From NCBI RefSeq assembly GCF_900108505.1, contig NZ_FNWU01000006.1, forward strand, positions 1 to 64,000: a DNA stretch of 64,000 nt, read 5' to 3'. The notes below the pieces were generated by a model, which saw only the letters and a list, made by a program, of their open reading frames with translations, did no database searches and had not been told where the DNA came from. Below, in pieces: positions 1-64,000 of the stretch. The DNA is from Halopenitus malekzadehii. Its GTDB lineage: Archaea; Halobacteriota; Halobacteria; Halobacteriales; Haloferacaceae. Made by a program: the position numbers and the translations under genes. Within the stretch, counting starts at the first letter, position 1, and every line of letters begins with the position of its first letter.

Positions 1-95
1 CTCGCGAGTGTTGGAGCGGGGGCTCGTCGAGCCGTGCTCGACGGCGTCCTCGCGAGTGTTGGAGCGGGGGCTCGTCGAGCCGTGCTCGACGGCGT
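1..95 (-). repeat. 48-bp in-frame tandem repeat inside the kinase gene
   Basis: Positions 1-48 and 49-95 are two identical copies of a 48-bp unit. On the minus strand each adds 16 residues containing VEHGSTSPRSNT to the N-box region of the kinase. More copies may lie beyond the edge. Confidence 0.95.
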
Positions 96-987
96 TTCGG
101 AACAGGTTCTCGAAGAGTTGTTGTACACGACTCCAATCGCCCGTTATTTCGACGTCCGAACCGATGGTGAGCGTCGCATTTTCCGTCCGGGCGTGCTGCC
201 ACGATTCGGTGGCGATGTCGGAAAGCTGGATCGACTCCGTCTCGGCTATCGTCTGGCCCTCCCGCGCGAGGACGAGCAGGTCATCGATCAACGTACCCAT
301 CCGATCGAGGGCGTTCCGACAGCGATCGAAGTATTCGGGATCGCCCGTTTGCTCGGCCAGATCGAGATATCCCTCGACGATCCCCAGCGGGTTCCGGAGA
401 TCGTGGGAGACGACGCTTGCGAACTCCTCGAGCTGATCGCGTTGCCGTTTGATCCGTTCCCGCGCGCGTTGCTGGAACAGCTCGTAGCTTACCCACTCGG
501 CCATCAGTTCGACGAACACCTCCTCGTTCTCCGAGAACGGCTGATCACGCGGTTCCACATCGGCGAAACAAAAGGTGCCGTAGAGGTCACCGTCGACGAT
601 GACTTTGGATCCGATATACGATTCGAGCCCGAAGAACTCGTAGGCCGCATCCTGTTCCCATCCCTCGAGGGAGGCGTGTTGAACCGTGAGCGTGTTCTCC
701 TGCTGAATGGTTTTGCGACAGTACGCCTTCGAAAGCGGACACGACTCGCCGGACTGGAGGCTTTCGTGGTCTCCGCTGGCTTCGACGATGAGTTGTGTTC
801 CGTCCGAGATTTCGGTGAGAAACCCCGCCTGTACCCCCAAGTATTCCCGACCCAGATCCAGCAAGTCCCGCAGTTTGGCTTCGAACGGGCGATCGTAGTC
901 CGACGTGACTCGGTACATCTCCTGAAGCGCCTCGCCGTCGGAGACGCCTGAGCCGGCGGGTGACGAAGCAGTATCGGTCGGGGGCAT
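1..987 (-). CDS. GAF domain sensor histidine kinase (3' end off left edge)
   Basis: Probable cytosolic two-component sensor kinase; the first 329 residues are visible and the ATP-binding end lies outside the window. A GAF-like sensor domain covers about residues 35-175, with cysteines at 83, 90 and 140 that could bind a ligand or metal. The phosphoacceptor H-box follows (SVVSHDLRNPLG, His195). An N-box-like segment (NLFRNAVEHGS) begins near residue 294 and is at once followed by a duplicated 16-residue block. No transmembrane segment is visible before the GAF domain. The start is the ATG at 985-987, about 28 bases downstream of a TATA-like box at 1012-1018, which fits a leaderless transcript. 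No response regulator is adjacent in the window. The kinase class is clear; the signal is unknown. Confidence 0.85.
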   Translation of the reverse strand, partial: MPPTDTASSPAGSGVSDGEALQEMYRVTSDYDRPFEAKLRDLLDLGREYLGVQAGFLTEISDGTQLIVEASGDHESLQSGESCPLSKAYCRKTIQQENTLTVQHASLEGWEQDAAYEFFGLESYIGSKVIVDGDLYGTFCFADVEPRDQPFSENEEVFVELMAEWVSYELFQQRARERIKRQRDQLEEFASVVSHDLRNPLGIVEGYLDLAEQTGDPEYFDRCRNALDRMGTLIDDLLVLAREGQTIAETESIQLSDIATESWQHARTENATLTIGSDVEITGDWSRVQQLFENLFRNAVEHGSTSPRSNTREDAVEHGSTSPRSNTRE

Positions 988-1010
988 ATGCTGTGCAACA
1001 ACGCGGAGTG

Positions 1011-1020
1011 GTTAAATACC
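1011..1020. promoter_or_regulatory. TATA-like element, possibly serving both directions
   Basis: The sequence gttaaatacc reads as an archaeal TATA box on both strands. It is centred about 28 bases before the kinase start at 987 and about 25 bases before a GTG at 1040 on the plus strand. Activity in the kinase direction is the better supported. Confidence 0.55.
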
Positions 1021-1039
1021 TCCTGCCGGTGCGAGCGCG

Positions 1040-1222
1040 GTGAAGAACGTGGGATGGGGGTTCCTCGAACTGTACCACAAGGAGTGCGCCCGGCGGAACC
1101 GCTCGACGGACCGCACCCGGTTCTTCGTCGACGACTGGGCCCCGCGGAGACACGGGACGTGCACGTCAACCTCCGTCTCACGATCCGAAACATCCGCCCC
1201 GACACCGGGCCGTTCTCGCTGA
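1040..1222 (+). CDS. Doubtful small hypothetical protein, possibly frameshifted
   Basis: A GTG at 1040 opens a 60-residue frame about 25 bases after a TATA-like box. The first 35 or so codons have haloarchaeal-looking GC-rich third positions and encode a mixed sequence (KNVGWGFLELYHKECARR) rather than the Arg/Ser-rich text typical of shadow frames. From about 1135 coding character appears to move to a second plus frame (ETRDVHVNLRLTIRNIRPDT, up to about 1290). I recognise no family. It could be a decayed small gene or chance; nothing else is visible in this 306-base gap between the kinase and the next gene. Confidence 0.22.
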   Translation: MKNVGWGFLELYHKECARRNRSTDRTRFFVDDWAPRRHGTCTSTSVSRSETSAPTPGRSR

Positions 1223-1293
1223 CCGGCCTCGCACGCTGGGGTCCCGGCGCTCCCGTCTTTCCGTGTCGGGTCCATTGGACGTTGCCCCACAGG

Positions 1294-1509
1294 TCACAGA
1301 TCGTACGCCGCTATCAGAACGCGGCTGCCGATCGCCGCGAGACCCGCGAGGAGGACCCCGGCGATGATCGCGATCCGGAGGTCCCCGTTCCACACCGCAA
1401 CGACGACGAACCCGACCATCCCGATCCCGTTCGCGATCAGCAGCCGAAGCGTTCGCGAGCCGCTCGATCGGGACGCCGGATCGTCCACGGAACGGGAATC
1501 GGGATCCAT
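1294..1509 (-). CDS. Small two-helix membrane protein, hypothetical
   Basis: A 71-residue protein of unknown function. Residues 1-22 are polar and rich in Ser, Asp and Arg. Two hydrophobic stretches follow (RLLIANGIGMVGFVVVAV and IAIIAGVLLAGLAAIGS), predicting two membrane helices with a short loop. The frame extends upstream to 1563, but the ATG at 1507-1509 starts right at the polar leader and is preferred. It stands alone, divergent from the coiled-coil membrane protein at 1677. Small two-helix proteins like this are common and often unassigned in haloarchaea. Confidence 0.55.
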   Translation of the reverse strand: MDPDSRSVDDPASRSSGSRTLRLLIANGIGMVGFVVVAVWNGDLRIAIIAGVLLAGLAAIGSRVLIAAYDL

Positions 1510-1676
1510 CACGGGACGTCGTTTTTCTCCGCGGAGCAAAGCCGCTTCGCTTGCGGGCCGCATCGGATTTCCGTTTCCGACCCGCGTTCCGATCGGCTTC
1601 GATCGGAGTCAGCCACCGCCATCGTTCGGCGGTCGGTATCAACGGGCAAAAGACCCTGGCCCTTCTGGATAGACAT

Positions 1677-2411
1677 ATGAAACCCAACCAGATCGACTTC
1701 ACCGTCGATTTCGCCTACGGGGTGCTGCTCTTTCTTGCGATCGTGCTCATCGTCACGGTCGGGACCGGCGTCGGCATCGCGTTCGGTCTCGGCGCGCTTG
1801 TCTCCTATGTGATCCACGTCGGCTGGAAGATGTCCCGGTTCGATCCCGAATGGATGACCGAGGAGGTCACCGAACAGATCGAGGAGACGATCACCGAGGA
1901 AGTGACCGAAAGCGTCGGCGAGAAGGTTTCCGAGGACGTCTCGGAGAACGTCGAACGAACGGTCGCTGAAAAGGTCAGTAAGGACGTCGGTGAGCAGGTG
2001 ACCGCAGAAGTGACCGAGGAGGTTACCCAGAGCGTCGAGCAAAAGGTGACCAAGGAGGTGACCGAGAACGTCGAGGAGGCCCTCTCCGGGGAGATTGACT
2101 CGATCATCACCCAGCTCGAGGAGGTCAACGATCGGATCGAGCGGCGACCGAGCCGAACCGAACTGGACGCCACGGATGAGCCGAACGCCGGCGATCGGGG
2201 GCGGTACGAGACGGTGGCTCCCGACGCGAGTGATGTGGCGGACGCGGCTGACCGGAACGACACTGCCGAGGAGGACTGGGCGGTCGACGCCAACGAACGG
2301 ACGACCGATGATGCGGCTGACGAGACGGATGAGGACACCGACGACGCGGACGACGACGGAGAGTCCAGCACAGCACGATCGACGGCAACCACCCAGGAAC
2401 AGACCGACTGA
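1677..2411 (+). CDS. Membrane-anchored period-4 repeat protein next to a PiT permease
   Basis: A 244-residue protein of no family I recognise. Residues 13-48 are hydrophobic and Gly-rich, giving one or two membrane helices. From Val64 to Ile144 a Val, Ile or Leu occurs at every fourth position without a break (64, 68, 72, up to 144), the other positions being mostly Glu, Thr, Ser, Lys, Gln and Asp in VTEE/VSEK-type tetrads. The last 85 residues are an acidic, disordered-looking Asp/Thr/Ala tail. The start is the ATG at 1677; upstream in-frame codons read as non-coding. Its stop overlaps the start of the permease gene by one base (TGATG), so the two proteins are very likely co-translated and may work together at the membrane, as scaffold, sensor or regulator (inference). 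Confidence 0.8.
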   Translation: MKPNQIDFTVDFAYGVLLFLAIVLIVTVGTGVGIAFGLGALVSYVIHVGWKMSRFDPEWMTEEVTEQIEETITEEVTESVGEKVSEDVSENVERTVAEKVSKDVGEQVTAEVTEEVTQSVEQKVTKEVTENVEEALSGEIDSIITQLEEVNDRIERRPSRTELDATDEPNAGDRGRYETVAPDASDVADAADRNDTAEEDWAVDANERTTDDAADETDEDTDDADDDGESSTARSTATTQEQTD

Positions 2412-3589
2412 TGGCGGCCGATCCGCTGATCGCCGTCGGCCTCCTCGTCGCGCTGTTCGTCGGGTTCAACATCGGTGGTTCGACGACCGGTCCCGCCTTC
2501 GGACCCGCGGTGGGCGCGGGCGTGATCTCGAAGCTGCTGGCCGGCGCGTTGATGTCGATCTTCTTCTTCGGCGGCGCGTGGACGATCGGTCGGCGCGTCG
2601 TCGACACGCTCGGTCGGGAGCTCCTGTTCGATGCCGGCGTTTTCACCATCGAGACGAGCATCGTCGTCCTGTTCTTCATCGGCGGCGCGCTCTTCATCGG
2701 GAACTACACCGGGGTTCCGGCCTCGACGTCGATGACCGCCGTCGGCGCGATCGCCGGGCTGGGCGTGGCGACCGGCGAGTTGAACTGGGCCGTGATGGGC
2801 GAGATCGCCGTCTGGTGGATCGTCGCGCCCCTCGTGGGGTTCTGGGTCTCGGTGATGATCGGTCGGTACATCTACCCGACGATCAACCGCTGGGTCGCGA
2901 TCACGACGAGCGACGGGTCCCTGATCGTGCTGGATCGGTCGGGGACGATTCCGATCCCTCGTCCCGGACCGAACACCACGCGGCGCGAGTTCGTGGGGAC
3001 GATCGTGCTCGTCTCCATCAGTTGTCTGATGGCGTTCTCCTCGGGAACCTCCAACATCGCCAACGCGATCGCCCCGCTGTACGGCGCCGGTGTGGAGCTG
3101 AACCTGCTGTTGCTTCTCGGCTCGGGCGCGGTGGCTCTGGGTGCGCTCACGATCGCTCGCCGCACGCTCGATACGCTCGGCAACAACCTCACCGACCTGC
3201 CGCTCACCGCGGCGATCGTCGTCGCGCTCGTCTCGTCGGGGATCGTCATCGGTCTGTCGGCGATCGGTATCCCGGCTTCGTTCGTGATCATCGCGACGAT
3301 GTCGATCGTAGGGCTGGGGTGGGGACGCGCAACCCGTACGACGACGCTGTCGGACGGCATCCGTGGCGAGGAAGAGACCACGGTGTCCGTGGGCGCGCTC
3401 GCCGCCGAGGAGCCCGGCGAGAAGGCGCCGACCCTCGGTGAGGAGAGCCCGGCGGACATCCCCAGCGCGGCCGACCTCTTCGACCCGGCCACCACCGGTC
3501 GCGTCATCCTGATGCAGAACCTCGTCCCGGTCCTCTCGACGGGCGGCGCGTACCTGACGTTCTGGCTGCTCTTTCGGTTCGTGTGGTGA
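2411..3589 (+). CDS. PiT-family inorganic anion (phosphate) permease
   Basis: A 392-residue polytopic membrane protein resembling PiT phosphate transporters (PF01384 type). It has about ten hydrophobic segments and two repeat signatures: GFNIGGSTTGPAFG near residue 19 and FSSGTSNIANAIAPL near residue 207. PiT proteins normally carry a GANDVANA-like motif in both halves; only the second copy is close to that here. A soluble loop (residues about 155-190) and an acidic segment (about 310-360) separate membrane blocks, and the protein ends in a final membrane helix. It overlaps the upstream period-4 repeat gene by one base, so both are probably one operon. The substrate is probably phosphate, but the altered first motif leaves sulfate or another anion possible. 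Confidence 0.85.
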   Translation: MAADPLIAVGLLVALFVGFNIGGSTTGPAFGPAVGAGVISKLLAGALMSIFFFGGAWTIGRRVVDTLGRELLFDAGVFTIETSIVVLFFIGGALFIGNYTGVPASTSMTAVGAIAGLGVATGELNWAVMGEIAVWWIVAPLVGFWVSVMIGRYIYPTINRWVAITTSDGSLIVLDRSGTIPIPRPGPNTTRREFVGTIVLVSISCLMAFSSGTSNIANAIAPLYGAGVELNLLLLLGSGAVALGALTIARRTLDTLGNNLTDLPLTAAIVVALVSSGIVIGLSAIGIPASFVIIATMSIVGLGWGRATRTTTLSDGIRGEEETTVSVGALAAEEPGEKAPTLGEESPADIPSAADLFDPATTGRVILMQNLVPVLSTGGAYLTFWLLFRFVW

Positions 3590-3647
3590 TCTGGCCGCTC
3601 CGTCGCTCCCGGCCCGGACCCGGATCGTCGCGGTTCGTCCCGTCCCG

Positions 3648-4262
3648 CTAGTCGTCGCGATCCTGCCCGCCGCCGCCATCGGCTCCGTGCCGCCAGAGCG
3701 CGTGCGTGATCGCCGGGAGGTCGTGTCCGGTCTCCCCGGCGATCTCCAGACACGCCGATCGGTAGCGGCGGTAGTCGTCGACCCCGAGCAGGTCGGGATA
3801 CGGTTCCGCGATCGTGCCGCACTCCCGAAGCGCCCGCCACTCGCGTTCGCTCACGACTGGATACGACTCGGGATCGAGGAACGCGAGAAACGCCGAGGCG
3901 ACTCCGACGTCGACCCCCTCGAGCGCGGTGAGCTCCGTGACCGCGCCCGCCACGTCCTCCTCCTCGATGCGGTCTGCCGCGGTCGTGATGGCCGCGATCA
4001 CGTCGTCGAAGGGGTTCGACTCGAACCGTTCCTCGACCGCGCGGCGATCCCGATCCGGGTACGCGCCGAGGTGCCGTCGGAAGTACCACCGGACCACCCA
4101 CTCCGCGTCCCGCCGGCCGAACTCGCCGGCACGGAACGCCTCGGGCAGCGTCTCGCGTTGTTCCTGTTCCACCGCGTAGATCGGTTCGGTTTCCCGATAC
4201 GCCGCGGAGAGCTCCGCGATCGTGTCGGCGGTGAGGTCGGGGTCGGTGGCGGCGTTGGTCAT
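3648..4262 (-). CDS. Helix-hairpin-helix-like hypothetical protein
   Basis: A 204-residue soluble, acidic, mostly helical protein. Residues about 120-150 (LTALEGVDVGVASAFLAFLD, then YPVVSEREWRAL) resemble the helix-hairpin-helix region of HhH-GPD DNA glycosylases, where a GVG turn is followed by an Asp-containing strand. The catalytic Lys/Asp pair of that family is not recognisable: the expected Asp position reads as Ser/Glu. A DNA-binding or structural relative is therefore more likely than an active glycosylase (inference). The start at 4262 is chosen over the frame's upstream extension, which is only translation of an 18-bp tandem repeat. The gene is convergent with the permease and divergent from formate dehydrogenase. 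Confidence 0.6.
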   Translation of the reverse strand: MTNAATDPDLTADTIAELSAAYRETEPIYAVEQEQRETLPEAFRAGEFGRRDAEWVVRWYFRRHLGAYPDRDRRAVEERFESNPFDDVIAAITTAADRIEEEDVAGAVTELTALEGVDVGVASAFLAFLDPESYPVVSEREWRALRECGTIAEPYPDLLGVDDYRRYRSACLEIAGETGHDLPAITHALWRHGADGGGGQDRDD

Positions 4263-4335
4263 CTCACGTGTTGCTTCGGGACAGAAGTCCCTGAACGTTT
4301 CCCGACGCGTCGATCGGTTATGATCGGTCCCGATC

Positions 4336-4425
4336 GGTGCGGTCGTTTCGGTCGGTGTGGTTGTCTCGGTCGATGTGGTCGTTTCGGTCGATGTGGTTGT
4401 CTCGGTCGGTGCGGTCGAGATCGAC
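4336..4425. repeat. 18-bp tandem repeat between divergent genes
   Basis: Five consecutive 18-base units of the form g-r-tg-y-ggtygtytcggtc; the first four differ by only a few bases and the last is degenerate at its end. The array lies in the 227-base gap between the HhH-like gene and the formate dehydrogenase gene and is therefore probably non-coding. Confidence 0.9.
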
Positions 4426-4489
4426 CAACACACTCATACCCAGAGAGTTCGTCCGTTTAGACATATGTACGCACACGGGGAGGGAATCC

Positions 4490-6610
4490 ATGTCCAGTGA
4501 GGAATCGGAACCGGTCAAGACGATCTGTCCGTACTGCGGCGTCGGCTGTGGGATCCAGGTCGACCAGGGCGAGGATCCCGGCGACGTGCAGTTCCGCCCG
4601 TGGGGCGAGGCCCCGGTCAACGAGGGACGGATCTGCATCAAGGGCGGCGCGGCGACGCAGGTCGTGAACCACGAGGACCGTCTGACCGACCCGCTGATCA
4701 AGGAGGACGGCGAGTTCCGCGAGGCGACCTGGGAGGAGGCGTACGGTCGCGTCGTCGACGAGCTCGAGCGCATCCGCGAGGAGAACGGCCCGGACGCGAT
4801 GGGCTTTTTCGGCTCCTCGAAGACGATGAACGAGGAGAACTACCTCCTCCAGAAGCTCGCCCGACGATACGGCACCAACAACGTCGACAACTGCACGCGG
4901 ATGTGTCACGCCTCGACGGTCTACGCGCTGCGCAAGAGCCTCGGCGCGGGCGCGATGACCAACAGTATGGCCGACCTCGAGGAGGCGGCCGACGTCTTCT
5001 GGATCCAGGGGGCAAACCCCGGCGAGCAGCACCCGATCGCCAACAGCCAGTACTTCCGGCAGGCGGTGCTCGAGGGTGCGACCGTCATTCAGGTTGACCC
5101 GCACGCCAACAAGACGACGCGGTCGTTCCAGATCGACGAGACCGACCGCCATATGCACCTCCAACTGGAGCCGGGAACGGACATCCCGCTGCTCAACATC
5201 GTCCTCAAGACGGTCCTCGAGAACGACTGGGTCGATGAGGAGTTCATCAAGTCGCGAACGGAGGGCTTCGACCACCTCCTGGAAACCCTCGAGGATTTCG
5301 ACAAGGAGGCCGCCGCCGAGGAGTGCGGCGTCCCGCTCGAGGACATCGAGCTGGCCGCAGAGAAGTACGCGAAGGCGAACAACGCCGCCATCTTCACCGG
5401 GATGGGGATGAGCCAGCACACCTGCGGCGTCGACAACGTCCAAAACGAGATCAACCTCGCGCTCGCCACGGGCAACCTCGGCAGACCCGGTACCGGGGTC
5501 AACCCGCTGCGTGGACAGAACAACGTCCAGGGGACCTCCGACGTCGGCGCGATGCCGAACGTCCTGCCGGGCTACCAGCCCGTCGACGACGACGAGGCCC
5601 GCGAGAGCGTCGAGGAGGTCTGGGGCTTCGAGGTGCCCGACGAGCCCGGGCTCACCAACGTCGAGATTTCCCACGAGGCGGGCGACTCGATCAAGGGGCT
5701 CTACATCATGGGCGAGAACCCGGTGATGTCCGAGCCGGACGCAAACCGCGTCGCCGAGCGCCTACAGGATCTCGAGTTCACCGTCGTCCAGGACATCTTC
5801 ATGACCGAGACCGCGGAGTACGCCGACGTGATCCTTCCGGCGACCACGTGGGCCGAACGCGGCGGAACCGTCACCAACACCGACCGGCGCGTCCAGCGAA
5901 TGCGCGGCGTCGACAAGGTCCACGAGAACACGAAACACGACCTCGAGATCGTCTCGGAGGTCGGCCGACGCCTCTTCGGCGAGGACGGCGGCTTCGACTT
6001 CGAGGACCCGGAAGACGTCTTCGAGGAGCTGCGTGAGGTCTGTCCGATCTACTACGGGATGACCTACGACGCCCTCGGCGAGGAGGGACTCCACTGGCCC
6101 TGCTACGAGGAAGGTGACGAGGGGGACCCGTTCCTCTACGAGGACTCCTTCGACACCGAAAGCGGGCGCGGCCACATCGAGGGCGTTCGCCATCAGCCGC
6201 CCAAGGAGACGCCCGACGAGGAGTACCCGCTGATCCTCACCACCGCCCGTCTCGAGGAACACTACAACACGGGGACGATGAGCCGACGCTCCCCGCGACT
6301 CCACAACCAGCACCCGGAGAACTTCGTCGACATCCACCCGAACGACGCCGAGCGGTACGGCGTCGAGGACGGCGACTACGTGAGGATCTCCTCACGCCGC
6401 GGGGAGATCGAGGTGAAGGCGCAGGTCACCGAGGACATCAAGGAGGGCGTCATCTGGACGACGCCGCACTTCGCGGCCGCCTCCGGAAACGTCCTCACGA
6501 ACGACGTGCTCGACGAGCGCGCGAAGATACCCGAGTACAAGGCCGCAGCAGCCGAGATCGAGGTTTCGGTCGACGCCGGCGGCGCCGATAACGCACCCGC
6601 GGACGACTGA
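4490..6610 (+). CDS. fdhA: Formate dehydrogenase-like molybdopterin oxidoreductase, alpha subunit
   Basis: A 706-residue member of the molybdopterin oxidoreductase (DMSO reductase) superfamily, most like formate dehydrogenase alpha subunits, which oxidise formate to CO2. An N-terminal [4Fe-4S] motif (TICPYCGVGC, Cys13, 16, 20, then Cys49) is followed by the catalytic domain. In NCTRMCHAST, Cys139 sits where family members place the Mo-ligating Cys or Sec. The segment NEINLALATGNLGRPGTGVN and the C-terminal dinucleotide-binding domain (from about residue 565) are typical. There is no Tat signal, so the enzyme is predicted cytosolic. No beta or gamma subunit is adjacent, so the electron acceptor is unknown. 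The ATG at 4490 is used; the frame's extension to 4337 is repeat DNA. MoaC, a cofactor gene, follows on the other strand. Confidence 0.9.
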   Translation: MSSEESEPVKTICPYCGVGCGIQVDQGEDPGDVQFRPWGEAPVNEGRICIKGGAATQVVNHEDRLTDPLIKEDGEFREATWEEAYGRVVDELERIREENGPDAMGFFGSSKTMNEENYLLQKLARRYGTNNVDNCTRMCHASTVYALRKSLGAGAMTNSMADLEEAADVFWIQGANPGEQHPIANSQYFRQAVLEGATVIQVDPHANKTTRSFQIDETDRHMHLQLEPGTDIPLLNIVLKTVLENDWVDEEFIKSRTEGFDHLLETLEDFDKEAAAEECGVPLEDIELAAEKYAKANNAAIFTGMGMSQHTCGVDNVQNEINLALATGNLGRPGTGVNPLRGQNNVQGTSDVGAMPNVLPGYQPVDDDEARESVEEVWGFEVPDEPGLTNVEISHEAGDSIKGLYIMGENPVMSEPDANRVAERLQDLEFTVVQDIFMTETAEYADVILPATTWAERGGTVTNTDRRVQRMRGVDKVHENTKHDLEIVSEVGRRLFGEDGGFDFEDPEDVFEELREVCPIYYGMTYDALGEEGLHWPCYEEGDEGDPFLYEDSFDTESGRGHIEGVRHQPPKETPDEEYPLILTTARLEEHYNTGTMSRRSPRLHNQHPENFVDIHPNDAERYGVEDGDYVRISSRRGEIEVKAQVTEDIKEGVIWTTPHFAAASGNVLTNDVLDERAKIPEYKAAAAEIEVSVDAGGADNAPADD

Positions 6611-6640
6611 TCGCGGACGACTGATCGCGGACGGTCGATC
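6599..6640. repeat. 14-bp triplicate across the fdhA stop codon
   Basis: Three consecutive copies of gcggacgactgatc (third copy with two changes) begin inside the last codons of fdhA and run past its TGA, so a TGA recurs in each unit. It looks like a recent slippage expansion. Confidence 0.85.
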
Positions 6641-6684
6641 GCGGGCGTGTCCGCAAGGGCGTCTCCCGGATCCGCACACGACGG

Positions 6685-7299
6685 TCACTCGAGCGCGCGC
6701 TTTTCCTTTTCGAGAACCTCGACGTCCGCGATCCGCGTGTCCGGATAGCCGCCGTCGGCGGTCTTCTCTGCCGCCTTCACCATGTCCCAGACCACGTTCA
6801 GGCCGGTGGTGACCCCCTCGAGCGCCTCCATCTCGCAGCCGGTCTTGCCGGTTGTCTCGACGGCGACGGTGGCGACGACGCGGTCGGATTCGACGGTGAA
6901 GTCGGTCTCGACGTTCGTGATCGGGATCTGGTGACACATCGGGATCGTCTCCCAGGTGTGTTTGACCGCCTGTACCGCGCCGATCCGGGCGGTCGCGAGC
7001 ACGTCGCCCTTTCCGATCGCGTCGGCCTCGATCGCCCCGATGGTCGACGGCGTGAGATGGATCACGCCGCGGGCGACCGCGCGCCGGGCCGTATCGGGTT
7101 TGTCGCCGACGTCGACCATCTGGACGTCCCCGTCGTCGGTGGTGTGGGTAAGTTCGTCCGCGTCGGTCGTGTCCGGGTCGGCTGCATCCGCCTCGTCCGC
7201 GTCGGTCGTGTCCGGGTCGGCTGCATCCGCCTCGTCCACGTCCGGATCGGCCGGCCCCGAACCGGGATCGGCCTCGCCGTCTCCGTCGTCCTCACGCAT
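6685..7299 (-). CDS. moaC: Cyclic pyranopterin monophosphate synthase MoaC, with acidic N-terminal extension
   Basis: MoaC converts the GTP-derived cyclic intermediate to cyclic pyranopterin monophosphate, the first stable precursor of molybdenum cofactor. The family core begins near residue 58 (MVDVGDKPDTARRAVARG) and includes IGAVQAVKHTWETIPMCHQI and the Gly/Glu-rich C-terminal block with TGKTGCEMEALEGVTTGLN. The 204-residue length exceeds the usual bacterial size of about 160 because of an acidic N-terminal tail of about 57 residues containing a perfect 39-bp DNA duplication (DEADAADPDTTDA twice). An internal start may be used instead. It overlaps the end of the NAD(P)HX repair gene by 8 bases, so they are co-transcribed; formate dehydrogenase, a probable user of the cofactor, is convergent. 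Confidence 0.93.
   Translation of the reverse strand: MREDDGDGEADPGSGPADPDVDEADAADPDTTDADEADAADPDTTDADELTHTTDDGDVQMVDVGDKPDTARRAVARGVIHLTPSTIGAIEADAIGKGDVLATARIGAVQAVKHTWETIPMCHQIPITNVETDFTVESDRVVATVAVETTGKTGCEMEALEGVTTGLNVVWDMVKAAEKTADGGYPDTRIADVEVLEKEKRALE
7155..7232 (-). repeat. 39-bp perfect tandem duplication in moaC
   Basis: Positions 7155-7193 and 7194-7232 are identical 39-base units. In the moaC frame each encodes 13 acidic residues of the N-terminal tail. Confidence 0.93.
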
Positions 7300-8776
7300 C
7301 GGTCCGCACCGCCTCCGGGATCCGGTCGATCAGGTCGGTTGCGACTAGTCCGTATCCCTGATCCTCGACGACCAGGTCGCCCGCGCGTCCGTTCGCGTAG
7401 GCGCCGATCGCCGCGGCTTGCAGGGGGCGTTGTGTGCACGCGACCGCGCCGACGGCGCCGGCGAGCACATCGCCGGTCCCGCCGACGGTCATCCCGGGGT
7501 TCCCGGTCCGGTTCACCCGGAGGTTTTCGCCGTCGGTGATCACGTCGTAGGCGCCCTTCACGAGGACGGTCTGTCCCAGATCGGCGGCGAACTCCCGAAC
7601 CAGATCGGAACGTTCGCGCCAGTCGTCGGCGCTCGGCCCGCCCATTGCCCGCAGCTCTCCCTGATGGGGAGTACACACGAGCGTGGCGTCGGTTTCGACG
7701 TTCGGGACGACCTGCAGCGCGTCAGCGTCGATCACGGCACGTCCGTCGTACGCCTCGAGGAAGCGCTCCACCGCCGTCAGCGTCGGATCCGCGTCGCCGA
7801 GGCCGGGGCCGAAAACGACGACGTCCCGTCCGGAAGCGAGCTCACTGATCCGGTCGAGGTGCTCGGGCTCGAGGATCTCGCCAGGGAATCCGTGCACGAT
7901 CAGGTTCTCGGAGAAGCCCTGTACCTCGCGGGCGATCGACTCCGGACAGGCGACGTGGACGAGGTCGGCGCCGGCACGCAACGCCGCCCGTGCCGCCAGC
8001 GTCGGCGCACCGGTGTAGGGACCGCCACCGACGATCAGCACCTCGCCGTGGTCTCCCTTGTGGCTCATCGGGTCCCGGTCCAGTCCCAAGAGATCGCCGG
8101 GTCCGGTGAACAACTCGGCGGCGTCCGGGATCCCGATGTCGGCGACGGCCACCGTCGCCTCGGCGTCCGTCGCCGACGCCAGCCCCGGCTTGGCGTCGTG
8201 GAACGTCACGATCCGGTCGGCGGGGACCGCGACCCGTTCCCCGTCGGGACCGACCGCGATCTCGCCCGTATCGGCGTCGACGCCGGAGGGGACGTCGACC
8301 GCGAGAACGGCCGTATCCGTGCCGGACGCTGCCTCCGTAATGCGTTTCGCGACCGTTCGTTCCGGCTCTCGGAGGGGACCTGACACGCCGGTCCCGAGCA
8401 TCGCGTCGACGATGACGTCCGCATCCCAGAGTGCCAGTCGGTCGGGTTCGCCGGTCGGGTCGACGACCGCCTCGGCGTCGATCTCCGCCGCGTCGAGCGC
8501 GTCCCAGTTCTCCCGAGCGATCGCGGTCGATATCGATTCGGAACGCCCGAGCAGCCGGACGCGAACGTCGTACTCCGACAGAAAGCGGGCCGCGACGAAT
8601 GCGTCGCCGCCGTTGTTCCCGCGCCCGCACACCACCGTCACCGTCGCACCCGGGTCGGCGATCGTTCGGACCTCACGGGCGATCGCGTTGCCCGCCGACT
8701 CCATCAGCTGTTTGCGGGGGACGCCGAGGGCCGCCGCGTTGGCGTCGACCGCCGCCATTCGGTCGGCTGTGATCAT
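7292..8776 (-). CDS. nnr: Bifunctional NAD(P)H-hydrate epimerase / ADP-dependent dehydratase
   Basis: A 494-residue two-domain repair enzyme that restores damaged NAD(P)HX hydrates. Residues about 1-215 are the YjeF-N epimerase domain, with CGRGNNGGDAFVAARFL binding the nucleotide and DVPSGVDADTG near residue 165. Residues about 225-490 are the ribokinase-like dehydratase, with VFGPGLGDADPT and the catalytic GNPGMTVGGTGDVLAG near the end. The length fits full bifunctional YjeF proteins. The start at 8776 lies about 29 bases downstream of an ATTAAT box at 8803-8808, fitting leaderless transcription. The stop overlaps the moaC start by 8 bases. Confidence 0.95.
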   Translation of the reverse strand: MITADRMAAVDANAAALGVPRKQLMESAGNAIAREVRTIADPGATVTVVCGRGNNGGDAFVAARFLSEYDVRVRLLGRSESISTAIARENWDALDAAEIDAEAVVDPTGEPDRLALWDADVIVDAMLGTGVSGPLREPERTVAKRITEAASGTDTAVLAVDVPSGVDADTGEIAVGPDGERVAVPADRIVTFHDAKPGLASATDAEATVAVADIGIPDAAELFTGPGDLLGLDRDPMSHKGDHGEVLIVGGGPYTGAPTLAARAALRAGADLVHVACPESIAREVQGFSENLIVHGFPGEILEPEHLDRISELASGRDVVVFGPGLGDADPTLTAVERFLEAYDGRAVIDADALQVVPNVETDATLVCTPHQGELRAMGGPSADDWRERSDLVREFAADLGQTVLVKGAYDVITDGENLRVNRTGNPGMTVGGTGDVLAGAVGAVACTQRPLQAAAIGAYANGRAGDLVVEDQGYGLVATDLIDRIPEAVRTDA

Positions 8777-8802
8777 TCAGTGATCGCTTCGGCTGGACCC
8801 GG

Positions 8803-8808
8803 ATTAAT
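8803..8808 (-). promoter_or_regulatory. TATA-like box for nnr-moaC
   Basis: The palindrome attaat is centred about 29 bases upstream of the nnr ATG in otherwise GC-rich DNA, the usual spacing for a haloarchaeal leaderless promoter. Confidence 0.5.
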
Positions 8809-8843
8809 CGTTCGGGAAGCCGGACCGGAACCGATCCTCGACG

Positions 8844-9323
8844 CTAGGCGGCGTGCTGATCGATCACCGACCGGAGCCGCTCCTCGTTCTGCGCGCCGAC
8901 GAGGCGTTCGACCGGCTCGCCGTCGCGGAACAGCAACAACGTCGGGAGCCCTCGTACCCCGTACTGCCCCGTCAGGTTCTGATGCACGTCGGCGTCGACC
9001 TTCAGCACCGTCGCCGGGGTCGTGGCGGCGACGTCCTCGAGAACCGGTTCGAGCATCTTGCAGGGACCACACCAGTCCGCGTAGAAATCGACGAGGACGA
9101 GGTCGTGGCCCGCAAGTTCCTCCTCGAAGGAGCCGCCCTCGTAGTGGATCGGTTCGTCCGGCGACTCGGCTGCCGCTGCCGCTGCTCCGTCGTCGGTCTC
9201 GGTGGCATCGGCCTCCGTGCCGAGCGCTCCGTTTTCGGCTTTTTCCCGTAGTCTCGAGAGCTTGCGTTCGCGGATCGCTTCGAGGTCGTCGCCGCCGGAC
9301 TCGCTCGGTGGTGAATCGCTCAT
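8844..9323 (-). CDS. trxA: Thioredoxin with charged N-terminal extension
   Basis: A 159-residue thioredoxin-fold protein that probably reduces protein disulfides in the cytosol. The active site WCGPCKM places the redox cysteines at 85 and 88, and the cis-proline motif is RGLPTLLLF. The fold spans about residues 58-159. The first 55 residues form a charged, Ala/Asp-rich extension (EAIRERKLSRLREKAENG, then DDGAAAAAAES) absent from classic thioredoxins of about 105 residues. The frame is open to 9749 but the ATG at 9321-9323 begins typical acidic haloarchaeal sequence. It is transcribed in the same direction as nnr, 67 bases upstream of that gene's start. Confidence 0.93.
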   Translation of the reverse strand: MSDSPPSESGGDDLEAIRERKLSRLREKAENGALGTEADATETDDGAAAAAAESPDEPIHYEGGSFEEELAGHDLVLVDFYADWCGPCKMLEPVLEDVAATTPATVLKVDADVHQNLTGQYGVRGLPTLLLFRDGEPVERLVGAQNEERLRSVIDQHAA

Positions 9324-9531
9324 ACGGGCGATAGCCGCTCGACGGTTGTAAGCGGTTCGGTAGAAATGTGTAAAACACACACGATCGTCGTCCGGTTGGC
9401 CACACTCGGGTCGTTTCGCGCTCCAAGCGGTCCGCACCGCGGTCCGCCCGCGCACCGATCGGTCCGAACCCGATCCGGTGTGACCGTGATCGCCGACAAC
9501 CCTTTCGCCGGGCGGCCACGCAGTCGACGGT

Positions 9532-9915
9532 ATGGCCGACCCGTCCCCCTCGGCGTCGTGGCACCGTGAGTTCTGGGGCTGGACCGGGGCGGCGTTGTTC
9601 CTGTTGATCACCGTCGACCTCCTAACGTCGATGTACGCGGTCGCCGTCGTCGGCGTCGAACACGAGTCGAATCCGGTGATGGCGTGGCTGCTCACGCGAC
9701 CGCTGTCGGTGCTCGTCGGAGCCCACCTGGCGGCTGCCGGGCTGCTCATCGTGTTGTTCTACGGCCTCGCCCAACTGGTCCGGGAGACGCCCGCGCCGAA
9801 TCGAGGACCGTTCAAACGGCTGATCGAGGGATTCCTGGGGCTCCTGCTCGCGGCGGGGCTGTTCGTGTTCGCGAACAACCTCGCGGTGATCGTCTACGGG
9901 CGCAGCCTCCTGTGA
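9532..9915 (+). CDS. DUF5658-like small integral membrane protein
   Basis: A 127-residue protein with three hydrophobic segments: about 15-38 (AALFLLITVDLLTSMYAVAV), 57-82 and 98-120. The first helix carries a TxxDLLTS pattern followed by EHESNPVMAWLL, which I recall from small haloarchaeal membrane proteins catalogued as DUF5658. Function is unknown. It lies alone between the divergent thioredoxin gene and the helicase gene, 46 bases before the latter, so it may share its transcript. Confidence 0.7.
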   Translation: MADPSPSASWHREFWGWTGAALFLLITVDLLTSMYAVAVVGVEHESNPVMAWLLTRPLSVLVGAHLAAAGLLIVLFYGLAQLVRETPAPNRGPFKRLIEGFLGLLLAAGLFVFANNLAVIVYGRSLL

Positions 9916-9961
9916 CCGGGACGCGACGAACGAACCTTTAACCGGGAAACCGCACTACCCC

Positions 9962-12307
9962 GTGGCAGTGAGTTCCCAGTCACCCTGGTCTGACGTGTTC
10001 GGTCACGCGGAGCCGTATCCCGAGCAGGCCGAGGGGATCGACGCGGCGATCGAGGCCGCCAACGAGGGGGGCTTCCTCGCGCTGGAGGGCGCCTGCGGGA
10101 CGGGGAAGACGATGCTCGCGCTGACGGCCGGGATCGACCGCGTTCGCGACCCGGACTCGCCGTTCGAGCGCGTGTTCGTCCTCACGAGCGTGAAACAGCA
10201 GCTTCGCCAGTTCGAGGAGGACCTGCGGACGATCAACGGGAACCTTCCCGATGACCACCGGCCGGTCTCGGGGATCACCCTCGTCGGCAAGGCGGACGTC
10301 TGTCCGTACGCCCGCGAGAACCGGGGCGGGATCGACACGACGAACGTCTACGAGCGCTGTGAGGGGCTCCGCGATCGGACTCGGTCGCTCGTCGGAGACG
10401 GGGGATCGACGACCGCGGAGTCGCTCGCCGCGAACGCCCGCAGCCAGCAGGTCGGCCTCGCGGACTCGGGCGGCTCGGCCGGGACGGGAGGGGCGGAGTT
10501 CCTCTCGGTCGACGGCGAACCGACCCCCTACCGACCCGATACCGAGGAACACGAGGGGACCGAGTACTGCCCGTTCTACGCCGGCTTCCTCGCTGACCTC
10601 CCGGAGGACGGCGAGCCCGTCGAGGCCGTGCCCTTCGATGTGACCGACCGTGGCCACGTCGACGCGACGGAACTGGTCCGCCTGGCGGCCGGAGCGGGGT
10701 CGTGTCCCCACTCCGTGATGGGGGCGCTCGTTCCCACGGTCGAGGTGGTGATCGGGAACTATTACCACGCCTTCGACCCGACGACGACCGGCTCGTTCAC
10801 CGGCGCGCTGCTCGACGAGTCGACCTTCGTTGTCTGCGACGAGGCCCATATGCTCGAACCGCGCGTGCGGGACCTCGTGAGCGACGGGGTCGCGGACCGG
10901 AGCCTTCGGGACGCGATCAACGAGCTCACCCGCGTGGTGCAGCCGGTCCGGTTCGACGACGAGGGGCAATACACCGACGACGCCGACGTCGTGCGGGGTG
11001 AGATCGCGGACAGCGACGTCTCGATCGAGGACGTCGAGCGCGTCCGCGAGTTCTACGAGGCGCTGCGCGGCGAGCTCGACCGGCGCGTCGTCGAGTATCT
11101 CGACCGCGAGCAGCCGGACTGGCGTGCGGACCCCGACCGACTCGAGGACGCCGAGATCCCGCTTCGGGACCCCGACTCGCCGGGCGTCGACGCGATCTCG
11201 GAGTGGGCCGAGACGAACGACTACGGGGACCGCGTGTGGGCGCTCGCGCCGGCGGTCGGCGCGGTGGCCGAGCGCGTGCTCCACGAGCTTGAGGGAGAGG
11301 ACGCCCAACGCGCGGCGCCGGGCGTCGGACGGACGGTGAACGCGTGGTACCGCGAGGACCACGAGACGTTCTTCCGGGCGATCGCCCTGGAGCGAACCTG
11401 GGACGAGACCGAGCCGCCGGACGACTGGCGGCGCGTCTACAACGCGCGGCTCGCCCTGTTCAACTGCCTGCCGAGCCGCGCCATCGGCGATCGACTCGCC
11501 GAGTTCGGCGGCGGCATCCTGATGAGCGCGACGCTCGAACCGATGGACGTCTTCCGGGAGGTGACTGGCCTCGACCATCTCGCCGAGTCAGGTCGGCCGG
11601 TGCTCGAACGCACCCACGGGCTCACGTTCCCGCCAGAGAACCGCGAGAGCCTCGCCGTCGACGTTCCGAAGTACACCCACGACAACCGCGGCGCACCGGG
11701 CGAGGGGACCGAGACCCGCCTCGCGCACCTGGACGCGACCGTCGAGGTCGCCCGCCGGCCGGGAAACGTCCTCGTGGGGATGCCGAACTACGCCGAGGCG
11801 GAGTGGATGGCCGGCGAGCTCGACGATCGTCTCGAGAAACCGGTCCTGATCGACGAGTCGTCCGGCGATCACGTAACCGAGTCGCTCAAGGACGACTTCT
11901 TCGCCGGCGACGGGAAGGTGCTCGTGACGAGCCTCCGCGGCACGCTCACCGAAGGCGTCGACTACCGCGGCGACCGACTCCACGCGGCGGTCGTCTGCGG
12001 GGTCCCGATCATCAACACCGCCCGCCCGCGAACCCGCGCGGTCGTGGCCGCCTACGACGAGCGCTTCGGGAACGGCTTCGAGACGGCCTTGACGGTGCCG
12101 GCGGTTCGAAAGGCCAGACAGGCGATCGGGCGCGTCATCCGCGGCGCCGACGAGCGCGGCGTTCGCGTCCTGCTCGATGCGCGCTATGCCCGCGACTCCT
12201 GGAACGGTGTCCGGGAGTACCTCCCCGAGCACGAACGCGAGGAGTTCCAGCCGGTCAGTCCGGATATGCTCGGAATGGCGCTTGATCGGTTCGAGCGGTC
12301 CGAATAG
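9962..12307 (+). CDS. XPD/Rad3-type ATP-dependent DNA helicase with Fe-S cysteines
   Basis: A 781-residue superfamily 2 helicase of the XPD/DinG group, which unwinds DNA 5' to 3' in repair. Walker A is GACGTGKT (residues 43-50) and Walker B the DEAH box (293-296). Between them cysteines occur in CPYARENRGG, YERCEG, EYCPFYAGF and GSCPHSVM, the pattern of the [4Fe-4S] domain. The second motor domain ends in ARQAIGRVIRGADERGVRVL, the conserved motif VI region. The start codon is GTG at 9962; a second GTG at 9968 is equally possible. The coding strand is free of frameshifts. Archaeal XPD is usually nearer 550-650 residues, so this is one of the longer haloarchaeal versions. Confidence 0.9.
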   Translation: MAVSSQSPWSDVFGHAEPYPEQAEGIDAAIEAANEGGFLALEGACGTGKTMLALTAGIDRVRDPDSPFERVFVLTSVKQQLRQFEEDLRTINGNLPDDHRPVSGITLVGKADVCPYARENRGGIDTTNVYERCEGLRDRTRSLVGDGGSTTAESLAANARSQQVGLADSGGSAGTGGAEFLSVDGEPTPYRPDTEEHEGTEYCPFYAGFLADLPEDGEPVEAVPFDVTDRGHVDATELVRLAAGAGSCPHSVMGALVPTVEVVIGNYYHAFDPTTTGSFTGALLDESTFVVCDEAHMLEPRVRDLVSDGVADRSLRDAINELTRVVQPVRFDDEGQYTDDADVVRGEIADSDVSIEDVERVREFYEALRGELDRRVVEYLDREQPDWRADPDRLEDAEIPLRDPDSPGVDAISEWAETNDYGDRVWALAPAVGAVAERVLHELEGEDAQRAAPGVGRTVNAWYREDHETFFRAIALERTWDETEPPDDWRRVYNARLALFNCLPSRAIGDRLAEFGGGILMSATLEPMDVFREVTGLDHLAESGRPVLERTHGLTFPPENRESLAVDVPKYTHDNRGAPGEGTETRLAHLDATVEVARRPGNVLVGMPNYAEAEWMAGELDDRLEKPVLIDESSGDHVTESLKDDFFAGDGKVLVTSLRGTLTEGVDYRGDRLHAAVVCGVPIINTARPRTRAVVAAYDERFGNGFETALTVPAVRKARQAIGRVIRGADERGVRVLLDARYARDSWNGVREYLPEHEREEFQPVSPDMLGMALDRFERSE

Positions 12308-12348
12308 GCCGGGCGGTTCGAGCAGTCCGAGCGGTGCGATCGTGGCGA

Positions 12349-13071
12349 TCAGGCGCCGGATGAGTCGACGTCGTAGGAGAGCACGATCCCGTCGTCGAGC
12401 CGCTCGGTTCCGGTGAGCGTCAGCGACGGGAACGAATCGGTGAAGCCGTCACCGTCGGCAAGGGTCGGTGCGTCCCGGCCGCCGATCACCATCGACCCGA
12501 CGTAGACCGACAGCTCGTCGACCAAGCCGGCGTCGAACAGCGAGAAGATCACCTCGCCACCGCCCTCGACGATAATCCGGTCGATCCCGTGGTCCGCGAG
12601 CGCGTCGAGACCGGCCGTAAGGTCGACGCGGGCCGGCGAGGAGTCGTCGCCGTCGTTCTCTCCCTCCGGCACATCCGGCCCGTTCCCGGTCTCGATCACC
12701 GTCGCGCCGGCCGCCTCGAGCGCCGCGCGGCGGTCGGGGGAGATGGCGGCACCGGCGAGCAGGTACGTCGTGGCCGCGTCATCGAGGATCCGTGCGTCGG
12801 TCGGGGTTCGACCGCGCGAGTCGACGACGACGCGGGCCGGGTTTCCCGATCGTCCGTTCCGCAGTCGGCCGACGCGACGGTCCTCCTCGGTGAGCGTGAG
12901 ATGTGGGTCGTCGGCCAGCACGGTCCCGACACCGACGAGGACGGCGTCGGCCGCCGCGCGGATCCGGTCGACGCGGTCGAAGTCCTCGGAGCCGGAGATG
13001 CGGAGCTGCTCGCGCCGCCGCGTGGCGAGCTTCCCGTCGACGCTCTGGGCGGCGTTGACGACGACGTGCAT
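12349..13071 (-). CDS. arfC: 2,5-diamino-6-(ribosylamino)pyrimidinone 5'-phosphate reductase
   Basis: A 240-residue RibD C-terminal-domain protein. In archaea this stand-alone reductase uses NADPH to reduce the ribose of the early riboflavin intermediate. Landmarks are VNAAQSVDGKLATRRRE at the start, AAADAVLVGVGTVLADDPHL, ARVVVDSRGRTP and IDRIIVEGGGEVIFSLFDAG near residue 165, the dinucleotide-binding GGG region. No deaminase domain is fused, as expected for archaea. The ATG at 13069-13071 gives the typical family start. The gene is convergent with the helicase gene and divergent from the RPA operon, with no other riboflavin gene nearby. Confidence 0.9.
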   Translation of the reverse strand: MHVVVNAAQSVDGKLATRRREQLRISGSEDFDRVDRIRAAADAVLVGVGTVLADDPHLTLTEEDRRVGRLRNGRSGNPARVVVDSRGRTPTDARILDDAATTYLLAGAAISPDRRAALEAAGATVIETGNGPDVPEGENDGDDSSPARVDLTAGLDALADHGIDRIIVEGGGEVIFSLFDAGLVDELSVYVGSMVIGGRDAPTLADGDGFTDSFPSLTLTGTERLDDGIVLSYDVDSSGA

Positions 13072-13175
13072 ATCGCGACGTCTGCCCGCGGCGTCATTGT
13101 CGTTTCGGTGTCTTCAGGGCGCCGTACTTCGCCCGCGAGCAACCCTTTTGTGCGGCGGCGCCGAATCCCGCTTCG

Positions 13176-14546
13176 ATGGACGTAGATGCACACGCCGAGG
13201 AACTCGCCTCCACCCTCGGCATTGACAAAGCGGAGGTCAAAGCGGACCTGGAGAACCTACTGGAGTACAGCGTCCCGATCGACGAGGCCAAACAGAGCGT
13301 TCGGCGGAAACACGGCGGCGGAAGCGGCGGATCCTCGCCGTCGCCGACGACCGTCGACCTGGCCGAGATCACGACGGATCACGGCAACGTGACGGTCACC
13401 GTGCGCGTGCTCACGGTCGGCACACGAACGATCCGGTATCAGGGTGAGGACATCACGATCCGGGAGGGCGAGCTGGCGGACGGAACCGGACGGATATCCT
13501 ACACCGCCTGGCAGGACTTCGGGTTCGAACCCGGCGACTCGCTGACGATCGGCAACGCCGGCGTCCGCGAGTGGGAGGGCGAGCCGGAGCTCAACCTCGG
13601 GGACGCGACGACGGTCGCGATCGCCGACGATGACGTGACCGTCGACGCCACGATCGGCGGGGACCGGGATCTGATCGACCTCGATCCCGGCGACCGCGGG
13701 CGGAACATCGAGGTCCGCGTGCTCAAGGTCGACTCGAAGACGATCTCGGGCCGCGACGGCGAGACACCGATCCTCGAGGGCGTCGTCGGCGACGAGACCG
13801 CGCGGCTTCCCTTCACCGACTGGGACCCGCGATCGACCGTCGAGGCCGGCGCCGACCTCCGGATCGAGGACGTGTACGTCCGGGAGTTCCGCGGCGTCCC
13901 CTCGATCAACCTCACCGCGTTCTCCACCGTCACGCCGCTTCCGGACCCGGTGCCGGTCAACGAGAACGCACCCCGGCTGTCGATCGCCGACGCCATCGAT
14001 ACCGGCGGGATGTTCGACGTCGAGGTCGTCGGTACCGTCCTCGACCTTCGTGAGGGCTCGGGGTTCATCGAGCGCTGTCCCGACTGCGGTCGCGTGCTCC
14101 AGAGCGGCCAGTGCCGAAGCCACGGCGACGTCGAGGGGGAAGACGACCTCCGCGTGAGGGCGATCCTCGACGACGGCACCGCCACGACGACGGTCGTCCT
14201 CAATGCCGACCTGACGGCCGACGTCTACGGCGGCGGACTCGAGGACGCCCGTGAGGCCGCCCGCGAGGCGATGGACAAGTCCGTCGTCGCCGAGTCGATC
14301 GCGGACGAGCTCGTCGGCCGCGCCTTCCGCGTCCGCGGGAACCTCTCGGTGGACGACTACGGCGCGAATCTCGATGCCGAGACGTTCACGGCCGCGGACG
14401 ACGATCCGGCCGAGACGGCCCGAAGCGTGCTCTCGACGATCCGGTCGCGAGCCGCGACCGACGGCGGTCGTGAGCGTGCCACGGGAGGAGCCCGAATCGG
14501 TGCCGAGGATTCGGATCGTGGCGAAGACACGGAGGCGAATCGATGA
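13176..14546 (+). CDS. rpa1: Replication protein A, OB-fold single-stranded DNA-binding protein
   Basis: A 456-residue protein that coats single-stranded DNA in replication, repair and recombination. After an N-terminal helical segment (1-48) and a Gly/Ser linker there are OB folds at about residues 62-150 (TVTVRVLTVGTRTI), 160-255 (NIEVRVLKVDSKTI) and 270-400. A zinc-finger-like CPDCGRVLQSGQC lies in the third. The tail is disordered. The stop overlaps the next gene by four bases (ATGA), and a phosphoesterase follows. This order (RPA, associated protein, phosphoesterase) matches the rpa1-rpap1-rpe operon known from Haloferax volcanii, so the assignment to the rpa1 lineage rests on both sequence and context. 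Confidence 0.93.
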   Translation: MDVDAHAEELASTLGIDKAEVKADLENLLEYSVPIDEAKQSVRRKHGGGSGGSSPSPTTVDLAEITTDHGNVTVTVRVLTVGTRTIRYQGEDITIREGELADGTGRISYTAWQDFGFEPGDSLTIGNAGVREWEGEPELNLGDATTVAIADDDVTVDATIGGDRDLIDLDPGDRGRNIEVRVLKVDSKTISGRDGETPILEGVVGDETARLPFTDWDPRSTVEAGADLRIEDVYVREFRGVPSINLTAFSTVTPLPDPVPVNENAPRLSIADAIDTGGMFDVEVVGTVLDLREGSGFIERCPDCGRVLQSGQCRSHGDVEGEDDLRVRAILDDGTATTTVVLNADLTADVYGGGLEDAREAAREAMDKSVVAESIADELVGRAFRVRGNLSVDDYGANLDAETFTAADDDPAETARSVLSTIRSRAATDGGRERATGGARIGAEDSDRGEDTEANR

Positions 14547-16345
14547 GCGGTTCCGATTCCGGACCCGGCACGCGTGAGGTCGCCCATCGGCTCTTCGCGA
14601 GCGAGTTCGACGACGCGACGCTATCGTACTCCGAAAGCGACGAGGAACGCGCGCCGAACTACGTCCTCACGCCGCTCGGCGCTCGGGTCAACCGGCTGTT
14701 CGTCGTCGGTGTCCTGACCGAGGTCGAGCGTGTGAACGAGGAGACCCGGCGCGGGCGGGTCGTCGACCCCTCGGGCGCATTCGTCACCTACGCCGGCCAG
14801 TACCAGCCGGACGAGCAGGCGTTTCTGGAGCGCGCCGAGCCGCCGACGTTCGTCGCGTTGACCGGGAAGGCGCGGACCTTCCAGCCGGAGGATTCCAACC
14901 GCGTGTTCACCTCGGTCCGCCCCGAGAGCCTCAACGAGGTCGACGCCGACACCCGCGATCGATGGGTCGTTCGGGCTGCCGAGACGACGCTTAACCGCCT
15001 GGCGGTGTTCGAGGCGGCGCTCGACTCGGAGCTCCGCGGCGAGGACCTGCGGACGGCCCTCGAGGCCGGCGGCGCGCCCGCCGCCCTGGCGGAGGGGATC
15101 CCGCGGGCGATCGACCACTACGACACCTCCCGGGCGTATCTCGAGGCAACGCGTCGGATGGCGGTCGACGCGCTCGAGCTGATCGCCGGCGAACGCGACG
15201 ACGTTCGCGCCCCCGACATCACGCCGGACGAGGGCGGGTCAGCGGACGTGGGGGCGCTCCCCGAGACCGACGTCTCGATCGACGCGGCCGCAGTCCGTGA
15301 GTCCGCCGGGGCTGACGCGGCTGACGATGGGGGTACGGCTGACACGGGAGACGAGGTGAGCACAGCTGACACGGGAGACGAGGTGAGCACAGCTGACACG
15401 GGAGACGAGGTGAGCACAGCTGACACGGGAGACGAGGTGAGCACAGCTGACACGGGAGCCGGGGCGAGCACGGCCGATGTGGAGGCCGACGACGCGAACG
15501 ACGCCGACGAGCCCGATGACCTCGTCACCGAGACCGCAAGCACCACCACCGACTCCGTGACCGAATCGACGTCCGACGACCCGGATAGCGACGCCGCCGA
15601 CGCGACCGCCGGGACGGAATCCGCGGACGACGTGTCCGCTTCGGACGCCGACACGGACGAGGAAGCGGAGGTGGACACCGACACGGATACGGACACGGAC
15701 ACGGACACCGGCGGGCTGGAGGACTTCGATACGGACACGGACGCTGCTGCTGACGCTCCCGCCGAGACGACGGCCACCGACGAGATGTACGAGTTCGACG
15801 AGGAGGAGCGCGCCGAGATCGAGGACGAGTTCGGAACTGACTTCTCGACCGGGACGGAGGTCGGCGGCCCGGGAGCGGCCGACATCGACGTTCCGGACGC
15901 CAACGACCTGGCTGCGTCGGACGAGCCCGGAGTCGACGAGGAGACCGGAGTCGAGGAGGGGCCCGGAGTCGAGGAGGGGCCCGGAGCAACCGCCGAAGGG
16001 ACCGGATCCCTCGACGAGCCGGACGAGGAGGACCCGTCGGACGTCGACCTCGGCGAACCGGTCGGATCCGCCGGTGAGTCGGACGCCGATGCGACCGCCG
16101 AAACCGAAAGCGGCGGGGCTGCGGCGGACGACGGGAGCGATGCAGCGGACCTGGATCTCACCGGCGCGGCGATCGAGGCGATGGATGACCTCGACGACGG
16201 CGACGGGGCCGCCCGCCAGGCTGTGATCGACGCGGTCGTCGCGGAGCTCGGCGCGAACCCCGACGCGGTCGCGAACGCGATCGACGACGCGCTGATGAGC
16301 GGCAAGTGTTACGAGCCGAGCGACGACCGGCTGAAGGCCATCTGA
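14543..16345 (+). CDS. rpap1: RPA-associated protein with long acidic repeat linker
   Basis: A 600-residue partner of RPA. Residues 1-215 are the conserved OB-fold-containing part (VNRLFVVGVLTEVERVNE, and VDPSGAFVTYAGQYQPDE). Residues about 220-540 are a very acidic low-complexity linker that includes four perfect and one degenerate copy of a nine-residue unit (ADTGDEVST). The last 50 residues look like a winged-helix end (ARQAVIDAVVAELG and DDALMSGKCYEPSDDRLKAI). Proteins of this group are usually far shorter, so the linker is an expansion. The start ATG overlaps the RPA stop, implying translational coupling, and the proteins are known to form a complex in Haloferax. Confidence 0.9.
   Translation: MSGSDSGPGTREVAHRLFASEFDDATLSYSESDEERAPNYVLTPLGARVNRLFVVGVLTEVERVNEETRRGRVVDPSGAFVTYAGQYQPDEQAFLERAEPPTFVALTGKARTFQPEDSNRVFTSVRPESLNEVDADTRDRWVVRAAETTLNRLAVFEAALDSELRGEDLRTALEAGGAPAALAEGIPRAIDHYDTSRAYLEATRRMAVDALELIAGERDDVRAPDITPDEGGSADVGALPETDVSIDAAAVRESAGADAADDGGTADTGDEVSTADTGDEVSTADTGDEVSTADTGDEVSTADTGAGASTADVEADDANDADEPDDLVTETASTTTDSVTESTSDDPDSDAADATAGTESADDVSASDADTDEEAEVDTDTDTDTDTDTGGLEDFDTDTDAAADAPAETTATDEMYEFDEEERAEIEDEFGTDFSTGTEVGGPGAADIDVPDANDLAASDEPGVDEETGVEEGPGVEEGPGATAEGTGSLDEPDEEDPSDVDLGEPVGSAGESDADATAETESGGAAADDGSDAADLDLTGAAIEAMDDLDDGDGAARQAVIDAVVAELGANPDAVANAIDDALMSGKCYEPSDDRLKAI
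15338..15472 (+). repeat. 27-bp tandem repeat array within rpap1
   Basis: Units at 15338-15364, 15365-15391, 15392-15418 and 15419-15445 are identical; a fifth at 15446-15472 has diverged. Each encodes ADTGDEVST. Confidence 0.95.
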
Positions 16346-16349
16346 CCGG

Positions 16350-17153
16350 ATGGCCCTCGTCGAACCGGTCCCGGGCGAGCCGGCGGTGGTCGCCGACCTC
16401 CCGGACGAGCGTGTGCTCCTGATCGCCGACTACCACGCCGGGATCGAGGCCGGGCTGCGGTACGAACGGGGCGTGGAGTTGGACAGCGATGCGGCGGGGC
16501 GCCGCGAGCACGTCCTGTCGCTGCTCGACCGGACGACCGCCGACAGACTGGTGGTGCTCGGCGACCTCGCCCACCGGATCCCCGAGCCCGAGGGCCCCGA
16601 ACGCGAGGAGATCGAGGCGCTGATCGCTGCCGTCACCGAGCGCGTTCCGATGACGCTCGTGGTCGGCAACCACGACGCCGGCGTCGCCGAATCGGTCGCC
16701 GAGCGGGTCGCCGACGGACTAACGGTGATCCCGCCCGAGGGCGGTCGACTGGAGGCGAGGGGGCAGACGGGAAGCACGTCGATCGGGGTCGTACACGGCC
16801 ACACGTGGCCCGACCCCGACGTGCTCGAGGCGGACGTCGTCTGTCTAGGACACGAACATCCGCAGGTCCGGCTCTCGGACGCGGTCGGCGGCAGTCGTGT
16901 CGAACGCGCGTGGCTCCGCGGGTCGCTTCGCGCCGAGGCGTTCGACGCCGCCGAACCGGGATCGACCGCCGTCGAGGCGGTCGAGTCCGACCCCGACGTC
17001 GTCGTCTTTCCCGCGTTCAACGAGCGGTCGGGCGGAACCTGGGTGAACGTCGAGGGGAACGGGTTCCTCTCGCCGTTCCTCCCGGACGCGCTCGACGACG
17101 CGGAGGCATACCTCCTCGACGGAACGCGGCTCGGTCCTTACCGGGACGTCTAG
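16350..17153 (+). CDS. rpe: Calcineurin-like metallophosphoesterase of the RPA operon
   Basis: A 267-residue metallophosphoesterase. The dinuclear metal site is marked by LIADYHAG (Asp-x-His near residue 27), VVLGDLAHR (Gly-Asp), TLVVGNHDAGVAES (Gly-Asn-His-Asp), VVHGHTWPD and CLGHEHPQV. This order is standard for the calcineurin-like fold. The gene starts four bases after the rpap1 stop and is the third gene of the RPA operon, as in Haloferax volcanii. Such operon association suggests a role in DNA repair or nucleotide turnover, but the substrate is unknown. Confidence 0.92.
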   Translation: MALVEPVPGEPAVVADLPDERVLLIADYHAGIEAGLRYERGVELDSDAAGRREHVLSLLDRTTADRLVVLGDLAHRIPEPEGPEREEIEALIAAVTERVPMTLVVGNHDAGVAESVAERVADGLTVIPPEGGRLEARGQTGSTSIGVVHGHTWPDPDVLEADVVCLGHEHPQVRLSDAVGGSRVERAWLRGSLRAEAFDAAEPGSTAVEAVESDPDVVVFPAFNERSGGTWVNVEGNGFLSPFLPDALDDAEAYLLDGTRLGPYRDV

Positions 17154-17293
17154 CGGATCGGGCGAACGGACGGTACGTGACCGACGATCGTGGACGTGAC
17201 GGCACGGTGCGGGATGGGACGTGACGGAGCGTGTGGGACGGCGCGAGGTGGCCGTGCGACGCGTTTAATCGGCTCGATCCCGAAGATTCGTCG

Positions 17294-20200
17294 ATGTCCG
17301 AGCCCTCGTTGTCCGGCGACGTGCAGGATGCTGCCGGCGATTCGGACGCCGACGTCGCCGACGGACACGACGACGATTCTCACGACGCCGGCGCGGATCG
17401 CGACGGCGATGCGGATCGAGACGCCGAGACGGAGGGACTGGACGCGTTCGCTCGGCTCGGCCCCGCGATCCGGGAGGCGCTCTCGGAGCGGGGGTTCACC
17501 AGACCGACCGAGCCGCAGCGGAAGGCGATCCCGCCGATCGCGGCGGGGCGGAACGCGCTCGTGCTCGCGCCAACCGGCACCGGGAAGACCGAGACGGCGA
17601 TGTTGCCGGTCTTCGACCGGATCGTTCGCGAGCGAGCGGAGCGTGCGAACGGAACGTCCCCGGAGGGGATCGCGGCGCTGTACATCACGCCGCTGCGCGC
17701 GCTCAACCGGGACATGATGGGCCGGCTGGAGTGGTGGGGCGAGGAACTCGACCTCGAGATCGCCGTTCGACACGGCGACACGACCCAGTACGAGCGGTCG
17801 AAGCAGGCCGACGACCCGCCGGACGTGCTCATCACGACGCCCGAGAGCCTGCAGGCGATCCTGACCGGGTCGAAGATGCGACAGGCGCTCGCGGACGTGG
17901 CACACGTAGTCGTCGACGAGGTCCACGAGCTCGCCTCCGCCAAACGCGGCGCCCAGCTCACGATCGGGCTCGAGCGCCTCCGCGAACTCGCAGGGCCGGT
18001 TCAGCGGATCGGCCTCTCGGCGACGGTGGGATCCCCCGAGGAGGTGGGACGCTTCCTCGTCGGCTGCGGGAAACGCGACCCCGGTCGGAACGGGGACCGG
18101 GAGTTTGCGGTCGTCGAGGTGGAGGCCGGGACACGCGTGGACTTCGAGGTCGTCAGCCCCGCGATCACCGAGGAGGACGAACGCCTCGCGGGGGCGCTGG
18201 CGACGACCGAGGAGATCGCGAGCCACGTCCGAACGATCCGCGACGTCGTGGCCGACAACCGGTCGACGTTGGTGTTCGTCAACACCCGGCAGACTGCGGA
18301 GGCGCTCGGGTCCCGGTTCAAGGCGCTGTCGGATGCCGGGATCTCGGTCGAGATCCACCACGGATCGCTTTCGAGCGACGTTCGGGTCGACGTCGAGGAC
18401 CGGTTCAAGACGGGCGAGATCGACGCGTTGATCTGTACGTCCTCGATGGAGCTCGGGATCGACGTCGGGCGCGTCGACCACGTGGTTCAGTACGGGAGCC
18501 CCCGTGAGGTGGCCCGGCTGCTCCAGCGCGTCGGGCGCGCCGGCCACCGGAGCGACCGGGTCTCGCGGGGAACGGTCGTGACGAGCGATGCGGACGACGC
18601 GCTCGAGGCCCTAGCCATCGCCCGCCGGGGGACCGTGGGCGAGGTCGAACCCGCGAACATCCAGTACGGCAGCCTCGACACCGTCGCCAACCAGGTCGTC
18701 GGGATCGTGATGGACCTCGGTGAAGTCCACGCCCGACGGGCGTACCGGATCGTCACGAGCGCATACCCGTTTCGCGACGTGGACGAGGAGACGTTCCAGG
18801 AGGTGGTCCGCGAACTCGACGGGAACCGCGTCGTGTGGCTCGAGGAGGAGACGGACACGATCGAGAAGTCCGGCGGCTCCTGGCAGTACTTCTACGCGAA
18901 CCTCTCGATGATCCCCGACGAGGCGACCTTCGAGGTCTACGACCTCTCCTCGCGGCGGCAGATCGGGACCCTTGACGAGCGGTTCGTGCTGGACTTCGCC
19001 GGCCCCGGCGAGACGTTCATCCAGCGCGGTGAGATGTGGCGGATCACGGACGTCGACGAGGAGGAGGAGCGCGTGAACGTCTCCCCGATCGAGGACCCCG
19101 GCGGGGAGGTCCCCGCCTGGGTCGGCTCGGAGATCCCCGTTCCGAAGCCGGTGGCCGGCGAGGTCGGACGGATCCGCGCCGAGGTCGCGGATCGACTCGC
19201 CGACGGGGTTCCACCGGCGGCGGTCGCTCGTGGGCTGTCCGAGCGGTATCCGGCCGACGAGTCGACGATCCTGGACGCGATCGACCCGATCGTCGACCAC
19301 GTCGACGCCGAGCAGCCGCTGCCGACCGACGACCGGATCGTCGTCGAGGGGCTCGGCCGGTCGATCGTCGTCAACGCGGCGTTCGGCCACCGGATAAATG
19401 AGACGCTCGCGCGTCTGCTCTCGGCGCTCGTCGGCCAGCGGACCGGGTCATCGGTCGGGATGGACGTCGATCCGTACCGGATCGAACTGGAGGTGCCGTC
19501 GTCGATCGACCCCGGAACGGTGATCGAGATCCTGGAGGAGACTGACCCGGACCATCTGGCGTCGTACCTCGAACTCGCGTTGAAGAACGCCGACACGCTG
19601 GCGTTCACCCTCGCACAGGTGGCGGCGAAGTTCGGCACCGTGAAGCGGTACCAGGAGGGATCCGGCCGGTTCGGCGGCAATCGCCTTCTGGCCGCCCTCG
19701 AGGGGACGCCCGTCTACGAGGAGGCGGTCCGGGAGGTATTCCACCAGGACCTCGACGTCGCGGGGGCCGCGACGGTCCTCGACCGAATTCGAGACGGGAC
19801 GATCGACCTCGCCGCGGCTCGGGAACGAACACCGATCGGATCCGCCGGGGAGTCCTCGGGACGGGAGTTCCTCGTGCCGGAGAACGCCGACGCGGACGTC
19901 ATCGAAACGGTCCGCGAGCGCATTCAGAACGACCGGATGCTGCTGTGCTGTCTCCACTGTCAGGAGTGGACCCGGCGGACGCCGGTCAGGCGGATCCGGG
20001 ACCAGCCCGCCTGTCCCGAGTGCGGGTCGACCCGCGTCGCCGCGCTCAACCCGTGGGACGAGGAGACCGTCGCCGCGGTCCGGGCGAACGAGCGGGACGA
20101 CGAGCAGGAGCGACTCACGGAGCGCGCCTATCGATCGGCGAGCCTGGTGCAGAGCCACGGCAAACGGGCGGTGATCGCGATGGCCGCCCGCGGCGTCGGC

Positions 20201-20314
20201 CCGCACAACGCCGCCCGGATCATCTCGAAACTCCGCGAGGACGAGTCGGAGTTCTACCGCGACATCCTCAAACAGGAGCGCGAGTACGCCCGCACGCAGT
20301 CGTTCTGGGATTGA
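17294..20314 (+). CDS. lhr2: Large Lhr-type ATP-dependent helicase
   Basis: A 1006-residue superfamily 2 helicase of the Lhr group. After an acidic N-terminus come motif I (LAPTGTGKTE, near residue 97), motif Ia (YITPLRALNRDM), the DEVH Walker B box (208-211), motif III (GLSATVGSPEE), motif IV (LVFVNTRQTAEALG) and motif VI (LLQRVGRAGHRSDRV). The C-terminal half is the Lhr core winged-helix and beta-barrel region. Near the end paired cysteines (CCLHCQEW and CPECGSTRV, about 885-910) form a probable zinc ribbon. The ATG at 17294 is chosen because a TTTAAT box lies about 29 bases upstream. Archaeal Lhr2 proteins are linked to DNA repair and RNA metabolism; assignment to lhr2 rather than lhr1 is tentative. 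Confidence 0.9.
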   Translation: MSEPSLSGDVQDAAGDSDADVADGHDDDSHDAGADRDGDADRDAETEGLDAFARLGPAIREALSERGFTRPTEPQRKAIPPIAAGRNALVLAPTGTGKTETAMLPVFDRIVRERAERANGTSPEGIAALYITPLRALNRDMMGRLEWWGEELDLEIAVRHGDTTQYERSKQADDPPDVLITTPESLQAILTGSKMRQALADVAHVVVDEVHELASAKRGAQLTIGLERLRELAGPVQRIGLSATVGSPEEVGRFLVGCGKRDPGRNGDREFAVVEVEAGTRVDFEVVSPAITEEDERLAGALATTEEIASHVRTIRDVVADNRSTLVFVNTRQTAEALGSRFKALSDAGISVEIHHGSLSSDVRVDVEDRFKTGEIDALICTSSMELGIDVGRVDHVVQYGSPREVARLLQRVGRAGHRSDRVSRGTVVTSDADDALEALAIARRGTVGEVEPANIQYGSLDTVANQVVGIVMDLGEVHARRAYRIVTSAYPFRDVDEETFQEVVRELDGNRVVWLEEETDTIEKSGGSWQYFYANLSMIPDEATFEVYDLSSRRQIGTLDERFVLDFAGPGETFIQRGEMWRITDVDEEEERVNVSPIEDPGGEVPAWVGSEIPVPKPVAGEVGRIRAEVADRLADGVPPAAVARGLSERYPADESTILDAIDPIVDHVDAEQPLPTDDRIVVEGLGRSIVVNAAFGHRINETLARLLSALVGQRTGSSVGMDVDPYRIELEVPSSIDPGTVIEILEETDPDHLASYLELALKNADTLAFTLAQVAAKFGTVKRYQEGSGRFGGNRLLAALEGTPVYEEAVREVFHQDLDVAGAATVLDRIRDGTIDLAAARERTPIGSAGESSGREFLVPENADADVIETVRERIQNDRMLLCCLHCQEWTRRTPVRRIRDQPACPECGSTRVAALNPWDEETVAAVRANERDDEQERLTERAYRSASLVQSHGKRAVIAMAARGVGPHNAARIISKLREDESEFYRDILKQEREYARTQSFWD

Positions 20315-20360
20315 GACGCCGCCGAGATCGGAGCCGTGCCAGTGCCGAGACCGCGCCGAA

Positions 20361-20654
20361 CTATCGTCGGATCTCGAACCCGTCGATCCCGGTCGGATCC
20401 TCGTACGTCACGGCGACGTCCTCGACGGTCGCGCGCGGACTCCCCTCCTGGCACCACTCGACCAGCGACTCGACCGCCTCCGGGGATCCCTCGAAGACGG
20501 CCTCGACGCGACCGTCATCCAGGTTTCGGACCCAGCCATCGACGCCGTGTTCGCGTGCGGTGTCCCTGGTGGTGGCGCGGTAGTATACGCCCTGTACGTG
20601 GCCGGAAACGTGGACGTGTGCGCGAACGCGGTCCTCGGCCCCTCGATCGCTCAT
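20361..20654 (-). CDS. acyP: Acylphosphatase
   Basis: A 97-residue protein of the classic small acylphosphatase family, which hydrolyses the carboxyl-phosphate bond of compounds such as acetyl phosphate or carbamoyl phosphate. HVHVSGHVQGVYYRATTRD carries the phosphate-binding loop and the catalytic Arg, and GWVRNLDDGRVEAVFEG carries the catalytic Asn. The length is normal and there is no leader. The ATG at 20652-20654 lies about 28 bases from a palindromic TATA box that also serves the divergent sugar mutase gene. It is convergent with the Lhr helicase gene. Confidence 0.95.
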   Translation of the reverse strand: MSDRGAEDRVRAHVHVSGHVQGVYYRATTRDTAREHGVDGWVRNLDDGRVEAVFEGSPEAVESLVEWCQEGSPRATVEDVAVTYEDPTGIDGFEIRR

Positions 20655-20678
20655 CGTCGGATCGATGACCAGCGGAGT

Positions 20679-20686
20679 CTTATAAG
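20679..20686. promoter_or_regulatory. Palindromic TATA box shared by two divergent genes
   Basis: The perfect palindrome cttataag is the only TATA-like sequence in the 52-base gap between two start codons. Its centre is about 25 bases from the plus-strand ATG at 20707 and about 28 bases from the minus-strand ATG at 20654, the right spacing for leaderless transcripts in both directions. Confidence 0.75.
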
Positions 20687-20706
20687 TGGCGCCGTGACAC
20701 CCCGGT

Positions 20707-22152
20707 ATGAACCTGTTCGGAACGGCGGGGATCCGTGGCGACGTCGACACGTATGTCACGCCCGAGCTCGCGCTCGCGGTCGGCGGCGCGGTCGCCGAGA
20801 CGATCGTGGAGGGCGCAGTGGCCACCGAGGGAGCGCTGGACCCGGAGATCGTGGTGGCCCGTGACGGCCGCGTGACGGGTCCGGCGCTGGCCGACGCGAT
20901 CGCGGCGGGTGCCGCCGCCGGGGGCGCGCGCGTTCGACGCGCCGGAATGCTTCCCACGCCCGCGCTCGCGTTCGCGTCACGGGGCCGGTACGGGATCGCC
21001 GTGACGGCCTCCCACAACCCGCCACACGACAACGGGATCAAGCTCTTTCGCGACGGCGTCGAGTTCGACCGCGACGCTGAGGCGGCGGTGGAGACGCGCG
21101 TCGCCGAGGGCACCGGATCCGCCGACTGGAACCGGTGGACGGAGCCGGAGTCGGTCGCCGTACTCGAGGAGTATCGGGAGGCCGTCGCCGCCTATGCCCG
21201 AGGGTTCGGCGCGCCGCTCGACGGACTTCGGATCGCCGTCGACTGCGGGAACGGGATGGCCGCGCTGGCGACGCCGGCCGTGCTCGGCGACCTCGGCGCC
21301 GAGGTCGTCACGCTCAACGGGAACGTCGACGGCCACTTCCCCGGCCGCGGTAGCAAGCCCACCCCCGAGACGCTGTCCGACCTCCGTGCGTTCGTCGCGG
21401 ACGCCAACGAGGGAATCGAGAACCCCGGTCGGCCGGGGACCGATGCAGGATTCGCGTTCGGGATCGGGCACGACGGGGACGCCGATCGGATCGTGATCGT
21501 CGACGCGGACGGGGAGATCGTCCACGAGGACACCGTTCTCGCGATCCTCGCCGAGCGGTACACGCGCACGAGCGAGGCTGCGGATCCGGTCGTGGTCACG
21601 ACGCCGAACGCCTCGGGCCGGATCGACGAGCGCGTCCGGGAAGCGGGTGGTCGCGTCGAGCGCGTCCGCCTCGGCGCGCTTCACGAGGGGATCGCTGCCG
21701 TCCGGGAGGCGGCGTCCGAGCGTGAGGAATCCGGCGACGTCGCGGTCGCCTTCGCCGCGGAGCCGTGGAAACACACCCACACCCGGTTCGGCGGCTGGAT
21801 CGACGGCGGCTGTTCGGCCGCGGTGTTCGCTCGGCTCGTCGCGGCGGAGGGACTCGACGCGCTCCGTGCGCCCGTGACCGAACGCCCCTACCGGAAGGAG
21901 AACGTCGACTGTCCGGACGAGCGAAAGGAACCGGCGATGGACCGCCTCGCAACCGCGCTTCCGGAGGCGTTCCCGTCGGCCGACGTCTCCACGGAGCACG
22001 GCGTCCGCCTGGAGTTCCCCGACGCCTCCTGGGTGCTCGTTCGGCCGTCCGGCACCGAGCCCTACATCCGGCTGTACGCCGAGAGCGACGACGTCGACGA
22101 CCTCGTCGCTGAGACGCGATCGGCGATCGAAACCGCCGTCACGTCGGTCTAG
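20707..22152 (+). CDS. glmM: Phosphoglucosamine / phosphohexomutase
   Basis: A 481-residue alpha-D-phosphohexomutase. It interconverts sugar 1- and 6-phosphates, here probably glucosamine or mannose phosphates for glycan precursors. The phosphoserine loop is TASHNPP with Ser102. The metal loop is GHDGDADRIVIVD, the sugar-binding region lies near AEPWKHTHTRFGGW, and the phosphate-binding end is VRPSGTEPYIRLYAES. The MNLFGTAGIRG opening is typical. Length is slightly above the usual 445-460 because of an insertion near residues 235-245. Sequence alone does not settle GlmM against a phosphomannomutase. Confidence 0.92.
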   Translation: MNLFGTAGIRGDVDTYVTPELALAVGGAVAETIVEGAVATEGALDPEIVVARDGRVTGPALADAIAAGAAAGGARVRRAGMLPTPALAFASRGRYGIAVTASHNPPHDNGIKLFRDGVEFDRDAEAAVETRVAEGTGSADWNRWTEPESVAVLEEYREAVAAYARGFGAPLDGLRIAVDCGNGMAALATPAVLGDLGAEVVTLNGNVDGHFPGRGSKPTPETLSDLRAFVADANEGIENPGRPGTDAGFAFGIGHDGDADRIVIVDADGEIVHEDTVLAILAERYTRTSEAADPVVVTTPNASGRIDERVREAGGRVERVRLGALHEGIAAVREAASEREESGDVAVAFAAEPWKHTHTRFGGWIDGGCSAAVFARLVAAEGLDALRAPVTERPYRKENVDCPDERKEPAMDRLATALPEAFPSADVSTEHGVRLEFPDASWVLVRPSGTEPYIRLYAESDDVDDLVAETRSAIETAVTSV

Positions 22153-22263
22153 CGGCACCACCGCGTTCGGGCGACCGCACGGGACGGGTGCGTCGGTCCG
22201 ACGAAGTCACAACAGGCAAATAGCCGGTTCACACAGGAGTCAGGTACGGGGCCCCTCGGACAC

Positions 22264-23742
22264 ATGACGGAGTCGACCACGTCGGACGCACGCTCTCGGC
22301 CGACACGAACGGAGATCCTGTCGATCGTCGTCGCCTGTGGCTGTCTCGCTGTAGCCGTGCTGTTTCAGCCACCATCCGGACTCTCCCGCTCGGGGCTGAT
22401 CGCGCTCGGGATCTTCGGGTTCGGGCTGGTGCTCTGGCAAAGTGAGGCGGTACCCCACGTTGTCACCAGCCTGCTCGTGGTCGGCTTTCTGTACGCGTTC
22501 GGAACGGTATCGACCTTCGAGGCCGCTGCAACCGGGTTCGCGTCCACGCTCTTCTTCTTCTTTTTCGCGCTCCTCGTGCTCGGACACGCCATCTCCAAGG
22601 TGGGGCTGGATGCGCGTGTGGCCCGTCGCCTGTTGGCGTCCGCTTCGACGCCGCGGGCGTCGTTCCGGCAGACGAGTCGGTACGTGCTCGCGTTGTCGTT
22701 TCTGATGCCCTCAGCGCTGGCCCGTATGGTCGCATTCACGCCGATCATCGAGGAGGTCGCCGACATCTACGACCTCGATGCGGATCACCCCTTTCGCACC
22801 TCGTCGTTCCTGCTGTTGGGCCAGCTCAACCCGATCGCCTCGATGTCGTTGATGACCGGCGGCGGACTCCCCATCATCGGAGCACAGCTGATCCAAACGT
22901 CCGGATACACCATCAACTGGATCACCTGGGCGCTGTACATGATCCCGCCGGCGGTGTTCATCTACGTCGTCGGCGTGATCAGCCTCGAGTGGCTCCATCC
23001 GATAGCATCCGACTCCGGACGACGCACGACGGACGGGGACGGACGAGCCGGAACCGACAAAGACGGACGACCCGAGACTGACGGGGACGGAGCGGTCGAC
23101 GACCCGGAGCCGATCACGCGCGACCAGTGGGCGGTCGGGCTCGTGATGGGCGCCACGTTGCTGTCGTGGGCGGCCAGCCCGTTCCTCGGGATTCCGACGG
23201 TCCTTCCGGCGATCGTCGCCGTCGGCGTGTTGTCGCTTCCCGCCGTGGGCGTCCTCGACGTCGAGGACATGACCGAGGTCAGTTGGGGCGTTCTGTTTCT
23301 CATCGGCGGAATGTTCTCGTTGATCGACGTGCTCGAGGCGACGGGCGCGTTCGAATGGCTCGTAGCTGTCGGGTCGGCAGTGATCCCCTTCGGCGCTTTC
23401 GCACCCGCAACGATCGTCATCGTCCTCCTCGCGCTCGTGCTCGGGATCCGGCTGTTGTTTCCGAGCGGGTCGGCGTGTCTCATCGTCGTCGTCCCGATCC
23501 TGGTCACGTTCGCTCGCACCTACGACCTGAACGGGCTCTTCCTCTCCCTCTCGGCAGTGGTGGTCGCCGGATCGACCGTGCTCGTCCCCCTCCACGTTCC
23601 GCCCGCCCTGTTGGCGTTCAACCGGGGACACGTGGATACCCGGGAGGTGTTTGCCCTCGGCGTCGTGACGATCCTCGCCGCGATCGTCGCGATCGCGGGC
23701 GCGTGGCTCGTGTATTGGCCCCTCGTCGAGGCCGTACTGTGA
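22264..23742 (+). CDS. SLC13/DASS-type anion permease
   Basis: A 492-residue polytopic membrane protein of the divalent anion:sodium symporter/ArsB-NhaD superfamily. Roughly eleven hydrophobic segments are visible, including FASTLFFFFFALLVLGHAIS near residue 90 and a membrane-embedded NPIASMSLMTGGGLPI near residue 190, matching the SNT-like region of the family. A hydrophilic loop (about residues 245-285) has Asp/Gly-rich repeats (DGDGRAGTDKDGRPETDGDG). The second half shows DVEDMTEVSWGVLFLIGGMF and a Pro/Ser-rich turn in LLFPSGSACLIVVVPI. Likely substrates are dicarboxylates or sulfate with sodium. It is monocistronic, with the cold-shock gene 50 bases downstream under its own promoter. Confidence 0.87.
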   Translation: MTESTTSDARSRPTRTEILSIVVACGCLAVAVLFQPPSGLSRSGLIALGIFGFGLVLWQSEAVPHVVTSLLVVGFLYAFGTVSTFEAAATGFASTLFFFFFALLVLGHAISKVGLDARVARRLLASASTPRASFRQTSRYVLALSFLMPSALARMVAFTPIIEEVADIYDLDADHPFRTSSFLLLGQLNPIASMSLMTGGGLPIIGAQLIQTSGYTINWITWALYMIPPAVFIYVVGVISLEWLHPIASDSGRRTTDGDGRAGTDKDGRPETDGDGAVDDPEPITRDQWAVGLVMGATLLSWAASPFLGIPTVLPAIVAVGVLSLPAVGVLDVEDMTEVSWGVLFLIGGMFSLIDVLEATGAFEWLVAVGSAVIPFGAFAPATIVIVLLALVLGIRLLFPSGSACLIVVVPILVTFARTYDLNGLFLSLSAVVVAGSTVLVPLHVPPALLAFNRGHVDTREVFALGVVTILAAIVAIAGAWLVYWPLVEAVL

Positions 23743-23792
23743 CACGCACGGCCCAAACGTTTATTTGCTGCTTATGCGTGTATTGAAACGCG

Positions 23793-23987
23793 ATGGCGAC
23801 AGGTACAGTGGCCTTCTTCAACGACACCGGAGGCTACGGATTCATCGAGAGCGAGGACGCGGACGAGGACGTTTTCTTCCACATGGAGGACGTCGGCGGC
23901 CCGGACCTCGAAGAGGGACAGGAAGTCGAATTCGAGATCGAGGAAGCTGAAAAAGGGCCGCGGGCGACCAACCTCACCCGTCTCTGA
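23793..23987 (+). CDS. cspA: Cold-shock domain protein
   Basis: A 64-residue single-domain OB-fold RNA/DNA chaperone. RNP1-like GGYGFIES and RNP2-like DVFFHMEDV are both present, and the length is the family norm. It is acidic, as expected in a high-salt cytoplasm. A TTTATTTG box about 30 bases before the ATG marks its own promoter. Many haloarchaea encode several copies of this gene. Confidence 0.96.
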   Translation: MATGTVAFFNDTGGYGFIESEDADEDVFFHMEDVGGPDLEEGQEVEFEIEEAEKGPRATNLTRL

Positions 23988-24084
23988 GGCCGACCAGCGA
24001 CGTCGATCGAGTTCGCGTTTTTCCCGACGGGCGACACACGCGGCGTAGCGACGGCGCCGTGATCGACGTGCCGTGATCGGCGCG

Positions 24085-24100
24085 TGGCGTTTTATAAATA
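24085..24100. promoter_or_regulatory. AT-rich TATA-like element in a long leader region
   Basis: The stretch ttttataaatacatac at 24090-24105 is the most AT-rich sequence in this neighbourhood and resembles a strong archaeal TATA box. It lies about 115 bases before the next start codon, so a transcript beginning here would have a leader of about 90 bases or would be a separate small RNA. No clear gene is visible in 23988-24211. Confidence 0.4.
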
Positions 24101-24211
24101 CATACGCGCGAAACCGACTGACTGCGCGTCGATCGCGTGGCTGTCTCACTCACGGGGCGTCGATCGGTCCCGAGAAACAACGCTTTTCGGACGTGGTCCC
24201 GAAGCCGGCCT

Positions 24212-24667
24212 ATGGCAGACGACGAGTCCACGGACGCGGACGAACCGGCTGACGCCGATGGATCCAACGGGGCCGACGGGGACGGCGAGGAAAAGTCCTT
24301 CCGCGAGCGGGTCGAGGAGATCCGCGAGCGACGCGAACAGGAGCGCGAGGAGGGCGAGGGTGACCGACCGAGCCCCGAGGAGATGATGGGTGGCGGTGGC
24401 GGCCCCGGCGGGATGGGCGGCGGCGGCAACCCGTTTGCACAGATGATGTCCGGAATGATGGGCGGCGGCGGTCCGGGCGGCGCTCCAGGCGGGATGGGCG
24501 GCGGCCCCGGCGGTGCCGCCGGCGGACCCGGCGGTCGTCCCGGTGAGGGTGGCGGCGACGACGTCGGCAACGAGGAGCTCGTGCGCGAAGTCCGTCAGCT
24601 CCGCGATGAGGTCCGCGATGCGACCCGACAGCTCCAGCGCATCGCGCAGGCGCTCGAGGACGACTAG
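24212..24667 (+). CDS. Gly/Met-rich linker protein with charged helices, hypothetical
   Basis: A 151-residue protein of unknown function. Residues 1-25 are acidic. Residues about 26-53 form a highly charged helix (ERVEEIRERREQEREEGEG). Residues 58-112 are a Gly/Met/Pro low-complexity stretch with repeated MGGG and GGPGG, including NPFAQMMSGMMGG. Residues 117-151 form an amphipathic coiled coil (LVREVRQLRDEVRDATRQLQ). The layout suggests a flexible oligomeric scaffold; the Met-rich centre could bind hydrophobic clients, but that is a guess. The ATG at 24212 is chosen because the open frame upstream has no coding character. Rnp4 follows 44 bases later. Confidence 0.7.
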   Translation: MADDESTDADEPADADGSNGADGDGEEKSFRERVEEIRERREQEREEGEGDRPSPEEMMGGGGGPGGMGGGGNPFAQMMSGMMGGGGPGGAPGGMGGGPGGAAGGPGGRPGEGGGDDVGNEELVREVRQLRDEVRDATRQLQRIAQALEDD

Positions 24668-24711
24668 GCCGGCTTCGCAATACCTTTTTCCGGTCGTCAC
24701 GCGGGTTCGAT

Positions 24712-24990
24712 ATGGGCATTCCCGAGGAGCGCATCGAACGGCTGCTTCCCCTGGCCCGTGAAGCGATCGTCGCGGGCGAGCACGATCGGGCCCGCACGTA
24801 CGTCCGCCGCGCGAAGCGGATCGCCGAGCGCAATCGGGCCCGCCTTCCTCGGGAGTTCGAACGCAAGACGTGTTCCGATTGCGACGTCTATCTCCGCCCC
24901 GGCGTGACCGCCCGCGTTCGGACGCGCACGAGCCGGGTCGTCGTTCGGTGTCTGGAGTGTGGCGCGACACACCGGTATCCGTTCTCCTAG
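24712..24990 (+). CDS. rnp4: Ribonuclease P protein component 4 (Rpp21/Rpr2 family)
   Basis: A 92-residue archaeal RNase P subunit that assists the catalytic RNA in tRNA 5' processing. The helical N-terminal half carries a basic pattern (ARTYVRRAKRIAERNRARLP) and the C-terminal half a zinc ribbon with Cys pairs CSDC and CLEC, separated by the RNA-facing GVTARVRTRTSRVVVRC. Length and layout are typical. It is followed by a YhbY-type RNA-binding protein, so the two may form an RNA-processing unit. Confidence 0.95.
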   Translation: MGIPEERIERLLPLAREAIVAGEHDRARTYVRRAKRIAERNRARLPREFERKTCSDCDVYLRPGVTARVRTRTSRVVVRCLECGATHRYPFS

Positions 24991-25097
24991 TCCACAGTGT
25001 GGCCGGGCTTCGACTCGATCGCTTTCCCCGTGTGTCACCGTCACGGTCGGCAGTCGAAGCCTCAAGTTTCAACTAGTGGCGGCGTTTGCGTGGGTAT

Positions 25098-25343
25098 ATG
25101 ACGGACCAAGAGCTCCGGAAGCAGGCACACGACCTCGACGTTACGGTGTGGGTCGGCAAGGCCGGGATCGACGCAGTCGTGGACGAACTCGCCGACCAAC
25201 TCGACGACCGCACGCTCGTGAAGGTCAAGTTCCTTCGGTCGGCCCGTGGCGGGACCGACACCGCGGAACTGGCCGGGGAGCTGGCTGCGGCGGTCGACGC
25301 CGAGCTGATCGAGACGCGTGGGAACACGGCGGTGTTCCACTGA
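25098..25343 (+). CDS. YhbY/CRM-domain RNA-binding protein
   Basis: An 81-residue protein of the CRS1-YhbY fold, a small KH-like RNA-binding domain found on pre-ribosomal particles. The loop VGKAGIDAVVDEL matches the family GxxG-type loop (GKAG), and LVKVKFLRSARGGTD and AELIETRGNTAVFH complete the fold. The ATG at 25098 is preferred to the GTG at 25086. Its stop overlaps the mechanosensitive channel start by one base (TGATG), so the two are co-translated. The family is associated with ribosome maturation. Confidence 0.9.
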   Translation: MTDQELRKQAHDLDVTVWVGKAGIDAVVDELADQLDDRTLVKVKFLRSARGGTDTAELAGELAAAVDAELIETRGNTAVFH

Positions 25344-26236
25344 TGGGGATCCCCGCGCAGGTGGCACCGATCGCCGACGTGCTCGCCCCGGTTACGGGCG
25401 ACGCGATCGCGGAAACACTGGCGTCCGCGATCGTCTTCCTCGCCGTGATCACGATCGTGTTCGTGGGGAACCGGGCACTCCTGTCGCCGCTCGTGGAGCG
25501 AGTTCTCGACGAACGGGGAGTCGAACCGCACGCGCGCCGGCCCCTCACCAAGATCGCCTCGATCGTCGTCCTGTTTGCCGGGATCGCGATCGCGTTTGGA
25601 CTCGCCGGCTACGGAAGCTTCCTCCGGTCGCTTGCGACGATCGCCGCCGCGGCGACGCTCGCGATCGGCTTTGCCCTGCAGGAGGTCATCCGAAACTTCG
25701 TCGCCGGCGTGTTCATCTACACCGACCGGCCCTTCCGCATCGGTGACTGGGTCGAATGGAGCAACGGCGACTACTCGGGCGTCGTCGAGGACATCTCCTT
25801 TCGGGTCACACGGATTCGAACGTTCGACAACGAACTGCTGACCGTGCCGAACTACGTGCTGACGAGTGGCGTCGTGAAGAATCCGGTCGCCAAGGACACC
25901 CTCCGGCTGAAGTTCCTCTTCGGGGTCGATTACGAGGACGACATCGACCGTGCGACGACGATCATCATCGAGGAGGCCGAAAAACGGGACGACATCCTCG
26001 CCGACCCCGCACCGTCAGTTCGGCTCACCGAGTTGGGAGACTCCTTCGTCGGGCTCCAATCGCGGATCTGGATCGACAACCCCTCGCGGGCGGACTTCGT
26101 CAGAACTCGTGGCGAGTACGTCACGGCGGTGAAGCAACGCTTCGACGAGGAGGGTATCTCCATTCCGTTCCCGCAGCGAACCGTCTCCGGGCGCGGCGCG
26201 TGGGAAGAACCGCCGGCCTTCGGGGATGAGGCCTGA
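25343..26236 (+). CDS. MscS-family mechanosensitive channel
   Basis: A 297-residue small-conductance mechanosensitive channel that releases solutes after osmotic downshock, a main hazard for a halophile. Three membrane helices lie at about 25-45, 70-95 and 100-125; the third (LATIAAAATLAIGFALQEVI, then FVAGVFIYTDRPFRIGD) is the pore helix and its link to the beta domain. The cytoplasmic domain includes DWVEWSNGDYSGVVEDISFR and NYVLTSGVVKN. A C-terminal alpha/beta domain ends the protein. The ATG at 25343 overlaps the stop of the YhbY gene, so translation is coupled. Confidence 0.94.
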   Translation: MGIPAQVAPIADVLAPVTGDAIAETLASAIVFLAVITIVFVGNRALLSPLVERVLDERGVEPHARRPLTKIASIVVLFAGIAIAFGLAGYGSFLRSLATIAAAATLAIGFALQEVIRNFVAGVFIYTDRPFRIGDWVEWSNGDYSGVVEDISFRVTRIRTFDNELLTVPNYVLTSGVVKNPVAKDTLRLKFLFGVDYEDDIDRATTIIIEEAEKRDDILADPAPSVRLTELGDSFVGLQSRIWIDNPSRADFVRTRGEYVTAVKQRFDEEGISIPFPQRTVSGRGAWEEPPAFGDEA

Positions 26237-26252
26237 TCGATCGGTCGTGGCG

Positions 26253-26296
26253 CGAACCGCGTTTTGAGTGAGAACGAACCGCGTTTTGAGTGAGAA
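26253..26296. repeat. 22-bp perfect direct repeat between convergent genes
   Basis: The 22-base unit at 26253-26274 is repeated exactly at 26275-26296. Each contains cgcgttttgagtgag. It lies just after the MscS stop and before the end of the convergent HalX gene; the T-run makes a termination role possible but unproven. Confidence 0.9.
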
Positions 26297-26338
26297 AGTG
26301 GATGGCGCGCGCCGTCGTCCGCGTGTGAGGTCGCCCGC

Positions 26339-26965
26339 TTACGCGTCGTCGGCGTCGGGATCCGTCAAGTCCTCGATCGACGCGTCATCCGGCGTTCCAT
26401 CGCCGAAGCCACGGAACAGCGTCTCGAAGTCCGTGTGTGAGTCCAGGCTGGTAACCGCATCATCGAGGTTCTCCTTGAGCGCGTCGAGGTCCGTGGCGAG
26501 CTGCTGGTACTCCGTGCTCTCCTCGAGGGCGGCCTGGCTCTTTTCGGACTCCAACAACGCCTTCTTCGACGCCAGCGAGAAGAACTCCTGGACGCCGGCG
26601 TCGTACTGGCTGCGTTCGTAGAGCTCGTCGACCGTCTCTCGGAGGGCGTCCTTCGTGACGGGCTTGACGAGGTAGTCGTCGAATCCCATCGCGACGATGT
26701 CGAAATCCGGCTCGACAGCGGTCACCATCGCGACGCGACAGTCGATCCCGCGATCACGAACTGTCTCGAGCACCTCGTCACCGGACAGGCCGGGCATCCG
26801 TCTATCCAGCAGGATCACGTCGATGTCCTCATCGAGAGCATCGAGTGCCTCCCGACCGCCGTACGCGGTACGGATACGGTACTCATCGCCCAGCCACGCG
26901 GCGTACAGGTCTGCCAGGTCGGGCTCGTCCTCCACGACGAGGACGAGGGGAGGTTCCTCACTCAT
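26339..26965 (-). CDS. HalX-domain response regulator
   Basis: A 208-residue two-component response regulator. The receiver domain (1-120) has the acidic pair in VVEDEPDL, the phosphorylated Asp in DVILLDRRMPGLSG (near residue 53), Thr in AMVTAVEPD and Lys in DYLVKPVT. The C-terminal HalX domain (about 125-195) is a helical module specific to haloarchaea (FFSLASKKALLESEKSQAAL). The effector mechanism of HalX is unknown, and no partner kinase is adjacent. Acidic residues end the protein. Confidence 0.94.
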   Translation of the reverse strand: MSEEPPLVLVVEDEPDLADLYAAWLGDEYRIRTAYGGREALDALDEDIDVILLDRRMPGLSGDEVLETVRDRGIDCRVAMVTAVEPDFDIVAMGFDDYLVKPVTKDALRETVDELYERSQYDAGVQEFFSLASKKALLESEKSQAALEESTEYQQLATDLDALKENLDDAVTSLDSHTDFETLFRGFGDGTPDDASIEDLTDPDADDA

Positions 26966-27148
26966 AGGTCATCGAGATCGCGACTGAGTCGCTCGTTCGG
27001 GTGTGTGTCGTCACGCTATATCAAAATACCCCTTGTCGATCGATATCGCCGGTACTCGAGGGGCCGATCGATGGGGATGGATCCACGTTCGTGATCGGAA
27101 GCGGGTGGGTCACAGTGGGTACGGATCCGGGCGACCCCCGAACCGGCG

Positions 27149-28645
27149 TTACTCGTTCGGGCTGTAGTTCGGTGCTTCGTCGGTGATCATCACGTCGTGG
27201 GGGTGGCCCTCGGTCTGGCCGGCCGCGGAGACGCGCACGAACTCGGCGCGCGATTTAACCTCCGGGATCGTCTCGGCGCCGACATAGCCCATCCCGGATC
27301 GCATTCCGCCGACGAGCTGGTAGAGTTCGGACGCGATCGATCCCTTGTACGGCGTCGCCGCCTCCACGCCCTCGGGGACGAAGTCCTCGTCCTCGTCGGC
27401 GTCCTTGAGGTACCGATCGCCGCCGCCGGACTGCATCGCGCCGACCGATCCCATCCCGCGGTACTGCTTGTACTTTTTGCCGTTCATCGTGATGACGCGG
27501 CCGGGCGCCTCGTCGGTTCCGGCGAAGTAGGAGCCGAGCATCACCGCGTCCGCGCCGGCGGCGATCGCCTTGATCGCGTCGCCGGAATACCGGATCCCGC
27601 CGTCGGCGATGACCGGCACGTCGGCCGCCGACGCGACGTCGGCGACTTCGGAGACAGCGGTGATCTGGGGCATCCCGGCACCGGAGACGACGCGGGTCGT
27701 ACAGATCGATCCCGGTCCGATCCCGACCTTGAGTCCGTCCGCGAAGTCGGCGGCCGCCTGGGCCGCCTCGCGGGTCCCGACGTTCCCGACGACGACGTCG
27801 GCGTTGACGCTCTCCTTGATCGCCTCGGCGGACTCGAGAACGTCCAGGTTGTGGGCGTGGGCACAGTCGATGAAGAGGACGTCGGCACCCGCTTCATCGG
27901 CCGCGATCGCGCGCTCCTCCTCGAAGGGGCCAACCGCGACGCCGGCCAGCAGCCGACCGTCCTCGTCGCGGGCGGCCTGTTCGTGTTCGCGCCGCTGGAG
28001 GATCCCCTGCATCGTCACGAGCCCCACGAGGCGGTTCCGGTCGTCGACGACCGGCACGCGCTCGATCTTGTGGTCGTACATCAGCTCGAGCGCCTCTCGA
28101 GCGGTCACGTCCTCGCCGGCGGTGATGACCTCGTCGGTCATCGCTTCCCGGACCGCGTCCTCGTCGCCGACCTCGAGGTACGGCCGGATGTCGGTCCCGG
28201 AGATGATCCCGAGTACGGCGTCGTCCTCGTCGACGACCGGCGCGCCCGAGACGCCCTCGCGCTCCATCGTGGCGTCGGCCTCCCGGACGGTCATCTCCGG
28301 CGTCACGGTCACGACGTCCTCACGCCGGATGACGAGCTCGTGGGCGCGCTTGATGCGCTCGACCTCCTCGGCGGTCTCCTCGACGGTCATGTTGCGGTGG
28401 AGGACGCCGATCCCGCCCTCGCGGGCCATCGCGATCGCCAGGTCGGATTCGGTGACGGTGTCCATCGCCGCCGAGAGCACGGGAACGTTGATATCGACGT
28501 TTTTCGAGACGCGACTCGAGACGTCGGCCTCGTCGGGCTCGACGCGACTCTCCTTGGGACGCAACAGCACGTCGTCGAAGGTCAATGCCTCTGGCACACG
28601 AAGCTTCTCGGAGAAGGGCCCGGTCGTTGGATCGTCTGTCGCCAT
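27149..28645 (-). CDS. guaB: IMP dehydrogenase
   Basis: A 498-residue NAD-dependent IMP dehydrogenase, the committed step to guanine nucleotides. The TIM barrel starts at LTFDDVLLRPKESR; two CBS domains (about 100-215) are inserted and usually bind purine nucleotides. The catalytic loop is GPGSICTTRVVSGAGMPQ, with the catalytic Cys at CTT; the phosphate site is DGGIRYSGDAIKAIAAGA and the flap carries YKQYRGMGSVGAMQ. The ATG at 28643-28645 (MATDDPTTGPF) is chosen over two upstream in-frame starts at 28657 and 28690, which add only weak sequence. It is convergent with nothing and single. Confidence 0.95.
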   Translation of the reverse strand: MATDDPTTGPFSEKLRVPEALTFDDVLLRPKESRVEPDEADVSSRVSKNVDINVPVLSAAMDTVTESDLAIAMAREGGIGVLHRNMTVEETAEEVERIKRAHELVIRREDVVTVTPEMTVREADATMEREGVSGAPVVDEDDAVLGIISGTDIRPYLEVGDEDAVREAMTDEVITAGEDVTAREALELMYDHKIERVPVVDDRNRLVGLVTMQGILQRREHEQAARDEDGRLLAGVAVGPFEEERAIAADEAGADVLFIDCAHAHNLDVLESAEAIKESVNADVVVGNVGTREAAQAAADFADGLKVGIGPGSICTTRVVSGAGMPQITAVSEVADVASAADVPVIADGGIRYSGDAIKAIAAGADAVMLGSYFAGTDEAPGRVITMNGKKYKQYRGMGSVGAMQSGGGDRYLKDADEDEDFVPEGVEAATPYKGSIASELYQLVGGMRSGMGYVGAETIPEVKSRAEFVRVSAAGQTEGHPHDVMITDEAPNYSPNE

Positions 28646-29001
28646 ATAAACCGTCATCGCGTCGCCTGCAAAAACGTTGCGAGTCCGCATCGACGTGCAA
28701 CTGTATCACACCCACGGTCGGGATCTGTACACACGGACGGATCAGACAAGGAGGATCACACACGATCACGCGGGTCGGAGCACGCCGGTATATCGGACCG
28801 ATGGGTCACGAACTCCCGAGGCGTGGACGGGGGCACCGACGACCCCGAACACACGCTGTGGCAAAGCATCCTCCCCGCCAGCAAATAACTGTCCATTCGA
28901 TCAGAAATATCGAAATAATACGTGATCGTCACACGCGATCGGCGTCGTATGCGAACGTCACTCGCACAACGTTTATGCTCCCATACTCAGTAGATATGCG
29001 T
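28646..29001. other. 356-base divergent intergenic region, no supported gene
   Basis: The left part is GC-rich; 28880-28990 is notably AT-richer (cagaaatatcgaaataatac). A TATA-like gtttatgc at 28971-28978 is placed for the ORF at 29002. A gtatatcg at 28791 could promote a frame starting at 28801, but its composition is not convincing. Both guaB and the downstream operon presumably draw promoters from here. Confidence 0.5.
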
Positions 29002-29202
29002 ATGGACTCCGACAGTTCCGCCAGTATGAGTGTTGCCGGGCAGCCGAGCGTCGCCGTCGACGCGAACGCGAATGCCGGCACATTTACATTTACTGGCAAC
29101 TGCTCGGACCGGTCCGGCTTCGACGCCACGATCCAGCGGATCGACCATCGTGGATCGGCCGGATACTGCCGTTTGCCCCACGGTCAGGGCGTACCTGCCT
29201 GA
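29002..29202 (+). CDS. Small hypothetical protein abutting the DUF5794-like gene
   Basis: A 66-residue frame (MDSDSSASMSVAG at the start) with two cysteines (GNCSDRSG and GYCRLPHG). The ATG at 29002 lies about 27 bases after a TATA-like box at 28971-28978, fitting leaderless transcription. The TGA at 29200-29202 is directly followed by the ATG of the next gene, with no base between. Composition is less acidic than usual, but the promoter spacing and exact abutment argue for translation. No family is recognised. It may be a leader ORF controlling the membrane protein. Confidence 0.5.
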   Translation: MDSDSSASMSVAGQPSVAVDANANAGTFTFTGNCSDRSGFDATIQRIDHRGSAGYCRLPHGQGVPA

Positions 29203-30441
29203 ATGAGCGTCTCCCAGCACCCCGTCGCACTCCGGCTGGAACGCCAGGTTGGCGGTGCAACCAAGCTGTTAGCCACGGTGATGGCGCTCCCGCTCATCGA
29301 CGGGATCTTCCCGGCGCTCGTGTTGGCCGGCGCGCTGTCGACGCCGGTTGGCATCCTCGAGACGGGCCTGCTGATCTTCGGCGGCTCCGCGACGATGGCG
29401 GTCATCCTCGCGGAGATGGACGGCACCCGACGTGAACAGGTCACGTCGGTGTTGCTCATCGGCGCACTTATCGTGCCGCTTGCCGCCCTGCAGGCTGCGA
29501 TCGCCCCGACGCTTGCGGGTCTCCTCGATCTCGAAGTCTTCCAGCGGTTCGCAGGACTCGTCATCCTGACGATCGCCGCCAAGACGGCCTCCGCGAAGAT
29601 CGGTGACGTGCTCCCGTCCCCCAGCGTCATCATCGCTCTCGGCCTCGTCGCGAGCATCTCGCCCGCGGGAGCCGAGTTAGCGTTCTCGAGTGACCCGTCG
29701 ATCGTCGCCCGCGGCGCCGCGGCGGCGGCGGTCGGCGTCGGCTTCGCGCTGTTCGTCGCCCTCGCGGCTCCCCAGCTCCGGGGCCACGTCAACATCGACC
29801 GCTTCCGCTTCGGCTCCGCCGTGGCGCTTGGCGTCCTCGCGCTCCCCATCCTGGGGATCCTCCAGACGGACGCGCCGATCGCCCTGGCGGTGCTCGTGGT
29901 TACGGGCCTGTTCGCCTACGATCCCGACGCCGATCCGTCAGTGACGGCAAGCGGTCGCCGCGGCGACCTCGGCGGCGGTCCCGACGATCCCGACGGTGGT
30001 GCGGGCGACCGCGGCGACGCCGAGAGGGCCGACGACCGGGACGTCGAAGGGCGCAAGGAACCCCGCAGCGAGCCCGACCCGCTCCCGATCGACGTCCCCG
30101 AGGCGCCGGACCGGATCGCGGGCGTGGACCCCTCGCTCGTCGCCGTCGACGTGAACGCCCACGGCGCCGTCCCGCGCCCCGCCCCCAACGGCGGCTCGGC
30201 AGGCGTCGTTGCCGACCGCGACCCGGCGAACACGCCCCGTTCGCCGTCGGCGTTCGGGCTCTCGGAGGCCGACGACGGCGTTGGAGTCGACCACGATTCG
30301 GGGGCCGACGACGCCGAGGATGCCGGTTCCGATATGGCCGACAACGCCGAGGATGCCGGTTCCGATATGGCCGACGACCCCGATGCCGACCCGGCATACG
30401 CCGACGGCGACACGGGCGCAACCCGCGCGCCGTGGTTGTAA
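29203..30441 (+). CDS. DUF5794-like multi-pass membrane protein with acidic tail
   Basis: A 412-residue protein. Residues about 20-245 contain seven or so hydrophobic segments (for example LLATVMALPLIDGIFPALVL and SALVASISPAGAEL-like turns), resembling a haloarchaeal membrane family I recall as DUF5794; transporter function is possible but unproven. Residues about 250-412 are a soluble acidic low-complexity tail with DPLPIDVPEAPDRIAGVDPS as its most ordered part and a 33-bp tandem duplication (NAEDAGSDMAD-type) near the end. Translation is probably coupled to the small ORF before it, since stop and start codons abut. A DUF5795-like zinc protein follows 96 bases later. Confidence 0.75.
   Translation: MSVSQHPVALRLERQVGGATKLLATVMALPLIDGIFPALVLAGALSTPVGILETGLLIFGGSATMAVILAEMDGTRREQVTSVLLIGALIVPLAALQAAIAPTLAGLLDLEVFQRFAGLVILTIAAKTASAKIGDVLPSPSVIIALGLVASISPAGAELAFSSDPSIVARGAAAAAVGVGFALFVALAAPQLRGHVNIDRFRFGSAVALGVLALPILGILQTDAPIALAVLVVTGLFAYDPDADPSVTASGRRGDLGGGPDDPDGGAGDRGDAERADDRDVEGRKEPRSEPDPLPIDVPEAPDRIAGVDPSLVAVDVNAHGAVPRPAPNGGSAGVVADRDPANTPRSPSAFGLSEADDGVGVDHDSGADDAEDAGSDMADNAEDAGSDMADDPDADPAYADGDTGATRAPWL
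30307..30372 (+). repeat. 33-bp tandem duplication in the DUF5794-like tail
   Basis: Units 30307-30339 and 30340-30372 differ by one base and encode two copies of an 11-residue acidic block ending in GSDMA. Confidence 0.88.
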
Positions 30442-30537
30442 ACCGCGGTCGTCGACCGGGTCGACCTAGTTGAGCAGCCTGCCCGGCGGCGATGGCTCGA
30501 CCGTCGTGTTTTAGGGAGCGCCCCGCCAGGAACGTGT

Positions 30538-30762
30538 ATGAGCAACCGTGTCGTCCAGGGACGAATGGTGACGCCGGAAACGTTGGCGGAACTGATCGAG
30601 GGAGAGTCGGTGCTCGAGGCGGAGTCGATCGAGGACGCCGACGAGAACTGTCCGGCGTGTGGCGGCGACGTGATCCAGGTGGGCTACATGCCGTCGGTGA
30701 CCGAGTTCGTCGTCGGCCGGAAATGCCAGGAGTGCGACTGGGCCGCCGACGATCGCGACTGA
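30538..30762 (+). CDS. DUF5795-like small zinc-ribbon protein
   Basis: A 74-residue soluble protein. A helical N-terminal half (TPETLAELIEGESVLEAES) precedes a zinc-ribbon with two Cys pairs, CPACGGD and CQECDW, separated by the strand VGYMPSVTEFVVGRK. I recall this layout from the haloarchaeal family DUF5795; function is unknown, and such ribbons often bind nucleic acid or protein. A GTTTTAGG box about 27 bases before the ATG suggests its own leaderless transcript. It stands between the DUF5794-like gene and tRNA-Trp. Confidence 0.78.
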   Translation: MSNRVVQGRMVTPETLAELIEGESVLEAESIEDADENCPACGGDVIQVGYMPSVTEFVVGRKCQECDWAADDRD

Positions 30763-30855
30763 TCCTCGACGTCGATCACGACCGATCGCCCGCGGTCGGT
30801 CGAACCGGATCGAAACCCCTTTAGCGAGACCTCGGTAACGGTGGAACGCGAGAAC

Positions 30856-31029
30856 GGGGCTGTGGCCAAGCCAGGCATGGCGACTGACTCCAGAGGTGAC
30901 GCCCGGTGACGAACTCCAGACTGATATACCGAGCGGGCGACTGATCATCGCCCGTGTTGACGACGTTCTGGAGTACCGAGGCAAACCGGAGATATCAGTC
31001 GATCGGGGGTTCAAATCCCTCCGGCCCCA
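30856..31029 (+). tRNA. tRNA-Trp (anticodon CCA) with a 100-nt intron
   Basis: Exon 1 is 30856-30893 and exon 2 is 30994-31029, giving a 74-nt tRNA. Acceptor strands GGGGCTG and CGGCCCC pair (one G-U), followed by discriminator A. The D stem is GCCA/TGGC, the anticodon stem ACTGA/TCAGT and the T loop TTCAAAT. The anticodon CCA occupies 30890-30892. The intron (30894-30993) sits at the canonical position after base 37. It carries box C/D-like elements (gtgacga, ctga, gttgacga) and sequence complementary to the anticodon region, as in the known haloarchaeal pre-tRNA-Trp intron that guides 2'-O-methylation. The 3' CCA is not encoded. Confidence 0.93.
30894..30993 (+). ncRNA. tRNA-Trp intron, box C/D guide RNA
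   Basis: In haloarchaea the excised tRNA-Trp intron is an established box C/D RNA directing methylation of positions 34 and 39 of the same tRNA. Here the segment ttctggagt is complementary to the exon sequence around the anticodon, and C, D' and C'-like boxes are present. Exact box boundaries are inferred. Confidence 0.75.
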
Positions 31030-31394
31030 CTTCACCAGTTCTCAACCGCTCAGAGTGGCGAACACAGGTATTTCAGCGGGTGTCTTATAAAGTCTTTCGG
31101 CGTGATCAGAGCCGGTAATCATCCCCCGATCGACTCCTGAACCCCACCGTGTGTCGAAAATCTGGTACTCTCCTATCGGCAAAATCTTTCGGTAGTGGAA
31201 TAGCCGTTAACGAACCAACAACTCACCGAAAAAGGATTCAGAACACAGAGGGGTTCAGCGTGCGGCAAGAAGATGGCGTGCGCGAGTCTACCGAAGCTCG
31301 TCGTACTTCTCCAACACCATATCGAAGTAAGGTTTCCGCTCTTTCTCCGCCTCCTTCTCCGACGCTCCCGACTCTCCACGTGCCCGCCGCAACG
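31030..31394. other. 365-base gap with an AT-richer stretch and an out-of-frame coding tail
   Basis: 31035-31270 is AT-richer than the rest of the window, with a TATA-like cttataaag at 31084-31092 but no convincing gene downstream of it on either strand. 31288-31394 on the minus strand carries an apparent continuation of the LutB-like protein in another frame. Confidence 0.5.
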
Positions 31395-31440
31395 CTACCG
31401 GCTCGCCGAGTCCGGCGGCGCGAGCAGTTCGATCGGGTGC
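31288..31440 (-). other. Coding-like tail in a second frame after the lutB stop
   Basis: In a frame offset from lutB, the sequence reads AAGLGEPVALRRARGES and then SEKEAEKERKPYFDMVLEK up to a TAG at 31288-31290. The last part is Lys/Glu-rich with Tyr, Phe and Met, unlike shadow translation in this genome. It may be the true lutB C-terminus displaced by a one- or two-base indel near 31400-31440. Confidence 0.4.
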
Positions 31441-33689
31441 CGTGCGGGACGATCGAGCAGAGCGTCGAGCTGCTCGCCACAGGACGTTCCCGAAGCGACG
31501 AGCGTCCGGTCGGTTCCGCCGAAGTCCTCGACGAGGGGTTCGCCGACGTCGATGCTCAGTTCGTAGTACTCCGTTTTATACCCGAACGATCCGGCCATTC
31601 CGCAACACTCGGTATCGGAGGTGCGGACGTCGTAGCCGGCGCGCTCGAGCACCGTGAGCGTGTACACCTCGAGATCGAGCGTGCGGGCCTGGCAGTGCGG
31701 GTGGTACGCCAGTTCGCTGGTCCGGGTCGCGTCGTCGCCGCCGACGAGCGCGTCGATCGACGCTCCGTTCTCAAGCAGGCCGTAGACGTACTCGAGGACC
31801 TCGTAGCTCGCACCGGCGAGCCGCTCGAACGCGGCGGGTTCGAGGAACCGTTCGTACTCCGAGCGGATCATCGCGAGGTCGCTCGGCTCCACGACCACCA
31901 CGTCGCGATCGGCGTCGACGTGTTCCGCGAGCGCGGCATACAGGTCGTGGGCACGTTCCTCGGCGGTCGCGACCATCCCCTGAGAGAGCGGCGGCCGGCC
32001 GCTCGGCGGGAGGGACGGCACCCGTACGTGGACGCCGAGTGCCTCGAGCGCCCGGACCGCCGCCTTGCCGCGCTCGACGTCGACGTAGTTGGTATAGGTG
32101 TCCGGGTAGAGGATCGCGTCGCGGTCGGCGTCGGCGAGCGGAATCCGGGCACCCCCGCGGCGGTCGAACCACTCGACGAGGCTCTCGCTCGCGAACGTTG
32201 GGAGGTCCCGCCGCCGATCGATCCCGACGACGCGTTCGAGGGCCGCCCGGACCGGTCCGGCGTCCGCGAGCCGGTTGGCAAGCGGCGCGGTTCGGTGGCC
32301 CCATTTCGCCAGCGTCGCGAAGTCGCCGACGAACCGCTTGCCGAGATCGAGCCCTGCGGGCTCGGCGTCGGGAGCCAGCCCGTCGGGGAGGAACGCGAAG
32401 TCGCTCGCGTCCGCCTTCCGACGGTTGATGCGGTCCCGAACGACCGTGTTGATCCACGGGATGTCGATCTTCACCGGGCAGGCGGGAACGCACCGGGAAC
32501 AGCCGGTACAGAGGTCGTTGAACTCGCCGGCGACATTGAGTCCCTCGATTCCCGCCTCCCAGCCCCCGGCGATCCCGCCGGTGTAGGTCTCGCCCCCGAA
32601 GACGTGGCCGCCGACGCTCTGGAAGTTGCCACAGGAGTTGGCGCAGGCGCCACAGCGAACGCAGTACAGCGTCTCACGGAGGTCCTCGTCCTCGCGCATC
32701 GCCAGCCGGCCGTTGTCGATCAACACGAGGTGGAACTCGCGGTCGGGGTTCGCGGTCGTTCCCTCGTCATCGGGCGCCGACAGCGGCTCGTCGGGCGCAT
32801 CGAAATCCGGCACCGGCGAGGCGACTGGCGGGGTCAACAACGAGGTGTACGCCGACAGCTCCTGCCCTGCCCCCGCCCGCGACAGCAGGTTCAAAAACGG
32901 CTCCAGATCCTCGACGGTCGGGACGATCTTCTCGACGCCCGAGACCGCGATGTGGGTGTCCGGGGTCGACGCCACCTTCCGCGCGTTCCCCTCGTTGGTG
33001 ACGAGGGCGAGCGACCCCGACTCGGCCACCACGAAGTTCGCGCCGGTCAGTCCGACGTCGGCCTCGCGGATCCGCTTGCCGAGCATCTCGCGGGCGAACG
33101 CCGTGAGTTCGGTGGCCGTTTCAGGCGGATCCGCGGGGTCGAAGACCTCGGCGAACAGGGCGGCTATCTCCGCCCGGTCCTTGTGCATCGCCGGGCCGAT
33201 GAGGTGGGAGGGTGACTCCTCGGCGAGCTGTATCACCCACTCGCCGAGGTCGGTCTCGACCGGTTCGACGCCGGCGGCCTCGAGCGCGTCGTTGAGGTCG
33301 ATCTCCTCGGTCGTCATCGATTTCGACTTCACCACGGTTTCGGCGTCGCCGACGGTCTCGACGATGTAGCGGTTGGCGTCCGCCGCGTCGTCGGCGACGT
33401 ACAGGTGCCCGCCGTTCGCCTCGACGCTCTCCCGAAGCCGATCTACGAGGTCCGGCAGGTTCTCGATCGCGTCCTCCTTCACCGCGCGGGCGCGCTCCCT
33501 GAGGGTTTCGTACTCGGGGAAGTCCTCGGTGACGGCCTTTCGGCCCGCGTTGTGTTCACGAGTATGCTCGGCGATCGCGTCGCCCTCCTCGCGCATCGCC
33601 TCGCGGATGCGTGCGGTGCGGTCCGCCCGTTCGTCCCGTCCCGTTCGGTCGCCCCGTTCCGTTCGGTCGCCTTGGCCCGCCCGGCTCAT
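31395..33689 (-). CDS. lutB: LutB-like LUD and Fe-S protein fused to a CCG domain
   Basis: A 764-residue cytosolic iron-sulfur protein of the L-lactate utilisation type. The LUD domain spans about residues 60-335 (VGLTGANFVVAESGSLALVT). Two [4Fe-4S] motifs follow, YCVRCGACANSCG and LCTGCSRCVPACPVKIDIP, then a C-terminal part with a CCG-type heterodisulfide-reductase-like motif, DTECCGMAGSFGYK, ending in HPIELLA. LutB proper is about 470 residues; the extra C-terminal part corresponds to a LutA-like cysteine-rich domain, so this may be a LutB-LutA fusion. The ATG at 33689 overlaps the lutC stop (ATGA). The frame's extension to 34370 is rejected since it overlaps all of lutC. The 3' end may be frameshifted (see 31288-31440). 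Confidence 0.88.
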   Translation of the reverse strand: MSRAGQGDRTERGDRTGRDERADRTARIREAMREEGDAIAEHTREHNAGRKAVTEDFPEYETLRERARAVKEDAIENLPDLVDRLRESVEANGGHLYVADDAADANRYIVETVGDAETVVKSKSMTTEEIDLNDALEAAGVEPVETDLGEWVIQLAEESPSHLIGPAMHKDRAEIAALFAEVFDPADPPETATELTAFAREMLGKRIREADVGLTGANFVVAESGSLALVTNEGNARKVASTPDTHIAVSGVEKIVPTVEDLEPFLNLLSRAGAGQELSAYTSLLTPPVASPVPDFDAPDEPLSAPDDEGTTANPDREFHLVLIDNGRLAMREDEDLRETLYCVRCGACANSCGNFQSVGGHVFGGETYTGGIAGGWEAGIEGLNVAGEFNDLCTGCSRCVPACPVKIDIPWINTVVRDRINRRKADASDFAFLPDGLAPDAEPAGLDLGKRFVGDFATLAKWGHRTAPLANRLADAGPVRAALERVVGIDRRRDLPTFASESLVEWFDRRGGARIPLADADRDAILYPDTYTNYVDVERGKAAVRALEALGVHVRVPSLPPSGRPPLSQGMVATAEERAHDLYAALAEHVDADRDVVVVEPSDLAMIRSEYERFLEPAAFERLAGASYEVLEYVYGLLENGASIDALVGGDDATRTSELAYHPHCQARTLDLEVYTLTVLERAGYDVRTSDTECCGMAGSFGYKTEYYELSIDVGEPLVEDFGGTDRTLVASGTSCGEQLDALLDRPARHPIELLAPPDSASR

Positions 33690-34183
33690 CGTCCCGCCTC
33701 CACGAGAACGACGTGGACCTCGCCCGGACCGTGTGCGCCCACGACCAGGCTCCCCATATCGGCGGTCGCGCTCGGGCCGGTCGCGATCACCCCGGATCCG
33801 CCCGCGCGGAGATCCGGACCGAGGCGGTCGATCGCCGTCGCGACGTCCGACACGAGGTCCTCGGTACGCAGGACGGCGACGTGGCGTTGTGGGTAGAGGC
33901 TCACGAGTTCGGTTCCAGCCCGATCGCTTTCGAGGTGGACGCTCCCGGTTTCGGCGATGCCGAGAGTTGCCGGCGTCACGCCGGTCTCGGCCGTCTCGAG
34001 GTCGCCGTTCGTGGGGCGGTCGATCACGTCGGGCGGGAGCGTGAGCCCCTCCGGAAGCGGCACCCCGATCGTCTTCCCGTCGGCCGCGTCCGCGATCGCG
34101 TCCGCACACGATCCGGGAGTCGTCCGCGTGACTGCGACGTCGAGTTCGGACAGCGACTCGCGGAACGTCGTTTCGATCGACAT
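33686..34183 (-). CDS. lutC: LutC-like LUD-domain protein
   Basis: A 165-residue LUD-domain protein of the LutC type, part of the non-flavin L-lactate oxidation system. TPATLGIAETGSVHLESD and the final GSLVVGAHGPGEVHVVLVE are typical. LutC proteins are usually 180-240 residues, so this is a compact version. The start lies 27 bases from an ATTTAAC box at 34207-34213, fitting leaderless transcription, and the stop overlaps the lutB start by four bases. The divergent gene encodes a FAD/Fe-S lactate-dehydrogenase-like protein, which supports a lactate role. Confidence 0.88.
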   Translation of the reverse strand: MSIETTFRESLSELDVAVTRTTPGSCADAIADAADGKTIGVPLPEGLTLPPDVIDRPTNGDLETAETGVTPATLGIAETGSVHLESDRAGTELVSLYPQRHVAVLRTEDLVSDVATAIDRLGPDLRAGGSGVIATGPSATADMGSLVVGAHGPGEVHVVLVEAGR

Positions 34184-34206
34184 ACGGAACCTTGGCGGGA
34201 GGGTGT

Positions 34207-34213
34207 GTTAAAT
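34207..34213 (-). promoter_or_regulatory. TATA box for lutCB
   Basis: On the minus strand atttaac is centred 27 bases upstream of the lutC ATG. Confidence 0.6.
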
Positions 34214-34376
34214 GGTCACGGTCGGGTCGGCGTTCGGGAGCCGTCGACGTCTCGTCACCCCATCCCGTGATCGATTGGCGAGCTCGTCGACCTGCGGACA
34301 CCTCGTCACCCGAACGCCTCGTCATCCGGACGACCCATCGTCCGAAAGCGGCGAAACCGATGTGAGTCAACTATCC

Positions 34377-34382
34377 TTTATA
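34377..34382 (+). promoter_or_regulatory. TATA box for the FAD/Fe-S dehydrogenase gene
   Basis: The tttata hexamer is centred about 26 bases before the ATG at 34406, typical leaderless spacing. Confidence 0.65.
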
Positions 34383-34405
34383 CGCGGAGCGTCCCACCGG
34401 GAGGT

Positions 34406-37400
34406 ATGAGCAAACGCGCGAGTGCGATCACACCGAATGACATGGATCCCCTCGTCGACGCCGACTTCGATTACCAGGGCGGGGACGTAGAGCGCCCCGA
34501 GCTGCTGGCTGCACTCGAGGAGCGCGTCGACGGAGAGGTGCGCTTCGACACCTACACTCGACAACTGTACGCCACCGACGCGTCGGCCTACGAGGTCACC
34601 CCGATCGGCGTCGTCTTCCCGCGGTCGACCGCGGACGTCTCTCGGGTGACCGCCTACTGCTTCGCCGAGGGGATCCCGGTGCTTCCGCGTGGGGGTGGTA
34701 CCTCGCTCGCCGGCCAGACGGTCAACGAGGCGGTCGTCCTCGACTTCTCGCGGTTTATGGATGATGTGCACGGGATCGACGTCGACGCACGGACCGCGAC
34801 CACGGACGCGGGCGCCTACATCGGCGACCTCAACCGGGCGCTTGCGCCCGAGGGATTGAAGTTTGCGCCCGACCCGGCCTGGCGCGACAAATCCGCCGTC
34901 GGTGGCGCGATCGGGAACAACTCGACCGGCTCACACTCGCTGGTCTACGGCAAGACCGACCATTACGTCGAGGAGGTCGAGGCGGTGTTGGCCGACGGCA
35001 CCGTGACCACCCTCGGTGAGGTAGCTGTTGAGGACCTCCGCGAACGTGCCGATGGCGTCGATCTCGACGAGACCCTCGACCTCGAGGCGGCGATCGAGGG
35101 GAAGCCTCCGGAGACGGCGACGGGAACGGACGCGGAGACGGCGACGGGAACGCGGGCGAGCGAGGGGGCAGAAACCGATCGCGACGTCGACCTTGAGGAC
35201 CGGATCGCGGCGGCCGTCGTCCGGATCATCGACGAACAGGCCGACGCGATCGACGACCGGTATCCCGAGCTGAAGCGCAACGTCTCGGGCTACAACCTCG
35301 ACCGTCTACTCGCGGAATATCGCGGCGACTACGGCGAGGCGGGCACCGTCAACCTCGGCCGGCTGCTGGCGGGTAGCGAGGGGACGCTCGCGATCGTGAC
35401 GCGGGCCACCGTCTCCCTCGAGGAGATCCCCGAGACGAAGGCCGTCGCGCTGTTGACCTACGCGGACCTCGTCGACGCGATGGAGGACGTCGCCCCGATC
35501 CTCGAACACGACCCTGCCGCCGTCGAGGTGATGGACGACGTCTTCCTGGACCTGGCCGCCGACACGGAGGAGTTCGGCGACGTCGTCGGACTGCTTCCCG
35601 AGGGAACCAACGCCGCGCTACTCATCGAGTTCTACGCCGAGAACGACGAACAGGGTCGCCGAAAGGTCGCCGACCTGATCGCCGACCGCGTCCCGGACGG
35701 CGACCCCGAGGCCGACCCGAGCGACGGGGCGGCCGACGTCACGAACGTTCCACACCAGGCGGTGGCCGCGATGGAGGCTCACGACGAGGCCGACCGGAAC
35801 CGATTCTGGAAGATGCGCAAGGCGGGGATGCCGATCCTGCTCGGCCGGACCTCCGACGCCAAGCACATCTCCTTCATCGAGGACTGTGCGATCCCCCCCG
35901 AACACCTACCCGAATACACCCGCGAGTTCCAGCGAATCCTCGACGAACACGACACCTTCGCCACCTTCTACGCCCACGCGGGCCCGGGCGTGCTGCACGT
36001 CCGCCCGCTGGTGGACACGAAGACCGTCGACGGCGTCGAGACGATGGAGTCGCTGGCCGACGCCGTCTCCGACGTCGTCGTGAGCCTCGGCGGGTCCATC
36101 TCGGGCGAGCACGGCGACGGACGCGCCCGGACCCAGTGGAACCGGAAGCTGTACGGCGAGGACCTCTGGCGGTCCTTTCGGGAACTCAAGACCGCCTTCG
36201 ACCCCGACTGGCTGTTGAACCCTGGCCAGGTCTGTGGCGACGTCTCAATGACCGAGAACCTCCGCTTCGGCCCCGACTACGAGTACGACGCCGGCTTCGA
36301 TCCCGCCCTCGAGTGGACGAACGAGAACGGGATGCAGGGGATGGTCGAGCTCTGTCACGGCTGTGGCGGCTGTCGCGGCCCTCAGGAGACCACCGGCGGC
36401 GTGATGTGTCCGACCTATCGGGCGGCCGAGGAGGAGATCCAGGCCACCCGCGGCCGGGCCAATATGCTGCGGCAGGCGATGTCCGGCGATCTCCCCGAGG
36501 ACCCGACCGACGACGAGTTCGCGACCGAGGTGCTCGATCTGTGTGTCGGCTGTAAGGGCTGTTCGAAGGACTGCCCGAGCGAGGTGGATATGGCCAAGCT
36601 GAAGGCTGAGGTGACCCACGCTCGCCACCAGGAACACGGCTCGAGCCTCCGCGACAAGCTGTTCGCGAGCATCGAGTCGCTCGCGCCGATCGGGTCGACG
36701 TTCGCGCCGATCGCGAACGCGCTCCCGAAGCTGCCGGGCGCCGGCTGGGCGATGGAGAAGACGGTCGGGATCGCCGCCGAGCGCGACCTCCCACAGTTCC
36801 GCTCGCAGAGCCTGATCGACTGGTTCGAGGCCCGCGGCGGAGCCGCCGTGCCGGCCGCGGAAGCTGCCGAGCGCGTCCTCTTGCTCCCCGACGTCTACAC
36901 CACGTATATGCACCCTGCGGCCGGCAAGGCCGCGATCCACGTGCTCGAGGCCGCCGACTGTCACGTTGCGATCCCGGACGTCGACGGCAGCGGCCGACCT
37001 GCGTACTCGAAGGGGTTCATCGATCGCGCACGTGAGACCGCCCGCGGGACGGTCACGGCGGTCGCCCCGAAGGTGGCCGAGGGATGGCACGTCGTGAGCG
37101 TGGAGCCGTCCGACGCCGTGATGCTCCAGTCGGATTACCTCGACATCCTGGGCAGCGACGAGGAGGACGTCGTCCGCGTCGCCGAGAACGCCTACGGGAT
37201 CTGTGAGTTCATCGACGCGTTCCGGCTCGACGACGATCTCGCGTTCGACGCGCCCGCCGAGTCGCTGGCGTATCACGGCCACTGCCACCAGAAGTCGACG
37301 ACGAAGGACCACCACGCGGTCGGCGTCCTGCGGCGCGCCGGCTACGCGGTCGATCCCCTCGATTCGACCTGCTGTGGGATGGCGGGCTCGTTCGGCTACG

Positions 37401-37585
37401 AGGCAGAGCACCTCTCGATGAGCGAGTCGATCGGCGCGATCCTCGCCGATCAGGTCGACGGCAGCACCGGCGAGACCGTCGTCGCGCCCGGCGCCTCCTG
37501 CCGGTCACAGCTCGATCACCTCGACGTCGAGACCGACGGCGAACCGCCGCACCCCATCGAGAAGGTCGCAGCGGCGCTGGCGTAG
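34406..37585 (+). CDS. FAD-linked oxidase / Fe-S dehydrogenase fusion, D-lactate dehydrogenase-like
   Basis: A 1059-residue fused flavoprotein. Residues about 60-300 form a PCMH-type FAD-binding domain (PVLPRGGGTSLAGQTVN and AVGGAIGNNSTGSHSL), and 300-590 the FAD-oxidase C-terminal domain (GSISGEHGDGRART). Two [4Fe-4S] motifs follow (CHGCGGCRGP with a later Cys, and CVGCKGCSKDCPSEVDM), then a cysteine-rich part with HGHCHQKS and STCCGMAGSFGYE. This is the layout of membrane-associated D-lactate or 2-hydroxyacid dehydrogenases with a GlpC-like half. An Asp/Glu/Thr insertion (about 230-265, duplicated ETATGT) is local. The pairing with divergent lutCB suggests oxidation of both lactate isomers; glycolate is an alternative substrate. 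Confidence 0.88.
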   Translation: MSKRASAITPNDMDPLVDADFDYQGGDVERPELLAALEERVDGEVRFDTYTRQLYATDASAYEVTPIGVVFPRSTADVSRVTAYCFAEGIPVLPRGGGTSLAGQTVNEAVVLDFSRFMDDVHGIDVDARTATTDAGAYIGDLNRALAPEGLKFAPDPAWRDKSAVGGAIGNNSTGSHSLVYGKTDHYVEEVEAVLADGTVTTLGEVAVEDLRERADGVDLDETLDLEAAIEGKPPETATGTDAETATGTRASEGAETDRDVDLEDRIAAAVVRIIDEQADAIDDRYPELKRNVSGYNLDRLLAEYRGDYGEAGTVNLGRLLAGSEGTLAIVTRATVSLEEIPETKAVALLTYADLVDAMEDVAPILEHDPAAVEVMDDVFLDLAADTEEFGDVVGLLPEGTNAALLIEFYAENDEQGRRKVADLIADRVPDGDPEADPSDGAADVTNVPHQAVAAMEAHDEADRNRFWKMRKAGMPILLGRTSDAKHISFIEDCAIPPEHLPEYTREFQRILDEHDTFATFYAHAGPGVLHVRPLVDTKTVDGVETMESLADAVSDVVVSLGGSISGEHGDGRARTQWNRKLYGEDLWRSFRELKTAFDPDWLLNPGQVCGDVSMTENLRFGPDYEYDAGFDPALEWTNENGMQGMVELCHGCGGCRGPQETTGGVMCPTYRAAEEEIQATRGRANMLRQAMSGDLPEDPTDDEFATEVLDLCVGCKGCSKDCPSEVDMAKLKAEVTHARHQEHGSSLRDKLFASIESLAPIGSTFAPIANALPKLPGAGWAMEKTVGIAAERDLPQFRSQSLIDWFEARGGAAVPAAEAAERVLLLPDVYTTYMHPAAGKAAIHVLEAADCHVAIPDVDGSGRPAYSKGFIDRARETARGTVTAVAPKVAEGWHVVSVEPSDAVMLQSDYLDILGSDEEDVVRVAENAYGICEFIDAFRLDDDLAFDAPAESLAYHGHCHQKSTTKDHHAVGVLRRAGYAVDPLDSTCCGMAGSFGYEAEHLSMSESIGAILADQVDGSTGETVVAPGASCRSQLDHLDVETDGEPPHPIEKVAAALA

Positions 37586-37623
37586 ATCATCGACTGCCCC
37601 CCGTCATCGCCGGACGACTCACG

Positions 37624-38673
37624 TCACCGCCGAAGCGTTCGGTACCGGGCCCGATCACGCCGGCGCTCGAGCAGTCGCGTGATCCCCTTACCGGGACCCC
37701 CCTCGATCGGCCACCCCTGCGTGCGCCAGGCGGGCGGCTCCGGCGAGAAGGAGGCACAGGACCCCGAACACTCGCGGGCGGTGGGACACCGCCCCTTCGC
37801 GGCGCAATCGGGACGCATCGCCTCGCCCGCGTGCGCCAACCGGAAGTGGCGACAGTCGGGCCGCATCGTGTCGTGGAACGAGCGCCAGCCCCGACCGTAG
37901 ACGCGCTCGGCGAGGACGAGCCGGCGGGTCTCGCGGTCGGGATCGGTGGGGCCACTACCACTCCCATCACCACTTTCACCACCAGCCGCCCGCAGGTCGC
38001 TCGGGAGCCACGCGACCGTCCCCGAGTCGGGATCGACGCCCGTCTCGAAGTCGGTCAGGACGATGCCGGCCTCGATCGGGATCTCGCGTCTGAGGGCCGG
38101 CTCGAGCCGCGATCCGGTCGCCTCGGTCGCGAGCCAGGTCTCGTCGAGGAGTCCGGCGTCGACGTCGTACGCGAGCTGGTCGGCGAGCGCAGCCGCGGCG
38201 CTCGCGTCGAGGTCCGGCTTGTTCTCGATCGCGACGACCCGGCGGACCCAGTCGGGGTACGGTCGCTTCCGCCGGATCTCGATCCGGCCGCCGCCGGCGC
38301 TCCCGCTCGCGCGCTCGTCGATCAGTCCTCGGTCGGCCGCCCGGTGGATCGCCTCGCGGACGTAGCGCCATGGATACTCGGGCTCCGGGAGCGCGTCCCG
38401 GTACCACTCCCAATCGGCCGGCGCCTCGCGCACGATCTCGAGCAGTTCGCGATCGATCTCCCGGTCGCCGAAGGTCCGGCGTTGACGGAGGCCGTCCGGA
38501 TCCACCTCGACGACGACGGTGTCCCACCGACGCTTCCGGGTGCCGACCTGCCGGCCGACGATCACGGGCGTCGGATCCCCCGCCGGGCGCCAGGCCAGCT
38601 CGGCCCACCGGCAGACGAGCAGCTCGTAGCCGAACTCGGCGTCTAGAACCACACCGTGAGTGAGTGCCCGCAC
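37624..38673 (-). CDS. DUF5787-like protein, candidate Fe-S PD-(D/E)XK nuclease
   Basis: A protein of about 350 residues that I recall as haloarchaeal DUF5787, of unknown function. An early Cys (FGYELLVCRWAEL) is followed by a winged-helix-like middle part (YPWRYVREAIHRAADRGLID), then VRRVVAIENKPDLD and, 20 residues later, ALADQLAYDVD. E-x-K plus Q-x-x-Y spacing resembles the RecB/Cas4 nuclease core. Four or more C-terminal cysteines (PDCRHF, RPDCAAKGRC, RECSGSC) could, with the early Cys, bind an Fe-S cluster as in Cas4/AddB. The start is uncertain: GTG at 38673 is used, while TTG at 38679 and GTG at 38652 are alternatives. It is divergent from a Dam-type methylase. Confidence 0.75.
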   Translation of the reverse strand: MRALTHGVVLDAEFGYELLVCRWAELAWRPAGDPTPVIVGRQVGTRKRRWDTVVVEVDPDGLRQRRTFGDREIDRELLEIVREAPADWEWYRDALPEPEYPWRYVREAIHRAADRGLIDERASGSAGGGRIEIRRKRPYPDWVRRVVAIENKPDLDASAAAALADQLAYDVDAGLLDETWLATEATGSRLEPALRREIPIEAGIVLTDFETGVDPDSGTVAWLPSDLRAAGGESGDGSGSGPTDPDRETRRLVLAERVYGRGWRSFHDTMRPDCRHFRLAHAGEAMRPDCAAKGRCPTARECSGSCASFSPEPPAWRTQGWPIEGGPGKGITRLLERRRDRARYRTLRR

Positions 38674-38776
38674 CGACAAAACGGTACGGTCGCGGGCCGG
38701 ACGTCGCGGGCCGGACGTCGCGAGCCGGCGCCGAGGCGTTTATGCGTGCGGCCCGAGGAGTACCCCGGGAACACGA

Positions 38777-39703
38777 ATGGCGAAGCCTGTGTTGAAGTGG
38801 GCCGGCGGGAAGCGGCAACTCCTCGAGGCGATCTACCGGCGGTTCCCGATCGACTACGACCGGTATCACGAGCCCTTCTTCGGCGGCGGCGCGGTCTTCT
38901 TCGACCTCGAGCCCGCGGACGCGACGATCAACGATACGAACCCGCGCCTCGTCAACTTCTACGAACACGTCCGGGATGAGCCGGAGGCGCTGATCGATCG
39001 CTTGGAGTCGTTCGAGGATCCGGACTCCGATCCGGATCCGGATCTGGCGTTCGCCGAGGAGACGTCGACGGGACGGGACGTCGAGAACTACTACTACCAG
39101 CAGCGCGCCCGGTTCAACAGGCGACCGTACGGCCACGACGTCGACGAACTCGAGGAGGCGGCGCTGTTGGCCTACCTCAACCGGACCTGCTACAACGGGC
39201 TCTATCGCGAGAACGCCGACGGCGGGTTCAACGTGCCGATCGGCCGGTACGCCGACCCCGACTGGGTACAGGCCGACCGCATCCGTGCGGCCAGCCGTGC
39301 CCTGCAGGGAGCGACGATCCACAACCGTGACTTCGAGTACGTCCGGGAGGTCGCGGACGCGGGCGATCTGGTCTACGTCGATCCCCCTTACGAGCCGATG
39401 AGTCCGACCGCGAACTTCACCGACTACAGCGCGGACGGGTTCGACCGCGAGGACCAGGAACGGCTGGTCGACCTCGTCACGGAGCTGGACGACGCTGGCG
39501 TCTCGGTCGTCGTCTCGAACAGCGGCGTGACCCGCGATCGCTACGTCGAGGCGGGCCTCGACGTCGATCTCGAGGGCGCGACCCGAGCGATCAACAGCGA
39601 CGCGAGCAACCGTGACGAGGTCGACGAGATCGTCGCGACGACCGTCCCCGACGAGAAGCGACGCGGGGCGACCCAGACCGGCTTGGGCGAGTTCTCGGGG
39701 TGA
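38777..39703 (+). CDS. dam: Dam-family DNA adenine N6-methylase
   Basis: A 308-residue alpha-class adenine methyltransferase. The S-adenosylmethionine site includes VLKWAGGKRQL at the N-terminus and HEPFFGGGAVFFDLEP, and the catalytic motif is YVDPPYEPMS (DPPY). The target-recognition part is in the middle, with AYLNRTCYNGLYRENADGGF. Length is a little over the Dam norm of about 280. The family usually methylates GATC, but specificity here is not readable. No restriction gene of a known type is adjacent; the divergent neighbour is the DUF5787-like nuclease candidate, 103 bases away. The ATG at 38777 is used rather than the open frame back to 38660. Confidence 0.93.
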   Translation: MAKPVLKWAGGKRQLLEAIYRRFPIDYDRYHEPFFGGGAVFFDLEPADATINDTNPRLVNFYEHVRDEPEALIDRLESFEDPDSDPDPDLAFAEETSTGRDVENYYYQQRARFNRRPYGHDVDELEEAALLAYLNRTCYNGLYRENADGGFNVPIGRYADPDWVQADRIRAASRALQGATIHNRDFEYVREVADAGDLVYVDPPYEPMSPTANFTDYSADGFDREDQERLVDLVTELDDAGVSVVVSNSGVTRDRYVEAGLDVDLEGATRAINSDASNRDEVDEIVATTVPDEKRRGATQTGLGEFSG

Positions 39704-39806
39704 CCGACCCAACCCCGGACCAGCCCGGACCGGACCAGCCCGGATCGACGCGACGCCGCGACCGCGTCGCCGGAACGCCTAAGTCGGTGTCACCGTACCG
39801 TCACGT

Positions 39807-40814
39807 ATGGTCCTCCATGCCCTCCAGGACGTCGATGACGCCCTCGAGGCGACCCGATCGTTCCTGTTCCCGCTTCGACTCGGTCGCTGGCTCAAACTCG
39901 CTCTGATCGCCTTTTTCGTCGGCGGGGGGACAAGTATGCCCACCGTACAGATTCCGGGCGGCACGAGTAGTCCCTCGGACCCTGGAACGTCGCCGTCGAC
40001 CGGCGACATCCCAACGTCGATCCCGGACGACGTGCTCCCGTTGCTCGTCGCCGGGCTCGCCGCAGTGGTCGTGATCTGGCTCGTACTCGGTGCCGTGAGC
40101 GCGACGATGGAGTTCCTTCTCGTCGAGTCGCTCCGCCAGCGACGCGTCGCGCTGCGGGAGTACTGGGGCGCGCGATGGAGACAGGGGCTCCGCCTGTTCG
40201 GGTTTCGGGTCCTGATCGGGCTGCCGGTCGTGGCGCTGTTCATTGGCTGGATCGCGCTCTTCGTCGCCCCCTTGATGGGGTTTGCCGACCCGATGATCGC
40301 GTTTCCGGCGTTCCTGATCGGGCTCGCCGCCCTGGCCGTTATCGGGGTTCTGTTCACCGTCGTGGATACCCTGACGACCGTCTTCGTGGTTCCGATTATG
40401 GTGATCCAGGATGCGGGCGTGCTGGCGGCCTGGCGGCGCCTGTGGGCATCGATACGGGTCGCCTGGAAGCAGTACCTCGTCTACCTCCTGGTGGCCGGAC
40501 TGCTCGGGATCGCGGCCAGCCTGCTCGCGACGATCGGCGTCGGGGTCGTCGCGCTCGCGTTCCTGATTCCGGTCGCCGTCCTCGCGTTCGCGGTCCAGGC
40601 GACCCTCACGTTCGCCTCCACCGTGGGCGGCGCGATTCTGGCCGTCCTCGTCGTCGCCTACCTCGCGGCGGTGTTCGTGGTCTGGCTGCTCGCACAGGCC
40701 GCGATCGTGACGTATCTCCGGTACTACGCGCTGTTCGTGCTCGGCGACGTCGAGCCGTCGTTGGACCTCATCCCGAACCAGCGCGCCGCAGTTCGGAATC
40801 CGCCGGTCGCGTAG
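39807..40814 (+). CDS. Multi-pass membrane protein, haloarchaeal family of unknown function
   Basis: A 335-residue integral membrane protein with about seven hydrophobic segments. The N-terminus (DVDDALEATRSFLFPLRLGRW) is amphipathic. A short extracellular-like loop (about 45-70) is rich in Ser, Pro, Thr and Gly. ATMEFLLVESLRQRRVALREYWGARW and AWRRLWASIRVAWKQYLVYL are cytoplasmic linkers resembling those in haloarchaeal membrane proteins of the DUF7544 type (recalled, uncertain). Function is unknown. The gene is alone, downstream of dam in the same orientation with 103 bases between, so co-transcription is possible. Confidence 0.72.
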   Translation: MVLHALQDVDDALEATRSFLFPLRLGRWLKLALIAFFVGGGTSMPTVQIPGGTSSPSDPGTSPSTGDIPTSIPDDVLPLLVAGLAAVVVIWLVLGAVSATMEFLLVESLRQRRVALREYWGARWRQGLRLFGFRVLIGLPVVALFIGWIALFVAPLMGFADPMIAFPAFLIGLAALAVIGVLFTVVDTLTTVFVVPIMVIQDAGVLAAWRRLWASIRVAWKQYLVYLLVAGLLGIAASLLATIGVGVVALAFLIPVAVLAFAVQATLTFASTVGGAILAVLVVAYLAAVFVVWLLAQAAIVTYLRYYALFVLGDVEPSLDLIPNQRAAVRNPPVA

Positions 40815-40977
40815 CCGATCGACTCACGTCGCTCCGGTCCGCCGGCGTGACGCCGGAGTTACCGATCGCCGGCCGAGATCTTTGCTGTGCGCGACTGATA
40901 GGGTTCAAACCCCTTGGCGCGTTCTCCCACACGGACTCACTCGTCGCTGTCGCTCCTCGTTCGTAGTTGTGGGAGGA

Positions 40978-41012
40978 TGCGCCGGCCGGGAGTCCCGTGA
41001 GCGAAGCGAACG
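40978..41012. repeat. tRNA-Gly 3'-end copy 1 plus hairpin
   Basis: Fourteen bases identical to the tRNA 3' end are followed by tcccgt, an 11-base loop and acggga. Confidence 0.7.
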
Positions 41013-41045
41013 GGACATCGGGTGGGGAACGACCGGAGGGAGTTC

Positions 41046-41066
41046 CCCGGCCGGCATTTGAACCGG
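41046..41066. repeat. Degenerate tRNA-Gly T-arm copy
   Basis: cccggccggcatttgaac resembles the tRNA T arm at 41240-41258 with one substitution and a one-base deletion further on. Confidence 0.55.
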
Positions 41067-41163
41067 AGGAAGACGGTCTGGGAGTGCGGCGCGAAGCGCC
41101 GTTCCGGGCTGCGGCTTGCAGGATCCAAATCCCTCTTACGATGTCTCTCACTTCGTTCGCGAA

Positions 41164-41201
41164 ATGCGCCGGCCGGGATCCCCGCGAGCATCGCGAGCGG
41201 G
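41164..41201. repeat. tRNA-Gly 3'-end copy 2 plus hairpin
   Basis: Fifteen bases identical to the tRNA 3' end are followed by ccccgc, an 11-base loop and gcgggg, the same architecture as the copy at 40978. Confidence 0.7.
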
Positions 41202-41237
41202 GGTACGGGCGGCGCACGACTGACCGAAGGGAAGGAG

Positions 41238-41309
41238 TGCGCCGGCCGGGATTTGAACCCGGGTCGTTGGCTTGGAAGGCCAAAGTCATACCAGCTAGAC
41301 CACCGGCGC
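41238..41309 (-). tRNA. tRNA-Gly (anticodon TCC)
   Basis: Read on the minus strand, acceptor GCGCCGG pairs with CCGGCGC, followed by discriminator A. The anticodon stem-loop is TTGGC CTTCCAA GCCAA, giving anticodon TCC. The T arm is ACCCGGGTTCAAATCCCGG. It is 72 nt, without intron and without an encoded CCA. Confidence 0.96.
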
Positions 41310-41343
41310 GCATCTATCCGAAATCACCGGTGGAATAAGGACC

Positions 41344-42102
41344 TTACTCTTTCGAGGCGCTCCCGGGCTCGAGACGCACCGTCACGTAGCAGTTCCCGCT
41401 CGAGACCTCGAACGACTCGATCGACAGATCGCTCGCCGCCAGATCGGTTCGGAAACCCGCCGGCGTATAAACGTGGTAAAACCGCGGCACCCGCTCCCCG
41501 CCTGGCAGCGTCCAGTCGACGGTCGTGTCGAACCCGATCGGGGTTCCCTCCTCGTCGGTGACGGCTCGCACGTCCGCGTCGGCGACTGGATCGACGTCGG
41601 CGAAGCGGTCATGGGCGGCGCTCCAGGTGCTCACGAGCGCGACGCCCCCCGGGTCGAGCACACGTGCGAGTTCGTTCAGGCTCCGGATGCGCCGGCGGCG
41701 GGGCCGCAGATGATGGATCGTCGCCACGTAGATCCCGAGGTCCGCGGTACCCGTCGTGACCGGCAGCGCCGCGGCGTCGCCCTGCAGGAACGACGCGTCG
41801 ATCCCGCGATCCTCAGCGCGCGTGCAGGCCTCCCGAAGGAGCCCCCGGCTCGCGTCGACGCCGAGGGCCGTCTCGGCGCGATCGGCGAGGAGTTCGGTAT
41901 GCCGACCGTTTCCACAGCCGACGTCGATCGCCCGTACTGCAGTCCGGTCGGCGAGAAAGGACTCGACCTCCGGCCAGGCGTACTCGCGCGTCTTCGAGAA
42001 GTGGGTCGCGATCCGGTCGTAGGTCGCGATCGGGTCGTGATCGGTGAGCGCCGGGGGATCCCCCCGTCCGGCGCCGCCGGCCGTCTCATCGCCCATCGCC
42101 AT
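41344..42102 (-). CDS. Class I SAM-dependent methyltransferase, Trm9/ALKBH8-like
   Basis: A methyltransferase of about 250 residues. Motif I is AIDVGCGNGRHTELLADRA; motif II region is ALGVDASRGLL; GDAAALPVTTGTADLGIYVA is the acceptor-side motif. ATIHHLR, then RVLDPGGVALVSTWSA and the late RVPRFYHVYTPAGFR match the tRNA wobble-uridine methyltransferase Trm9/ALKBH8 group, where a YYHV-type motif is typical. The likely substrate is therefore a tRNA modification, though small-molecule methylation is not excluded. The start is taken at the ATG at 42100-42102; 42096 and 42150 are alternatives. It ends 34 bases from the tRNA-Gly gene. Confidence 0.85.
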   Translation of the reverse strand: MAMGDETAGGAGRGDPPALTDHDPIATYDRIATHFSKTREYAWPEVESFLADRTAVRAIDVGCGNGRHTELLADRAETALGVDASRGLLREACTRAEDRGIDASFLQGDAAALPVTTGTADLGIYVATIHHLRPRRRRIRSLNELARVLDPGGVALVSTWSAAHDRFADVDPVADADVRAVTDEEGTPIGFDTTVDWTLPGGERVPRFYHVYTPAGFRTDLAASDLSIESFEVSSGNCYVTVRLEPGSASKE

Positions 42103-42219
42103 CACGTCCAAGCCGAACGAGCATACCGGCGTTCCGGGCGCCGAGTTCAAATCCTCTCCGGGACGGAGACGGAGCGAGACCGCCGATTCGCCCGATGGTC
42201 CGGGCGCTGCACCCGCAGA

Positions 42220-43032
42220 TCACGACCCGATGACCGCCCGCAGCGCGTTCAGGTACGCGGAGGGGGCACGCCGCCGTGCGCCGGCGAGCGTGTCGGCGAG
42301 GCGGTCGCCCGCGTGTTCGTGGATCCCCTCGCCGTGGCCGACGAGGATGCGGTCCGGATCCAGCCCGCGGAGGGGCTTCCGCGGCGGAAACGGACGGAGG
42401 GCCGGATGGACGCCGAGGCCTTCGCCCGCCGCGAGAAAGAGGCCGTTCGTGCCGACCGCCTCTGGGACGATCAGGGTCGACCCGTCGAAGAGCGCGACCT
42501 CCTGCCAGGGCGGCATCGAGGTGTTCTTCACGCGGATCGCCTCGAAACCGGTGTCCGCGAGTCGGGGGCCGAACCGTTCGACCGGCGCGTCCAGTTCTGC
42601 GGCGACGCCAGTCATCCACTCCGGGATCCAGACGGCGACGTCGTGGCGCGTCGCGACCGCGGCGGCGTCGCGCTTGTGCCGGTCGAGACAACACACGACG
42701 CCCGCCACGTCACCGAGGTCAGCGAGGAGGGCGTCCAGCCGATCGGCGCCGTCTTCCCCCGGCGGATCGACCGGGTCGATCACCCAGACGTCGGGGACGC
42801 CCCCGGTCCCGTCGTCATCTCGAGCCTCCTCGTTCGCGATCGCGATCGCGTGGCTCGCGCGCTGCATCGGCTCGTCCGGATACGCCACCCACCCGATCCC
42901 GTCGGCGAACCGATCGATCACGTGGAGGCCGTGGCTGGCGTCGTCGTCGGTGCTGTTGTCGTCAGTGACATCGTCAGTGGCATCGTCGTCAGTGGCATCG
43001 TCGTTTGTGGCGTCGCCGTCGGAGTCACTCAT
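42220..43032 (-). CDS. Degenerate metallo-beta-lactamase-fold-like protein, hypothetical
   Basis: A 270-residue protein. Residues 1-35 are an acidic Asp/Thr/Ala low-complexity leader. The rest resembles the metallo-beta-lactamase fold: PDVWVIDPVDPPG near residue 85, VVCCLDRHKRDAAAVATRH where the family has HxHxDH, and VGHGEGIHEHAGDRLADTL as a last-strand motif. Only His and Asp of the first metal motif persist, so hydrolase activity is doubtful. LFDGSTLIVPEAVGT is also family-like. A cttaaaag box centred 28 bases upstream of the ATG gives a leaderless promoter. Function is unknown. Confidence 0.7.
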   Translation of the reverse strand: MSDSDGDATNDDATDDDATDDVTDDNSTDDDASHGLHVIDRFADGIGWVAYPDEPMQRASHAIAIANEEARDDDGTGGVPDVWVIDPVDPPGEDGADRLDALLADLGDVAGVVCCLDRHKRDAAAVATRHDVAVWIPEWMTGVAAELDAPVERFGPRLADTGFEAIRVKNTSMPPWQEVALFDGSTLIVPEAVGTNGLFLAAGEGLGVHPALRPFPPRKPLRGLDPDRILVGHGEGIHEHAGDRLADTLAGARRRAPSAYLNALRAVIGS

Positions 43033-43056
43033 CGTTCCGGATACGGCTCCGAGACG

Positions 43057-43064
43057 CTTAAAAG
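43057..43064 (-). promoter_or_regulatory. TATA box for the MBL-like gene
   Basis: cttaaaag lies about 28 bases upstream of the ATG at 43032 in GC-rich surroundings. Confidence 0.6.
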
Positions 43065-43100
43065 TCGGTTCGAACGACGCGATCGAACGATCCCGGCCGC

Positions 43101-43160
43101 CCGACTGGGTCCGACTGGGTCCGGCTGATACGACTGGGCCCGACTGGGCTGGGCTCGACT
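43101..43160. repeat. Degenerate 10-bp repeat between divergent/convergent ends
   Basis: ccgactgggt occurs exactly at 43101-43110 and 43111-43120 and with changes in the next four decamers, just beyond the nhaC stop. Confidence 0.75.
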
Positions 43161-43185
43161 GCTCCGACTGCCTCCGGTCAGGCGG

Positions 43186-44595
43186 CTACTCCCGGTAGGC
43201 GATCTGCCAGCCCGTGATACCCATCACGATCAGTACGAGCGGCGAGAGGAAGCCGAAGAAGTAGAACGGGGCGTACTCGAGCGTCGCGACGCCGAGCGTT
43301 CCCGCCATGAACAGGCCCCCGCTGCTCCAGGGGATCAGCGCGCTGGTGGTGGTTCCCGAGGCCTCGATCGCCCGCGAGAGGTTCGTCGTCTTCAGTCCCT
43401 GCTCGGCGTAGAGGTTCTCGAGGGTCATTCCGGGCACGACGATGCTCACGTACTGCTCGGCCGCCAGCGCGTTCATCGAGATCGCGGAGAGGGCGGTGAC
43501 GCCGGTCAGGCTACCCACACCGCGAACGAGCCGACCCAGGTGGTGTGCCAGCACCGCGAGGACGCCGGCTCGTTCGAGCATCCCGCCCAGCGAGAGGGCG
43601 GCGACCGCGATCGTGACGATCCACGCGCCGCCGATCAGCCCGCCGCTTGCGAGCAGTTCGTTCACGAGCGCCATCCCCGTCTCCGGGGCCGTCCCGGACT
43701 GCGCCGTTGCCCACGCCGCGCCGAACCCGGTTCCCTGCACGGCCATCGACGTGAACACGCCCGCGAAGACGCCCGTCCCCAGGGTCGGCAACGCGGGAAT
43801 TCCGTATACCGCGAGCCCGAAGGTGACGACGAGCGGGAGGAACACGACCGGGGAGACGACGTACGTGCTCTCGATCGCCGTCTGGATCTCGGTGATGCGG
43901 CCGGCCGGAATGTCGCCGCCGGCGCGCAGTCCGAGCACGATGTACAGCAGGACCGACAGACCGAACGCGGCCAGCGTTCCCGCGCGCATCGCGTTGATGT
44001 GGTCGTAGAGATCGGTGTTGGTGACCGCGGCGGCGAGGTTGGTCGTGTCCGACAGCGGTGACTGCTTGTCGCCGGTGTAGGCCCCAGTGAGGATGGCGCC
44101 CGCGGTCATCGGCGCAGGGATGCCGAGCCCGGACCCGATCCCGATGAGCGCGACGCCGAGCGTGCCGGCGGTCGTCCACGAGGAGCCGACGGCGAAGGAG
44201 ACGACGGCGGCGAGGATCGCCGAGACGGGCAGAAAGACCGTCGACGTGAACAGGTCCAACCCGTAGTACATCAGGCTCGGGATCGTCCCGGCATCGATCC
44301 ACGACGCGATGAGCGCGTAGACCGTGAACATGATGAGGATCACCTTCATCCCCATCAGGAGGCTGCTCGAGACCCCCTCATAGAGGTCCGCCCACGAGAG
44401 CCCGAGGTGATAGCGGGCGAACAGGCCGGTGAAGGCGATCCCCCAGAACAGCGGGAACTGCGGGTCGAGTTCGAACGCGACGATGCCGACGCTGAGAAAG
44501 AGGATCATCCCGGCGATCGGAACGAGCGCCGCCGCGAGCGACGGGCGCTCCTCCGGCGCGAGCTCCTCGTAGAGACGGGGCTCGAAGTCTACCAT
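43186..44595 (-). CDS. nhaC: NhaC-family Na+/H+ antiporter
   Basis: A 469-residue membrane antiporter with about eleven to twelve hydrophobic segments. Landmarks are VGSSWTTAGTLGVALIGIG near residue 140, GAYTGDKQSPLSDTTNLAAA near residue 175 (the conserved NhaC motif with charged residues inside the membrane), and SAISMNALAAEQYVSIVVPG late in the protein. It exports sodium in exchange for protons, keeping cytoplasmic Na+ low. It is followed on the same strand, in transcription order, by a DUF with an MBL-like fold, with 153 bases between. Family-level call is firm; whether it is Na+-specific or amino-acid/dicarboxylate linked (some NhaC relatives are) cannot be told. Confidence 0.93.
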   Translation of the reverse strand: MVDFEPRLYEELAPEERPSLAAALVPIAGMILFLSVGIVAFELDPQFPLFWGIAFTGLFARYHLGLSWADLYEGVSSSLLMGMKVILIMFTVYALIASWIDAGTIPSLMYYGLDLFTSTVFLPVSAILAAVVSFAVGSSWTTAGTLGVALIGIGSGLGIPAPMTAGAILTGAYTGDKQSPLSDTTNLAAAVTNTDLYDHINAMRAGTLAAFGLSVLLYIVLGLRAGGDIPAGRITEIQTAIESTYVVSPVVFLPLVVTFGLAVYGIPALPTLGTGVFAGVFTSMAVQGTGFGAAWATAQSGTAPETGMALVNELLASGGLIGGAWIVTIAVAALSLGGMLERAGVLAVLAHHLGRLVRGVGSLTGVTALSAISMNALAAEQYVSIVVPGMTLENLYAEQGLKTTNLSRAIEASGTTTSALIPWSSGGLFMAGTLGVATLEYAPFYFFGFLSPLVLIVMGITGWQIAYRE

Positions 44596-44706
44596 CGGTT
44601 CACGTCGTCGTCAGCGCGCTCCGGTACAATTACCTTTTCAGTCACGCCCGGTTCGCGAGGGAGTCACACTCAGTCGACTCCATTCGTTCTACCGGGGGAC
44701 CCGTCG

Positions 44707-45000
44707 TTACTCGTTCAGCCGCTCGGAGTCGATCGCGACGTCGGGTGGGGTGACGACGAGGAAGCCGCGGAAATGCATCAGCTCGCCGTCCATATCTCGG
44801 ATCTCGCGGGCGAAGCCGGCAGCGAGCTCGTTCAGGTCGCCCTCGATCGACAACACCAGGGTGTTGCCGTATTCGACGTGGCGGACCCACTCGGCGGGGT
44901 CCGTTGACCCGTCGAGAACCCCGAGGACCACGTCGCCGCGGGCGTCGATCTCCTCGAGTTGGTCCTCCGCGTGTCTGAGGTCGAGATCCCAATCGCTCAT
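44707..45000 (-). CDS. DUF5779-like small protein
   Basis: A 97-residue soluble acidic protein I recall as haloarchaeal DUF5779. A helical N-terminus (DWDLDLRHAEDQLEEIDARG) precedes VVLGVLDGSTDPAEWVRHVE and a hydrophobic strand TLVLSIEGDLNELAAGFARE. It has no cysteines and no signal. A cttaaaaag box (45021-45029) is centred about 25 bases before the ATG, typical of a leaderless transcript. It is divergent from leuA and shares the 111-base promoter region with it. Function unknown. Confidence 0.78.
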   Translation of the reverse strand: MSDWDLDLRHAEDQLEEIDARGDVVLGVLDGSTDPAEWVRHVEYGNTLVLSIEGDLNELAAGFAREIRDMDGELMHFRGFLVVTPPDVAIDSERLNE

Positions 45001-45078
45001 ACCCTGACCTCCACGCGTGACTTAAAAAGGATTCCCCCATCGCGACGGCCAATGGGGATCGCAGCCGTCGCGAAAGGC

Positions 45079-45085
45079 TTTAATA
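45079..45085 (+). promoter_or_regulatory. TATA box for leuA
   Basis: tttaata is centred about 30 bases before the ATG at 45112, placing the transcript start at or just before that ATG. Confidence 0.65.
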
Positions 45086-45111
45086 GGGTGACGGCCTCAA
45101 GTCGAAACGCG

Positions 45112-46333
<1,222 letters not shown>

Positions 46334-46397
46334 TGACCCCCGCCGTGTCGGCGTTCGCTCGGCAGCGACAGCCTCGCTCGAACCGCCATCGAGACAG

Positions 46398-46404
46398 ATT
46401 TATG
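46398..46404 (+). promoter_or_regulatory. TATA box of the ilvB leader
   Basis: atttatg is centred about 29 bases before the ATG at 46430. Confidence 0.55.
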
Positions 46405-46429
46405 GTGGTTCGGCGACATCGCTCAAGTG

Positions 46430-46531
46430 ATGCGCCGACACGGCATCCGACCACCGCGGCTTCGCGACCTCGAGACGCTCGCGAGCCGCCGGCTCGGAAC
46501 GTTCCGTGTCACGCCGATCGTAGGGGCATAA
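46430..46531 (+). CDS. Candidate 33-residue leader peptide upstream of ilvB
   Basis: A short ORF (MRRHGIRPPRLRDLETLASR, then RLGTFRVTPIVGA) begins where a leaderless transcript from the TATA box at 46398-46404 would begin, and ends in a TAA lying in the loop of a GC hairpin. It is basic, with seven Arg and four Leu, which differs from the genome's acidic proteins. Placement suggests a regulatory leader of the ilv-leu operon. Translation is not proven. Confidence 0.42.
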   Translation: MRRHGIRPPRLRDLETLASRRLGTFRVTPIVGA

Positions 46532-46536
46532 GCCCC
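46523..46536 (+). promoter_or_regulatory. Hairpin overlapping the leader ORF stop codon, possible attenuator
   Basis: ggggc ataa gcccc can form a five-pair GC stem with an ATAA loop containing the leader stop codon. A pyrimidine-rich tract (gtctatcccatccttcttcc) follows. This resembles an attenuator layout but is short. Confidence 0.35.
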
Positions 46537-46685
46537 GTCTATCCCATCCTTCTTCCGACTCGACGCACCGTTTCGACGACCGGATCGACCGGCCCGACCG
46601 AACCGGTCGGACCGACCGACCATACCACCCCGATCCGGTCGCCCGATTCCGACCACCACACGGCACCACCGACACGACACCAGCA

Positions 46686-48557
46686 ATGACCACTCGAGAC
46701 GAACCGACCGACAGCGAGGAGACGGCCGCAGCCACTGGCTCGGCCGACGCAGGCGAACCGACACACGAACCACCGTCCGATGCCGCAACCGACGGCGGCA
46801 CCGCTGCCGCGGAGGCGGACGCCGCCGAGGAGACCACGGAGGCAGCCGCGACGCGCACCCCAACGACCGGCGCCGAGTCGGTCATCGCCGCCCTCGAAGC
46901 GGCCGGCGCCGAGACGGCCTTCGGCGTGCAAGGCGGGGCGATCATGCCCGTCTACGACGCGCTGTACGCCTCCTCGGTCCATCACGTGACGATGGCCCAC
47001 GAGCAGGGCGCCGCCCACGCCGCCGACGCCTACGGCGTCGTCTCCGGGGAAACCGGCGTCTGCCTGGCCACGTCCGGCCCGGGCGCGACGAACCTGGTCA
47101 CCGGCATCGCCGACGCCTCGATGGACTCGGACGCGCTGTTGGCGTTGACCGGACAGGTTCCGACCGAACTCGTCGGCAACGACGCGTTCCAGGAGACCGA
47201 CACCATCGGCGTCACCGCACCGGTGACGAAACACAACTACTTCGCGAGCGGGACCGACACCGTCGGCGATACCGTCGGCGAGGCGTTCGCTTACGCCGAG
47301 ACCGGCCGACCGGGGCCGACGCTCGTCGATCTGCCGAAGGACGTCACCCTCGGAGAGACCGACCGCACCCCGAAACCCCCGGAGCCGCCGGCCGGTGCAG
47401 AGGTCGATCCCGAAGCTGATCCGGACGCAGTCGAGCGTGCCGCACGCGTGATCGAGGATGCCGAACGGCCCCTGTGCCTGTTCGGCGGCGGCGTCATCAA
47501 GAGCGACGCCGCCGACCAGGCTTGCCGGTTCGCCCACGATCACGGCATCCCCGTGACGACCACGATGCCCGGGATCGGGTCGTTCCCCGAGAACGACCCG
47601 CTCTCGCTGTCGTGGGCGGGGATGCACGGCACCGGCTACGCGAACATGGCGATCACCCACACCGACTGTCTTATCGCGGTCGGGACGCGCTTCGACGACC
47701 GGCTGACCGGCGGGATCGAGACGTTCGCGCCGGAGGCCGAGGTCATCCACATCGACATCGACCCGGCCGAGATCTCGAAGAACGTCCACGCCGACCACCC
47801 GCTGATCGGCGATGCGGGGTCGGTCCTTGAACAGCTGATCGCCGCGATCGACGACGACCCCGACGCGGAGGCGTGGCGCGACCGGTGTGCCGACTGGAAG
47901 GAGGAGTACCCGATGACCTACGCGATGCCCGAGGACGAGCCGCTCAAGCCGCAGTTCGTCGTCGAGGCGTTCGACGAGGCGACCGACGACGACACGATCG
48001 TCACCACGGGCGTCGGGCAACACCAGATGTGGGCCGCCCAGTTCTGGACGTACACGGAGCCACGCACGTGGGTCTCCTCGCACGGGCTGGGAACGATGGG
48101 CTATGGCGTTCCCGCCGCGGTCGGCGCGCGTCTGGCGGCCGACACCGCCGGCGACACCGACCGCGACGTGGTCTGTTTCGACGGCGACGGCTCCTTCCTG
48201 ATGACTATCCAGGAGCTGTCGGTCGCGGTGCGTGAGGACCTGGACATCACGTTCGCGGTCCTCAACAACGAGTACATCGGGATGGTTCGCCAGTGGCAGG
48301 ACGCCTTCTTCGAGGGCCGGCACATGGCCTCGGAGTACGAGTGGATGCCCGAGTTCGACAAGCTCGCCGAGGCGTTCGGCGCGAAGGGGTGGGCCGTCTC
48401 CGAGTACGATGCGGTCGCCGACACGATCGAGGCGGCGCTGGCCTACGACGGGCCGTCGGTGATCGACTTCCGCATCGACCCCGCCGAGAACGTCTACCCG
48501 ATGGTGCCGAGCGGCGGCGCGAACGGGAAGTTCGCCCTCTCGGAGGAGCAACTATGA
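46686..48557 (+). CDS. ilvB: Acetolactate synthase large (catalytic) subunit
   Basis: A 623-residue thiamin-diphosphate enzyme that makes acetolactate or acetohydroxybutyrate, the common first step of valine, leucine and isoleucine synthesis. The first 60 residues are an acidic Ala/Asp/Glu/Thr tail not found in bacterial forms. The catalytic Glu lies in AHEQGAAHAADAYG, followed by TSGPGATNLVTG. The metal-TPP motif is VCFDGDGSFLMT with NNEYIGMVRQWQ downstream, and FEGRHMASEYEWMPEF is typical. The stop overlaps the ilvN start by four bases (ATGA). It heads the ilvBNC-leuCDB run, with a long leader that may regulate it. Confidence 0.96.
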   Translation: MTTRDEPTDSEETAAATGSADAGEPTHEPPSDAATDGGTAAAEADAAEETTEAAATRTPTTGAESVIAALEAAGAETAFGVQGGAIMPVYDALYASSVHHVTMAHEQGAAHAADAYGVVSGETGVCLATSGPGATNLVTGIADASMDSDALLALTGQVPTELVGNDAFQETDTIGVTAPVTKHNYFASGTDTVGDTVGEAFAYAETGRPGPTLVDLPKDVTLGETDRTPKPPEPPAGAEVDPEADPDAVERAARVIEDAERPLCLFGGGVIKSDAADQACRFAHDHGIPVTTTMPGIGSFPENDPLSLSWAGMHGTGYANMAITHTDCLIAVGTRFDDRLTGGIETFAPEAEVIHIDIDPAEISKNVHADHPLIGDAGSVLEQLIAAIDDDPDAEAWRDRCADWKEEYPMTYAMPEDEPLKPQFVVEAFDEATDDDTIVTTGVGQHQMWAAQFWTYTEPRTWVSSHGLGTMGYGVPAAVGARLAADTAGDTDRDVVCFDGDGSFLMTIQELSVAVREDLDITFAVLNNEYIGMVRQWQDAFFEGRHMASEYEWMPEFDKLAEAFGAKGWAVSEYDAVADTIEAALAYDGPSVIDFRIDPAENVYPMVPSGGANGKFALSEEQL

Positions 48558-49309
48558 GCGGCGCGGACGACCCGACGCCGAACAAGCCGGACCCCGGATC
48601 GACCCATCGGGACACCCGCGGGAAGAACGCGGACAGGCCCGGAATGCCCGGACCAGCACCGGAGGAGCGGCCCCATCCGGAGGGTCGACGAAACAGCCAG
48701 GGTATCCGCATCGATCCCGCCGTCGAGGCGGAACACGAGCCGCGGCGGGCGACGATCTCCGCGCTCGTCGAGGACGAGCCCGGGGTGCTCTCGCGCGTTT
48801 CCGGGCTCGTCTCGCGGCGCCAGTTCAACATCGAGAGCCTGACGGTCGGCCCGACCACAGTCGAGGGTCATTCCCGGATCACGATGGTCGTCGAGGAATC
48901 GGATCCCGGCATCGACCAGATCGAGAAACAGCTGGCGAAGCTGAAGCCCGTCATCTCCGTGGGTGAACTCCACGATGACGCGGTCTCGGCCGAGCTTGTC
49001 CTGTTGAAGGTTCGTGGCGAGGAGCCGGACAAGGTCCACGCGATCACGGAGATGTACGGCGGCCAGACGCTCGATGCCGGCCCGCGGACGATCACCGTCC
49101 AGCTGACCGGCGACGAGCAGAAGATCGACGACGCGATCGACGCCTTCGAGCAGTTCGGCATCATCGAGATCGCCCGGACGGGCCAGACGGCCCTCTCACG
49201 CGGCGACACGCAGACGGTTCCGGGCGAGGAGCCCGGCACCTCGGGCGAACCGACCAGCCACGCGACGGACGTGGGTGAAACCACACAGCAACCCTATCAC
49301 GATCCGTGA
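48554..49309 (+). CDS. ilvN: Acetolactate synthase small (regulatory) subunit
   Basis: A 251-residue regulatory subunit that binds valine and stimulates IlvB. After a disordered Pro/Gly/Arg/Asp leader of about 65 residues there is an ACT domain ([20 protein letters not shown] and [13 protein letters not shown]), then the C-terminal domain ([18 protein letters not shown] and [20 protein letters not shown]). The last 35 residues are disordered. Length exceeds the usual 160-170 because of both tails. Start overlaps the ilvB stop, so subunit ratios are probably set by coupled translation. Confidence 0.95.
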
Positions 49310-49370
49310 CGAGCGGGTCGCGACACGATCCGTAACCATAACCACACGCGACGACAGCGATCAACACACA

Positions 49371-50423
49371 ATGACGAACGACACACCCTTCGACTCGAAC
49401 GTATATTACGAGGACGACGCCGACACGGCCCAGATCCTCGAGAAGACCGTCGCCGTGCTCGGCTACGGCTCCCAGGGCCACGCACACGCACAGAACCTCG
49501 CTGAAAGCGGCGTTGACGTTGTGGTCGGCCTGCGTGAGGATTCCTCCTCGCGATCCGCCGCCGAGGCGGACGGACTCGACGTCGAGACGCCGGCCGAGGC
49601 GGTCGCGCAGGCCGACGTCGTCTCCGTGCTGGTCCCGGATACGGTCCAGCCCGACGTCTACGAGAACGCGATCGAGCCTAACCTCGACCCCGGCGATACG
49701 CTCCAGTTCGCTCACGGGTTCAACATCCACTACAACCAGATCCGACCGCCCGAGGACGTCGACGTGACGATGGTCGCGCCGAAGTCACCGGGCCATCTGG
49801 TCCGCCGGAACTACGAGAACGACGAGGGCACGCCCGGCCTGCTTGCGGTCTATCAGGACACGACCGGAACGGCCACCGAGGAGGCGCTCGCGTACGCGGC
49901 AACGATCGGCTGTGCGCGCGCCGGCGTCGTCGAGACGACGTTCCGCGAGGAGACCGAGACTGACCTCTTTGGCGAGCAGGCCGTCCTCTGTGGCGGCGTC
50001 ACCTCGCTGGTGAAACAGGCCTACGAGACGCTCGTGGAGGCGGGCTACTCCCCGGAGATGGCCTACTTCGAGTGTCTCAACGAGCTGAAGCTCATCGTCG
50101 ACCTGATGTACGAGGGTGGGCTCGGCGAGATGTGGGACTCCGTCTCCGACACCGCCGAATACGGCGGGCTCACGCAGGGCGACGTCGTCGTCGACGAGCA
50201 CGCCCGCGAGAACATGGAGCAGGTCCTCGAGCAGGTTCAGGACGGCACCTTCGCCCGCGAGTGGATCGCGGAGAACCAGGCCGGTCGACCGTCCTACACG
50301 CAGTTGCGCGAGGCCGAACGGACTCACGAGATCGAACAGGTCGGCGAGGAGCTGCGGGCGCTGTTCGCGTGGGCCGAAGAGGAGGCCGACGAGGAGACGG
50401 AGGCAGTGACCGCTGATGACTGA
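49371..50423 (+). CDS. ilvC: Ketol-acid reductoisomerase
   Basis: A 350-residue class I ketol-acid reductoisomerase, converting acetolactate to dihydroxyisovalerate with a Mg2+-dependent shift and NAD(P)H reduction. The Rossmann glycine motif is [15 protein letters not shown] and the coenzyme loop LREDSSSRS is followed by [25 protein letters not shown] and [13 protein letters not shown] match the family core, and the metal ligands lie in [18 protein letters not shown] and [18 protein letters not shown]. The ATG at 49371 is chosen over the open frame to 49275. The acidic tail is longer than in bacteria. A 16-codon mini-ORF starts within its last codons. Confidence 0.96.
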
Positions 50424-50466
50424 GCGGACGACCGACCCCCGACGGACCGAGGTGACTGCCGTATGA
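50416..50466 (+). CDS. 16-residue mini-ORF bridging ilvC and leuC
   Basis: An ATG eight bases before the ilvC stop opens a frame ([16 protein letters not shown]) whose TGA at 50464-50466 overlaps the leuC ATG at 50463 (ATGA). Overlap at both ends is the geometry of translational coupling. It may instead be coincidence. Confidence 0.33.
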
Positions 50467-51884
50467 GCGACGGAACGCTCTACGACAAGGTGTGGGACCG
50501 CCACAAGGTGACGGAGCTGCCGACCGGACAGGACCAGCTGTTCGTCGGCCTCCACCTCGTCCACGAGGTCACGAGCCCGCAGGCGTTCGGGATGTTGCGC
50601 GAGCGGGACACGCCGGTCGCGTTCCCCGAGCGCACGCACGCGACCGTCGACCACATCGTCCCGACCGGCAACCGCGATCGGCCCTTCGCCGACGACGCGG
50701 CGGAGACGATGATGGCGGAGCTCGAGGAGAACGTCCGCGACGCGGGCATCGAGTTCTCCGATCCGGACTCGGGGAACCAGGGGATCGTCCACGTCATCGG
50801 CCCCGAGCAGGGACTCACCCAGCCCGGAATGACGATCGTCTGCGGCGACTCCCACACATCGACACACGGCGCCTTCGGCGCGCTGGCGTTCGGGATCGGG
50901 ACCTCCCAGATCCGCGACGTTCTCGCGACCGGCTGCGTCGCGATGGAGAAGCAGAAGGTCCGGAAGATCGAGGTCACCGGCGAGCTCGGCGACCACGTCA
51001 CCGCAAAGGACGTCATCCTGACGATCATCCGGAAACTGGGCACCGACGGCGGCGTCGGCTACGTCTACGAGTACGCCGGCGAAGCCATCGAGGACCTCGG
51101 GATGGAGGGTCGGATGTCGATCTGCAACATGTCGATCGAGGGCGGCGCCCGCGCGGGTTACGTCAACCCCGACGAGACCACCTACGAGTGGCTGCGCGAG
51201 ACGGACGCCTTCGCCGACGACCCCGAGCGGTTCGCGGAGCTCAGATCCTACTGGGAGTCGATCGCCAGCGACGATGACGCCGAATACGACGACGTCGTCA
51301 CGATCGACGGCTCCGAGATCGAACCGACCGTCACGTGGGGAACCACCCCTGGACAGGGCGTCGGCGTCACTGAGCCGATCCCGGCCCCGGAGGACCTGCC
51401 GGCCGACAAGCAGGACACCGCGCGGCGCGCCCAGAAGCACATGGGTGTCGAGCCCGGCGAGACGATGGAGGGCTACGAGATCGACGTCGCCTTCCTCGGC
51501 TCGTGTACGAACGCCCGGCTGAAGGACCTGCGGGAAGCGGCCGCGTTCGTGACGGGCCGCGAGGTCGACGACGACGTGCGCGCGATGGTCGTTCCCGGCA
51601 GCCAACGCGTCCAGCGGGCCGCCGAGGCGGAGGGTCTCGACGAGGTCTTCACCGAGGCCGGATTCGAGTGGCGCGAGCCCGGCTGTTCGATGTGTCTCGG
51701 GATGAACGACGACCAGCTGCAGGGTGACGAGGCCAGCGCGTCCTCCTCGAACCGCAACTTCGTCGGCCGACAGGGCTCGAAGGACGGTCGGACCGTCCTG
51801 ATGAGCCCGACGATGGTCGCGGCGGCGGCGGTGACCGGCGAGGTCACCGACGTCCGCGAGATGGAGGAGGTGGTGTCGGTATGA
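50463..51884 (+). CDS. leuC: 3-isopropylmalate dehydratase large subunit
   Basis: A 473-residue aconitase-family subunit that isomerises 2- to 3-isopropylmalate with LeuD. Its [4Fe-4S] ligands are in [16 protein letters not shown] and [17 protein letters not shown]. Substrate-binding landmarks are [25 protein letters not shown] and [20 protein letters not shown]. The final segment [20 protein letters not shown] is conserved. The stop overlaps the leuD start by four bases, as is usual for subunits of one enzyme. Length is the family norm. Confidence 0.97.
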
Positions 51885-52585
51885 GCGGATCCGACGCCGA
51901 CGTCGACCACGAGAGCTTCGCCGAGGGCGAGGCGCCCGCCGAGAAGGTGACGGACGTGTCCGGAACCGGCATCCCGGTTCGGGGCAACGACATCGATACC
52001 GACCAGATAATCCCGGCCCGGTTTATGAAGGTCGTCACCTTCGACGGGCTGGGGCAGTTCGCCTTCTTCGACCAGCGGTTCGACGACGAGGACAACGAGA
52101 AGGACCACCCGTTCAACGAGGAGCAGTACCAGGGCGCGAACGTCCTGGTGGTCAACGCCAACTTCGGCTGCGGCTCCTCGCGTGAACACGCCCCCCAGGC
52201 GCTGATGCGCTGGGGGATCGACGCGATCGTCGGCGAGTCGTTCGCCGAGATCTTCGCGGGCAACTGCCTGGCGCTCGGCATTCCGACGGTGACCGCCGAC
52301 ACCGAGTCGATCGAGGCGCTACAGGACTACGTCGCGGCCAACCCCGACGCGGAGCTGCACGTCGACGTCGAGAACGAGCGCGTCGCGTACGACGACGAGG
52401 CGATCGACGCCACCGTCAACGACGCCCAGCGGAAGGCGCTCGTCGAGGGCGTCTGGGACACGACGGCGCTGATGGGCGCCAACGCGAGCGCGGTTCGCGA
52501 GACCGCACGATCGCTACCGTACGTGCCCGAGGAGGACGTTCCCGCCGCCGATGGCGGACACGACCGCCCGACGGGGGACGACTGA
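51881..52585 (+). CDS. leuD: 3-isopropylmalate dehydratase small subunit
   Basis: A 234-residue partner of LeuC supplying the substrate-specificity domain. [20 protein letters not shown] is the conserved start of the domain, with [20 protein letters not shown] as the swivel loop and [20 protein letters not shown] following. An acidic leader of about 25 residues precedes it and a disordered tail ends it. The start overlaps leuC by four bases and the stop is directly followed by the leuB ATG, so leuCDB are co-translated. Confidence 0.96.
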
Positions 52586-53596
52586 ATGAGCGAGGAGATC
52601 GTCGTCATCGAAGGCGACGGGATCGGCCAGGAAGTGATCCCTGCCGCCGTCGAGGTGCTCGACGTGGTCGCGGAGACGTCGGACGCCGTCGATCCGTTCG
52701 AGTACGTCGAGGCCGACGCGGGCGACGCCGTGGCTGCCGAGACCGGCGAGGCGCTCCCCGAGGAGACCTACGAGCTGGCGGCGAACGCGGACGCGACGCT
52801 GTTCGGCGCGGCGGGCGAGACGGCGGCCGACGTCATCCTCCCGCTTCGGGAGGCCGTCAGCTCGTTCGTGAACGTGCGACCGGCGCGCGCATACCCGGGC
52901 GTCGACGCGGTGCGGCCGGAGACGGACGTCGTCTTCCTCCGTGAGAACACCGAGGGCGTCTACGCGGGCCACGAGGACCGGCTCTCGGAGGACCTCTCGA
53001 CGCTCACGCGCGTGGTCACGGGGTCCGCCTCGCGGCGGTTGGCGGAGTACGCCTGCGAGTTCGTCGCCGACGGGCGCGGCCCGGACCACCGGGACGGGTT
53101 CACCGTCGCGCACAAGGCGAACGTGATGCGCGAGACCGACGGCCGGTTCCGCGAGGAAGTCCTCGCGGTCGCCGAGGAACACGGGGTAGAGGCCGACGAG
53201 GAGCTGATGGACGCCTTCGCGACCAAGCTCCCGCTTGACCCGAGCCAGTACGGAGTCGTCGTCTGTCCGAACCTGGCGGGTGACGTGCTCTCGGATCTGG
53301 CGGCCGGACTGGTCGGCGGGCTGGGGCTGCTCCCGTCGGCGAACGTCGGGGCCGACAACGGCCTCTTCGAGCCGGTTCACGGCAGCGCGCCCGACATCGC
53401 CGGCGAGGGGATCGCGAACCCGACCGCCGCGATCCTGTCGGCCGCGATGCTGCTGGAACACCTCGGATACACGGCGGACGCCGACCGCGTCCGCGCGAGC
53501 GTCGAATCGGTGCTCGCGGACGGCCCGCGGACCGGCGATCTCGGCGGTGCCGCGAGCACGACCGAGATGACCGACGCGATCGTCGACGGGTTGTAG
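52586..53596 (+). CDS. leuB: 3-isopropylmalate dehydrogenase
   Basis: A 336-residue NAD-dependent decarboxylating dehydrogenase of the isocitrate/isopropylmalate family, third step of leucine synthesis. [20 protein letters not shown] is the N-terminal glycine motif; the substrate arginines are in [40 protein letters not shown] and the metal region [20 protein letters not shown] follow. [20 protein letters not shown] is the signature near the coenzyme site. No base separates it from the leuD stop. Isocitrate or homoisocitrate activity is unlikely given the operon. Last gene of the run. Confidence 0.95.
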
Positions 53597-53790
53597 TCGG
53601 CCCGTCGCCACCGCTGCCGACCGACCGTTCTCGACGTGATCACGTGCGCGGTCACTCTGACGCTGACGCGGTCATCGGTTCCGAGCAGAGCGGCCGCCGT
53701 TCCGAGACGACGCGTGAATGTCCAAGACGAGGAGTTCGACCAGTGACGCCGTCGATCGGTTCGCGGGTTCCGCCACGCGGACGATGACCG

Positions 53791-56358
53791 TTAGTCGCTC
53801 GCGGTGACGTGGGCGACCGGCTCCGTCCGTGAGTCTCGGGGACCTTCGGACGCCGGTATCCACTTCAGGTCCGCGTCGTAGTGGAACGCGCGGTGGTCCC
53901 GTGTCGGATCGACGACCGTCAGCGAGAGCCAGTCGTTGTCCAGCAGTTCGGCCACGTCCTCGTTCGCGGCCAGGACGGCAGTGACGCGGTCGACCGGCGC
54001 GTGAACGACCGTCGAGAGGCGGAGCGGCTGGTGGTGCGGTTCGTCGTCTGCGGCACGCAGCGACTGCAGCGGGAGGCCGGTCATCAGGTCGCCCCCGTTG
54101 CCCTGATAGACGCCGACGTTTCCGACGGGGTTCTGGGTGATCTTCGACCCGCCGCCGTAGACGGCGTTGTCGACCGTCGAGAAGTAGTACTGGGCGTTGA
54201 TCCACTGGGTGACGACCAGCGGTCCGGTGACGATCGCCTCGAGCGCGTCCCCGTCGGGGTCGGTCGACCAGTCGTACGAGTGGAGGAACGCGCGGCCATC
54301 GAGGTTGACGTCGCTCGTCAGGTCTCGTGGCCCGATGACGAAGCCGGCGTTGCCGGCCAGCCCCCACTCCGGACGCGTCTCGGCCCAGTCGGCGGCGCGG
54401 CGTTCGGTCTCGCTCACCGACGTCGCGGCGTCGTCGCCGGCGCCCATCGACGCGACGCGCTCGGCGGCCGCGTTCTCGCGTGCGACCGCGAGGTCAGCGC
54501 GCAACCGCTCGAGATCGGCGGCGTGACTCTCGGGAACGTCACCGTCGTACAGCTCGATCTCGTCGGTCGTCGTGTTGTGTTGCCCGGCGAGGAAGACGGT
54601 GTCGTCCGGAACGTCGTAGCCACGGTCGCGAAGCGCGGCCCTGACGTCGTCATCGTTGCAGATCATCGCGAGGACGCGGGCGTTCGGCCCGCCGGGATTG
54701 CCGGCACAGGCGCCACAGTCGAGGCTCGCCTCGTAGGGATTGTTGGCGGTCTCGCTGGCGTGGCCCGTGAAGACGACGAGGCGACCGAACCGGTCCCAGC
54801 CCATCAACTCGAAGGCGGCGGCCGCGTACTCGACCTTCTCCTCGGCCGTCATTCCCACCGGGAGATCGCTGCTGTGGTCGTCGGTGTCGGCGGTGGTGTC
54901 GCCGGCCGCACCGACGCCGATGTCCCCAGTGTCGACGAGCGGCTCACAGAACTCGTGATCGTCCGGAACGGTTTCGTCGGCCGTCTCGAACAGGTCGCGG
55001 ACGCGCCCGGGGACGAGCGTCCGGGCCGCAAGCGAGAGGCCGTAGCCGCTGCCGGCGGTCTCGACGTAGCCGTAGGCGGTGGCGGCGTTGGCCTCCAGGA
55101 TCTCGATCACCTCGTCGGCGGCAGCGCGGAGCCCCGACAGGCGGTCGTGCCGTGCCCGGGTGGCGTCGTCGGCCGGCAGATCGGCGACGTGGTGCTGTGG
55201 ATCGACGATCGGCGGGCAGGAGTCGACCGAAACGTCGGCATCGTAGGCCCGGTACTCCATCGGAATCCCGAAGAAGCCGGCGTAGCCGTGGGTCTCGTAA
55301 TCGCCCGTCGCCTCGATGTGGCGACGGATAATCTCCGAGCGGGTGTCGATGCAGAAGACCAGCTGTGCGTCCGGGCGGTCCGCTGTGTCCGGGTGGTCCG
55401 CTGTGTCCGGGTGGTCCGTGGTTCCGTCGTCGGCCGCCGATCGGTCCGCTCCGTCCTCGGCCATCGACCGACTCCCCTCGGCGACCGTCTCGACGAGCTC
55501 GCCGCGGTAGGTGGCCTCCCAGGCACGGAGGAACGCCCGGGCGAGTTCGTCGGCCGGATGTCGCTCGTCCACGTCGGTCGAGGGCTCGATGTCGGCGTCG
55601 ACGGCATCAAGCAGCGCCAGCCGCGCCGCGAGGTATTCCGCAAGCGAGATCGGGTATTTCGACTGCCAGACGTCCGCGTCCGCGGCGCGCTGCTTGATGA
55701 GGCCGGTCCAGCCCGGCAACGCGGCCAGCTGTTCCTCGAAGATGGACTCCCACCGACGTTGTGAGTACGGCTCAAGGACCGTCTCGATGGTCTCGATCGG
55801 CGTCTCGGGCATGTCGGTTACGACCCCCGCGTCGGGGACGTCGCCGTCGTATGCAACCATTTCACGGAAGGCGGCGTAGAACCCCGCTTCGCGGTTCGGC
55901 ATCGACCAGTGGGCGACACCCTCCTCGAGGAAGGCCGACAGCCACTTCGTCAACACCCGATCGACGTGGTCCGTGGCCGTTTCCGTGTCAGCCGCCGTGG
56001 CATTGGCGCTGGTGTCGGAACCGATGTCGGTAGCCACGATCGCCGCGTCCCCGTCAGTGGCGTCAGCCATCCGGTCGAGCAGCGTCTGAGGGTCGCCCTC
56101 ATAGCCCGCCTCGGCGAGTTCGGCGTCGAGTTTCTCCGGGTCTATCTGGCCGCGGTTCAGCGCCGTTTCGAACGTCTCGGCGTTGGGGTAGCCGCGGCCG
56201 CCGAACAGAGCGGCTGCCCGCCCGACCGCCTCGTCGAACGGCCGGTCCTCGAACCCGGAAAGCGGGTTGGCCGTCACGAACGAGTGGATCGGCCAGCGGG
56301 AGCCGACGGCGGTCGCTGCCTCGTCGATCGCGTCGTGGATGGTGGCGTTAGTACTCAT
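53791..56358 (-). CDS. dabA: DabA (DUF2309) inorganic-carbon transporter subunit
   Basis: An 855-residue DUF2309 protein. With DabB it forms the proton-driven DAB system that takes up or hydrates CO2. It has a beta-carbonic-anhydrase-like zinc site: Cys336 and Asp338 in FCIDTRSE, His533 in TGHASETANNP and Cys548 in SLDCGACAGNPGG; the spacings C-x-D and H-x14-C match known DabA. The N-terminus (WPIHSFVTANPLSGFED) is typical, and RRWESIFEEQLAALPGWTG is the substrate-side region. No membrane helices are visible, so it works as a peripheral subunit. It overlaps dabB by 11 bases. A local Asp/Thr repeat (DHPDTADHPDTADRPD) is inserted before the Cys motif. Confidence 0.94.
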   Translation of the reverse strand: MSTNATIHDAIDEAATAVGSRWPIHSFVTANPLSGFEDRPFDEAVGRAAALFGGRGYPNAETFETALNRGQIDPEKLDAELAEAGYEGDPQTLLDRMADATDGDAAIVATDIGSDTSANATAADTETATDHVDRVLTKWLSAFLEEGVAHWSMPNREAGFYAAFREMVAYDGDVPDAGVVTDMPETPIETIETVLEPYSQRRWESIFEEQLAALPGWTGLIKQRAADADVWQSKYPISLAEYLAARLALLDAVDADIEPSTDVDERHPADELARAFLRAWEATYRGELVETVAEGSRSMAEDGADRSAADDGTTDHPDTADHPDTADRPDAQLVFCIDTRSEIIRRHIEATGDYETHGYAGFFGIPMEYRAYDADVSVDSCPPIVDPQHHVADLPADDATRARHDRLSGLRAAADEVIEILEANAATAYGYVETAGSGYGLSLAARTLVPGRVRDLFETADETVPDDHEFCEPLVDTGDIGVGAAGDTTADTDDHSSDLPVGMTAEEKVEYAAAAFELMGWDRFGRLVVFTGHASETANNPYEASLDCGACAGNPGGPNARVLAMICNDDDVRAALRDRGYDVPDDTVFLAGQHNTTTDEIELYDGDVPESHAADLERLRADLAVARENAAAERVASMGAGDDAATSVSETERRAADWAETRPEWGLAGNAGFVIGPRDLTSDVNLDGRAFLHSYDWSTDPDGDALEAIVTGPLVVTQWINAQYYFSTVDNAVYGGGSKITQNPVGNVGVYQGNGGDLMTGLPLQSLRAADDEPHHQPLRLSTVVHAPVDRVTAVLAANEDVAELLDNDWLSLTVVDPTRDHRAFHYDADLKWIPASEGPRDSRTEPVAHVTASD

Positions 56359-57835
56359 TGTAGTCCTCCGTGGACGTCAGGACGGTGTCCGCCGACGGTT
56401 GGGTCGCGTTCAGGAGCGCCACGTAGAGGCGCCGACTGCGTTCGTGGATCCCGGTCTCGATGGCGACATAGATGCCGACGAAGCCGACGACGATGACGCC
56501 GTGGATGGGGGTCAACGCGGTCGTCGCCGTCGGAACCGTCAGAAGCCCCGTGACTCCCTTATAAACCACGGCGTAGACGACGATCGCCGGGAAGAAGACC
56601 GCGGGGACGGCGACGTAGCGGGCCGTCGCCGACAGCGAGGTGTGCTGGATGGCGCTGCGAGCCGCGTGGAGCGTCGTGAACACCACGAAGACGGTCAGGA
56701 GGAGGCCGCTGTCGACGCTCGTCCCCTTCCCCGTCAACGCCGCGAACACCGCCCCACCGGTGAAGCCGGTGAGCACCGCCACGATGGCGCCGACGGCGCT
56801 CGTGGTGCCCCCGACCGTATGCTCGGTGGTCCCGGTCGGGCGGGTGCGTTCGACCTGTTCGCCCGAGCTGAGGAACTGGTAGGCCTTGTAGAAGCCGTGG
56901 AGGATGAGGTGGGTGATCGCGGCCCCGAAGAAGCCGAGGCCGACCTGCATAATCATGAATCCCATCTGGCCGACCGTCGAACAGCCGAGTTTGCTCTTGA
57001 CGTCCGTCTGGACGGACTTCAGGAGTTTCCCGCCGATGGCGCTGGCTCCGCCGACGGCGACCACCGCGAGTAGAAACGTCGGGTCGACCGTGATGACCGG
57101 GGCGAAACGAGTCAACAGGATCCCGCCCGCGTTGACGAACCCGGCGTGCATCAGCGCCGACGCCGGCGTCGGCGCGGTCATCGAGGAGAGCATCCAGGTG
57201 TGGAACGGGACGAGTGCTGACTGGATCATCGCCGCAAGCACGAGCGCGCCGGCGGCGAGTAGCCACACGGGGCCACCGAGCGTGTCGGCAGCCGTGCCGA
57301 TCCCGGAGACCGTCGTCTCACCGGTCGCCCACCACAGCGTCACCAGAGCGATCCCGAGGATCGCGCTGCTGGCGAGAAAGTACCTGCGGGCGACTGCCGC
57401 CGCCGCCCGTGCCTGCTTCCAGCCACGGATGGTCCCGATGAGCGCCGCCATCAGCATCCCCATCGCCAGCCAGAGCAGTCCGAACAGGACGATATGGTCG
57501 GCCGCGACCAGCCCCAGCACGGCGACCGTGAAGCCGAACGTCGTGAGGAAAAACGTCGTTTCGTGGACGCTCCCGGCCAGATAGCGGCGTGAGTAGCTGT
57601 GGACGATCCCGCTGAAGAAGGTGACGACGACCCACATCAGGGTGGTCAGTCCGTCGACGGCGATCACGCCGGCGATCTCCCAGACGCCACCGACCCGGAG
57701 CCGGATACCAAGTACGGTGATGCTTGCCACGAACAGCGTCCATACGACCCACGTTACGACGGCGGGGACGGTCGACGATCCCGGCGTCGAGTCCGGAAGC
57801 GCGCCGATCGTCGGTTTCGAATCGTTTCCTGACAT
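56348..57835 (-). CDS. dabB: DabB, proton-translocating NuoL/MrpA-like subunit
   Basis: A membrane protein of about 495 residues and some thirteen hydrophobic segments, homologous to complex I antiporter-like subunits. The conserved region is PFHTWMLSSMTAPTPASALMHAGFVNAGG, with Lys at GGKLLKSVQTDVKSKLGCSTVGQMGFM, and HLILHGFYKAYQFLSSG further on, each carrying charged residues buried in the membrane. It couples proton flow to CO2 hydration by DabA. The start is placed at 57835 (MSGNDSKPTIG); 57850 adds five residues. Transcription comes first and dabA overlaps its end. The upstream gap holds an inverted repeat and an Lrp-type gene. Confidence 0.93.
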   Translation of the reverse strand: MSGNDSKPTIGALPDSTPGSSTVPAVVTWVVWTLFVASITVLGIRLRVGGVWEIAGVIAVDGLTTLMWVVVTFFSGIVHSYSRRYLAGSVHETTFFLTTFGFTVAVLGLVAADHIVLFGLLWLAMGMLMAALIGTIRGWKQARAAAAVARRYFLASSAILGIALVTLWWATGETTVSGIGTAADTLGGPVWLLAAGALVLAAMIQSALVPFHTWMLSSMTAPTPASALMHAGFVNAGGILLTRFAPVITVDPTFLLAVVAVGGASAIGGKLLKSVQTDVKSKLGCSTVGQMGFMIMQVGLGFFGAAITHLILHGFYKAYQFLSSGEQVERTRPTGTTEHTVGGTTSAVGAIVAVLTGFTGGAVFAALTGKGTSVDSGLLLTVFVVFTTLHAARSAIQHTSLSATARYVAVPAVFFPAIVVYAVVYKGVTGLLTVPTATTALTPIHGVIVVGFVGIYVAIETGIHERSRRLYVALLNATQPSADTVLTSTEDYNEY

Positions 57836-57916
57836 CGTTCGGTCCATCACACGACCATCCCGGCAACCGTACCGATCCCGGCGTCCGTTTCTGGTCGTCT
57901 CTATCCGATAGCAAGA

Positions 57917-57938
57917 ACAGATTGTGCATTAAATCTGT
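57917..57938. promoter_or_regulatory. Inverted repeat before dabBA, candidate operator
   Basis: acagatt and aatctgt form a perfect seven-base inverted repeat around eight bases (gtgcatta) in an AT-rich stretch; a third partial cacagat lies at 57946. Its overlap with TATA-like ttaaat suggests regulator binding. An Lrp-type regulator gene is nearby. Confidence 0.45.
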
Positions 57939-58095
57939 CTATATTCACAGATGGTTCGTGAGTTATGAATTATAGAACATTATGTTTATCTTGTCCCCTC
58001 GACTCGTCTCGGGTCCCTGTCCCGTCGGACTCGACTCCGGTCGGCACCTCGATCGTCACCGATCAGCACCTCGATCGTCACTCGTCCGATTCGCC

Positions 58096-58593
58096 CTATT
58101 CGTTCGGTTCTCCGCCGTCACTCGTCCGTTTTTCCGGGTCGAACCGACCGAACGGCGTCGTCTCGTGGGTCCGCACGAGGACCTCGTCGGCGACGGTGAG
58201 CCCCATATCCAGGAGTTCCTGCGCGACGGGCGTGATGTCGTCGTCGGATTCGCCGACGACCGTGACGAGGAGGTTCTGCTCACCGGTGACCAACTCCTGG
58301 ACCGAAACGACGCCGTCGATCGCCAGCACATCCGCGATGAGGTCGCCGCGGTCGGGTATCGACGCGGTACAGTAGATCAACATCCGGAGCGGATATCCGG
58401 ATTTCTGGTAGTCGACGCTGGCGCTGTATCCCTTGATCACGTCCTCCGACTCGAGCCGCTGAATGCGCTTGCGGACGGTGCTGTCCGAGGTGTCGGTCCG
58501 TTCCGCGATGTCTCCGGACGACATGTTTCGGGCATCCTCCTGTAGCGCGTACAGGATCGCCCTGTCGACGTCGTCGATGTCCCCGTCAGTCAT
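58096..58593 (-). CDS. Lrp/AsnC-family transcriptional regulator
   Basis: A 165-residue one-component regulator. The N-terminal winged helix (DVDRAILYALQEDARNMSSG, then DTSDSTVRKRIQRLESEDVI) is the DNA-binding part. The C-terminal RAM/AsnC domain (RMLIYCTASIPDRGDLIADV and VSVQELVTGEQNLLVTVVGE) binds small effectors and drives oligomers. Its tail is acidic. The ATG at 58593 is chosen from a longer open frame. It is upstream of dabBA in the same direction, 260 bases before dabB, so control of carbon uptake is a reasonable guess; amino acid operons are the usual targets of this family. Confidence 0.93.
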   Translation of the reverse strand: MTDGDIDDVDRAILYALQEDARNMSSGDIAERTDTSDSTVRKRIQRLESEDVIKGYSASVDYQKSGYPLRMLIYCTASIPDRGDLIADVLAIDGVVSVQELVTGEQNLLVTVVGESDDDITPVAQELLDMGLTVADEVLVRTHETTPFGRFDPEKRTSDGGEPNE

Positions 58594-58729
58594 ACCCACG
58601 TATCGACGACACAGCCACTTTACCTTTGTACGTTGCTCGGGGGCGACCGCTACCACCGACCCACCACCGACTGGCCGCCATCACCGACCCACCGATCGAC
58701 CGCCACCGCTGAGCGGCCGCCACCATCGA

Positions 58730-59932
58730 TCACTCGTCCGGAAGCCGGAGCGTGAGGAGGACGACGAGAGCCATGATCGCCGCCAACAGCAGGTAGCCCT
58801 CGTTGAAGAAACCCCGATCGGCGATGGCGCCGAAGGCGACCGGGCCGGCGGCACCGAGGGTGGCCGCCGACGTGCGAACGACGCCGAGGCCGGTCCCGCG
58901 GATCTCCTGGGGGATCGCGTCCGAGAGGAACGACTGGGTGATGGCGCCCGACCCGAGCATCGTGCTGACGAGCGCGGTGATCCCGGCCAGCGCCCAAAAC
59001 CCCTCGACGACGGGGAGCAACGCCAGCCCCGCGATCGGGCCCACGAGCACGGCGACAAGCGATCGGCGGATCCCGATCCGGTCGTAGGCAGCGCCGGCGA
59101 GGGGTTTCACGAGGACACCGACCGCGAAGAACCCGCTGAAGAGCAGTCCTGCCGTCGTCGAGGAGAGCTCCTTCTCGTCGACGAGATAGGTGGGATAGAG
59201 CCCGGTGAACGACTGCCAGATCAGGATATACAAAAAGAGGATGAACGCCACGAAGGCCATATTCGACCGTCGCAACTCGGCGAGAACGTGCCGTGCGTGA
59301 TCGGCCGAGAGGGTTTCCCCGGTGGTACCGGTCGATCGTTGGGCCGGGAGGACGACCCACAGGGCGATCGCGGCGACGAGCAGCAGCGGCACGAGGAACC
59401 CGAGGCCGGCCTGCCAGGCGATCGCCGCCGCGAGCGCGCCTGCGATGGGTGGCAGCACCGTCTGTCCGAGGTCGCCGGTTGCCATCGTCACCCCGAGCGC
59501 GCTACCGATACGGTCGGGATAGATCTTCGACAGGATCGTAATACGCGCGATCGGGTACAGCGACTGACCGACGCCGACCAGTCCGGTCGCGAGGAACAAC
59601 ACGGCCGCGGTGGGTGCGGCGATCACGGCACATAGCGCGAGTGCGACGACGGCCGCGCCGACCGCCATCACGAGGCGCTCGCTGTAGCGGTCGGCGAGGA
59701 CGCCGCCCGGCAGCTGGCCGAGCGCCGACCCCAACCACAGGACCGTCACCAGCAAGCCGGCGACCGTGAGGCTGAGGTCGAACGACGACCGGAGGTACGG
59801 CAACAACACCGGGTAGATCATCCGTGCGCCGAGCAGCATTCCCCACCCACCGGCCACGGTGGCCAGGATCGGTCCTCGACCGTTCGCCCGGAGACTGCCG
59901 ATCTCGCCGCGGAGGGATCCGACTGGACCCAT
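58730..59932 (-). CDS. Major facilitator superfamily transporter
   Basis: A 400-residue MFS carrier with about twelve membrane helices. GSALGQLPGGVLADRYSER is the conserved loop between helices 2 and 3, and GKTFG-like second-half features are near KPLAGAAYDRIGIRRS. ITILSKIYPDRIGSALGVTM is typical of the half linker. The N-terminal 20 residues are polar. Substrate cannot be told; the sequence fits the drug:H+ or sugar-phosphate-like general group. Monocistronic by spacing. Confidence 0.9.
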   Translation of the reverse strand: MGPVGSLRGEIGSLRANGRGPILATVAGGWGMLLGARMIYPVLLPYLRSSFDLSLTVAGLLVTVLWLGSALGQLPGGVLADRYSERLVMAVGAAVVALALCAVIAAPTAAVLFLATGLVGVGQSLYPIARITILSKIYPDRIGSALGVTMATGDLGQTVLPPIAGALAAAIAWQAGLGFLVPLLLVAAIALWVVLPAQRSTGTTGETLSADHARHVLAELRRSNMAFVAFILFLYILIWQSFTGLYPTYLVDEKELSSTTAGLLFSGFFAVGVLVKPLAGAAYDRIGIRRSLVAVLVGPIAGLALLPVVEGFWALAGITALVSTMLGSGAITQSFLSDAIPQEIRGTGLGVVRTSAATLGAAGPVAFGAIADRGFFNEGYLLLAAIMALVVLLTLRLPDE

Positions 59933-60028
59933 TGGGTGGGCTCCGGTACGGAAGGGTCACACAAACTGGTTCCGTCTCGTCAATCTCCATCGTCGTTTCC
60001 GAACTGACCGTCCGACCGTCCCGTCCGG

Positions 60029-60244
60029 CTAGACCAGATCGCGGCCGAGAAGGAGGTACAACACGATCCCGAGGAGAGGCGCGAAGAAGATCACGATCGC
60101 CCACAGGAACGCGGGGTGGCTGCTGTTTCGTTGGGCGTCCGAATACGTCCAGACGATCAACCCGATCTGGACGGCGAGCATCAGCAATCCGAACAGGAAC
60201 ACGATCGCCATCGCTCCCTCTTGGAGGAGGATGCTGGAGGGCAT
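60029..60244 (-). CDS. Small two-helix membrane protein with phospholipase D N-terminal-like domain
   Basis: A 71-residue protein with two hydrophobic segments (AIVFLFGLLMLAVQIGLIVWTY and AFLWAIVIFFAPLLGIVLYLLLG) separated by SDAQRNSSHP. The pattern YSDAxxxxxHPA..W and GIVLYLLLGRD matches the PLDc_N-type module that precedes cardiolipin-synthase-like domains, but here it is free-standing. Function is unknown; it may be a membrane adaptor. The start at 60244 is chosen as the first ATG with leader-free hydrophobic sequence. It lies between the MFS gene and the divergent coaBC. Confidence 0.72.
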   Translation of the reverse strand: MPSSILLQEGAMAIVFLFGLLMLAVQIGLIVWTYSDAQRNSSHPAFLWAIVIFFAPLLGIVLYLLLGRDLV

Positions 60245-60368
60245 ACGTCGTCGATGTGTGGCGGGGTGAAAAGTGCTTTTCGGCCGCTTACGAGCAGGGC
60301 GCCGGCGTCGGGGCGGTCTCCCGCCCGTCGATCGGCGGTGCCCCGCCGCGCGCCGCGTTTCGGGAGAG

Positions 60369-60375
60369 TATTTAA
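60369..60375 (+). promoter_or_regulatory. TATA box for coaBC
   Basis: tatttaa is centred about 28 bases before the coaBC ATG at 60400. Confidence 0.68.
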
Positions 60376-60399
60376 CCGACACGCACGAACGCCCGGCTA

Positions 60400-61569
60400 A
60401 TGCTCTCGGGGGTCAACGTCGCGCTGGGCGTGACGGGTAGCATCGCGGCCGTGAAGACCGTCGAACTCGCCCACGAGCTTCGTCGCCGGGGCGCGGCCGT
60501 GCGCGCGGTGATGACGCCGGCAGCCTCAAACATCGTGCACCCGTGGGCGCTCGAGTTCGCGACCGAGGTGGACGTGGTGACGGAGATCACCGGGGCGGTC
60601 GAACACGTCGAGTTGTGCGGCGTCGACGGCTGGGCCGACGTCCTGCTGATCGCGCCGGGAACCGCCAACACCGCCGGAAAGATGGCGGCGGCGATCGACG
60701 ACACGCCGGTCACGACCTGTGCGACGACCGCGCTCGGTGCCGACGTGCCGGTCGTGTTCGCGCCCGCGATGCACGAGCCGATGTACGACCACCCGGGCGT
60801 GCTCGAGGCGCTCGACACGCTGGAGTCGTGGGGCGTGCGCTTCGCCGATCCCCGGATCGAGGAGGGGAAGGCGAAGATCGCGAGCGAGGAGACGATCCTC
60901 ACGGAGGTCGCCCGCGCGACGACGCCCGACTCCCTGTCCGGCAGGCACATCGTCGTCACCGCGGGCGCGACCAAGGAGTACATCGACCCCATTCGGATCC
61001 TGACGAACCGGTCGTCGGGCAAGACCGGACGCGCGGTCGCGCGTGCCTGCTACATCCGGGGTGCCGACGTCACCCTCGTCCAGGACGGTCCCGCGGTCGG
61101 CTACGCGGAGATCGTCCCCGTCGAGACGGCCGACGAGATGCTTGCGGCCGTCACGGACGCCTGCGCAACCGCGGACGCGCTCGTGTCGGCCGCGGCGATC
61201 TCCGATTTCACCGCGGACGCCGTCGACGAGAAGATCCGATCCGGGTCGCCGCTGTCGGTCGACCTCGAGCCGACCCCGAAGCTGATCGACGCCGTCCGGG
61301 AGGCGTATCCGGATCTGCCGATCGTCGGGTTCAAAGCCGAGACGTCGGGCGACGACGCCGCGATGGTGCGTGAGGCGAACCGGATCCACGACCGCGTCGG
61401 ACTCGCGTTCGTCGTCGCCAACGACGCGAGCGTGATGGGCGCCGACGAGACGCGCGTGCTGCTCGTCGCCGGCGAGTCGGACCCCGACGACGTCGAGGAG
61501 GCTCGCGGGAGTAAGGACGTCGTCGCCGGCCGCGTCGCCGAGCGGCTGGCCGACGTGCTCGGGGCGTAG
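60400..61569 (+). CDS. coaBC: Bifunctional CoaBC, phosphopantothenoylcysteine synthetase/decarboxylase
   Basis: A 389-residue two-domain enzyme of coenzyme A synthesis. The N-terminal flavoprotein decarboxylase has GVTGSIAAVKTVELAHELRR, His in IVHPWALEF, LLIAPGTANTAGKMAAAIDD and PAMHEPMYDHPG. The C-terminal CTP-dependent ligase (from about residue 185) has VVTAGATKEYIDPIRILTNR, then SSGKTGRAVARAC and DALVSAAAISDFTAD. Archaea obtain 4'-phosphopantothenate by a different route but share this step. A TATA box gives leaderless spacing. Length is the family norm. Confidence 0.96.
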   Translation: MLSGVNVALGVTGSIAAVKTVELAHELRRRGAAVRAVMTPAASNIVHPWALEFATEVDVVTEITGAVEHVELCGVDGWADVLLIAPGTANTAGKMAAAIDDTPVTTCATTALGADVPVVFAPAMHEPMYDHPGVLEALDTLESWGVRFADPRIEEGKAKIASEETILTEVARATTPDSLSGRHIVVTAGATKEYIDPIRILTNRSSGKTGRAVARACYIRGADVTLVQDGPAVGYAEIVPVETADEMLAAVTDACATADALVSAAAISDFTADAVDEKIRSGSPLSVDLEPTPKLIDAVREAYPDLPIVGFKAETSGDDAAMVREANRIHDRVGLAFVVANDASVMGADETRVLLVAGESDPDDVEEARGSKDVVAGRVAERLADVLGA

Positions 61570-61711
61570 TCCGGCGACCGGCGGACGTGCTCGGGACAGT
61601 ATCACACGGCCAGCTGGCAGATGACGTGTCGAAGCCGAACGACCATCGTGCCGTGGGAAAGATAAGAACTGTTTTGAGGTGTCCGTGCCACGTCACGAAC
61701 GAGAATCCTGT

Positions 61712-61765
61712 ATGTCGTTTCCACACGCCCTAACGACGGTTCCCGGAGGTGGCCCCGGTGGCTAA
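61712..61765 (+). CDS. 17-residue mini-ORF overlapping the mnhE start
   Basis: ATG at 61712 opens MSFPHALTTVPGGGPGG, ending in TAA at 61763-61765, three bases inside mnhE if that starts at 61758. It contains the Shine-Dalgarno-like ggaggt at 61745-61750, so ribosomes leaving it could reinitiate on mnhE. Translation is unproven. Confidence 0.3.
   Translation: MSFPHALTTVPGGGPGG
61745..61750 (+). promoter_or_regulatory. Shine-Dalgarno-like sequence that decides the mnhE start
   Basis: ggaggt is seven bases before GTG 61758 and overlaps GTG 61749, so 61758 is favoured. Such a strong SD is unusual in this window, where most first genes look leaderless. Confidence 0.5.
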
Positions 61766-62942
61766 CGGCCGCGTCGTGGTCCCGATCGAGGACACCGCGA
61801 CCCTGCGGGCGACGGTCGCCCACGTCGCCGCGGCGGCCGCCGACGGGGACGTCTCGGCTATCCACTTCGTCTACCTCGCCTCCTGGCGCGACGACGATCC
61901 CCGGATAGACGACCGGCGGACGACGGCGCAGGACCTGCTCGCGGACGCCGCCGACTGGGCGCGATACGACCTCGAGGACGCCGACGTCTCCGAAAACGGC
62001 ATCGAGATCGAGACCGCGCTCATCGCGGAGGACGTCTACCTCTTCGGGCCGCGTCAGTACGCCGAACGGCTTCATACCTATGCCGACGAGCACGGGATCG
62101 GGACGGTCGTGCTCGACCCGGAGTACACGCCGGTCGGGAACACCACTCTCCTCCAGCCGATGGAGTTCGAGCTGGCGTCCACCCCGCTGTCGGTCCGTGA
62201 GGCGCCCGTCGATCGGCCCTCCCGACGCGAGCGACTCGTCTCCGAGATCACCGGCCCGCGGTTCGCGACCGTCTTCGGCGGGTCACTGGCGTTTTACCTC
62301 GTCCTCGGCGACCCGACCTATCCCTTCGACCTCGTGACGGGCGTCGCGACCGCCCTCGTGGTCGCGATCTCGCTGTCCCAGGTGAGTCTGGACCACGACC
62401 CGACGCTGCGGGAGTCGCCGCTCCGGCTGGTTCGCGGGCTGATCTACGTCCCCTCCTTGCTTCTCGAGATCCTCAAATCGAACGTCGTCGTCGCCCGGGT
62501 CATCCTCTCGCCGTCGCTGCCGATCGACCCGACGATGACGCGGATGCGCGTGCTCGTGGGATCGGGGCTGCCCGTGACGACGCTCGCAAACTCGATCACG
62601 CTGACGCCGGGGACGCTGACGGTGCGTGCTCGCGACGCGGATCTATACGTCCACACCCTGATCCCGTGGGCCCGCGAGGGCCTGTTCGACGGCGGGCTCG
62701 AGCGGTGGACCCGATTCGTCTTCTACGGCCGGGAGGCCGCCCGGCTGCCGACGCCCCGCGAACGCGACGACTGCGCGGTGCTGCAGGGCCCCGACGCCGA
62801 CGAGCCGATGCCGTTTGCGGCCACCGATGGTGGACCCGAGTTGGACACCCACCACGAGTCGGATGAGGACCGCGCACCGGACACGGCGGCGGAAGCGGCC
62901 CCGACCGCGCCCGGTCACCACGAGGACGGTGATCGCCGATGA
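61758..62942 (+). CDS. mnhE: Mrp/Mnh Na+/H+ antiporter subunit E with N-terminal universal-stress-like domain
   Basis: A 394-residue protein. Residues about 1-140 look like a universal stress protein fold (NGRVVVPIEDTATLRATVAHV and HGIGTVVLDPEYTPVGNTTL). Residues about 165-330 are MnhE: PRFATVFGGSLAFYLVLGDP, a membrane helix pair, LLLEILKSNVVVARVILSPS and NSITLTPGTLTVRARDADLYVH, the family signature. The acidic tail is disordered. Bacterial MnhE is about 160 residues; the fusion is known in haloarchaea. GTG 61758 is preferred for its SD; GTG 61749 is an alternative. Stop overlaps mnhF by four bases, and the operon continues to the edge. Confidence 0.9.
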   Translation: MANGRVVVPIEDTATLRATVAHVAAAAADGDVSAIHFVYLASWRDDDPRIDDRRTTAQDLLADAADWARYDLEDADVSENGIEIETALIAEDVYLFGPRQYAERLHTYADEHGIGTVVLDPEYTPVGNTTLLQPMEFELASTPLSVREAPVDRPSRRERLVSEITGPRFATVFGGSLAFYLVLGDPTYPFDLVTGVATALVVAISLSQVSLDHDPTLRESPLRLVRGLIYVPSLLLEILKSNVVVARVILSPSLPIDPTMTRMRVLVGSGLPVTTLANSITLTPGTLTVRARDADLYVHTLIPWAREGLFDGGLERWTRFVFYGREAARLPTPRERDDCAVLQGPDADEPMPFAATDGGPELDTHHESDEDRAPDTAAEAAPTAPGHHEDGDRR

Positions 62943-63244
62943 GCATCGCCGACCTCGCGATCGCTGGCGGCTACACGGTCGGTGACGTACTGTTGGTCGG
63001 CGCGGCCGGCTTCGTCGTGCTGGCGCTCGGGATGCTCTACCGCGCCGTGGTCGGCCCGACGATGCAGGACCGCGTGCTCGCGGTCAACGTCCTCGGGACG
63101 AACACGGTCGTCATCCTGGCGCTGTTGGGCGCGGCGCTCGACGAGCCGACGTTCCTCGACATCGCGATCGTGTACGCGCTGTTGAACTTCCTGATGGCGA
63201 TCGCCGTCTCAAAGTTCACGGTCGAACGTGGGGGGGTCCTCTGA
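62939..63244 (+). CDS. mnhF: Mnh/Mrp antiporter subunit F
   Basis: A 101-residue membrane protein with three helices (VLLVGAAGFVVLALGMLYRA, LGTNTVVILALLGAALDEP and DIAIVYALLNFLMAIAVSKF). The central GPTMQDRVLAVNVLGTN is the MnhF/MrpF signature. It is a small subunit of the multi-protein cation/proton antiporter. Start overlaps mnhE (ATGA), and the stop overlaps mnhG by one base. Confidence 0.94.
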   Translation: MSIADLAIAGGYTVGDVLLVGAAGFVVLALGMLYRAVVGPTMQDRVLAVNVLGTNTVVILALLGAALDEPTFLDIAIVYALLNFLMAIAVSKFTVERGGVL

Positions 63245-63585
63245 TGGCGCTCGGGTCACTCGACCCGGTCACGACGGCGCGAGTCGTCCTGATCCTCGCG
63301 CTCCTTGCCGGGGCGCTGTTCTTCACGTTCGTCTCGATGGTGGGCGTGATCCGGCTGCCGGACGTCTACGCGCGCGCACACACCGCCTCGCAGGCGGACA
63401 CGCTCGGGGCCGGCTTCGGTCTGGCCGCGGTCGCGCTCACGCTCGGGTGGCAGGGGGCCTCGGTGAAGACGGCCATCCTGCTGTTCTTCATCTTCGTGAC
63501 CAACCCGACCGCGGCCCACGCGGTCGCTCGAGCGGCCTTCGAGGACGGAAACGTTCCGTGGACCGAGGGGGACGAGCGCCGATGA
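63244..63585 (+). CDS. mnhG: Mnh/Mrp antiporter subunit G
   Basis: A 113-residue three-helix subunit. VVLILALLAGALFFTFVSMV is the first helix, followed by the PhaG/MnhG signature VIRLPDVYARAHTASQADTL and IFVTNPTAAHAVARAAF. It is acidic at the C-terminus. It overlaps mnhF by one base and the next gene by four, so translation is coupled throughout the operon. Confidence 0.94.
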   Translation: MALGSLDPVTTARVVLILALLAGALFFTFVSMVGVIRLPDVYARAHTASQADTLGAGFGLAAVALTLGWQGASVKTAILLFFIFVTNPTAAHAVARAAFEDGNVPWTEGDERR

Positions 63586-64000
63586 GCGCGACCGTAACCG
63601 CGATCGAGGCGGCGCTTTTCGTCTTCGTGATCGCCACGGCGGTCGTGACCGCGCTGGCCCGCGACGTGCTCTCGTCGATCATCGTCTTCGGGGCCTACAG
63701 CCTCGGGATGGCGGCGCTGTACACGTTCTACCGGGCGCCGGATGTGGCGCTGACCGAGGCGGCGATCTCCGCCGGCGTCACGACTGTCCTCCTGCTGCTC
63801 ACGATCGCGAAGACCTCGCGGATGAACCACGAGGCCGTCTTCGAGCGCGTCGATCCCACCGCCGCGCTCGCCGTCGGCGGACTGTGCGTCGTGCTGCTCG
63901 CGACGGTGACGCAGATGCCGACCGTTGGCGATCCGACCGCACCCGTCTACGCGAATCCGGACGTCACCGGGTATTACCTCGAGAACACCTACGCCGACAC
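63582..64000 (+). CDS. DUF4040-type antiporter subunit (MbhD/MnhA C-terminal-like), cut by right edge
   Basis: The first 139 residues of a membrane protein. Helices at about 8-28 (AALFVFVIATAVVTALARDV), 30-52 and 58-80 enclose FYRAPDVALTEAAISAGVTT, the DUF4040 signature found in MbhD and in the MrpA C-terminal part. About residues 95-112 form another helix. In haloarchaeal Mrp operons this protein is followed by MnhB, C and D subunits, which should lie beyond the edge. Confidence 0.9.
   Translation, partial: MSATVTAIEAALFVFVIATAVVTALARDVLSSIIVFGAYSLGMAALYTFYRAPDVALTEAAISAGVTTVLLLLTIAKTSRMNHEAVFERVDPTAALAVGGLCVVLLATVTQMPTVGDPTAPVYANPDVTGYYLENTYAD

Follow-up and report, generated by a model that had tools for sequence, protein, structure and literature searches.

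Haloarchaea encode a previously unnamed family of proteins in which a membrane anchor is followed by a tail repeating every four residues, and the genes of this family recur beside genes for PiT phosphate permeases. The member described here lies in a window of 64,000 nucleotides (positions 1 to 64,000, forward strand, of contig NZ_FNWU01000006.1 from Halopenitus malekzadehii), where it overlaps a PiT gene. The features concerned are:

1677-2411, + strand: tetrad-repeat membrane protein gene, 244 aa; ATG at 1677, stop at 2409-2411
1677-1859, + strand: N-terminal domain, residues 1-61; two predicted transmembrane helices and the conserved WKMxRFDPxWMT motif
1866-2108, + strand: tetrad array, residues 64-144; 21 x (V/I/L-x-x-x)
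2109-2162, + strand: heptad-like cap, residues 145-162, containing the LEEVNDRIERRP motif; also seen in alignment, with V-D/N-x-R-V/I-x-RRP in 33/80 homologues
2163-2408, + strand: acidic low-complexity tail, residues 163-244; no secondary structure predicted, length and sequence variable among homologues
2409-2413, + strand: TGATG stop-start overlap of the tetrad gene and the PiT gene
2411-3589, + strand: PiT-family (PHO4) permease, 392 aa; PF01384

A period-four array in the window protein

Between residues 64 and 144, V, I or L occupies all 21 fourth positions (22 if M60 is counted), and the off-register residues are polar with the exceptions of A97, A110, A135 and I143. The first-pass annotation, made from the letters alone, had described this unbroken repeat among polar residues and the stop-start overlap of the gene with PiT, and both descriptions hold apart from those four residues. 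Shuffling the segment 20,000 times never gave a run longer than 9, and the strongest signal in the hydrophobicity spectrum of the array is at 4.0. Past residue 144 the spacing becomes heptad-like (T-Q-L-E-E-V-N-D-R-I-E-R-R-P).

Codon-repeat slippage without conservation, the explanation that the same annotation had set against its own reading, does not account for the pattern. The array DNA has a self-identity of 0.52 at a 12-nt lag and a codon identity of 0.19, and its core codons are a mix of GTC, GTG, GTT, ATC, ATT and CTC. Compared with two congeners, the 21 core codons show 4 and 6 synonymous differences, respectively, and 0 non-synonymous ones; purifying selection acts on the core codons. 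Since the DNA repeat has decayed and the core changes are synonymous only, the amino-acid pattern has been kept by selection and does not reflect fresh slippage.

No Pfam or NCBIfam model matches the protein at its cut-off and a search against PDB sequences gave a single, insignificant match, which agrees with the earlier remark that no family of this description was known. Weak Pfam and NCBIfam matches (T4 gp5, SseC, DUF445 and a type III translocon) are far under the cut-offs and located on the array, and were therefore treated as compositional.

Elsewhere in the window, a block of ~49 bp occurs twice in tandem at 1-97, at the start of the contig (C38), and may be a real repeat or a contig-end artefact. 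A short tandem repeat of ~18 bp (tcggtcgatgtggtcgtt) at 4340-4430 encodes TETTTSTETTT and sits at the possible N-terminus of a minus-strand ORF (3648-4433), for which no Pfam match was found.

Distribution of the family and variation of the array

The 64-residue N-terminal domain has relatives in 108 of the 195 genomes sampled from the order, spread over 44 of 66 genera; among the named ones are Halopenitus persicus (98% in the domain), Halobellus, Halogranum, Natrinema, Halorubrum, Natronomonas, Halobacterium and Natrialba. Outside the order, neither subfamily model (see below for the second subfamily) found a member among 295 sampled genomes of the phylum. Alignment of 21 homologues showed D7, D11, G15, G33, F36, G37, G39, H47, WKM52, R54, DP57 and WMT61 to be invariant in the domain, and in most homologues the tetrads begin at residue 64, straight after the WMT of the DPxWMT motif.

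The first-pass annotation had called for homologues that keep the spacing, and nearly all haloarchaeal homologues do. Across 80 loci, the step from one core residue to the next is exactly 4 in 90% of cases and 3 in 7.6%; V accounts for 92% of core residues, and T for 49% of the residues directly preceding them. The longest unbroken run has a family median of 21.5 (80 proteins), and in 75 of the 80 it is longer than any run obtained by shuffling the protein's own tail 200 times. Array length ranges from about 3 to 81 tetrads, the latter all consecutive in homologue L019, while ten members have runs of <8, several of these being PiT-adjacent copies of 117-129 residues. The Fourier period has a median of 3.97 (range about 3.82-4.0), sporadic three-residue steps pulling the average down to about 3.9-3.97. 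Of the 218 indels counted between close homologues, 159 have a length divisible by 4, a single tetrad being the commonest, and only 25 a length divisible by 12, which identifies the tetrad as the unit. A 12-residue super-repeat is the best lag in 25 of the 80 proteins. A heptad-like cap with VxxRIxRRP ends the array in 33 of 80 homologues, and the window protein has one too.

Near-identical tetrad blocks were seen at L103:8001-9400, with an apparent frame shift inside the array (VEDTVEK to KLSKIPSKGPS) that is probably either recent repeat slippage or an assembly error of the MAG. A search with the array alone returned almost exclusively the tetrad family or its antisense strand. The opposite strand of the array is open for long stretches, in the window (ORF 1509-2042, minus strand) as in many homologues; these antisense ORFs, of LLDGFADR type, are spurious and draw homology matches. 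The same search gave tetrad arrays in one small-genome family (G009:C17:29424-30065, G037:C133 and G048:C281), at sites without a match to the type I N-terminal model.

Linkage to PiT permeases

The permease in the window belongs to the PiT family, with 139 bits against PF01384 (cut-off 33.7, E 2.4e-40) and 133 bits against the CysP-type sulfate permease model NF053884, whose cut-off is 400. In 46 of 80 named loci the tetrad gene has a PiT gene no more than 1 kb away, divergently upstream in 25, codirectionally downstream in 20 and ambiguously in one (L069, an antisense match). By chance, such adjacency would be expected in about 0.6% of loci, for five PiT genes spread over 3.2 Mb; the 46 loci are related and hence not independent. 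Mapping of the three placements on a tree of the N-terminal domain, which has few columns and many unresolved forks, required at least 11 label changes, implying that the linkage has been kept or regained through rearrangement. PiT genes are present in every well-assembled genome of the order, so that their mere presence is uninformative and it is adjacency that carries information; the tetrad family, for its part, is absent from many haloarchaea that have PiT. Three PiT-adjacent members (L082, L083 and L110) carry 3-5 tetrads only, and a long array is thus not required for the linkage. Near PiT, a putative UspA-type universal stress protein, named from sequence reading, was also noted in 21 of 80 loci (for example, L102:9775-10255).

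Weak matches led to a second tetrad subfamily, in which RGRQTQFYID..LYG..GGLVxGYFLRVWEKMSIYER precedes the tetrads. It shares its architecture with the first subfamily and is remotely homologous to it (hhalign probability 92.5, E 4.8e-7). At 10 of its 17 loci the tetrad gene adjoins a PiT paralogue that is 36-64% identical to the PiT of the window. Two loci (L129:3800-10000 and L130:2500-8900) each hold two complete tetrad-PiT pairs in close proximity, with another, more distant PiT lying between the pairs or to one side, an arrangement that suggests local duplication of the pair.

The gene-neighbourhood check that the first-pass annotation had advised, made here on the tetrad loci, finds tetrad-PiT linkage in both arrangements and in two subfamilies. 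The annotation's proposal of a dedicated partner is supported as far as recurrent linkage goes; a dedicated subunit is a more tentative reading, with no PiT found within about 8 kb at 34 of the 80 loci. Those 34 loci, together with the highly variable length of the array, would also fit a general membrane scaffold or spacer without specificity for PiT, the linkage then reflecting shared regulation. We regard this reading as unlikely though credible, for PiT is the sole widely shared neighbour of tetrad genes, and the pairing spans two subfamilies and several PiT paralogues. At loci without PiT no alternative conserved partner recurs across genera, the neighbours being unrelated (TRM, PGM, proteasome, amino-acid permease and others).

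Predicted structure of the array

Periods accessible to coiled coils run from 3.33 to about 3.9, the most extreme local period cited being 3.8, and a period of 4.0 falls outside (Hartmann et al., 2016; PMC4786415), as the first-pass annotation had held for ordinary coiled coils. The core period of the window protein (4.0) and the family median (3.97) both exceed this range. For a helix of 3.63 residues per turn, a period of 4.0 would give one superhelical turn per ~39 residues (a path of 59 Å), compared with ~98 residues for heptads; as 4.0 is greater than the helix repeat, the valine stripe would drift right-handedly at that rate. The array would then have to supercoil much more tightly than the known examples do, unless straight helices make use of a winding stripe.

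AlphaFold2, run on the window protein with 20 homologues, predicted helices at residues 3-28, 30-54 and 63-155 with a mean pLDDT of 52, falling to about 42-48 in the array (about 42-60 over helix 63-155). The first two helices are predicted to form a membrane hairpin ahead of the array, consistent with the membrane anchoring claimed earlier. The 81-step homologue, predicted from its single sequence, was all-helical, with two helices of ~115 residues and one of 47, and pLDDT of 70-77 in the best parts. These predictions favour a helix for the array without settling its fold, which may be a tight right-handed superhelix, a lone helix or another arrangement. Valine and threonine, which together fill about two of every four array positions, are poor helix formers. 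Foldseek searches of the PDB with the 81-step model gave no match at E < 0.001, and a PDB sequence search with the 81-step array retrieved only low-complexity tails of ribosomal bL17. Literature searches on four-residue periodicity and on haloarchaeal PiT partners found no reports.

A beta-solenoid, or another non-helical fold with a four-residue side, could draw on the beta-branched V and T that are common at the core and preceding positions and on the 12-residue super-repeat; both AlphaFold2 models are helical, however, and the rarity of 12-residue indels argues against a fixed rung, which makes such a fold highly improbable. The low pLDDT of the array lends itself to a different explanation, namely that slippage has expanded an acidic repeat that is disordered or only weakly folded, and that the hairpin alone is functional. 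Recent expansions at the DNA level, the likely frameshift in L103 and the members with short arrays fit this account. It is nonetheless difficult to reconcile with core residues conserved over deep divergence, with indels in multiples of four, with core codon changes that are synonymous only and with a protein period that is intact where the DNA repeat of the window has decayed, and we consider it distinctly unlikely.

A possible role beside PiT

The case for tetrad proteins as putative PiT partners is one of gene linkage. We give about an even chance to the reading that the tetrad protein is a PiT accessory partner whose array serves as a cytoplasmic helical rod or tether of adjustable length. 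The two predicted transmembrane helices would anchor it in the membrane with both ends probably cytoplasmic, as judged from basic residues that flank the hairpin on either side. The acidic array would then extend as one long cytoplasmic alpha-helix, a prediction of low confidence, and may associate with itself or its neighbours via the stripe winding round it. In this way it could cluster or space transporters, or use the C-terminal cap to tie PiT to a partner. A bolder proposal is that the array forms a regular alpha-helical assembly of true period 4.0, whether a tight right-handed superhelix or straight helices packed via the winding stripe, and so represents a new class of rod organising PiT in haloarchaeal membranes; we advance this tentatively, as a possibility against which the balance presently lies. 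The family offers a candidate partner for PiT permeases across a whole archaeal order.

Comparison with known systems

In many prokaryotes a helical protein, the Pit accessory protein (PhoU_div/DUF47, PF01865), is encoded beside PiT. The tetrad gene shares this adjacency (46/80 loci, and 10/17 in the second subfamily), but its product is membrane-anchored whereas the PF01865 protein is soluble, and PF01865 was not among its Pfam matches up to E 1. The source genome has one PF01865 gene, which is near none of its five PiT genes, and the tetrad protein may substitute for PhoU_div/DUF47 as PiT partner.

Single alpha-helix (ER/K) domains are long, highly charged helices, as the tetrad array is predicted to be. 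The array differs from them in its regular valine stripe, and where ER/K helices have mainly opposite-charge i/i+4 pairs, tetrad arrays have 2092 like-acidic against 1409 opposite pairs.

A spacing of 4 is beyond the range proposed for ordinary coiled coils, so the structure of the array would be new; should it fold as a regular rod, it would constitute a structural class without description in the literature searched. With up to 81 perfect tetrads, these are natural sequences on which the upper bound proposed for coiled-coil periods can be tested. A further likeness is to right-handed coiled-coil stalks (hendecad 11/3, pentadecad 15/4 and YadA-type 19/5; PMC4786415), which share with the tetrad array, as it is predicted, a long rod, a stripe period >3.63 and a right-handed drift, but the tetrad array differs from them in holding a period of 3.97-4.0 over tens of repeats.
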